From NCBI GenBank assembly GCA_009785595.1, contig WQVZ01000012.1:1-35708 (forward strand): a stretch of DNA of 35,708 nucleotides. The letters are read 5' to 3'. Positions 1-35,708 of this stretch are shown here, one piece after another; within the stretch, counting starts at the first letter, position 1; every line of letters begins with the position of its first letter. A model generated the notes under the pieces. It made no database searches, was not told where the DNA came from, and was given only the letters and a program-made list of their open reading frames with translations. This DNA comes from Defluviitaleaceae bacterium. Lineage in GTDB: Bacteria > Bacillota > Clostridia > Lachnospirales > WRAX01. A program made the translations under genes and the position numbers.

Positions 1-2
1 AT

Positions 3-299
3 CAACTGGAAAATATCGTGTATTTAGAGTTGCTCCGCCGAGGAAATAAAGTGAGTATCGGAAAACTTGCAGAAAAAGAAGTGGATTTTGTTACAAGTAA
101 CGCCGACGGAGTGTGTTATTATCAAGTTGCGGCGTCTGTACTAGATAAAAACACTCTTGAACGGGAACTTGCTCCACTCCAAAAAATACCCGACCATCAT
201 CCTAAATTTTTATTAACCCTTGATGATATTATGCCAAATGCCAATCATGATGGCATCCGACAGATCAATGTATTGGATTGGTTGCTTGATAAGAAGTAG
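3..299 (+). CDS. C-terminal part of an AAA-type ATPase with DUF4143-like C-terminus (5' truncated by window edge)
   Basis: Frame 3 reads QLENIVYLELLRRGNKVSIGKLAEKEVDFV...YYQVAAS, typical of the C-terminus of DUF4143 ATPases; ORF is open to the window start. Confidence 0.75.
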   Translation, partial: QLENIVYLELLRRGNKVSIGKLAEKEVDFVTSNADGVCYYQVAASVLDKNTLERELAPLQKIPDHHPKFLLTLDDIMPNANHDGIRQINVLDWLLDKK

Positions 300-657
300 C
301 AATGTTGGTTATTGAGCGAGTGTCAGCTTTCGAGACCGTGCCTATCGCTGAAAAAGTATTGCTTTCATGCCTTGTGGCGAGGAGGAGGCATTTCGCCACC
401 TCCTTTTCGTCGGATGCGAAATGCAAATGATGTAAAGTTTTGTCTGATGGACTTGTATCTGAGACCACCAAGTCTGGGTTGCTTTGCCTCATGCTTTCAA
501 GCACTGATTCAAAGATTGCTACCTTCTGATAAATGGTAAAGTTTAGGCCATCCAAATATTGTATTACGGCATCACAATGGAATCTCGCTACATTTTTTTG
601 AATCTGCCTGCGGATTTTTTCGTCTTTTGGATAGTAGATTATTGCTTCTTTGTACAT
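265..657 (-). CDS. hypothetical protein
   Basis: ORF MYKEAIIYYPKDEKIRRQIQKNV...; start chosen at the ATG at 657 preceded by aaggag; lies directly downstream of the XRE-type gene. Confidence 0.5.
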   Translation of the reverse strand: MYKEAIIYYPKDEKIRRQIQKNVARFHCDAVIQYLDGLNFTIYQKVAIFESVLESMRQSNPDLVVSDTSPSDKTLHHLHFASDEKEVAKCLLLATRHESNTFSAIGTVSKADTRSITNIATSYQATNPIH

Positions 658-744
658 TTGACGTTCTTCTCCTTGTGTTTGGGATTTTAGGTGGCACCCC
701 ATTTGAGGGCGTAGGGCGTGACTGAGTGCTTCACGCAATCGCAA

Positions 745-1248
745 TTATCTCAAAAAAATCCGCTCCCAAAACTTCTTTGTCATGCGGGCTTTCCCCTGCT
801 CCCATTTCTTGATTTGCTCCTTTGTTATACCAAAGTGTGCCGCAAATTCTGCTTGAGTCATTTTCATTTTGTCACGCAACTCCTTTATCTGGCAAGCTTG
901 TCCATCGCAAAGAAAGGTGTTGTAGTCATCAATTAGGTCGGCAACTTTCACTTTGAGAAATTCTGCGATTCTCTGCAGCGTATCAGACGGATAGTAGTCC
1001 CGCCCATCTTCTTCATATGTACTGTAGGTCGTTCGCTCTATCCCAACATAGTCCGCTACCTCACGTTGAAGCAACCCGTTTCTATGCCGATAATATCGTA
1101 GCTTATCCGCTATAGTGATAAAATTTGCCGGGTCATCACTCCCAATACTCACTCTTTCAGCTTCAGCTAAAAAGTGCAGTCGCAAGAACGGAAAGCTGTG
1201 AATATACAATGGCGCATACCTTACACCACTGTTTGAATGGCACACCAT
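745..1248 (-). CDS. XRE-family transcriptional regulator with two HTH-like segments
   Basis: LRYYRHRNGLLQREVADYVGIERTTYSTYE...PSDTLQRIAEFLKV and a second segment LRDKMKMTQAEFAAHFGITKEQIKKWEQGKARM; true start may be internal. Confidence 0.75.
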   Translation of the reverse strand: MVCHSNSGVRYAPLYIHSFPFLRLHFLAEAERVSIGSDDPANFITIADKLRYYRHRNGLLQREVADYVGIERTTYSTYEEDGRDYYPSDTLQRIAEFLKVKVADLIDDYNTFLCDGQACQIKELRDKMKMTQAEFAAHFGITKEQIKKWEQGKARMTKKFWERIFLR

Positions 1249-1294
1249 TACATATAGTTGGCTGTTGATGTTGCAAAAAATGTGCCATTTCCCC

Positions 1295-1699
1295 TCAAAA
1301 GAGGCCTTTTTCCAACTTCTTGCTCAAAATTTTCAAAAAGAGCCGTGGGGATAGTATAGCATTCTCAATACAACGGGAGGCGTAGGTAGCCAAGCGTACG
1401 CCCTTTTTGGGATCAAAGCTGGCGATGCCCTTGATGAGGCCGATGGTGCCGATGGAGATTAGGTCTTCGACATCGGGGTGGTGAAACTTTTTCACGATGT
1501 GGGCTACAAGGCGCAGGTTTCGCTCTATTAGGATGTTTTTGGCCTGCTTTTTTTCACCGGTGTTGCCGTTTTCGTACAGGTGGATGTAATGCCGTTCTTC
1601 TTCGGCGTTAAGCGGCTTTGGGAAAGAGTTGCCCGCGCTGTAGGATTGATTTTCACGCTTTTTGACGACGCTTTCTGCCTTTTGTTGGGAATTTTCCAT
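1295..1699 (-). pseudogene. sigK: 5' half of sporulation sigma factor sigK, interrupted after ...YASRCIEN (possible skin-type interruption rather than a dead gene)
   Basis: [83 protein letters not shown] is SigK-like; homology stops there and the frame ends about 20 codons later; start ATG at 1699 with a GGGGG-type RBS. Confidence 0.8.
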
Positions 1700-2226
1700 A
1701 TAAGCACCCCCACATAACGCGCGGTATTTTTTATGCGGCATTATGTACATATATGCGGGCGGTGCTTGTTTGTGTCGCAAAAGCCTGTTTGACATCTCGC
1801 TTTCGACGGATTTTCGAGCGTTTTCACTGGACGAGGAGGCCAACCTTGACGGCTTGGTATTTGGCCAAACCGCTGCGCCCGAAGGGTATTTCTGCTTTTG
1901 TATGGACGTTCAGCTTAATTCCAACACAAAATGCGGAGCGGCTGGGTTGATTGCGTTTCCGCACGGATCTCTTTTCAAGTTGAACGACTACAGGGCAAAG
2001 GCGCGGAACACAGCGGAAGGCAAACTAAAAAGATGTTGGGATGGAGATATAAGCAGGCTATAAGGGCGAAAGATAGTGCTTTGCGGCATTATCCTATTTA
2101 TGATATGCCGACGGACTTTCCTTTCGTGCCTGGCAAAATAAATTTTTTCGGTCCCGTTTCCAAAGTAGCTGAAATATGATATAATTATGTCGGTGGTGCA
2201 AAATGCAACAACCGGAGGAAATAAGC

Positions 2227-2784
2227 ATGGGAAAGCCCTATATTATCGGCATAGCCGGGTGCGCTCAATCAGGTAAATCCACATTCGCCCGAAAATTGGA
2301 GCAAGCACTTGATGGAGCCAATATCAAGATATTCCACATCGACGATTACCACAAACCCAAAGACGCACAACCACGCACGACATCTTCGATTACAGGTATT
2401 GAATATATCGACTTTAATCAACCGCTTTCGTTTGATTTGCGCCGATTGCGCGCCGATTTACAAGCCGTCAATACGGATACCGTTGACGTAATCATTGTTG
2501 AAGGAACTCTAATTTTGTATGATGAGGTCATAATCTCGCTGCTGGACTTGAAGCTGTATGTCGATGCCAGGGCCGAAGAGCGAGCGGAGCGGTATGTTGG
2601 GTTGTATTCACAATTCTACGGTTATGATTTTATCAAGAATTCGTATGCGGAGCTGGTTACGTATAGGATTGATGAATATGTAGAGCCAACGAAATGGCGG
2701 GCTGATGTTATTATTAACGGTTCAAACCCAACCGATAAATCCGTAGATATGATTGTTGCTATGTATCGGAACTGCATAAAGTGA
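2227..2784 (+). CDS. uridine kinase/phosphoribulokinase-like P-loop kinase
   Basis: Walker A GIAGCAQSGKST, IDDYHKP, VIIVEGTLIL; start ATG at 2227 preceded by ggagga. Confidence 0.75.
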   Translation: MGKPYIIGIAGCAQSGKSTFARKLEQALDGANIKIFHIDDYHKPKDAQPRTTSSITGIEYIDFNQPLSFDLRRLRADLQAVNTDTVDVIIVEGTLILYDEVIISLLDLKLYVDARAEERAERYVGLYSQFYGYDFIKNSYAELVTYRIDEYVEPTKWRADVIINGSNPTDKSVDMIVAMYRNCIK

Positions 2785-2804
2785 AATAATAATAATGGTG
2801 ACTT

Positions 2805-3377
2805 ATGCGCGAGATTGATTTTAACAATATTCATTTGGTGCAACCCTGTATGAAGTATATGGACAGCTATCGCGAGGCGATTGTGGAGTATTTGCAGCAG
2901 CGGGTGGAGGATTTTGCATATCCCAAGGTGGCAGGCAAGCGGGCGGCGATGGCTTATTTGCAGCGTTTAGATAATATGCGCCGCGGCATTGGTGTGCCCA
3001 TCGGCTTTGTGCCCTACAGTGCTTTTTGGCTGGTGGATGGGCGGCAGTACCTGGGCAGTGGGGATGTGCGCCATTATCTTAATGACAAATTGCGCCGGCT
3101 GGGCGGCAATATTGGCTATTCTGTGCGGCCATCTGCTTGGCGCAGGGGTTTGGGCACCTTGCAGCTGGCATTGCTTTTGGATGAGGCTGCCGGCTTGCGT
3201 ATATCCAAGCCTGTTGTTACATGTTTTGATGTAAATGCCGCCAGCGCCCGGGTTATAGAAAAAAATGGCGGGGTATTGGTAAGCAAGGTTAACAACCGCA
3301 TTGACGGCCAGGACAAGCTTACGCGGGTATATCAAATTGACTTGACGCCCTTGGGTGGTCGTGGTATGATAGGCTGA
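2805..3377 (+). CDS. GNAT family N-acetyltransferase
   Basis: IGFVPYSAFWLVDGRQYLGSGDVRHYLND...GNIGYSVRPSAWRRGLGTLQLALLLDEA...TCFDVNAASARVIEKNGG. Confidence 0.85.
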   Translation: MREIDFNNIHLVQPCMKYMDSYREAIVEYLQQRVEDFAYPKVAGKRAAMAYLQRLDNMRRGIGVPIGFVPYSAFWLVDGRQYLGSGDVRHYLNDKLRRLGGNIGYSVRPSAWRRGLGTLQLALLLDEAAGLRISKPVVTCFDVNAASARVIEKNGGVLVSKVNNRIDGQDKLTRVYQIDLTPLGGRGMIG

Positions 3378-3416
3378 TGAAATAAACCACATATTTTAAT
3401 GAACGGAGGAAAAAAT

Positions 3417-3734
3417 ATGGCAAAAATTGTTAGTGAAATGGAATTTGAAAATGAGGTAATTAAAAGCGAAGTGCCTGTGGTGGTGGACTTTTTTGCGACA
3501 TGGTGCGGCCCTTGCAAGATGATTTCTCCTATATTAGACCAGCTTTCGGATGAATTTGCAAACCAGGCCAAAATCGTGAAGGTGGACGTAGACCAAGCCA
3601 AAGAAATGGCCATAAATTATAATGTTAAAAGCGTGCCGACCCTTATTGTCTTTAAAAATGGCGAGGTTGTGGACAAAATTGTGGGCGCGTTGCCAAAGAG
3701 TGAAATTAAAAGCAAAATTACGCCTTGGGTTTAA
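3417..3734 (+). CDS. trxA: thioredoxin
   Basis: FFATWCGPCKMISPILDQ with WCGPC active site; ggaggaaaaaat before the ATG. Confidence 0.95.
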   Translation: MAKIVSEMEFENEVIKSEVPVVVDFFATWCGPCKMISPILDQLSDEFANQAKIVKVDVDQAKEMAINYNVKSVPTLIVFKNGEVVDKIVGALPKSEIKSKITPWV

Positions 3735-3756
3735 TTTATCATCCTAGGGCTCGCAG

Positions 3757-3799
3757 ACAAACCCCGTGGACGACCGCAAGGGTCGCCCACGGGGTTTGT
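3757..3799. terminator. bidirectional intrinsic terminator between trxA and the ABC-F gene
   Basis: acaaaccccgtgg-a-cgacc / gcaag loop / ggtcg-c-ccacggggtttgt, one internal mismatch. Confidence 0.8.
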
Positions 3800-5379
3800 T
3801 ACGCTTGTAGGCCGTCTTCAAAATCATAAGCATCAACCGCGCCGCTTTCCATCGCCCAAACACTTTGCGCAAACCTGCCAAGAAAATATCTGTCATGGGA
3901 CACAAAAAGCACCGCACCTTCAAACTTAGCAATGGCCTCTTCTATCCATTCCCGGGATTCTATATCCAGATGGTTTGTGGGTTCGTCCAAAATAAGCAAA
4001 TTGGTGTTGTTTTGCATTAAAAGGCACAGCTTTAGGCGGCTTTTTTCACCACCGGAAAGGGTTCCGGCCTTTTTCATAACATCTTTGGCCTTAAAATGAA
4101 AACCCGCCAATATGCTGCGTGCTTTTTCCTCGGTTGCCCCGGTTTTTTCCCTTAAAATCTCCAGTATGGTCGCCTCCGGATTCTCAAAGGTAATGATTTG
4201 CGGCATATAGGCAATTTTTGCGGCCGTGCTTGTTTTTATCAGGCCGTTGTCGCAGGTTTCTTCATTAAGAATCATCTTTAACAGTGTTGTCTTGCCGCAG
4301 CCATTGGCACCGATAAGGGCTATGCGGTCATTTTTGCGTATTTTAAGACTGACATTGTCTAGCAAAACATTATCCCCAAACCTTTTGCTAACAGCATCAA
4401 GAACAACAAGCTCCTTGGCTGCGTATATGCCATCGCCAAACTCTTTGGTTATCTTTCTTATCTTCGTCGGCCTATCGACCTTATCCATGCGCTCTATGCG
4501 TTTTTCGATGGCAAATGCCCTTTTGTGCAAGGCTGCGTTGTCCGCCATGCGGCCCCACAAATGCAGTCTTTTTGCAGCCGCCTCCATTTGGCCTATTTTT
4601 CGCTGTTGTTGCTTATATTGTTCCGCCTGGGTTTGAAGCCTGCGTTCCCGCTCTTTAACATAAAACGAGTAATTTCCCGAATAAAAATTTGCCACGCCGC
4701 CGTCTATTTCTATTATCCTGGCAACAACATTGTCGAGAAAAACCCTGTCGTGAGATATAACAACAACCGTACCCAAAAAACCGCGCAAAAATTGCTCAAG
4801 CCAGCCCAACGATGATAAATCCAGATGGTTTGTAGGTTCGTCCAGCAGCAAAATATTACAGTCCGACAGCAATATCCGTGCCAAATTTACCCGGGTTTTC
4901 TCGCCGCCGCTTAAAAGCCCAAAAGCACTTTTGCGCAACCCTTCGTCAATATTCATACCATTACATATTTTTTCCAGCCTGGTTTCGGTTTCATATCCAC
5001 CCAGCCGCTCATATTCTTCCATCAGCCGCCCATACCGCGCCAAAACTGCGGGATCCCCTTCTCCCTCTATGCGCTTCATGGCATTGTAAATTTCCGATGC
5101 TTCCTTAAAAGAAGACCGCAGAATATCCTCTGTGGTGTCATCCTCGTTAAAAACCGGTATTTGGGAAAGCATCCCTATCTTTTTGCCCGTCGCCTTGGCT
5201 ATGCTGCCGCTGTCATAATATTCTTCGCCTGCCATTATTTTAAACAGAGTGGTCTTGCCCGACCCATTTCTGCCAAGCAGGCCAACGCGCTCGCCACTGT
5301 GTATTTCAAAAGAAATGCCCCGCAAAACATGGTTTGCACCATAATGTTTATTAAGCTCGTACACTGATATATCTGCCAT
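3799..5379 (-). CDS. ABC-F family ATP-binding protein (two ABC domains)
   Basis: Two Walker A (GRNGSGKTT, GANGCGKTT), two LSGGE signatures, DEPTNHLD twice, no TM segments; start ATG 5379 preceded by ggaggaatt. Confidence 0.93.
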   Translation of the reverse strand: MADISVYELNKHYGANHVLRGISFEIHSGERVGLLGRNGSGKTTLFKIMAGEEYYDSGSIAKATGKKIGMLSQIPVFNEDDTTEDILRSSFKEASEIYNAMKRIEGEGDPAVLARYGRLMEEYERLGGYETETRLEKICNGMNIDEGLRKSAFGLLSGGEKTRVNLARILLSDCNILLLDEPTNHLDLSSLGWLEQFLRGFLGTVVVISHDRVFLDNVVARIIEIDGGVANFYSGNYSFYVKERERRLQTQAEQYKQQQRKIGQMEAAAKRLHLWGRMADNAALHKRAFAIEKRIERMDKVDRPTKIRKITKEFGDGIYAAKELVVLDAVSKRFGDNVLLDNVSLKIRKNDRIALIGANGCGKTTLLKMILNEETCDNGLIKTSTAAKIAYMPQIITFENPEATILEILREKTGATEEKARSILAGFHFKAKDVMKKAGTLSGGEKSRLKLCLLMQNNTNLLILDEPTNHLDIESREWIEEAIAKFEGAVLFVSHDRYFLGRFAQSVWAMESGAVDAYDFEDGLQA

Positions 5380-5402
5380 TTTAATTCCTCCAATGTTTGG
5401 TT

Positions 5403-5458
5403 TAAGCGCAACAAAAAACGCCGATGAATAAACATCATCCGGCGTCACAATGCGCTTA
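5403..5458 (-). promoter_or_regulatory. attenuator-like terminator hairpin between leader ORF and ABC-F gene
   Basis: On minus strand: TAAGCGCA..ACGCCG..CGGCGTTTTTT..TGCGCTTA; inner ACGCCG/CGGCGT followed by T6, outer perfect 8-bp arms. Confidence 0.65.
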
Positions 5459-5476
5459 GTAGAAATGATGATTTAG

Positions 5477-5620
5477 TCAACTCTTAAAAACAACTATTTG
5501 TATTTGATTTTGGACAGACCCATACACGGAAGAAGAAAAGCGCGCAGAAATTTTGCTGATATAATACAGCAAAATTTTAAAATTGTCCGCCAAATACATG
5601 TCGTTGGTTGACTTGTTCAT
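5477..5620 (-). CDS. 47-aa leader peptide upstream of the ABC-F gene
   Basis: MNKSTNDMYLADNFKILLYYISKISARFSSSVYGSVQNQIQIVVFKS*, preceded by aaggaggtgaa; not in the supplied ORF track. Confidence 0.65.
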   Translation of the reverse strand: MNKSTNDMYLADNFKILLYYISKISARFSSSVYGSVQNQIQIVVFKS

Positions 5621-5663
5621 CATTTCACCTCCTTAGGAAAGCAGACTTCACTTTGTGACGTCT

Positions 5664-5698
5664 CATTGTATCACATAGCACTTAAAAACGCAAGGGGC
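5664..5698 (-). promoter_or_regulatory. sigma-A type promoter for leader/ABC-F transcript
   Basis: Minus strand TTGCGT-N17-TACAAT upstream of the leader ORF. Confidence 0.6.
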
Positions 5699-5706
5699 AA
5701 TTGTTC

Positions 5707-5735
5707 TTGACATTTATCCCCAAAACACCTATAAT
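5707..5735 (+). promoter_or_regulatory. consensus sigma-A promoter for the Dlt-like cluster
   Basis: TTGACA (5707-5712) - 17 nt - TATAAT (5730-5735). Confidence 0.85.
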
Positions 5736-5778
5736 AATGATCAGGGGTGTGGACACACCCTATATTTGTGATGCGGAG

Positions 5779-7383
5779 ATGATATGCACCGTGCTTTTTA
5801 CTTCGTCGGTTTTCCTGTTGTTTTTGGCCACTTTGCTGGCGGTTTATAGCCTAGCCCCGCAAAAACACCGTTGGTTTGTGCTGCTGGTGGGCTCCATGGC
5901 TTTTTACGCCTATGCAGGGCCTATTTTCCTTATTTATATATGCACCACCATTATCGTTACGTATTTTTGCACCATGCGCATACGCCGCCTGTGGTTGTTG
6001 CGGGATGAATTTGCGGCGGCAACGGATGATAAAGAACAACGCAAGCAAAACAAGGCAAAAACTAAGGCCCTTACAAGGCGATGGCTTGTTGCTGCCCTGT
6101 TAATAAATTTAGGCATACTGGCCATGGTGAAATATACAGACTTTGCCATTGGCAATGTTAATGCCTTTATGGCACTGTTTGGGGCAGACAGGTCTTTTGG
6201 TTTTATGCGCTTTGCCCTGCCCATGGGTATTTCCTTTTACACCTTCCAAACCGTGGCATATCTTGTGGATGTGTACCGCGAGCGGACAAAGCCAGAGCGC
6301 AACCCGCTTAAATTTGCGCTGTTTGTTTCCTTTTTCCCACAAATTATCCAGGGCCCCATCAGCCGCTTTAGCGAGCTTTCCCAAACCCTGTACAGTGGCA
6401 CTCCCGTCACCGGCACAAACCTGTCCCGCGGCGGCCAGCGGGTGCTGTGGGGGTTTTTCAAAAAGCTGGTGGTGGCAGACCGTCTTTTTCCGGCCTTGCT
6501 GGTGCTTACAGGCACACCGGAGGAATTTACGGGGGCTTTTTATCTGCTAAGCATTGCCCTGTATGCCATCATACTCTTTTGCGACTTTACAGGCGGCATA
6601 GACATCACCATAGGCATTGCGGAGATGTTTGGCATACGCCTGCCGGAAAACTTTAACCGTCCGTTTTATTCCCGCTCTATACAAGAATACTGGCAACGCT
6701 GGCATATGACCATGTATGCATGGTTTAGGGATTATGTATTTTACCCCATGTCTGTCGGCAAAAATATGCTTAAATTTTCAAAGTTTACCCGCCGTGTTTT
6801 TGGTGATGGCTTGGGCAAGCGTCTGCCGGTACATGTGTCTCTTATATGGGTTTGGTTTTTGACGGGGCTTTGGCATGGTGCCACATGGAATTTTATTGCG
6901 TGGGGCTTGGCGAATGGCTTTGTCATTATGTTTTCTTTGGAGGCAGCACCCTTGTACGCTCGCTTTCACGGCCGTTTTCCAAAGGCAGCAGAATCCTATA
7001 TTTTCCGCGCCGGCCAAATTTTCCGCACTTTTTGGTTAATGAACATGATACGCTCTTTTGATATATACGACGGCGTGGGCAACACCTTCCGCATGATGGG
7101 TTCTATTGTAACGGACTTTGGCCTGGCCGATTTTTTAACCCGGGGCGTATCAGAGCTTACCCTGCCTGTGGCAGACTATGTCAGCGCTGCCATCGGGCTT
7201 TTGGCGATATTCTGGGTCAGCTACATGGGCCGCGGCGATGTTGATTTTCGTGACAGGTTGCGCACCAATTTCTCTTGGCCCGCCCGTTATGCGGTGTTTG
7301 GCTTGATACTTATTGCGGTGCTTATTTTTGGGGCATACGGCCATGGCTATGATGCCCGCCAGTTTATATACAATCAGTTTTAG
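5779..7383 (+). CDS. MBOAT family O-acyltransferase (DltB/AlgI-like)
   Basis: Multi-TM; FPQIIQGPISRFSEL, EYWQRWHMTMYAWFRDYVFYP, FLTGLWHGATWNFIAWG; listed ORF start 5701 overlaps the promoter so the true start is probably ATG 5779. Confidence 0.9.
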   Translation: MICTVLFTSSVFLLFLATLLAVYSLAPQKHRWFVLLVGSMAFYAYAGPIFLIYICTTIIVTYFCTMRIRRLWLLRDEFAAATDDKEQRKQNKAKTKALTRRWLVAALLINLGILAMVKYTDFAIGNVNAFMALFGADRSFGFMRFALPMGISFYTFQTVAYLVDVYRERTKPERNPLKFALFVSFFPQIIQGPISRFSELSQTLYSGTPVTGTNLSRGGQRVLWGFFKKLVVADRLFPALLVLTGTPEEFTGAFYLLSIALYAIILFCDFTGGIDITIGIAEMFGIRLPENFNRPFYSRSIQEYWQRWHMTMYAWFRDYVFYPMSVGKNMLKFSKFTRRVFGDGLGKRLPVHVSLIWVWFLTGLWHGATWNFIAWGLANGFVIMFSLEAAPLYARFHGRFPKAAESYIFRAGQIFRTFWLMNMIRSFDIYDGVGNTFRMMGSIVTDFGLADFLTRGVSELTLPVADYVSAAIGLLAIFWVSYMGRGDVDFRDRLRTNFSWPARYAVFGLILIAVLIFGAYGHGYDARQFIYNQF

Positions 7384-7392
7384 GAGGCTGCA

Positions 7393-8454
7393 ATGCGCAC
7401 TAAAATCTTTAAATACACCATTACCATACTTGTCTTTGCGCTGGTATTTCTTGCGGCGCAACGGCTTCTTGTGCCAAAATACGCCTACAGCATACTGGAG
7501 GGCGGCCTTATCCGCGAATGGTATACCACGTCAATGGATCAGGACGTAATATTTATAGGCGATTGCGAGGTTTACGCCAATTTCTCTCCTGTTAAGCTAT
7601 GGGAAGAATTCGGCATAACATCCGCCATACGTGGCAGCCCCCAGCAACTTATTTGGCAGTCATATTATCTGCTGGAAGAAACCCTGCGCCACCACACGCC
7701 GTCCGTTGTGGTGTTTAATGTGCTGGCCATGCAATATAACGAACCCCAAAACGAGGCCTACAACCGCCTTACCCTGGATGGTATGCGCATGTCGCCCTCT
7801 TGGTTTCGCTCTGTAATGGCATCACGGACAGAAGACGAGGATTTGCTGTCATACTTTCTGCCGTTTTTTAGGTACAAAGACCGCTGGCGTGATATTTCTG
7901 CCGAGGATTTTCGCTATTTCTTCCGCAACCCCCGTGTGTCCATCAACGGCTTTATGGTACGCAGTGATGTTGTACCCGCGGGCTGGATACCAGACCCCCT
8001 ACCCTTGGCAAATCCGCAATTTGGCGACAAGGCATATTACTACCTTAACCGAATGGTTCAGCTGTGTGCCGCCCACGATATACCCCTGGTGCTGATAAAG
8101 GCACCGTCGTTGTTTCCCTATTGGCACAGCCAGTGGAACGACCAGATTGTGGCCTTTGCCGAGAAAAATGACTTGCTTTACATTAACTTTTTAGAGTATA
8201 CTGATGATATTGGCTTGGATTTCTCCCTGCATACCTTTAACGCAGGCCTGCACCTAAATGTCTTTGGTGCGGAAAAACTGACTCAATTTTTCGGTGAAAT
8301 TTTGCAGGCAGAGTTTGACCTACCCGACCGGAGAAGCGAAACGGCCACAGCGGCTCGCTGGGCTGAAAAAAGTGCCTTGTATCATCGTATTATCGCAAGG
8401 CAGCTGGCAGAGATTGAGGAAACAGGACGTATACAGAGTTTTTTAATAGAGTAG
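7393..8454 (+). CDS. membrane-anchored SGNH-like (DltD/DHHW-like) protein paired with MBOAT
   Basis: N-terminal TM, block-I-like DVIFIGDCEVYANFSP, C-terminal LHLNVFGAEKLTQFF. Confidence 0.65.
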   Translation: MRTKIFKYTITILVFALVFLAAQRLLVPKYAYSILEGGLIREWYTTSMDQDVIFIGDCEVYANFSPVKLWEEFGITSAIRGSPQQLIWQSYYLLEETLRHHTPSVVVFNVLAMQYNEPQNEAYNRLTLDGMRMSPSWFRSVMASRTEDEDLLSYFLPFFRYKDRWRDISAEDFRYFFRNPRVSINGFMVRSDVVPAGWIPDPLPLANPQFGDKAYYYLNRMVQLCAAHDIPLVLIKAPSLFPYWHSQWNDQIVAFAEKNDLLYINFLEYTDDIGLDFSLHTFNAGLHLNVFGAEKLTQFFGEILQAEFDLPDRRSETATAARWAEKSALYHRIIARQLAEIEETGRIQSFLIE

Positions 8455-8476
8455 GGACGGCCGCCCCCGGCCGCCC
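8451..8476. repeat. short GTAGGGxCGGCCG...CGGCCGCCC palindrome
   Basis: gtagggacggccgcccccggccgccc; its TAG is the stop codon of the SGNH-like gene. Confidence 0.7.
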
Positions 8477-8500
8477 AACACAATGAGGTGAAAATCAATT

Positions 8501-9046
8501 ATGAAAAAACGGATCATACTAATCATTATTGCGGCTGCGGCAATCTTTGCCCTTGCGGCTTGCGGCGGCAATCAAGAGCCATCACAAATATCACCCGGCA
8601 ACCCTACCCCAACCCCCACTACGGCACCGGCGCAAGCCGGCACCCAGACCGGCTTTGCCTTTGCCATTAGCGGCCACACCATCCATATGGACGCAAATAT
8701 GGGCGATGTGTTGGACATGCTAGGCGAACCCCTTGGTATATTTGAGGCACCCAGCTGCGCCTTTGACGGCATCGACCGCATTTTCCAATTTCCCACCATA
8801 CAGATACACACATATCCTCTGGACGATCAAGATTTTGTCCACACCATCATGATACGCGATGACAGCGTGGCCACGGTTGGCGGTATTTTTTTGGGTAGCA
8901 GCTTTGATGACCTTATGGCCGCCTATGGTGATGGATATAGCCAGGAGGCGGGTATGTTTACCTTTACCCGCGGCCGCACAACCCTTTCTTTCTTGGTGGA
9001 AAATGACATGGTAGTATCCATATTGTACGGTTTGATTATGGATTAG
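8501..9046 (+). CDS. lipoprotein, function unknown
   Basis: MKKRIILIIIAAAAIFALAACGGN lipobox; same operon. Confidence 0.75.
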   Translation: MKKRIILIIIAAAAIFALAACGGNQEPSQISPGNPTPTPTTAPAQAGTQTGFAFAISGHTIHMDANMGDVLDMLGEPLGIFEAPSCAFDGIDRIFQFPTIQIHTYPLDDQDFVHTIMIRDDSVATVGGIFLGSSFDDLMAAYGDGYSQEAGMFTFTRGRTTLSFLVENDMVVSILYGLIMD

Positions 9047-9055
9047 GAGACATAC

Positions 9056-10522
9056 ATGCGCAAAAAATTTGCAATTTCTTTCGGCGTGACAATGCTTGTC
9101 GCCACGCTGGGCATTTTAGGCATATATACGCTGTTTTGGCCTTTTGGCCTTGGTTTTGATTATTCCGTAAAAAGCGTTATCACCGTAACGGGCCACAGAG
9201 TGGAAGCGGCGGCTTTTTTGGACACCGGCGAGGAAATGACCCATGTGTCGGCGCAATTTGCCAATCCGGAGCGTGTTGACTTTTCCGCACCCGGGCGGCA
9301 AACCGTGGCATTAACCCTAACCCGTGGCGAAAGAACACTGGACACCACAGCCGCTATGTATGTTTTAAATGCAGTAGAATATTTGCATTTTGAATTTGCG
9401 GATGCAACCAACATCCCGCCGACCGCCGAAGATTTCATCACAAATGCCCATATACTTGCCATGCCCGTCCAACCCGTTTTTCTGTCCGCTCTGCCCAATT
9501 TTGCAAACCTGGCGGTGGGCCGATATTACATAGATCTTCATGTTGCCGGGGTAATTTTTCGCTCCGCAATTAATGTGGCCGACACAACACCCCCGACAGC
9601 CACACCAGTAAACCGCACCATGACCATGGGACAGGATGTATTTGCCGAGGATTTTGTGGTTAATATACAAGATGCATCCCCCATCGGCTCCATCGGTTTT
9701 GTTAGCGAACCCGACATCTATGCTCCAGGCGAGCAAGTTGTAGAGGTCTATATAGAAGATATTTTTGGCAACAGGGCCGTGTTTACATCAACCCTTACCC
9801 TAAGACCAAATGAAATACCCCCCACAATCACCGGCGTACGCGACCTGGAAATTATGCGCGGCAACCCCATTATGTTCCGCCAGGGCGTAAGTGCCACAGA
9901 TGCCTTTGGCCGTGACCTGGAATTTACAGTAGACAGCAGTAGGGTGGACGCAAATGTGCTGGGTGCCCACACCGTTGTGTATATAGCCGAAGACTCACAG
10001 GGTCTGCGCACAGAAGTTACCGCCACCGTACACATTGTTGATGTTGACCCGGCGTGGATTAACCAAAGAACCGACGAAATTTTAGCGGGAATATTACGCG
10101 ACGGCATGACCCAGGTACAGCAAGCCCGCGCTATATTTGACTGGATAGGCCAAAACGTGGGTTATGCGGCGGATATTGGCCGCGAAACAGTGTATGAAGG
10201 CGCTTTTCAGGCCCTGACCCAACGGCGCGGCAACTGCTTTGTTTTTTACTCTATATCCGAAGTAATGCTCACCCGGGCCGGCATACCCAATATGCGCATA
10301 GACCGCATACCCGGCACCCGCACCAGACACAGATGGAATCTTGTTAATCCTGACGATATGGGCTGGTTTCATTTTGACACCACGCCAAACAGGGTAACAT
10401 TTAACCGCTTTATGTTCACAAACACCCAGGCGGTGGAATTTACAGAACTGATACAGCAAGAAGTTGGCACCAGATATTATTATGTATTTGACCCCACCCT
10501 GTATCCGGAGATTATAGAATGA
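9056..10522 (+). CDS. membrane-anchored/exported protein with Ig-like repeats and C-terminal transglutaminase-like domain
   Basis: N-terminal TM; Cys in RRGNCFVFYSISEVMLTRAGIP, His in TRHRWNLV, Asp in WFHFDTTP. Confidence 0.85.
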   Translation: MRKKFAISFGVTMLVATLGILGIYTLFWPFGLGFDYSVKSVITVTGHRVEAAAFLDTGEEMTHVSAQFANPERVDFSAPGRQTVALTLTRGERTLDTTAAMYVLNAVEYLHFEFADATNIPPTAEDFITNAHILAMPVQPVFLSALPNFANLAVGRYYIDLHVAGVIFRSAINVADTTPPTATPVNRTMTMGQDVFAEDFVVNIQDASPIGSIGFVSEPDIYAPGEQVVEVYIEDIFGNRAVFTSTLTLRPNEIPPTITGVRDLEIMRGNPIMFRQGVSATDAFGRDLEFTVDSSRVDANVLGAHTVVYIAEDSQGLRTEVTATVHIVDVDPAWINQRTDEILAGILRDGMTQVQQARAIFDWIGQNVGYAADIGRETVYEGAFQALTQRRGNCFVFYSISEVMLTRAGIPNMRIDRIPGTRTRHRWNLVNPDDMGWFHFDTTPNRVTFNRFMFTNTQAVEFTELIQQEVGTRYYYVFDPTLYPEIIE

Positions 10523-11211
10523 GCCGGCCACTGTTAGGCGTGTTGGGCGGCATGGGCGTGCAGGCCACGGGATATTTTTATGATATTTTAAACCGTATGC
10601 AGAACGTATCTAAAGAGCAAGATTATTTGGACGTGCTGGTATACAGCAAGCCATCCATTCCCGACCGCACCGCCTTTATAACCGGCCAAAGCACCGAAAG
10701 CCCATTGTCTTCGCTGTTGCATGGCATACGTCTGTTGGAGGCCGCAGGTGCGGGATGCATCGCCATACCTTGCGTCACTGCCCATTATTTTTATAAAGAA
10801 TTAGCCATGGCTGCGTCTGTACCTGTGCTTAATATACTGGAAGAAACCGCGCTGCATGCCGAAAAACTCGGCCATACAAAGGTAGGTCTGTTGGCAACAG
10901 ATGGCACCATGCACAGCCGTATTTTCCACAAGGCATTTGCCGCAAAAGACATTGAAATTATAGAACCCAGCCGCGATGAACAGGTTGCTGTCATGAAAAT
11001 TATTTACGATACAAAATGTGGGACAAATGTAGAGCCAGCCGCCCTGGCATATTTGGCAGAGAACCTGCACAACAGGGGTGCCCAGGGTGTGGTGCTGGGT
11101 TGCACAGAGCTGCCATTGGTATTTAAAGGGCAAAAACACGAATATATAGAGGCCATGGCGGTGCTGGCCGCGGCGGCGTTATGTAGGGGCGGCATTTTGC
11201 CGCCCGTTTAA
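10519..11211 (+). CDS. aspartate/glutamate racemase family protein
   Basis: LGVLGGMGVQATGYFYDIL; AIPCVTAHYF; GVVLGCTELPLVF; ATGA overlap with upstream gene. Confidence 0.88.
   Translation: MSRPLLGVLGGMGVQATGYFYDILNRMQNVSKEQDYLDVLVYSKPSIPDRTAFITGQSTESPLSSLLHGIRLLEAAGAGCIAIPCVTAHYFYKELAMAASVPVLNILEETALHAEKLGHTKVGLLATDGTMHSRIFHKAFAAKDIEIIEPSRDEQVAVMKIIYDTKCGTNVEPAALAYLAENLHNRGAQGVVLGCTELPLVFKGQKHEYIEAMAVLAAAALCRGGILPPV
11183..11206. repeat. short GTAGGGGCGGC...GCCGCCCG palindrome inside the 3' end of the racemase gene
   Basis: gtaggggcggcattttgccgcccg. Confidence 0.75.
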
Positions 11212-11228
11212 AAGGAGCGTGAAACACC

Positions 11229-12758
11229 ATGACCAATGTACTGCAATACCTGGAAAAAACCATGACACACATACCAAACCCTGATAAACCGGCATTTATT
11301 GGCGAAACCGGTAGCATGACTTTTCGCCAGCTTTACCATCAATCCCGAGCCATAGGTACTTTTTTGGCTGACAGGGGCGTACGCCAACAGCCCATTGCCG
11401 TGTTTATGGAAAAAAGCCCGGATATGATAGCTGCCTTTTTGGGTGTGGCATACGGCGGCAATTATTATGTACCCGTAGACGCCGAAATGCCGCCTGTGCG
11501 CATACAGCTTATTTTAGAGACCGTCAATCCCCCTTTGATAATTTGCGATGAAACCACACAGCCGCTGGTTGAGAAATGGGGCTTACCTTATGCTACCCAG
11601 CTATTTTCTGGCATAAACCAACACCCCATAAGCGACAACACCTTGGCGCAAATACGCGCCCAAGCCATAGACGCCGACCCTCTTTATGTGGTATTTACAT
11701 CAGGCTCCACGGGCATACCCAAAGGCGTCATTGCATGTCACCGCTCGGTTATTGATTATATTGACAGTCTGTCCGGTGTGTTACAAGTCGGCCCGGATAC
11801 TGTCTTTGGCAATCAGTCGCCTCTATATCTGGACGCCTGCCTAAAGGAGATTTACCCCACCTTAAAATACGGCGCATCTGCTTATCTTATACCAAAATCC
11901 CTGTTTATGTTCCCTGTGCGGCTGATAGAATACATCAACGACAACCGCATTAACACCATATGCTGGGTGGCTTCTGCGCTGGGCTTGGTGGCGGGTCTTG
12001 GGGCCTTGGACAAGTTTACACCCCACACCCTGCACACAGTGGCCTTTGGCAGCGAGGTCTTCCCAATAAAGCACTTTAACCGCTGGCGCGAAGCCCTGCC
12101 CCAGGCGCGTTTTATCCACCTGTATGGCCCAACAGAAGCCACAGGTATGTCCACATACTATGAGGCCGACCGCACCTTTGGCCCAGACGAAAGCATCCCT
12201 ATTGGCCAGCCATTTGTTAATACAGAAATTATTCTGCTGGACGACAATGATGCCCGGCCCCCCCAAGGAGAACCCGGCGAAATATGTATACGCGGAACCT
12301 GCCTAAGCCTAGGATACTTTGGCGACACCCAGCGCACCCAGGCCGCTTTTGTACAAAACCCCCTGTCACCTTTCCCGGACATTATATACAAAACCGGCGA
12401 TATGGGATATATCGGCCCGGATAGCCGGCTGTACTTCATAGCCCGCAAAGACCACCAAATAAAACACATGGGCCACCGCATAGAGCTTGCGGAGATAGAA
12501 TGGGTCGCCAGCCGCTGTAAAGACATACAAATGGCCTGCGCCGTCTTCGATAGCGACGCAAGCCGCATTATCCTATACTATATGCCCCAAAACGACGCCA
12601 CCAAAGCAGAAGTAATGACGGAGCTTAAAACCAATCTGCCCAGATATATGGTGCCCCACGCCATATTCCCCATAGAAAATCTGCCACTAACAGCTGGCGG
12701 CAAATTCGACCGTCTAAGCCTGTTGGAAAAATACCTGGAAAATAAGAAAGGAAAATAA
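11229..12758 (+). CDS. amino-acid adenylating enzyme (DltA/NRPS A-domain-like)
   Basis: VVFTSGSTGIPKGV, LYGPTEATGMSTYYE, GEICIRG, YKTGDMG, LPLTAGGKFDRLSL motifs. Confidence 0.9.
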   Translation: MTNVLQYLEKTMTHIPNPDKPAFIGETGSMTFRQLYHQSRAIGTFLADRGVRQQPIAVFMEKSPDMIAAFLGVAYGGNYYVPVDAEMPPVRIQLILETVNPPLIICDETTQPLVEKWGLPYATQLFSGINQHPISDNTLAQIRAQAIDADPLYVVFTSGSTGIPKGVIACHRSVIDYIDSLSGVLQVGPDTVFGNQSPLYLDACLKEIYPTLKYGASAYLIPKSLFMFPVRLIEYINDNRINTICWVASALGLVAGLGALDKFTPHTLHTVAFGSEVFPIKHFNRWREALPQARFIHLYGPTEATGMSTYYEADRTFGPDESIPIGQPFVNTEIILLDDNDARPPQGEPGEICIRGTCLSLGYFGDTQRTQAAFVQNPLSPFPDIIYKTGDMGYIGPDSRLYFIARKDHQIKHMGHRIELAEIEWVASRCKDIQMACAVFDSDASRIILYYMPQNDATKAEVMTELKTNLPRYMVPHAIFPIENLPLTAGGKFDRLSLLEKYLENKKGK

Positions 12759-12761
12759 AAC

Positions 12762-12992
12762 GTGGCTAATTTACTGGAAATTTTACAAGAAATGTACCCC
12801 GATGTAGACTTCGCAACCCACACAGCCCTAATCGACGACAAAGTCATAGACTCTTTTGACGTCATCACCCTTGTGGCAGAAATCAGCGACAGACTAGACG
12901 TAGCCATACCCGCCGAAGAACTTATTCCCGAAAACTTCAACTCCTATGCCGCCCTAAATGCCTTGGTAGATCGCTTGGAAGACGAAGCATAG
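12762..12992 (+). CDS. acyl/peptidyl carrier protein (DltC-like)
   Basis: 76 aa; LIDDKVIDSFDVITLVAEISDRLDVAIPAEEL with phosphopantetheine Ser; GTG start. Confidence 0.88.
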   Translation: MANLLEILQEMYPDVDFATHTALIDDKVIDSFDVITLVAEISDRLDVAIPAEELIPENFNSYAALNALVDRLEDEA

Positions 12993-13046
12993 TTAAGATA
13001 AGATAGTCGTGTGAAGAATATATGGTATTCCTAAAGGTGGTTTGTC

Positions 13047-13565
13047 ATGGACGCAGCTTCACGAAGAAATACAATATATGAGATAATTAACCAGAGCAAT
13101 GCACCTGTGAGTGCTTCTTCGCTGGCTAAAAGACTAAATGTAAGTCGTCAAGCCATTGTTGGAGATATAGCACTATTGCGCGCGCAAGGATATGAAGTCA
13201 TTGCGACAGCAAGAGGTTACATGACTCCCGAATTTAGGGAGCCAAATAAATATATCGGAAAAATCGCTTGCTCTCACAGCCCCGAAAATACTAAGAATGA
13301 GTTATACACAATAGTAAATGCAGGAGCTGTTATTTTGGATGTAATAGTTGAGCATGAACTGTATGGAGAAATTGCAGGACAGCTTAACCTTAGAAACCGA
13401 CAGGACGTTGATGCTTTTTTACATAAGGTAAAAACATCTGAGGTCAAGCTGCTGTCTGAACTTACTATGGGAGTACACCTGCATACAATAGCTTGCCGCG
13501 ATAAGGCTCATTTTGAACAGGTATGTCAAGCCCTAGACAAGGCGGGTCATTTATATAAAGATTAG
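13047..13565 (+). CDS. niaR: NiaR-type niacin-responsive transcriptional repressor (HTH + 3H domain)
   Basis: N-terminal HTH SASSLAKRLNVSRQAIVGDIALLRAQGYEVIATARGY; 3H-type C-terminus with conserved histidines; adjacent to a niaX-like gene. Confidence 0.88.
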   Translation: MDAASRRNTIYEIINQSNAPVSASSLAKRLNVSRQAIVGDIALLRAQGYEVIATARGYMTPEFREPNKYIGKIACSHSPENTKNELYTIVNAGAVILDVIVEHELYGEIAGQLNLRNRQDVDAFLHKVKTSEVKLLSELTMGVHLHTIACRDKAHFEQVCQALDKAGHLYKD

Positions 13566-13568
13566 TTG

Positions 13569-13628
13569 TTGACTTAAATAATCCCACATGATATAATTTA
13601 CAAGTGACAAGACATATGTAAATTATAT
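13569..13628 (+). promoter_or_regulatory. sigma-A promoter with overlapping inverted-repeat operator upstream of niaX
   Basis: TTGACT-N17-TATAAT (13569-13597) and ATATAATTTAC-N16-GTAAATTATAT (13591-13601 / 13618-13628), perfect 11-bp arms. Confidence 0.75.
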
Positions 13629-13643
13629 TAAGGAGTGGTTATT

Positions 13644-14243
13644 TTGCAAGTAACAGCACGTAAGACCAATGTTTTCCAGTTAGCTGCTACAGCCGTTCTG
13701 ATAGCTGTTGGCATACTAATTCCAATGGTAGCTCCAAGGGTGGTAATAGGGCCTGCTTCGTACACTTTGGCAAGCCATGTGGCTATTTTTATAGCCATGT
13801 TTATTTCCCCAAAAGTTGCAGTCGGTGTCACCTTGGGTACTACTATAGGGTTCTTTTTCGGAGGATTCCCTCTGGTCATAGTGTTTCGAGCTGCCAGCCA
13901 TATAATATGGGCGTGGCCCGGTGCGCTCTATTTATCAAGAATTGATAAATTCAAAATCCCATGGGTTAGGCTGCGCATTTTTTCATTTATAATTGCCGTA
14001 ATCCATGGTGCAGGGGAATTAGTTGCGGTTGTCCTCTTTTATTTCGGTACTGGTTTTCCGGAAGGTACAGGGCTTGTATGGATTTTAGGATTCATTGGTT
14101 TGGGTTCAGTCGTACATAGCATGGTGGATTTAGAAATTGCTAATGTGGTGCGGCTTGTTCTGCAAACGCAAAAGCCCTATAGGGAATTAGCGCGTAGTGA
14201 CAAATATATAGATGCGGTGCGACCTCACATGTCCGGACAATAA
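13644..14243 (+). CDS. niaX: NiaX-like niacin transporter (ECF S-component-like membrane protein)
   Basis: Multi-TM LAATAVLIAVGILIPMVAPRVVIGPASYTLASHVAIFIAMFISP; neighbour of niaR; start uncertain (TTG 13644 or GTG 13635). Confidence 0.75.
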   Translation: MQVTARKTNVFQLAATAVLIAVGILIPMVAPRVVIGPASYTLASHVAIFIAMFISPKVAVGVTLGTTIGFFFGGFPLVIVFRAASHIIWAWPGALYLSRIDKFKIPWVRLRIFSFIIAVIHGAGELVAVVLFYFGTGFPEGTGLVWILGFIGLGSVVHSMVDLEIANVVRLVLQTQKPYRELARSDKYIDAVRPHMSGQ

Positions 14244-14330
14244 TATCAATAATGGATTTGGGGGGGGTTAATCTAATTCGTGCCCATAAATGATGTATTC
14301 AAAATTGCTTTTGCCGCAACAAATTTCCCC

Positions 14331-14359
14331 TTGACAAGCACGTGGGTTTCTGGTAGAAT
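14331..14359 (+). promoter_or_regulatory. sigma-A promoter for tRNA-Trp
   Basis: TTGACA-N17-TAGAAT just upstream of the tRNA. Confidence 0.8.
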
Positions 14360-14379
14360 TGGTAATGCTTCAAGCATGC

Positions 14380-14450
14380 AGGGGTATAGTGAAATGGTAT
14401 CACGCCGGTCTCCAAAACCGTTATTGAGGGTTCGAATCCTTCTACCCCTG
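14380..14450 (+). tRNA. tRNA-Trp (anticodon CCA)
   Basis: AGGGGTA/TACCCCT acceptor arms, loop CTCCAAA, T-loop GGTTCGAATCC; CCA end not encoded. Confidence 0.93.
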
Positions 14451-14500
14451 GCACATGGGCATGGCCCGTGCAAACCCCCTTAATCCCCCCTTAACAAAGA

Positions 14501-14540
14501 GAAGATTGTCCTTCCCCGGGCGGTCTTCTTTTCTTTGCAC
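14501..14540. terminator. intrinsic terminator between tRNA-Trp and the DUF421 gene
   Basis: GAAGATTGTCC-ttcccc-GGGCGGTCTTC then TTTTCTTT; pairs with G-U allowed. Confidence 0.7.
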
Positions 14541-14549
14541 AACAAAAAT

Positions 14550-15191
14550 CTATTTATGCTGGACATGCAGTTTTCCGTCTTTCTGTATTTCGGCGTACAA
14601 TATGCCTTCCTTGCTTTTGATGTTTAGGTCATTTAAAGCATCGTCCAGCCAGCTTTTGGTTAGGCCCAGCTCTTTTAGGTTTTTGGTTATAACTCTGCCC
14701 TCTGATATGACCATTGTCGGAAGACACTTTGCACTTGCTTGTTTTTTAAGGACGCTTAAATCGCCGTTGGGTTCTAAAATTGCATAGTCAACATCCGCCA
14801 CAGAAAAAGCGTTGTTTGTTCTTAGCATCATTGTTAGGTCATCCACATTTAGACGCTCTTTTTTTAATGCCGAATATATGATTTTGCCTTTTTTGATGAG
14901 AATAACGGGCTGCCCGTCGAACAGCTCCCTAAATTTGATGCTTTTTAAAGCCATAAACTCTACAAAGATCGCAAGCCCCACCCAAAGAACTATGCCCAAA
15001 ACAGATCGCCAAAAATCTATATCACTGTGCAAGATGATGTCACCCAACATACTGCCGATAACTATTCCGGAAATATAAGTAAACACATTTAATTGCCCCA
15101 GCTGCTTGTTGCCTATAATTCTAACCAAAACCAGCAGTATTATAAAACCCAACGAAACCCGCATTAAAACTTCCGGCATATTGATAATCAC
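14550..15191 (-). CDS. DUF421 (YetF/YcaP-like) membrane protein
   Basis: RIIGNKQLGQLNVFTYISGIVIGSMLGD and GQPVILIKKGKIIYSALKKERLNVDDLTMMLR. Confidence 0.88.
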   Translation of the reverse strand: MIINMPEVLMRVSLGFIILLVLVRIIGNKQLGQLNVFTYISGIVIGSMLGDIILHSDIDFWRSVLGIVLWVGLAIFVEFMALKSIKFRELFDGQPVILIKKGKIIYSALKKERLNVDDLTMMLRTNNAFSVADVDYAILEPNGDLSVLKKQASAKCLPTMVISEGRVITKNLKELGLTKSWLDDALNDLNIKSKEGILYAEIQKDGKLHVQHK

Positions 15192-15245
15192 CCCGGTTTT
15201 TATTATCCCTGGGTTTCTTAAAAACTATGCCCCGTCATCATTGCT

Positions 15246-15812
15246 CTACTGACTAAATATTGCCCCAAGCAATATGTGCAGACCTATTGCCACCAATATG
15301 ACACCGCCTGCAAATTGTGCCTTGGCTTTGAATTTAACACCAAAAATGTTGCCGATTTTTACACCAACCATTGATATAACAAGGGTTATCACCCCGATTA
15401 GCGAAACGGCAGGGGCAATATTTACCTGCAAAAACGCAAAAGAAACACCAACCGCAAACGCATCAATACTTGTGGCGACGGCCAGAGGCAACATTGATGA
15501 TGGCTTTAATGAATGCTCCCTGCTCTGGGCATTTTGCTCCTTTTTAAAGCTATCCATCATCATTTTACCGCCAAGGAAACAAAGCAGCGCAAAAGCAATC
15601 CAATGGCTATATTGCGCAACTCTGTCAGCAAACAATGTCGCAGTAAAGTAGCCAATCAGCGGCATACCGGCCTGAAACACACCAAAATAAAGCCCAACAA
15701 CCAATGCATTTTTAAAGCCAACCCTCGTCATGCCCAGTCCCGCACAAATTGACACAGCAAAAGCATCCATAGAAAGTCCGATGGCAAGAATAAAAAGTTC
15801 CCCAAAGCCCAT
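15246..15812 (-). CDS. mntP: manganese efflux pump MntP
   Basis: LFILAIGLSMDAFAVSICAGLG ... ATSIDAFAVGVSFAFL, six-TM. Confidence 0.92.
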   Translation of the reverse strand: MGFGELFILAIGLSMDAFAVSICAGLGMTRVGFKNALVVGLYFGVFQAGMPLIGYFTATLFADRVAQYSHWIAFALLCFLGGKMMMDSFKKEQNAQSREHSLKPSSMLPLAVATSIDAFAVGVSFAFLQVNIAPAVSLIGVITLVISMVGVKIGNIFGVKFKAKAQFAGGVILVAIGLHILLGAIFSQ

Positions 15813-15838
15813 GGCTGACTCCTTTTTTAAAAAGATAG

Positions 15839-16876
15839 TTAAATAACCGCTGGTTCCAGCAACTTAAGAGTTTTCTTTGCGCAATCTATCTCGGCCATTA
15901 TGCCATAAGGCAAAATGCAGATAGGGGATGTGTGACCAAAATTGACATTGTAAAGTATGGGCAGGTCGCTGCGGCCGCTTTCCTGGCCAATAACTTTGGT
16001 CAGCACCTGCTTATATTCATCATAATACTTCTCCCCGGCGGGCTTGCCCACCACAACACCACTTATGCGCCCAAAAATCCCCTGGGCCGCCATGCCCCGC
16101 AATATATATTTTATCTCATTTGGTGCCGGACATTCCTCTGATGTCTCAACAAAAAGTATTGTATTATCCCACTCCTCTGGCGCGGGCCAAATTTTCGTGC
16201 CAATTACCATAGGAAACACATCAATACAGCCGCCCAGCAACCGCCCGCGGGCAATGCCGTTTCCTTGCAGCAATTCATAACCCCTTTCGTCCCCGGTCAT
16301 TTTCCGGGCAATATTATTGTTATCGGCATTAGCCCAATCCAAAAATTCCCCCGTCCATACCGGGCTGGGCTCTATGGCAAGCTGTTCGGCAGGCTCAAAC
16401 AAGACGCTTTGGATATAATGCCTGGTATATTCATGCATGGCTGCATTTTCCGCAAATTCCATAAGTATACATGGGCCGTAAAATGATATCAAGCCGGCCA
16501 TACGCAACATAAAATGGTTTGCGGTGGTGTCAGAATATCCCATAAACACCTTGGGATTATCACGAATTATGTCAAAATCAATGTATTCCAGCAGCCGTAT
16601 GGTGTCATCGCCGCCAATCATGCAAATAATTCCGCTTATGTCGGGATTATTAAAAGCCGCCATCAAATCCGCTGCCCTGGCTTCGGGATGTTTGTCTAAG
16701 TATTCTATGCCCTTCAAGGCATTTGGCATGACAACAACATTTAGGCCAAAAACCTCCTCCAGCCGCTTTTTGCCTATTTCGTATCTGTGCATAAAGGTTG
16801 TCTCGCCGCCTATGCCTGATGATAGAGAAACGATGGCAACGGTGTTCCCTGGTTTTAGTCGTGGGGGCTTTAGCAT
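15839..16876 (-). CDS. LD-carboxypeptidase / MccF-like S66 peptidase
   Basis: LKPGNTVAIVSLSSGIG, IGGDDTIRLLEYIDFD, FMGYSDTTANHFML; ATG at 16876. Confidence 0.88.
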   Translation of the reverse strand: MLKPPRLKPGNTVAIVSLSSGIGGETTFMHRYEIGKKRLEEVFGLNVVVMPNALKGIEYLDKHPEARAADLMAAFNNPDISGIICMIGGDDTIRLLEYIDFDIIRDNPKVFMGYSDTTANHFMLRMAGLISFYGPCILMEFAENAAMHEYTRHYIQSVLFEPAEQLAIEPSPVWTGEFLDWANADNNNIARKMTGDERGYELLQGNGIARGRLLGGCIDVFPMVIGTKIWPAPEEWDNTILFVETSEECPAPNEIKYILRGMAAQGIFGRISGVVVGKPAGEKYYDEYKQVLTKVIGQESGRSDLPILYNVNFGHTSPICILPYGIMAEIDCAKKTLKLLEPAVI

Positions 16877-16946
16877 AAACAACACCTCCTTTATAAACAC
16901 AGCATACCACAACAGGCGCAAAAACTCAACCAACACACTGCCAACC

Positions 16947-16980
16947 AAAAACACGCCAGCGACAAGGCCGGCGTGTTTTA
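16947..16980. terminator. intrinsic terminator downstream of the S1 protease gene
   Basis: AAACACGCC / GGCGTGTTT arms flanked by A/T runs. Confidence 0.75.
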
Positions 16981-17022
16981 TTGTTATGGTTGATATGTAC
17001 TTGTGTTGCGGCCGCTAAAGAA

Positions 17023-18336
17023 CTAATTATATCGCCAAGAGCCGGTGAAGCCATTTAGGGGCGTGCCCACTCCGCCAACATTTGTGATCGTACGGAAGCT
17101 AAGTACACCTACCGCGGTAGTTCCTTGAGCTAAAGCCGCGCCGCTGTCGCCCTGTTGAAGTACCCGGGTACCATTACCAAATACCATTACGAACTCCGAG
17201 AGTCTGAACCCATCATTAATTGTAGGTGCCGTGTAGGCCGTAACAGCACCATGAAAAGTTCCGGTGGTGGTGGCACCAAAGGCTCTTACGGCAGAACCAC
17301 CGGATGGTCTGTTGCTTCTAAAGTTTGCCATTGCTGTTCCATCAGGTAACAAGGTGCTGACTGTAATGCCGTTGCGCAATGTAATCCTGGTCCAATCTAC
17401 ACCAACCAGAGGGGTGAACAAGGAATGCGCTACGTCACCTATATGAACTCCATTTTGGTACACGTGAGTTCCTTCCCCAAAGGCTCCGGTGTTAGTGGAA
17501 TGGGCGGCAGTGAAAAACTCCGTTCGATTGTGATTTCTTGGGTGGCCCACTGTAAAGCCGCCTTGCGCTCCGGTTCTTGGATTACGCAAGTCTATTCTGG
17601 CGCCCATAAAGACATGAGATATTGACGCCGGTGATATGCTTGCATCCAAATTATTAGGCAGAGCAGGAGCTGGGCCGTATGGTATGAAATCGTGTGGAGT
17701 GGGCAAGGCCAGAAATCGCTGCACACGGCGGCCTCTTAAAAAGTCTTCAAGAAGAGCAATTTGTTCTTCCGAATACATTTCGGCATAAGAACTCATGGGG
17801 ACGTTATTGAGCATTATATAAGCCTCGTCCGGGTCATACTCAATCCACTCAAAGATAGTGCGCACTGCTCTCTCGCTAAATGCACTTTCTATTGGGTGCA
17901 CAAACACAAAAACCATTTGCTCTGCCGGTATGCCTGTTGCTAGATTAATCGCTTCTTTCAGCTCCTGGTTAAGCACATCGTCTTCGTTCGTAATGCCGAT
18001 GGCAAAATGATTCTCGAAGCCCGCTATATTGACGTTGGTCAGCGGCGTATCCCATATGCCTCCAGTAAAAATGTCCACAAAACCGTCTCTTACCCTCGAG
18101 TCAACCGATGCCCACATAAGCTCTTGAAAAGCCTCGGCATCATAAAAGCTGTCAAAGCTGCGTCTTGCAAGCATATTTCCGCCGCTTGCGTCGCCAAGAA
18201 ATTCCTCCAGCAGCATTAGCTGGTTTTCCAAAACCTGTCTGTCTGCACTTGCCTCAAGTGCGGCTGTGCCGGAAACAAACAACAGCAACACCAAAGCAAA
18301 AATGCCAATATACGTCTTTTTAAATAGTTTTTTCAT
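17023..18336 (-). CDS. secreted S1-family (chymotrypsin/streptogrisin-like) serine protease
   Basis: Signal peptide; His FFTAAHS, Asp VGVDWTRI, Ser QGDSGAAL. Confidence 0.82.
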   Translation of the reverse strand: MKKLFKKTYIGIFALVLLLFVSGTAALEASADRQVLENQLMLLEEFLGDASGGNMLARRSFDSFYDAEAFQELMWASVDSRVRDGFVDIFTGGIWDTPLTNVNIAGFENHFAIGITNEDDVLNQELKEAINLATGIPAEQMVFVFVHPIESAFSERAVRTIFEWIEYDPDEAYIMLNNVPMSSYAEMYSEEQIALLEDFLRGRRVQRFLALPTPHDFIPYGPAPALPNNLDASISPASISHVFMGARIDLRNPRTGAQGGFTVGHPRNHNRTEFFTAAHSTNTGAFGEGTHVYQNGVHIGDVAHSLFTPLVGVDWTRITLRNGITVSTLLPDGTAMANFRSNRPSGGSAVRAFGATTTGTFHGAVTAYTAPTINDGFRLSEFVMVFGNGTRVLQQGDSGAALAQGTTAVGVLSFRTITNVGGVGTPLNGFTGSWRYN

Positions 18337-18416
18337 GGTACAAAAATCCTCCTTTGTTTAGGTTTTTTGTCGGTGGCCTCCAACGGTAATATGCACGTAT
18401 CAAACATCGTGCTACT

Positions 18417-18438
18417 TATAATATATATATATATATAT
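18417..18438. repeat. AT dinucleotide tract
   Basis: tataatatatatatatatatat run immediately upstream of the protease gene. Confidence 0.95.
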
Positions 18439-18533
18439 TGACTTTGTCAAGGAAAAGTTTGGCATAATGTGTCAAAAAATACTTTTGCTGCCGCAATGGA
18501 CACCCGCAAACAAATTGGTCTGAAGCGATATTC

Positions 18534-18560
18534 ACCGAAATGACACCCCGCACATATTAT
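18534..18560 (+). promoter_or_regulatory. possible sigma-K/sigma-E type promoter upstream of the conserved 295-aa protein
   Basis: AC (18534-18535) - 17 nt - CATATTAT (18553-18560), resembling AC-N16/17-CATAnnnT. Confidence 0.4.
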
Positions 18561-18622
18561 GGTCTGAGAGGCCAATACCCTAAAGATTTTAGTGGTTTTA
18601 TCGAAAACAAGGAGGTTAAATT

Positions 18623-19510
18623 ATGGCAGCTTTTGAATTTGGAAACTATCCTGAGAAGCCGGGCAGGGGAACCTTTGGACCCGGCACAAGCGCGGCATCC
18701 ACAGGCACGCCTGCCTTTGGTGCGGGTCATGGGCACGGTCATGGTCATGGCAATGTAGAAATACCCAACCCCCACCACAGATTACGCAGCGAGCCCCTGC
18801 TCGCCCTTAAAATTTACGACTCTTGCCGCCACAAAAACTGTCTTACCCGGTCCGAGCTGGGTTTTGCCCGCTCTATAGACGGCCACCCCATTATTCCGCC
18901 GGAAGACGCACACTCTGTCACCATCGAAAACCTGCACATCAGAAGAATTGTAATCGCCAAAAAAGAGCCCAGCCCATTTAAGCGCGGCTTTTGGGATGTT
19001 GAAGTAAGATACATCTTTGACTACGAACTTAAATTTGCCGGACATGAAGACAACAAGTACGAAAACGTACACGCCACCAGCTCTTTCACCCGCTGCACAA
19101 ACCTGTTTGGCTCCGTGGGCGCAGAAGTAGCTATGGCCACCGACCTTTTTGGCAGAGCAGAAACCACCATGAGCGGCGAACCATTTGCAATTGTAGAAGC
19201 CAAGGCCCTGGGCCTGGCGGCAGAAATTGTGCGCAAGCGTTGCCATCATCACGAAGAGCCGGCTCACGTAGCTGTCACCATCGGCCTGTTCTCTATCATC
19301 AAGCTTTACCGTCTGGTGTCCCTGCTGGTGGAATCCCGTGGTTTTGTTATTCCCGAAGCCTGCGGCGATGTATGCCCGCTTAACCCTTGCGATTTCTTCG
19401 AGGAGCTAAATTTCCCAATGGATTCCTTTGCGCCACCCCAAAAGCCGGAATTTATGGCCGGTGTCAGCGGTGATATTCCAAGCGCAGTGCGGGAAGAACC
19501 AAAGGGCTAG
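18623..19510 (+). CDS. conserved Clostridia protein with His/Gly-rich N-terminal segment, possibly spore-associated
   Basis: GHGHGHGHGN; YDSCRHKNCLTRSELGFAR; FKRGFWDVEVRYIFDYEL; LVESRGFVIPEACGDVCPLNPCDFFEELNFPMDSFAPPQ; RBS aaggagg. Confidence 0.7.
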   Translation: MAAFEFGNYPEKPGRGTFGPGTSAASTGTPAFGAGHGHGHGHGNVEIPNPHHRLRSEPLLALKIYDSCRHKNCLTRSELGFARSIDGHPIIPPEDAHSVTIENLHIRRIVIAKKEPSPFKRGFWDVEVRYIFDYELKFAGHEDNKYENVHATSSFTRCTNLFGSVGAEVAMATDLFGRAETTMSGEPFAIVEAKALGLAAEIVRKRCHHHEEPAHVAVTIGLFSIIKLYRLVSLLVESRGFVIPEACGDVCPLNPCDFFEELNFPMDSFAPPQKPEFMAGVSGDIPSAVREEPKG

Positions 19511-19523
19511 ACACGATATTTTA

Positions 19524-19562
19524 AAGAGGAGCTTCCGTGTTGCAGAAGCTCCTCTTTTTTAT
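19524..19562 (+). terminator. intrinsic terminator
   Basis: AGAGGAGCTTC-cgtgttgca-GAAGCTCCTCTTTTTT. Confidence 0.9.
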
Positions 19563-19573
19563 GCCCGTTGGTA

Positions 19574-19939
19574 TCAGCAGGACAAAAGCCTTTTTAACAT
19601 TTCGATTATCCCTGCGGCAATTAAGCTCCCTGCTGTGTTGTCTGCCAAACTGCCTAACTTCTTAATGTTGTCGCGTATAGTTTTTGGCTCTTTTCTTTTT
19701 TGTGCGTTGTTTAATGCTTTAACTATAATAGCCCTTGCTTCGTCGCTATTTTCAGGAAAGGCCTCATCAAAGTCCGGATGATTTGAAGCCTTGTAAAGCT
19801 CACGGAAGGCCTTAATGACGACATCGTAGTTAAAATCATCTTTTGGCGGCTGTGGATTTACTATGATGCAGCTATAGTCGTGCATACTGCCAACGATTAT
19901 TCCGCGGCCATGGTTGACATTTACCTGCTGTGCATCCAT
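19574..19939 (-). CDS. hypothetical protein with N-terminal NVNHGRGIIVGSMHDYSCIIV motif
   Basis: 121-aa ORF immediately downstream of the 19944-20468 gene. Confidence 0.6.
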   Translation of the reverse strand: MDAQQVNVNHGRGIIVGSMHDYSCIIVNPQPPKDDFNYDVVIKAFRELYKASNHPDFDEAFPENSDEARAIIVKALNNAQKRKEPKTIRDNIKKLGSLADNTAGSLIAAGIIEMLKRLLSC

Positions 19940-19943
19940 GCCA

Positions 19944-20468
19944 TCACCCCACCTTTATATTTGATGAATCGTTCATCTGATCTATGATAATGCCACTGCC
20001 AAAATTAATGTTGTAGCGTTTGTTTCCTTTATTTCCTTCACAAATTATGTTGCTCAACACCGCGAAAGCTTCATCGATAAAATTAAGTTGAGGCGACGTA
20101 AAAGAAACCTGGCGGCCAGAATTTAACTCTATATGTACGGCATAATATTGCATTTGAGACTTGTGCTTCCAAATCGCATACGCAACAAACCCAAGAATTG
20201 CCAAACCTAAAAGCCCAACTATACCGCCTCCGCCGGACATTCCAAAAATGAGAGCACCTAAACCAAGTAATGCGCCAACCACCACAGGATACGCCGGAAA
20301 AGATTTTTTGGGCAGACTTCCTTTCCATACTTGCGTTACATTAGAAATTTGCATAGCAGTACCTGCAAACGAAATTACATTGTCCTTGACCGTAAGTTCC
20401 GCTGATTCCAGCACTTTTGATTTCGTTTCCCTTAAATTAGCCACCTCTAACATGTCCTGCATACTCAT
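19944..20468 (-). CDS. small membrane protein (DUF6232-like) ending in NINFGSGIIIDQMNDSSNIKVG
   Basis: Central TM pair VVVGALLGLGALIFGMSGGGGIVGLLGLAILGFVAYAIW; RBS aggagg. Confidence 0.65.
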   Translation of the reverse strand: MSMQDMLEVANLRETKSKVLESAELTVKDNVISFAGTAMQISNVTQVWKGSLPKKSFPAYPVVVGALLGLGALIFGMSGGGGIVGLLGLAILGFVAYAIWKHKSQMQYYAVHIELNSGRQVSFTSPQLNFIDEAFAVLSNIICEGNKGNKRYNINFGSGIIIDQMNDSSNIKVG

Positions 20469-20595
20469 ATCAATATCCTCCTATGCACAAATTGTAATGT
20501 TATGTATTGTATCACATCATTCTTTGTGTGTCAACAATTTTCGCAGTAATTTGGCAAATTCTTCGGAAGCAGCACAAAAAGGTGTACGCAAAAAC

Positions 20596-20624
20596 AAAAA
20601 TAGGCGACCGTATGTTGGCCGCCC
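20596..20624 (-). terminator. terminator of metNIQ
   Basis: Minus strand GGGCGGCC-aacatac-GGTCGCC-TATTTTTG just beyond metQ. Confidence 0.7.
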
Positions 20625-20639
20625 ATCTGTATTCCTTTA

Positions 20640-21401
20640 TTAAAACTGTGGCACAATACGCCCCAGGTACTCATCGTGGATAAACTGCCGCACCACATCG
20701 GATGATATAGCACGGATAAGGGCCTGTAGAGCCTTGTTGTCCTCATAACCTGCGCGCACCACCACAAAATTGGTGAAGTTTTCGGCAGCTTCGGATTCGT
20801 CTGCTTCGGCGGCACCGTATATATTGCGGTAAAACACGCCACCTTGCAGGGCAAAATTACCATTTATTACGGCGAAGTCTACATCTGGCAGTATACGGGG
20901 CAAAAGCTCAGCGGCCAGGGGTGTGATGTTAAGGTCGTTGCGGTTAAGCTCCAGGTCATCTAATAGTTGCAATGCGCGGGCTTCATTTGAAGGGTCGTCA
21001 GGAATAGCGATTGTAGCCCCGGAGGTGATGTCATCCAGGCTGTACAGCCGCCCAGCGTACAGCCGCAAAGGCTCAAAATGCACCCCAAAAACCGGCACAA
21101 GGTCTGTACCATGATTGGCGTTAAAATTGGCCAAAAAGGGTCTGTGTTGGAAAAAGTTTGCATCAACGGCCCCATCGCGCAGGGCAATATTGGGTAGCAC
21201 AAAGTCGTCAAATTCCACTATTTCGAGCACAAAGCCTTCTTCCAGCATAAGGGGCGCGGCTTGGGCCAAAATTTGCGCATGAGGCACGGATGATGCGCCA
21301 ATTGTAAATACGATGTAATCGCCGTTATCGCCATTGCCACCACAAGCGGCCAAAGCTACAAGGGCGGTCAAGCCCAACAAGAAAGTTATAATTTTTTTCA
21401 T
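20640..21401 (-). CDS. metQ: methionine ABC transporter substrate-binding lipoprotein
   Basis: Lipobox LAACGG; NlpA/MetQ-type VPHAQILAQ, ANFFQHRPFLANFN, IAIPDDPSNEARALQLL. Confidence 0.93.
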   Translation of the reverse strand: MKKIITFLLGLTALVALAACGGNGDNGDYIVFTIGASSVPHAQILAQAAPLMLEEGFVLEIVEFDDFVLPNIALRDGAVDANFFQHRPFLANFNANHGTDLVPVFGVHFEPLRLYAGRLYSLDDITSGATIAIPDDPSNEARALQLLDDLELNRNDLNITPLAAELLPRILPDVDFAVINGNFALQGGVFYRNIYGAAEADESEAAENFTNFVVVRAGYEDNKALQALIRAISSDVVRQFIHDEYLGRIVPQF

Positions 21402-21416
21402 AATATCACATCTCCA

Positions 21417-22094
21417 TTAAATTATTTTTCGGTCAATCTTTGCCGCCAGTACATTTAACACCAGCTGGACAATAGCCACAATAGCCACAATAAAAACAAC
21501 CGTAATAAGCATTAAATCTGTTTGGAACCGCTGGTATCCATACCTAATTGCAATGCGCCCCAGGCCGCCCGCACCCACGGCACCTGCCATGGCCGACAGG
21601 CTTATAAGGTTGATAGTGGTTATGGCCAGGCCTCGCACTAATGACGGTATACTCTCCGGCAGCATCACCTTGCGTATTATCTGAAAATTTCCCGCGCCCA
21701 TGGACTTTGCCGCGTCTATTACCCCGGCATCAAGTTCGCTAAGGGCGGCCTCTACCATGCGCGCCACAAAGGGCGCGGCGGCAATAACCAGCGGCACAAT
21801 GGCAGCGGTGGATCCTATTGTAGTGCCCACAATAATGCGGGTAATGGGTATTAACAAAACTATCAAAATTATAAAAGGAATAGAGCGGCCGGTGTTTACC
21901 ACCATGCCCAAAATTTTGTTGGCGGGGCGGTTTGGCATAAGTCCATCCGGCCCGGTGGCCACCAGCATAACCCCCATTGGCAGACCCAGCGCATAGGCTA
22001 TGGTCACGGAGGCAAAGGTCATATACATGGTGTCCACAAGCCCATCAAACAGCGTGGGCCAAAAGGCCGCAAAAGTAATCCATAAATTTTCCAT
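21417..22094 (-). CDS. metI: methionine ABC transporter permease
   Basis: MetI-type NTGRSIPFIILIVLLIPITR, AMAGAVGAGGLGRIAIRYGYQRF. Confidence 0.94.
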   Translation of the reverse strand: MENLWITFAAFWPTLFDGLVDTMYMTFASVTIAYALGLPMGVMLVATGPDGLMPNRPANKILGMVVNTGRSIPFIILIVLLIPITRIIVGTTIGSTAAIVPLVIAAAPFVARMVEAALSELDAGVIDAAKSMGAGNFQIIRKVMLPESIPSLVRGLAITTINLISLSAMAGAVGAGGLGRIAIRYGYQRFQTDLMLITVVFIVAIVAIVQLVLNVLAAKIDRKII

Positions 22095-22097
22095 ATT

Positions 22098-22853
22098 TTA
22101 TTCCTCCCCATCCAGGTTTTTTTCTACATTTAGCAGCAATTTCGTCATAGAGTGCTGGGGATTTGCGATAATATCAGCGGTTTGCCCCAGCTCTACGACC
22201 CTCCCTTCGCTCAGCACAGCCATACGCTTTGTAATGGCTCGTATAACCCCAATCTCGTGGGTTATAATGATGATGGTAATGCCAAGCTTTGTGTTTATAT
22301 CCCTAAGCAGCCTTAGAATTTCCCCTGTGGTGAAGGAGTCCAAGGCGCTGGTAGGTTCGTCACACAGCAGTATTTTGGGATTTGTAGCCAAGGCCCGGGC
22401 AATGGCCACCCTTTGCTTTTGTCCGCCGGATAATTGGGCCGGGTAGGCTTTTAGTTTGTCCGTAAGATCAACAAGTCCCGCAAGCTCGCTCACTCTTTGG
22501 TTTATGTATGTTTTGTCCGCCTTTATCAGCTCCAACGGAAAAGCAATATTTTTCTCCACATTACGCTGCATCAGTAGGTTAAACCCCTGAAACACCGTGC
22601 CCATCTGCTTTTTGACCGTATTGGCGGCGGTACCGCTAAAATCCGTAACATCTTGGCCCAAAATCTCAATGCGTCCGGCATCCGGTCGCTCCAACAGTCC
22701 AATCATCTTTAGCATGGTGCTTTTGCCTGCGCCGGATTTGCCAATGATGCCAAAAATATCCCCGGCATCAATGTCCAATGTAGCGTCCTGCAAGGCATGT
22801 ATGCTGTTTTTATAAATCTTTGTAACATTTTGCAGTTTTATCATATCAAGCAC
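22098..22853 (-). CDS. metN: methionine ABC transporter ATPase
   Basis: GIIGKSGAGKSTMLKMIGLLERP, LSGGQKQRVAIARALA, LCDEPTSALD, ITHEIGVI. Confidence 0.93.
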   Translation of the reverse strand: MLDMIKLQNVTKIYKNSIHALQDATLDIDAGDIFGIIGKSGAGKSTMLKMIGLLERPDAGRIEILGQDVTDFSGTAANTVKKQMGTVFQGFNLLMQRNVEKNIAFPLELIKADKTYINQRVSELAGLVDLTDKLKAYPAQLSGGQKQRVAIARALATNPKILLCDEPTSALDSFTTGEILRLLRDINTKLGITIIIITHEIGVIRAITKRMAVLSEGRVVELGQTADIIANPQHSMTKLLLNVEKNLDGEE

Positions 22854-22923
22854 CCTTTCTGTCCGTTATACTATTTCTTGCCCAGGGTTGACATATTTTG
22901 ATTGAAAAGAAATAACATGAATC

Positions 22924-23225
22924 AAAAAACCCCTAGAAAATAGGAAAAACCTATCTTCTAGGGGCGAAAAAAATCCGCGGTACCACCCTAGTTCATCTGC
23001 CCATTGCTGTGGCAGACCTCGTCGGATGCAAACACATCCTATTGCTGTAACGTGCAAACACGTAGAACCCTTAGCCGCCCACAAAAGACGTACCTCGAAT
23101 CCTAAAGGCTCCCGGACCATATTCGGTATGTTGCTTGGGCCCTCCCTCTCAGCCTGGAAGCATAAGCTTCGCTGGGGAGATTCTCTGTAACCGGCAATCA
23201 CGCCTACTCATCCATTCACTGCCCT
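22924..23225 (-). ncRNA. T-box leader (Met specifier) upstream of metNIQ
   Basis: Minus strand AGGGTGGTACCGCGG T-box (22975-22990), terminator CCCCTAGAAGATAGG..CCTATTTTCTAGGGGTTTTTT (22924-22966), GATGAGTAGG, and GAATATGG with specifier ATG (23118-23120). Confidence 0.88.
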
Positions 23226-23227
23226 CA

Positions 23228-23352
23228 TAGCAATTTTCTCTTTAGTGGGCCATTTTTGAAATGACACCACGGCCCGCTTTTTCCGGCAGCACAGCGATTT
23301 CTGCTGCGCGAGAGGGAAAATCAAAAATGGCCTACCATGAATAAAATTGCTA
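23228..23352. repeat. hairpin-rich element A with terminal inverted repeats, between promoter and T-box
   Basis: TAGCAATTTT (23228-23237)/AAAATTGCTA (23343-23352) and nested GGCCATTTTTGA/TCAAAAATGGCC. Confidence 0.65.
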
Positions 23353-23378
23353 GCTAGTATGAAATTGTATTAAAGGCA

Positions 23379-23406
23379 ATTATACCACATATTTTCCATT
23401 TGTCAA
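23379..23406 (-). promoter_or_regulatory. promoter of T-box-metNIQ transcript
   Basis: Minus strand TTGACA-N16-TATAAT. Confidence 0.75.
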
Positions 23407-23458
23407 TACCTTTTTTCAAAAAAATTCGCAAACAGGCCGCTGTCCTCGCAAAATAGCC

Positions 23459-23487
23459 TTGACAATTATGTGGGACAGGAGTATAAT
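23459..23487 (+). promoter_or_regulatory. consensus sigma-A promoter of the Mrp operon
   Basis: TTGACA-N17-TATAAT. Confidence 0.85.
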
Positions 23488-23517
23488 TTGTACAATTATG
23501 TTTGTAGGGGTGACGCA

Positions 23518-24030
23518 ATGGGCAAGCACACCTTTTTTGTGTTGTTGGCGCTTACGGTGGTGTGGATAATTTTGATGGAAGAGATATCCTGGCGGGTTTT
23601 GGGCATGGGTATGCTTACTGTCATAGCCTGTATGCATCTGGGCAGCAAATTTTTGCCTTATGACGAGATAAAAAACGTAAACTTTTTTAAGCTGGCCACA
23701 TACCCGCTGTTTTTGGTGGGACAAATTTACGCGGCCGGCTTTCAGGTTATAAAGGTTATTTTGCTGGGGTGTCGGGTGGATGTTGTTAAGATGAAAACCC
23801 GCCTTAACAACGAAACTTTACGTATTATTTTGGCAGACTCCATCACCCTCATACCCGGCAGTGTGTTGTTGGAGCTGGATGGAGAAGATGTTACGGTGCT
23901 GTGGATAACATCCAGCAAAGCACCCGTATTGGATGCCGCCGGCACCGATGAACTGATAAAAGGCAAGCTGGAGCGCAGGCTGGCCGTGGCTCAAAGAGAT
24001 GAGCAACCAAAAACTGACGAGTACGAGTGA
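23518..24030 (+). CDS. mnhE: Na+/H+ antiporter subunit E (MnhE/MrpE)
   Basis: MrpE-type NNETLRIILADSITLIPGSVLLELDGEDVTVLWI; start ATG 23518. Confidence 0.88.
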   Translation: MGKHTFFVLLALTVVWIILMEEISWRVLGMGMLTVIACMHLGSKFLPYDEIKNVNFFKLATYPLFLVGQIYAAGFQVIKVILLGCRVDVVKMKTRLNNETLRIILADSITLIPGSVLLELDGEDVTVLWITSSKAPVLDAAGTDELIKGKLERRLAVAQRDEQPKTDEYE

Positions 24031-24035
24031 GGTAA

Positions 24036-24311
24036 GTGTTAAGCATGTATATACTGTGGGCAATGCTGGGCCTTGTGGTCCTTTATATTATCCGTGCGTT
24101 AATAGGGCCGTCTATATGGGACAGGCTTTTGGCCCTTAACCTTGTGGCCACCAAAATAATCATCATTATCATTGCCTATGCCTTTGTTACCGGCATTTCC
24201 TTTTTGCAAGACTTTGCCGTAATATACACCCTGTCGGGCTTTATTGGCACCATTTTTATTGCCTTGTTTTTGTCCGAGCGCAGAGTGGGCAAGCGAAGGG
24301 GGAAAAAATAA
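24036..24311 (+). CDS. mnhF: Na+/H+ antiporter subunit F (MnhF/MrpF)
   Basis: RALIGPSIWDRLLALNLVATK..., 3 TM, operon position. Confidence 0.85.
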   Translation: MLSMYILWAMLGLVVLYIIRALIGPSIWDRLLALNLVATKIIIIIIAYAFVTGISFLQDFAVIYTLSGFIGTIFIALFLSERRVGKRRGKK

Positions 24312-24662
24312 ATGGACTTTGCAGGGGTTTTGGATATTGCCGGGCATATTGTCATTGGCATTGGTATTGCTTTTATGGTCATTGGCGCATACGGGCTTTT
24401 TAAATTCAGAGATTTTTATCCCCGTCTGCTTATTGCTTCCAAAATTGATACGGTTGGGCTGCTTACCGTGCTTTTTGGCATTACTCTGCGCAGCGGCTTC
24501 ACTTTTTTTTCCGCCAAGGTGCTGTTTATTGCCGTTATCATATTAATATTAAACCCAATGGTAGCCCATATTGTGGCCCGGGCAGCTTATCGCGCAGGTT
24601 ATCAGCTGGAGGGCACATTAACTGACGATTCTTCCGAAGAAGAACCGTTTGCGGAGGAGTAA
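24312..24662 (+). CDS. mnhG: Na+/H+ antiporter subunit G (MnhG/MrpG)
   Basis: GAYGLFKFRDFYPRLLIASKIDTVGLLTVLFG; NPMVAHIVARAAYRAG. Confidence 0.87.
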   Translation: MDFAGVLDIAGHIVIGIGIAFMVIGAYGLFKFRDFYPRLLIASKIDTVGLLTVLFGITLRSGFTFFSAKVLFIAVIILILNPMVAHIVARAAYRAGYQLEGTLTDDSSEEEPFAEE

Positions 24663-25672
24663 TGGACATGCTATCGGAAACCCTGCTTGTGACCTTGCTT
24701 GTTATATGGGTATTGTGCTGTGTGCTTATACTCTTCGAGCGGCGCATATACCGCAACATCATATATTTTGGCATTTTTTCACTGATAGCTTCTTTGTGCT
24801 ATCTTCTTTTGGGTGCCCCCGACGTGGCCATGGCCGAGGCGGGCATTTCTGTATTTGCCACCATTTTCTTTATTGTGTGCATAGAAAAATCCTATAGCCG
24901 CCAAGGCGGTGCCGTTAGGGAAAAATCCGAATCTATGCGACGCGGCCGATGGATCATCAAAATTGCCGTGCCCCTGGTGTTTTCCGCGGGGCTTTTTGCG
25001 CTGTTTGTGCGTTTTATGCCAGATATTCCCGTCAACACATACCTAAAAGACCAATTTTTGGCCAGATTTATGACGGATGTGGGGGGATATAACGCCGTTA
25101 CGGCTATTTTGTTAGGTTACAGGGTGTATGATACCCTTTTCGAGGCTTTGATACTGGTGGTTTCTGTGGTGGCGGTGGCCCATATGTCCTGGGCAGAAGA
25201 ATTATCTGTGCCCGACGGCCGCCACAGCGAAATAGAAAACTCCAATATGGCTGTATTTACCATGCGTATCATATGCCCCATCATCCTTATTTTTGGCGCA
25301 TACTTAATACTTAACGGCCACGTAGCAGCAGGTGGCGGCTTTTTGGGCGGGGTTGCCATATCCACCTTCTTTATATGCCGCTACTATATTTATGGTATTT
25401 ACGACATGCCCGTGAAAAAGGTTATGCGCATGGAAGAACTTGTGTTTATATACTTCACCCTTATGGCGGTGCTTTTTGTCACACTTATCGGCGCAAATAT
25501 ATATCTGCCATCAGATTTTGCCGAGGTATATCAACATCTGTATCTTATCATCATGAACACCCTTATCGGCCTAAAGGTAGCCTGCGGATTTTTTATTATT
25601 TTCTATAGATACGTGACAGTTGAGCGTATAGAAGGCGAACTGCCAGCCGAAGAAGGGGGGAGCCAGGCATGA
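24662..25672 (+). CDS. fused MrpA-C/DUF4040 - MbhE-like - MnhB subunit
   Basis: N-terminal LLLGAPDVAMAEAGISVFATIFFIVCIEK (DUF4040), middle NAVTAILLGYRVYDTLFEALILVVSVVAV, C-terminal GHVAAGGGFLGGVAIS (MnhB). Confidence 0.82.
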   Translation: MDMLSETLLVTLLVIWVLCCVLILFERRIYRNIIYFGIFSLIASLCYLLLGAPDVAMAEAGISVFATIFFIVCIEKSYSRQGGAVREKSESMRRGRWIIKIAVPLVFSAGLFALFVRFMPDIPVNTYLKDQFLARFMTDVGGYNAVTAILLGYRVYDTLFEALILVVSVVAVAHMSWAEELSVPDGRHSEIENSNMAVFTMRIICPIILIFGAYLILNGHVAAGGGFLGGVAISTFFICRYYIYGIYDMPVKKVMRMEELVFIYFTLMAVLFVTLIGANIYLPSDFAEVYQHLYLIIMNTLIGLKVACGFFIIFYRYVTVERIEGELPAEEGGSQA

Positions 25673-26049
25673 TAGGAGCTTTGGATATTTTTGCGGTGGC
25701 TTTGTTTTTCATCAGCTTTTTTGGGCTTATAACCAGCCGCAATATCATAAAAACCATTATATTTATACTGACCATGCAGACATCGGTTATAATGTTTTGG
25801 CTCTTTATAGGCAGCCGCACAGGCACAATACCGCCCATTATAGACGTGGGAGACATTGCATATATGTATAATTTGCCGGCATATGCCGACCCACTGCCAC
25901 AGGCGTTGATGCTTACCACAATTATTATAGGTATTTGCGTGGTGGCCATTAATATAATTATGCTTAACACATTGTTTAGAAAATACAAGACCACCGAATG
26001 GTCCAACATGGCCAAATTGGCCCGCAAAGACCATATAGAAAAATATTAA
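25669..26049 (+). CDS. mnhC: Na+/H+ antiporter subunit C (MnhC/NuoK-like)
   Basis: NuoK/MrpC-like; ATGA overlap with upstream gene; ADPLPQALMLTTIIIGICVVAINI. Confidence 0.85.
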   Translation: MIGALDIFAVALFFISFFGLITSRNIIKTIIFILTMQTSVIMFWLFIGSRTGTIPPIIDVGDIAYMYNLPAYADPLPQALMLTTIIIGICVVAINIIMLNTLFRKYKTTEWSNMAKLARKDHIEKY

Positions 26050-26067
26050 GGAGGCAGGTGCAAAGCC

Positions 26068-27657
26068 ATGCTTACATTTTTTGTGATAGTACCTGTTTTG
26101 ATAGCTGTCTTCCTGTTTGTGTTCTCCACCAACAAGGCGGCCAGGGTGTTGGCTATAATTATCCAGTCCCTATTTGTGCTGGCCACTTTTTGGCTGTTTT
26201 TGCAAAGCCGCCACACAGAGTTTATCACTTATGTGGGCAGTTATGATGACGTGCTGGGCATAATTTTGCGGACAAGCAATACATCCGCCGTGTTTATACT
26301 TCTAACCAGCGTCATTTTTCTTGCCGTGTCCATATACAGTTATAACGAAGAAGGCGTGCGCACCTTTTGGTTTTTGCTATTTATTTTGGAAGCCGTGCTG
26401 GTTGGCCTGTTCTTAACCCGAGATTTGTTTAACATCTTTGTTTTGGTAGAGGTCGGTACGGTGGTTGTCACCATACTCATCATGTATTATCGCGGCCGAC
26501 GGCAGATGTTTACCGGCATGGTATATCTTATGCTAAACATTGTGGCCATGCAGTTTTATCTTTTTGGTATTGGTTATATTTATATGCTTACCGGTGCTTT
26601 TGACGTGGCTCATGTGGCCGATGCCCTTGCATATATAGACCGTGAGGCCTTGGTGCTGCCCTATGCCCTTATTATGACAGGCATGGCCTTTAAGTGTGCC
26701 ATCATACCTTTGCACAGCTTTGTGCCAAAGGTGCGGCTGTATCCCGCCGCACCATCAGCGGTTGTGGCCATACTTTCCGGCGTGCAAATTAAAACCAATG
26801 TGTATCTTTTTCTGCAATTCCATCAGGTTTTCGATACTTTTTCCGCACAGGGCTTCTTCCTTGCTGTGGGCATCATCACCAGTGCCATCGGCGTGTTTAT
26901 GGCCATGTGCCAGACGGATATAAAAATGATTTTGGCATACCACACCGTGTCACAGGTGGGGCTTATTATCATCGGCCTTTTTGCCGGGACAGAATATTCT
27001 TTCCTGGGCGGCCTGTTCCATGTTATTAGCCACGGGGTGTTTAAAACCGCACTGTTCCTTACCGCCGGCATAATTTTCCATGCCTACGGCACCCGGGATG
27101 TGTACAAGATACGGGGGGTGATGCGGCGTATGCCTATTGTAGGGGCGGTGACAGTGGCCGCGGTGCTGGGCATTACCGGCGCGCCTTTCTTTATCGGCAG
27201 CATATCAAAATACTTCATATCCGCCGATGTACATTGGCTGGTAGAATGGTCGGTCATTATCATCAGCCTTGGCACCATCATATCTTTTACCAAATACGCC
27301 GGTATGCTTTTTGGCAAGCCGGACCAAGACTTGATAGGCGACAAGCCCAAGCCGGATACATGGCGGCTGGTGCCGGCCATGGCCCTGGGGGCCATGTGTC
27401 TGTTGGGCGGCGTTTTTGGCCAGCCCCTGGTTAATTTCCTCTTTGTAAACACTGCCACCATCGACATTATGGGATATGCCCAAAAGGCCTTGATATTCTT
27501 TGTCAGCGTTGCCGTGGGTTATGGCATTTACAAATATATCATCGCGGGCAACAAATTACTTAAACGAATAGGAGATTTGGATTTGGGCTTTAAAAGTGCT
27601 TGCGCGTCCATGGGGGCCTTTTTCGGCCTTATCATCATAATGGTAGGTGTTTTGTAG
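26068..27657 (+). CDS. mnhD: Na+/H+ antiporter subunit D (MnhD/NuoN-type)
   Basis: CAIIPLHSFVPKVRLYPAAPSAVVAILSGVQIKTNVYL; MILAYHTVSQVGLI; HVISHGVFKTALFLTAGII. Confidence 0.92.
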   Translation: MLTFFVIVPVLIAVFLFVFSTNKAARVLAIIIQSLFVLATFWLFLQSRHTEFITYVGSYDDVLGIILRTSNTSAVFILLTSVIFLAVSIYSYNEEGVRTFWFLLFILEAVLVGLFLTRDLFNIFVLVEVGTVVVTILIMYYRGRRQMFTGMVYLMLNIVAMQFYLFGIGYIYMLTGAFDVAHVADALAYIDREALVLPYALIMTGMAFKCAIIPLHSFVPKVRLYPAAPSAVVAILSGVQIKTNVYLFLQFHQVFDTFSAQGFFLAVGIITSAIGVFMAMCQTDIKMILAYHTVSQVGLIIIGLFAGTEYSFLGGLFHVISHGVFKTALFLTAGIIFHAYGTRDVYKIRGVMRRMPIVGAVTVAAVLGITGAPFFIGSISKYFISADVHWLVEWSVIIISLGTIISFTKYAGMLFGKPDQDLIGDKPKPDTWRLVPAMALGAMCLLGGVFGQPLVNFLFVNTATIDIMGYAQKALIFFVSVAVGYGIYKYIIAGNKLLKRIGDLDLGFKSACASMGAFFGLIIIMVGVL

Positions 27658-27698
27658 CCTTGACAGCTACACAATACGAAAAATTATTTTTTGGCCAT

Positions 27699-27799
27699 AA
27701 ACCGGGTGATCACAGGTCGCCTCTACGAAACAATGTGCCGTAATTTCAGGTTTTGGCACACTGTAAATTACGTAGGGGCGACCTGTGGTTGCCCGGTTT
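27699..27799. repeat. palindromic element carrying two inverted copies of the GTAGGGGCGACCTGTGGTTGCCCGG unit
   Basis: AAACCGGGTGATCACAGGTCGCCTCTACG ... CGTAGGGGCGACCTGTGGTTGCCCGGTTT. Confidence 0.8.
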
Positions 27800-27836
27800 T
27801 CTATTAATTGCGAAAAGATAGTACACTGTGATATAA

Positions 27837-27994
27837 TAGACCTGTTCGTAAACCTGCTCATACAATTTCTTTGTCGCTCACGGCTCTCAATGCTTTTTTT
27901 GAGAAAATCACTCAAAAAAGCATCTGCCGCCTTGCCGCTTGAAGAAATTGGTTCGCAGATTATTGGATTATAATGAAGTTTACGAACAGGTCTA
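27837..27994. repeat. hairpin-rich element B with 17-bp perfect terminal inverted repeats
   Basis: TAGACCTGTTCGTAAAC (27837-27853)/GTTTACGAACAGGTCTA (27978-27994); nested CAATTTCTT/AAGAAATTG and ATGCTTTTTT..GAG/CTCAAAAAAGCAT. Confidence 0.85.
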
Positions 27995-28024
27995 ATGGGC
28001 TATTGATGACTAGGAGGCGGCGAT

Positions 28025-29482
28025 TTGCAAACAGACCAAGACAAGGACCAGATAGCAAAAGAGTGTGCGGACAGCACCGCAGACCTAACACCCCAGGAAC
28101 GGATATTGGCCACCAGGGGCATACCAAAGCTGGTGCTGTATTATTCCATCCCAACCATAATAGGTATGCTGGTTAACGCCCTATACGTGGTGGTGGACCG
28201 CTTTTTTGTGGGGCAAATTCCTGATGTGGGGGCAGATGCCCTTACGGGAGTTGGTTTGGCGGCACCTGTGATGAATATTATAGGCTCTTTTGCTATGTTG
28301 GTGGGCATCGGCACCGCCGCCACTATATCCATAAGGCTGGGCAACCGGGACAAAGAAGGAGCGGAGCAAGTGCTGGGCAATGCTCTGGCGCTTAATATTA
28401 TCTTCCCCATTGCGCTGTCCATTGTGGGCCTTATTTTTCTGGAACCTATTTTGGTGGCTGTGGGCGCAACCGAAGCCACAATGCCCTTTGCCCTTACATA
28501 TACCAGGATAGTTATGGCCGGGTGTATAGTTATGTTTTTATCCTTTGCCATGAACCACCCCATCCGTGCCATGGGCAACCCAAAGCGTTTTGCATCGGCC
28601 CAGCTGCTGGGTGCCATCATCAATATTATTTTAAGCCCTATTTTTATATTGTGGATGGGCCTGGGCATAGCCGGGGCGGCTATTTCTACCCTTATAGCCC
28701 AAAGCATATCAGCCGCATGGGTGCTTTCTTATTATCTTACCAATATTTCCGGCAAGTCGGTTGTAACCTTGCGGTTTAAAAACCTGCGGCTACGGCCAAA
28801 AATTGTGCTGTCTATCTTCGCCATAGGCATTTCGCCCTTTTTTATGCAGGTTTTGGGCAGCGTCATAAATATCATCGCCAACCGCAGTCTGCTATACTAC
28901 GGCGCCATAGAGTTTGGCAACGGTGACCATGCCGTGGGGGCTTTTACAGTAATCATCAGCATATCCATGCTTTTTGTTATGCCCGTGTTTGGTATAAACC
29001 AAGGCAGCCAGCCCATCATAGGCTTTAATTACGGCGCGGGCAATATTCCACGGGTAAAACAGGCTTATAAATATTCGCTGCTGTATTCCATGGTTTTTTG
29101 CGTGGTGGGCTTTGTGGTAGTGCAGCTTTTTGCGCCACAGCTTATGGGTATGTTTAGCAATGAGCCCATGATTAATGAAATAGGGGCCGTGGGTATGCGC
29201 ATTGTGTTGTTTACCATGCCGTTGATGGGCTTCCAAATGAATGCCGCCAGTTTCTTCCAGTCCATTGGGCGGGCCAAAATATCCCTGTTTTTGGCCTTGT
29301 TGCGCCAGGGTCTTATCCTCATCCCAGCATACTTCATTCTACCCAGTCTTTTCGGCTTCTTTGGCATATGGTACGCCATGCCTGTGGCGGACACAATTGC
29401 CTTGGTAATAACAGGCAGCATGATTGTACGTGAATTTAGGCTGCTGGACAAAAAAATCCTTGACATGGGTGCACAAAGCTGA
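28025..29482 (+). CDS. MATE family efflux transporter
   Basis: LVLYYSIPTIIGMLVNALYVVVDRFFVGQ; PVFGINQGSQPIIGFNYGAG; TTG start after aggaggcgg. Confidence 0.92.
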   Translation: MQTDQDKDQIAKECADSTADLTPQERILATRGIPKLVLYYSIPTIIGMLVNALYVVVDRFFVGQIPDVGADALTGVGLAAPVMNIIGSFAMLVGIGTAATISIRLGNRDKEGAEQVLGNALALNIIFPIALSIVGLIFLEPILVAVGATEATMPFALTYTRIVMAGCIVMFLSFAMNHPIRAMGNPKRFASAQLLGAIINIILSPIFILWMGLGIAGAAISTLIAQSISAAWVLSYYLTNISGKSVVTLRFKNLRLRPKIVLSIFAIGISPFFMQVLGSVINIIANRSLLYYGAIEFGNGDHAVGAFTVIISISMLFVMPVFGINQGSQPIIGFNYGAGNIPRVKQAYKYSLLYSMVFCVVGFVVVQLFAPQLMGMFSNEPMINEIGAVGMRIVLFTMPLMGFQMNAASFFQSIGRAKISLFLALLRQGLILIPAYFILPSLFGFFGIWYAMPVADTIALVITGSMIVREFRLLDKKILDMGAQS

Positions 29483-29524
29483 TATTATAGAAATATGAAT
29501 TCCGATAAAACAGAGTGGAATTGA

Positions 29525-29569
29525 TATTACTTCTTGACCAAGGTTGATGTACCTAAGAAAGAAGTAATA
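29525..29569. promoter_or_regulatory. inverted repeat upstream of iscR-like gene (possible operator or hairpin)
   Basis: TATTACTTCTT (29525-29535)/AAGAAGTAATA (29559-29569) enclosing AGGT/ACCT. Confidence 0.45.
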
Positions 29570-29588
29570 CGAGTATAACCAGACGAGG

Positions 29589-30056
29589 ATGAGTGATGTG
29601 AAAATTTCCACCAAGGGCCGATATGGCCTAAAGGCAGTTGTAGACATTGCATATAGCCTTGAAAAAAACTCTGACAAATGTGTCAGTATAAAAAGCATAT
29701 CCGAAAGGCAGGGCATATCCGAAAACTATTTGGAGCAGATTATTGCCCCGCTTAAAAAAGCCAGAATACTACATTCTGTGCGCGGGGCCAGCGGAGGATA
29801 TTATCTGGCCAAACCCGCCCATGAACTTACCGCGGGCGAAGTTTTGCGCGTTTTAGAAGGGCCTTTGGCTCCTGTAGAATGTGTGGTGGACGGCACCGCC
29901 GTGTGCGGCGATGTGGACTGCGACCTGTGCGTAATGAAACCCGCCTGGCGCGGCCTTTTTGACAGAATTAATGAGTTGATGGACTCTATCACTATTGCAG
30001 AACTGGCCAAAGACTTCGAGCAGCTGTCCGAACAAAAGCAGAAAAAGAGGGATTAA
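29589..30056 (+). CDS. iscR: Rrf2/IscR-type transcriptional regulator
   Basis: KISTKGRYGLKAVVDIAYS, LEQIIAPLKKARILHSVRGASGGYYLA, Cys cluster CVVDGTAVCGDVDCDLC. Confidence 0.88.
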   Translation: MSDVKISTKGRYGLKAVVDIAYSLEKNSDKCVSIKSISERQGISENYLEQIIAPLKKARILHSVRGASGGYYLAKPAHELTAGEVLRVLEGPLAPVECVVDGTAVCGDVDCDLCVMKPAWRGLFDRINELMDSITIAELAKDFEQLSEQKQKKRD

Positions 30057-30059
30057 CAT

Positions 30060-31277
30060 ATGCAAATGAACCAAAGAGATGTGATATATCTGGACAATGC
30101 GGCCACCACACAAGTACGGCCGGAGGTTGTTGATGCTATGATAGAGTATTTGTCGAAGGATTATGCAAATCCTTCCGGCATTTATGCCGCTTCTGCCTCT
30201 GCCAAGGCCGCCGTAGACGCGGCCAGAGAGAAAATAGCGGTGGCCATTGGGGCAACATATGGCAATGAAATATATTTCACCGGCAGCGGCACAGAATCTA
30301 TAAATTGGGCCATAAAATCCACCGCCCAGGCAGCTAAAGGCCGGGGCCGCCATATAATCACCACGGCGGTAGAACATCACGCCGTTTTGCACACTTGCCA
30401 GTTTTTAGAGAAAAACGGCTTTGACGTGACATATCTGCCTGTGGATGAATACGGCATGATAAGTGTGGACAAGCTTGAAGCCGCCATACGCCCGGATACC
30501 ATACTTGTTACTGTCATGATGGCTAACAACGAAGTGGGCACCATTATGCCAATTGCCAAGATTGGTGCGGTTTTGGCGGAAATTAACACAAAACGTGACA
30601 AAGACGCAAAAATTTTGTTCCATACCGACGCAATACAGGCTGTGGGCCATATTCCTGTTGATGTAAATGCCCTGGGTGTGGACTTGTTGTCTGTATCCGC
30701 CCACAAGCTGTACGGCCCGAAAGGTGTGGGTGCGCTGTATGTGCGCCGCGGCATAAAGTTGCCGGCATTTATCCATGGTGGTGGCCAAGAGCGCGGCCGC
30801 AGGGCCGGTACAGAAAACGTGGCCGGCATAGTGGGCTTTGGGGCGGCAACCCAGCTGGCTTGCGCCGAAATGGCGGAGGAAGCCCTTCGCCACACCCAAA
30901 TGCGGGATGATTTGATAGGCAAAATACTGGCGTCAGTACCCCACTCACACCTTAACGGCCACCCAATCAGCCGCCTACCTGGCAATATTAATATTACCTT
31001 TGAGTTTATAGAAGGCGAGGGCATGCTACTGTTGCTGGATGCCCGTGGTATTGCCGCATCTTCCGGCTCTGCTTGCACCTCCGGTTCTCTTGATCCATCC
31101 CACGTGCTTCTGGCCATGGGGCTTAGTCACGAGCTGGCCCATGGTTCTCTGCGCCTGTCTTTTGGCAGATATACCACCACAGAGGATCTGGACAAGCTTA
31201 TGGAGGCTTTGCCGCCGATAGTGGAGCGGCTGCGCAATATGTCCCCCCTATGGGAAGATTTCTTAAAGCCTATCTAA
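30060..31277 (+). CDS. iscS: cysteine desulfurase (NifS/IscS-like)
   Basis: YLDNAATTQVRPEV; TDAIQAVGHIPVDVNALGVDLLSVSAHKLYGPKGVGALYVRRG; SSGSACTSGSLDPSHVL. Confidence 0.95.
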   Translation: MQMNQRDVIYLDNAATTQVRPEVVDAMIEYLSKDYANPSGIYAASASAKAAVDAAREKIAVAIGATYGNEIYFTGSGTESINWAIKSTAQAAKGRGRHIITTAVEHHAVLHTCQFLEKNGFDVTYLPVDEYGMISVDKLEAAIRPDTILVTVMMANNEVGTIMPIAKIGAVLAEINTKRDKDAKILFHTDAIQAVGHIPVDVNALGVDLLSVSAHKLYGPKGVGALYVRRGIKLPAFIHGGGQERGRRAGTENVAGIVGFGAATQLACAEMAEEALRHTQMRDDLIGKILASVPHSHLNGHPISRLPGNINITFEFIEGEGMLLLLDARGIAASSGSACTSGSLDPSHVLLAMGLSHELAHGSLRLSFGRYTTTEDLDKLMEALPPIVERLRNMSPLWEDFLKPI

Positions 31278-31472
31278 AATCTATCTTCACACATTTTTTT
31301 CACTTAGCGCTATCGCCGTTTTTGCGAAAAGCATACAAAAACGGCTGTCGCCTCAACATTTTGCTTCGCAAAATCCAGTGCTTTTGCGAAGCAAAAGTGG
31401 GCTACGCCCAGTTTGCCCAGAGGGCAAACCACAAGGCTTAAAAATTGGTTCGGATTAGATTTTAGATAGGCT
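31267..31472. repeat. hairpin-rich element C with 17-bp perfect terminal inverted repeats between iscS and iscU
   Basis: AGCCTATCTAAAATCTA (31267-31283)/TAGATTTTAGATAGGCT (31456-31472); internal hairpins CCGTTTTTG/CAAAAACGG, ATTTTGC/GCAAAAT, CTTTTGC/GCAAAAG, GTTTGCCC/GGGCAAAC. Confidence 0.88.
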
Positions 31473-31506
31473 CTTGGCCAATAACTCTCGTTAAGGAGAT
31501 GAAAAT

Positions 31507-31950
31507 ATGAATTACAGCGATAAAGTTATGGATTATTTTTTAAACCCGCGTAATATGGGCGAAATCGAAGGCGCCAGCGGTATTGGTCTGGTGGGCAATG
31601 CCCGATGCGGCGATATTATGAAAATATATCTGGATATTGACGGTGGCAACATTATACGCGATGCCAAATTTAAAACATTTGGTTGCGGGGCCGCTGTGGC
31701 CACTTCTTCCATCGCGACTGAACTTATAATAGGCAAAACGGTGCAAGAAGCCCTGGAAATAACCAACAGCTCTGTTATGGAGGCTTTGGACGGCCTGCCC
31801 ACTGCCAAGGTGCATTGCTCGCTTTTGGCAGAAGAGGCCATACAGGCGGCATTGTGGGATTATGCCCAAAAAAACGGCATGGTGATAGAGGGGCTTAAAC
31901 CGCCCACATATGGCGGCCACGACCATCATCACGACGCAGATGAATCGTAG
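31507..31950 (+). CDS. iscU: Fe-S cluster scaffold protein (IscU/NifU-like)
   Basis: MNYSDKVMDYFLNPRNMGEIEGASGIGLVGNARCGDIMKIYLDID; KFKTFGCGAAVATSS; KVHCSLLAEEAI. Confidence 0.94.
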   Translation: MNYSDKVMDYFLNPRNMGEIEGASGIGLVGNARCGDIMKIYLDIDGGNIIRDAKFKTFGCGAAVATSSIATELIIGKTVQEALEITNSSVMEALDGLPTAKVHCSLLAEEAIQAALWDYAQKNGMVIEGLKPPTYGGHDHHHDADES

Positions 31951-31970
31951 GGGCGACCTTTGGTTGCCCG
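31947..31970. repeat. short GTAGGGGCGACC...GGTTGCCCG palindrome at the 3' end of iscU
   Basis: gtaggggcgacctttggttgcccg; its TAG is the iscU stop codon. Confidence 0.75.
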
Positions 31971-31989
31971 GTTTTGAGGAGGATTTTTA

Positions 31990-33543
31990 ATGGCAAAACG
32001 CGCATTAATAAGTGTTTGGGATAAGGCCGGGGTTGTGGAATTTGCCGCCGGCCTAGTTAGTTTTGGTTACGAAATTATCTCCACCGGCTCTACCCGCAAA
32101 ACCATTATGGATGCGGGCATACCCGCCACCGAGGTGGCTCAAATTACGGGCTTTCCCGAATGTCTGGACGGCCGGGTAAAAACCCTGCACCCTGCCATAC
32201 ACGGCGGTATTTTGGCACGGCGTGATGTGGCCGCACATATGGACTTTTTGGCCGACAACACCATCGGCACCATTGATATTGTGTGTGTAAATCTATATCC
32301 CTTTAAAGAGACCATTTTAAAACCCGGCGCAACCTTGCCGGAGATTATCGAAAACATAGACATTGGCGGCCCGGCTATGATACGTTCTGCCGCTAAAAAC
32401 AATGATGCCGTAAGTGTTATTGTTGATGCGGCTGATTATGCCGCTGTACTTGCAGAACTGGCGGATAGCGGTCAAATTTCCGCACAAACCCGCTTTGCCC
32501 TGGCGGCCAAGGCATATGCCCACACAGCGGCATATGATGCGCTGATAGCCCAGCATTTGGGCAAATTGGCGGGCGCGCCGGAATTTCCGGACAAGCTAAC
32601 CCTAACATACGAAAAAGCCCAGGATTTGCGCTATGGAGAAAACCCCCACCAGCAAGCGGCTTTTTATCGCGAAATTGGGGCGGCGGCCACAGACCTTGTA
32701 AATGCCCAGCAGCTCCACGGCAAGGAGCTATCTTTTAACAATATCAATGATACTCATGGTGCACTGGAACTGCTGCGAGAATTTGACGAGCCTACCATAG
32801 TGGCGGTAAAGCACTCTACCCCATGCGGCGTAGGCTGCGGCGCAACCCTGCATGAAGCCTATATCAAGGCATATCAAGCCGACCCTGTGTCCATCTTCGG
32901 CGGCATTATCGCTGCAAACTGCCCCGTGGACGAGGCCACTGCGGCAGAAATTGACAAAATTTTCGTAGAAATTGTGATTGCTCCTGGTTTTACAGACGGG
33001 GCTCTTGATATATTGCGCAAGAAAAAGAACCTGCGGCTACTGCAATTGCCTAATATTGACCAAAGCACGCCAAAAACCGGCCAAGATTTTAAAAAAGTAA
33101 GCGGTGGGCTGCTTATACAGGCAGCGGATGACCTGCTGCTAAGCGAAATACAGTGCGTTACCGACAGAAAACCCACCGAAACCGAAATGGCCGACCTGCT
33201 TTTTGCCTGGAAACTAGCCAAACACGTAAAATCCAACGGCATTGCCATTGGCAAAAACGGCCAATCCTTAGGTCTTGCCGGTGGCCAAGTATGCCGCATT
33301 TGGGCGGCAAAACAGGCCATAGATCACTCCCACGAATATTTTGGCGCAGAAGCCACAATTGGTGCTGCCCTGGCCAGCGATGCTTTCTTCCCCTTTGCTG
33401 ATTGTGTGGAAGAGGCCCATAAGGCCGGCATTACCACCATCATCCAACCCGGCGGCAGCATGAATGATAACCTGTCCATCGAGACCTGCAACAAGTATGG
33501 CATCGCCATGGTGTTTACCGGCGTGCGGCATTTTAGGCATTGA
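31990..33543 (+). CDS. purH: bifunctional AICAR transformylase / IMP cyclohydrolase
   Basis: ALISVWDKAGVVEFAAGL; GRVKTLHPAIHGGILARR; LRYGENPHQQAAFY; KHSTPCGVG; PGGSMND. Confidence 0.94.
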   Translation: MAKRALISVWDKAGVVEFAAGLVSFGYEIISTGSTRKTIMDAGIPATEVAQITGFPECLDGRVKTLHPAIHGGILARRDVAAHMDFLADNTIGTIDIVCVNLYPFKETILKPGATLPEIIENIDIGGPAMIRSAAKNNDAVSVIVDAADYAAVLAELADSGQISAQTRFALAAKAYAHTAAYDALIAQHLGKLAGAPEFPDKLTLTYEKAQDLRYGENPHQQAAFYREIGAAATDLVNAQQLHGKELSFNNINDTHGALELLREFDEPTIVAVKHSTPCGVGCGATLHEAYIKAYQADPVSIFGGIIAANCPVDEATAAEIDKIFVEIVIAPGFTDGALDILRKKKNLRLLQLPNIDQSTPKTGQDFKKVSGGLLIQAADDLLLSEIQCVTDRKPTETEMADLLFAWKLAKHVKSNGIAIGKNGQSLGLAGGQVCRIWAAKQAIDHSHEYFGAEATIGAALASDAFFPFADCVEEAHKAGITTIIQPGGSMNDNLSIETCNKYGIAMVFTGVRHFRH

Positions 33544-33593
33544 AGTTGACAGGGGATGTGGCGCGACCTTGGAGCTTGTAAACAGCTTGGGAT

Positions 33594-34439
33594 TTGACAG
33601 CGGCAGAAGTGTGCAGGGGGATTATCGCATTGATTTACAAGGTGGATGAAGGATTTTTAATCAGCGAATACAATCCGTTTGCCAAGATTGCTTACGACAA
33701 TTCGTGGATCATTTTTTGCTTGACAGATTCTGAGGATTATCACACCATGAATGGAGGCATTATAAAGTCTGCCTACACACTTAGGGTTAGCAGAAGATGC
33801 CCTCAATGGCGTATGTCGGTTATGGACTTCATAGGGTTTAATGAGTCGCGTAATAAAAATATTGTTTTGTCCATTTCTGATGAAGACTTGAAGGAGGCCG
33901 AGAATTTTTACGGCCAGCATAGCTTTGATGACAAATATTTAAGAGACTATGAGCCTGAATTTTTAATCCACAGCACGACACGTGAAAACTGGGAAAGCAT
34001 TAAAAAAGATTATTGCTTAAAGTCATGGAATATCTTGAAGCGTGAAAGGCCCGACTGGGAGCATTCACCCATAGGCAAACAATTGGGCGACCCCGATGAT
34101 TTTAGCAATTACATCATGTTTTCGTCCGGCAGTATATCCGGCGAGATTGTTGTGCTCTCAAAGCAAAAAGGCAGTGTGACGATGCAGGATGTGTGCTATA
34201 AACCCGGGGTGAGATTATATTTTGACGCAAGAAAAATTGCCAAACATGGATTATTAGTCCGGGACGGCTGTCATTTAAAAGTTAAGGACACTCTTCCGTT
34301 AAGCCCATATCTAACATGGGTTGGCGATTGGAAAAGCGCAGGCTTGGCCAGTAATGTTTCAACCCCGAAAGAATTTACTGTAGCAGCAAACGAAAAGTTC
34401 AATGAATTATTTAATGCAAAAGTTAAAACAACATTTTAA
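33594..34439 (+). CDS. hypothetical protein, C-terminal KptA/ADP-ribosyltransferase-fold-like region (start uncertain)
   Basis: FLIHSTTRENWESIKKDYCLKSWNIL ... NYIMFSSG ... GVRLYFDARKIAKHGLLVRDGCHLKVKDTLPLSPYLTW resembles KptA-type layout. Confidence 0.5.
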   Translation: MTAAEVCRGIIALIYKVDEGFLISEYNPFAKIAYDNSWIIFCLTDSEDYHTMNGGIIKSAYTLRVSRRCPQWRMSVMDFIGFNESRNKNIVLSISDEDLKEAENFYGQHSFDDKYLRDYEPEFLIHSTTRENWESIKKDYCLKSWNILKRERPDWEHSPIGKQLGDPDDFSNYIMFSSGSISGEIVVLSKQKGSVTMQDVCYKPGVRLYFDARKIAKHGLLVRDGCHLKVKDTLPLSPYLTWVGDWKSAGLASNVSTPKEFTVAANEKFNELFNAKVKTTF

Positions 34440-34535
34440 GGCTGACACCTATTTTATGTCAATCGGAACATTTTTTCATGCGCATGCGTCTGGATATTAT
34501 GACCTAGTCAAATAATATATCTAAGGAGAACCAAA

Positions 34536-35273
34536 ATGAAAAAGATAGTATCAATTTTGCTTGTAATATTCCTGCTGGTCGGGGTTTTGGCCGCTTGCGG
34601 CCGAGGGGCAGAGGCGGATGAGGTTGACACGCCACAACCTACAGAGACTCCTGTTTTAGAGGAGCCGCCCAGACCGGAATTGGAGCTAAAAATCTCCCTT
34701 GCAAGCAACGAGCTTTTAGGCACATTTGACCATCTGCATGAAGTGGACTACACCGTTCTGCGCGAGGCCATATACGGCAGCGGGGTTGAGCGTCTTAACG
34801 GGGACAAGCTTGTTATTTGGGCAAATGTCCCGTTATATGACCTTAGCCTTATAGCAATAACAAGCGATTTTGTAGATGACAATCTTGTTTTTATTCCCGT
34901 GAACGCCATTGGTAATACCGAGGCGTTGCTGCCCGGCCAGGCACTTGTTATTGATCACTATGTTGAAGGAGGCACACGGCCCACAAGTGGGATAAGTTTT
35001 GCCTCCGAAAGCGGCGAAAGGCATTATTTTTGGATGCTGGCGGACCAGAGTGTTAGTATGTATCCCAACCCCTTTAGCGAGCCCGATTTTCTTGGATTGT
35101 TCGAGGATGGGTCACTTGAAATTGAAGTTAGACGGGACGGGCGTGCGAGCCAGTACTTTACTGTGACATTAGACGAAATTGGAGACGCAGACCCAATTGA
35201 TTGGTTTGTTGAAAACCGGCATCTTTGGTATTTGTTTATTTTGTCGGAGTTTGCATGGGCAAGCCAGTATTAA
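34536..35273 (+). CDS. lipoprotein, function unknown
   Basis: MKKIVSILLVIFLLVGVLAACGRG lipobox; RBS aaggag. Confidence 0.75.
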   Translation: MKKIVSILLVIFLLVGVLAACGRGAEADEVDTPQPTETPVLEEPPRPELELKISLASNELLGTFDHLHEVDYTVLREAIYGSGVERLNGDKLVIWANVPLYDLSLIAITSDFVDDNLVFIPVNAIGNTEALLPGQALVIDHYVEGGTRPTSGISFASESGERHYFWMLADQSVSMYPNPFSEPDFLGLFEDGSLEIEVRRDGRASQYFTVTLDEIGDADPIDWFVENRHLWYLFILSEFAWASQY

Positions 35274-35301
35274 TCAAGGCTTTTAGGAGGAAAAAACAAT
35301 A

Positions 35302-35708
35302 ATGAACAATACATTTTCAGACAGATTTGTAGCTGACGAAAAGAACCTTGCGCTATTGCAAGAAACAATGTGGGGGTCGAATGGTATACGGCAAGCCGAA
35401 GAATTGGCTTCGTATTTTACAATCACCGAGGATATGAAAATCCTTGATTTGGGTTGCGGGCCAGGTCTGTCATCGCTGTATTTGGTGCAAGAATATGGCG
35501 CAAAAGTTTTTGCTGCTGACCTGTACGCTGACCCGACCGAGAATCATGAGCGGTTTCAATCCCTTGGCATAGCGGATAAAATCGTTCCGATGATGCTCGA
35601 CGCAACACAGCCGCTGCCTTTTGCAAGGGGCTATTTTGATGTGATTTTTTCTGTTGGCGCATATAATATGTTTGGCGATAACGAAGAAGCATTGCAAAAT
35701 TTTATTTC
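35302..35708 (+). CDS. SAM-dependent class I methyltransferase (3' truncated by window edge)
   Basis: MNNTFSDRFVADEKNLALLQETMWGSNGIRQAEELASYFTITEDMKILDLGCGPGLSSLYLVQEYGAKVFAADLY; open to window end so absent from the ORF track; RBS aggagg. Confidence 0.85.
   Translation, partial: MNNTFSDRFVADEKNLALLQETMWGSNGIRQAEELASYFTITEDMKILDLGCGPGLSSLYLVQEYGAKVFAADLYADPTENHERFQSLGIADKIVPMMLDATQPLPFARGYFDVIFSVGAYNMFGDNEEALQNFI

Follow-up and report, generated by a model that had tools for sequence, protein, structure and literature searches.

Dlt D-alanylation sets the charge of the cell wall and the resistance to host peptides. In the transfer model put forward for Dlt, the acyl group is carried as an acyl-tyrosine and subsequently as an acyl-enzyme of the SGNH protein, the FxYxxF sequence being the acyl-shuttle motif of both DltX and PatA (PMC12148441). 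According to the same paper, the motif is fused in pathways that lack a carrier, the separate DltX belongs to the carrier-dependent pathway, and PatAB-type pairs use an acyl-CoA donor and no carrier protein (PMC12148441). At the loading step, the D-alanine pocket of the solved DltA is formed by Leu, Met and Cys residues (PMC8972799).

The stretch of DNA analysed here, referred to as the window, comprises positions 1 to 35,708 (35,708 nucleotides, forward strand) of contig WQVZ01000012.1 from a Defluviitaleaceae bacterium (GCA_009785595.1; genome 91% complete). It contains a seven-gene cluster that probably encodes a Dlt-like trans-membrane system passing an acidic, and probably D-, amino acid to an envelope acceptor by way of an acyl-tyrosine and then a thioester. 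The first-pass annotation considered the cluster a candidate undescribed system; a search of the open-access literature, outside which most subscription papers lie, turned up no published account, and novelty is provisional.

Architecture and recurrence of the seven-gene unit

Seven plus-strand open reading frames are packed into positions 5779-12992, separated by intergenic gaps of 9, 46, 9, -4, 17, and 3 nt, in the order MBOAT, SGNH protein, lipoprotein, Ig-transglutaminase, Asp-type racemase, adenylation enzyme, and carrier (Table 1). Both the single consensus promoter and the tight same-strand packing reported in the first-pass annotation were seen again, and its family assignments agree with Pfam and NCBIfam scans for all but the lipoprotein, the SGNH protein being settled by an AlphaFold model. 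The MBOAT start is most likely the ATG at 5779, position 5707 belonging to the promoter. Directly 3' of the promoter, a short hairpin, GGGGTGTGGACACACCCT, at 5744-5761 is a possible operator or 5' UTR element. In addition, a GC-rich palindromic element (TAGGGRCGG..CCGCCC; 0 in shuffles) occurs in two copies, at 8452-8476 and at 11184-11205, the latter providing the final codons of the racemase gene.

Table 1. Positions and diagnostic features of the promoter and the seven genes, in window coordinates
Feature	Position	Strand	Diagnostic features
Sigma-70-type promoter	5707..5735	+	TTGACA-17-TATAAT, 12/12 consensus matches
MBOAT acyltransferase, DltB-like	5779..7383	+	PF03062 2.6e-14; catalytic His codon 6874-6876
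MBOAT C-terminal acyl-shuttle motif FIYNQF	7363-7380	+	Tyr codon 7369-7371
Membrane-anchored SGNH-fold protein, DltD-like position	7393..8454	+	Motif GDC; Cys58 codon 7564-7566 at the nucleophile position
Lipoprotein, lipobox LAAC	8501..9046	+	Two-repeat alpha/beta fold; SCA motif Cys86, codon 8756-8758
Membrane-anchored Ig-like and transglutaminase-core protein	9056..10522	+	PF01841 5.2e-9; Cys394 (codon 10235-10237), His425, Asp441
Asp/Glu racemase, TIGR00035 type	10519..11211	+	Asp_Glu_race 4.8e-37; Cys85, Cys195, Arg50, Lys166 invariant
Free-standing amino-acid adenylation enzyme	11229..12758	+	AMP-binding 1.4e-64; pocket DAKCAGLGMK; Lys239-equivalent is residue 206, codon 11844-11846
Carrier protein	12762..12992	+	PF00550 (PP-binding) 1.6e-4; phosphopantetheine Ser31 in DSFD, codon 12852-12854

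A search of species genomes with the adenylation enzyme yielded 80 loci, using query peptides that include no pocket positions, so that the conservation of the pocket Lys239 described below does not stem from selection by the search. The same seven families are clustered in Oscillospiraceae, Lachnospiraceae, Clostridiaceae, and others, and this recurrence in several clostridial families argues against a chance assembly of the operon. The synteny across Clostridia that the first-pass annotation proposed to look for is therefore present, in permuted order: the commonest arrangement elsewhere, transglutaminase-racemase-adenylation enzyme-carrier-MBOAT-SGNH protein-lipoprotein, is a cyclic permutation of that of the window, which is itself also found in termite-gut relatives. 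Among the 47 loci displaying the two commonest pocket codes of the clade, a transglutaminase gene lies near the adenylation gene in 43 and a racemase gene in 36, companions whose absence from relatives the first-pass annotation would have counted against its proposal. The racemase, transglutaminase, and lipoprotein are confined to loci with the DAK pocket, none of the 28 loci with other (sister) codes having any of the three. Clustering of all other reading frames near the loci disclosed no further gene family consistently adjacent to the unit, and a conserved extra neighbour that would name the acceptor polymer was dropped from consideration. As a separate observation, three termite Lachnospiraceae loci (L040, L052, and L056) display an orphan adenylation gene with the code DAKCNGLGMK and neither carrier nor MBOAT nearby; its neighbours in L040 and L052 include a gene encoding about 450 aa, which in one copy shows a weak match to FliD_C.

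The predicted transfer proteins and their putative extracellular partners

The window MBOAT ends in FIYNQF, fitting FxYxxF, and both its catalytic His and its shuttle Tyr are conserved in 68 homologues; with the adjoining SGNH gene, these are the hallmarks of an MBOAT-SGNH acyl shuttle. No separate DltX microprotein with a shuttle motif was found in the cluster, which, as read from its sequence, combines a carrier with an MBOAT-fused shuttle motif. The SGNH protein is weak by sequence (GDSL_2, 0.013). Its AlphaFold model (pLDDT 91) settles the assignment at the level of predicted structure, the top PDB matches being SGNH enzymes, including DltD (6pfx) and PatB; the nucleophile position is occupied by Cys, whereas DltD carries a catalytic Ser. 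This Ser-to-Cys replacement, within a GDC motif, is found in 42 of the 44 aligned members; the other two are loci with the DAIR code. Every SGNH protein of the clade examined has the Cys, and the DSKD and DVKI systems have Ser. When 288 sampled genomes of the class were searched with an SGNH family profile, about 35 (about one in eight), gut and rumen Clostridia included, contained a strong match; GDC is present in all 20 loci fetched from these matches, and in most of them the short stretch examined also contains the SCA motif of the lipoprotein and an MBOAT whose C terminus reads FIY[NS]QF. The first-pass annotation mentions neither the SGNH Cys nor the fusion of the FxYxxF shuttle to the MBOAT, which are the most distinctive traits of the cluster. 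In the termite clade the Asp of the SGNH motif DTYDxGLH is lost, with the His replaced by Asp in L007, L009, and L011 and the Cys retained; given these losses, activity may differ between members.

No Pfam family was found for the lipoprotein, whose fold weakly resembles DUF4309 (YjgB) and YfeY (fold match E 0.004) and in which the Cys86 of the SCA motif is invariant in the alignment. The transglutaminase-core domain PF01841 scores 36.8 versus a cut-off of 23, with a sub-threshold Ig-like match, and the triad Cys394/His425/Asp441 is conserved, the Cys in 50 of 52 sequences. The transglutaminase-core fold is also found in peptidases. Extra transglutaminase-like paralogues devoid of the catalytic Cys occur at L008:3-1508 and L015:2-1372.

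The adenylation pocket, the racemase, and the predicted cargo

Where the first-pass annotation called for a specificity prediction, the ten pocket positions read DAKCAGLGMK instead of a plain D-alanine pocket, compared with DLMVLCTV[AC]K in DltA-like proteins of the same class. Eight of the ten residues differ, among them the Leu236, Met239, and Cys301 of DltA, replaced by Ala, Lys, and Gly, respectively, a divergence consistent with the earlier suggestion that the cargo may be other than D-alanine. Lys239 is present in 57 of 57 rows of a single clade (SH-aLRT 100) separate from DltA, and the adenylation enzymes of the sister Dlt-like clusters fall in the same larger clade. Glutamate-activating NRPS domains (DAKDLGVVDK) also have Lys239, paired with the side-chain acid; published Glu/Asp NRPS codes were not found in the open-access literature. 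The invariant Lys239 points to an acidic side chain on the predicted cargo, with aspartate and glutamate fitting alike. D-specificity would not be deducible from the pocket alone, Gly301 replacing the Cys that makes DltA choose D-alanine. The partner carrier has its Ser31 invariant in 75 aligned sequences.

The racemase scores 191.6 with TIGR00035 (cut-off 93.1) and barely exceeds the cut-off of the cysteate-racemase (CuyB) model (192.5 versus 190), the closest solved relatives being aspartate racemases (1jfl, 3s7z). The two catalytic Cys residues are invariant, and Arg50 and Lys166 are presumably those that bind the side-chain carboxylate in aspartate racemase structures. In 96% of bootstrap trees, the cluster racemases fall into a single group. 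A separate MurI is encoded in the same genome, so that the cluster racemase is not needed for peptidoglycan and its assignment as a MurI-type enzyme was rejected; since MurI supplies D-glutamate anyway, a dedicated racemase suggests that D-aspartate fits somewhat better than D-glutamate. Within the window's family, racemase matches occur in three of the five genomes with the transglutaminase gene and in none of the remaining 11. Some operons lack the gene, which excludes the racemase as an absolute requirement: of eight such genomes checked, two contain no racemase, one contains a broken fragment, four encode a different racemase elsewhere, and in one a cluster-type racemase (PCIT) sits next to a GDC SGNH gene on another contig.

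These exceptions bear on the alternative that survives best, although it is unlikely, namely that the cargo is an L acidic amino acid, or that the racemase serves another pool (e.g., cysteate), runs in reverse, or regulates supply. Gly or Ala at position 301 would be compatible with L substrates, and the narrow CuyB score and the incomplete distribution of the racemase speak for it; on the other hand, all 33 cluster racemases match TIGR00035, their best solved relatives act on aspartate, and racemase presence tracks the pocket.

An ordinary, divergent Dlt that transfers D-alanine onto lipoteichoic acid, with the racemase and transglutaminase as bystanders, is improbable. The four core functions are shared, and the check for separate canonical dlt genes, suggested by the first-pass annotation, found no DltA and no other MBOAT elsewhere in the 91%-complete genome. 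The genome also encodes a sulfatase resembling LtaS, whose 47.8 bits fall far short of the strict LtaS cut-off (970), together with three LCP proteins, so that teichoic-like acceptor polymers are possible for the system. Against this reading, the residues of the D-alanine pocket are replaced, the racemase and transglutaminase are conserved exactly with the new pocket, and every Dlt model falls far under its cut-off: (i) the DltA equivalog TIGR01734 (250 bits versus 559.85), (ii) the DltB equivalog TIGR04091 (149 versus 375), and (iii) the DltC equivalogs (29.2 versus 68 and 19.1 versus 52.35). A canonical Dlt carrying D-alanine was rejected on the pocket residues and these scores; across 116 sampled genomes of the class, no DltA exceeded the curated cut-off. 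Least probable is the reading in which the adenylation enzyme and carrier form a minimal non-ribosomal synthetase and the cluster yields a small aminoacyl compound or peptide for secretion instead of an envelope modification. It is favored by the adenylation enzyme scoring 313.7 with the NRPS adenylation-domain model versus 250-261 with the DltA models and by its best PDB matches being NRPS proteins, but is opposed by the lack of a condensation or thioesterase domain and by the pairing of an FxYxxF MBOAT with an SGNH partner, a known envelope-acylation signature (PMC12148441).

Proposed pathway and relation to described systems

The favored reading, the relay of an acidic amino acid to the envelope, would proceed in successive steps. 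The racemase, a member of the family by its residues, would make a D-amino acid, aspartate being likelier than glutamate or a related acid. The adenylation enzyme would then activate the alpha-carboxyl, its Asp235 binding the amino group and its Lys239 the acid of the side chain, and, as its fold and residues suggest, load the phosphopantetheine arm on carrier Ser31. By homology to DltX and PatA, the MBOAT would move the aminoacyl group through the membrane onto the Tyr of its own FIYNQF, from which SGNH Cys58 may accept it as a thioester, replacing the usual Ser ester, and hand it on to a putative envelope acceptor. Such a thioester would permit an amine acceptor, giving an amide, as well as a hydroxyl. 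Outside the cell, the lipoprotein and the transglutaminase could be acceptor-binding, finishing, or cross-linking partners. A fuller version is tentative: D-aspartate or D-glutamate, relayed from carrier to MBOAT Tyr to SGNH Cys thioester, becomes amide-linked to an envelope amine, and the transglutaminase then processes or cross-links the product.

No Dlt-like system with an acidic, zwitterion-forming amino acid as predicted cargo was found in the open-access literature. If the proposal is correct, the cluster would, to our knowledge, be the first case of Cys use by an SGNH transferase in a pathway of this type and of a shuttle fused to a carrier-dependent MBOAT. Together, these two features provide a natural system for testing the acyl-Tyr mechanism, in which a thioester intermediate could be trapped directly.

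Among related clostridial loci, L058:10496-11284 and other Anaerotignum-type loci (DSKD code, Ser SGNH) carry a GNAT acetyltransferase gene between the adenylation enzyme and the carrier, and L080:10514-11377 (code DVKIMSLCNK) has a formyltransferase-like gene at the equivalent place, hinting at an N-formylated cargo. These sister clusters point to a broader group of related systems that differ in cargo. The sister Dlt-like clusters with DSKD, DVKI, and DAIR codes share with the window the adenylation enzyme, the carrier, an MBOAT with an FxYxxF-like ending, and the SGNH protein, but display a Ser nucleophile (GSS/GTS), other tailoring enzymes, and no racemase, transglutaminase, or lipoprotein. 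The cluster racemases, in turn, keep the two catalytic Cys, Arg50, and Lys166 of the aspartate racemase family (TIGR00035) but have PC[V/I/A/M]T where that family has PCNT and form a branch of their own, linked to the cluster.

Compared with PatA/PatB and other O-acetylation pairs, the window cluster likewise comprises an MBOAT with its own C-terminal FxYxxF and an SGNH partner, but in addition encodes an aminoacyl-loading enzyme and a carrier with Ser31 in the same operon. Compared with Dlt (DltABCD and DltX), it preserves an adenylation enzyme, a separate carrier, an MBOAT, and an SGNH protein, but differs in the DAKCAGLGMK pocket, the MBOAT-fused shuttle, the SGNH Cys, and the added racemase, lipoprotein, and transglutaminase. 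The cluster lies outside canonical Dlt by every model tested and, judging from its conserved residues, would work in the manner of the MBOAT-SGNH acyl-shuttle systems.
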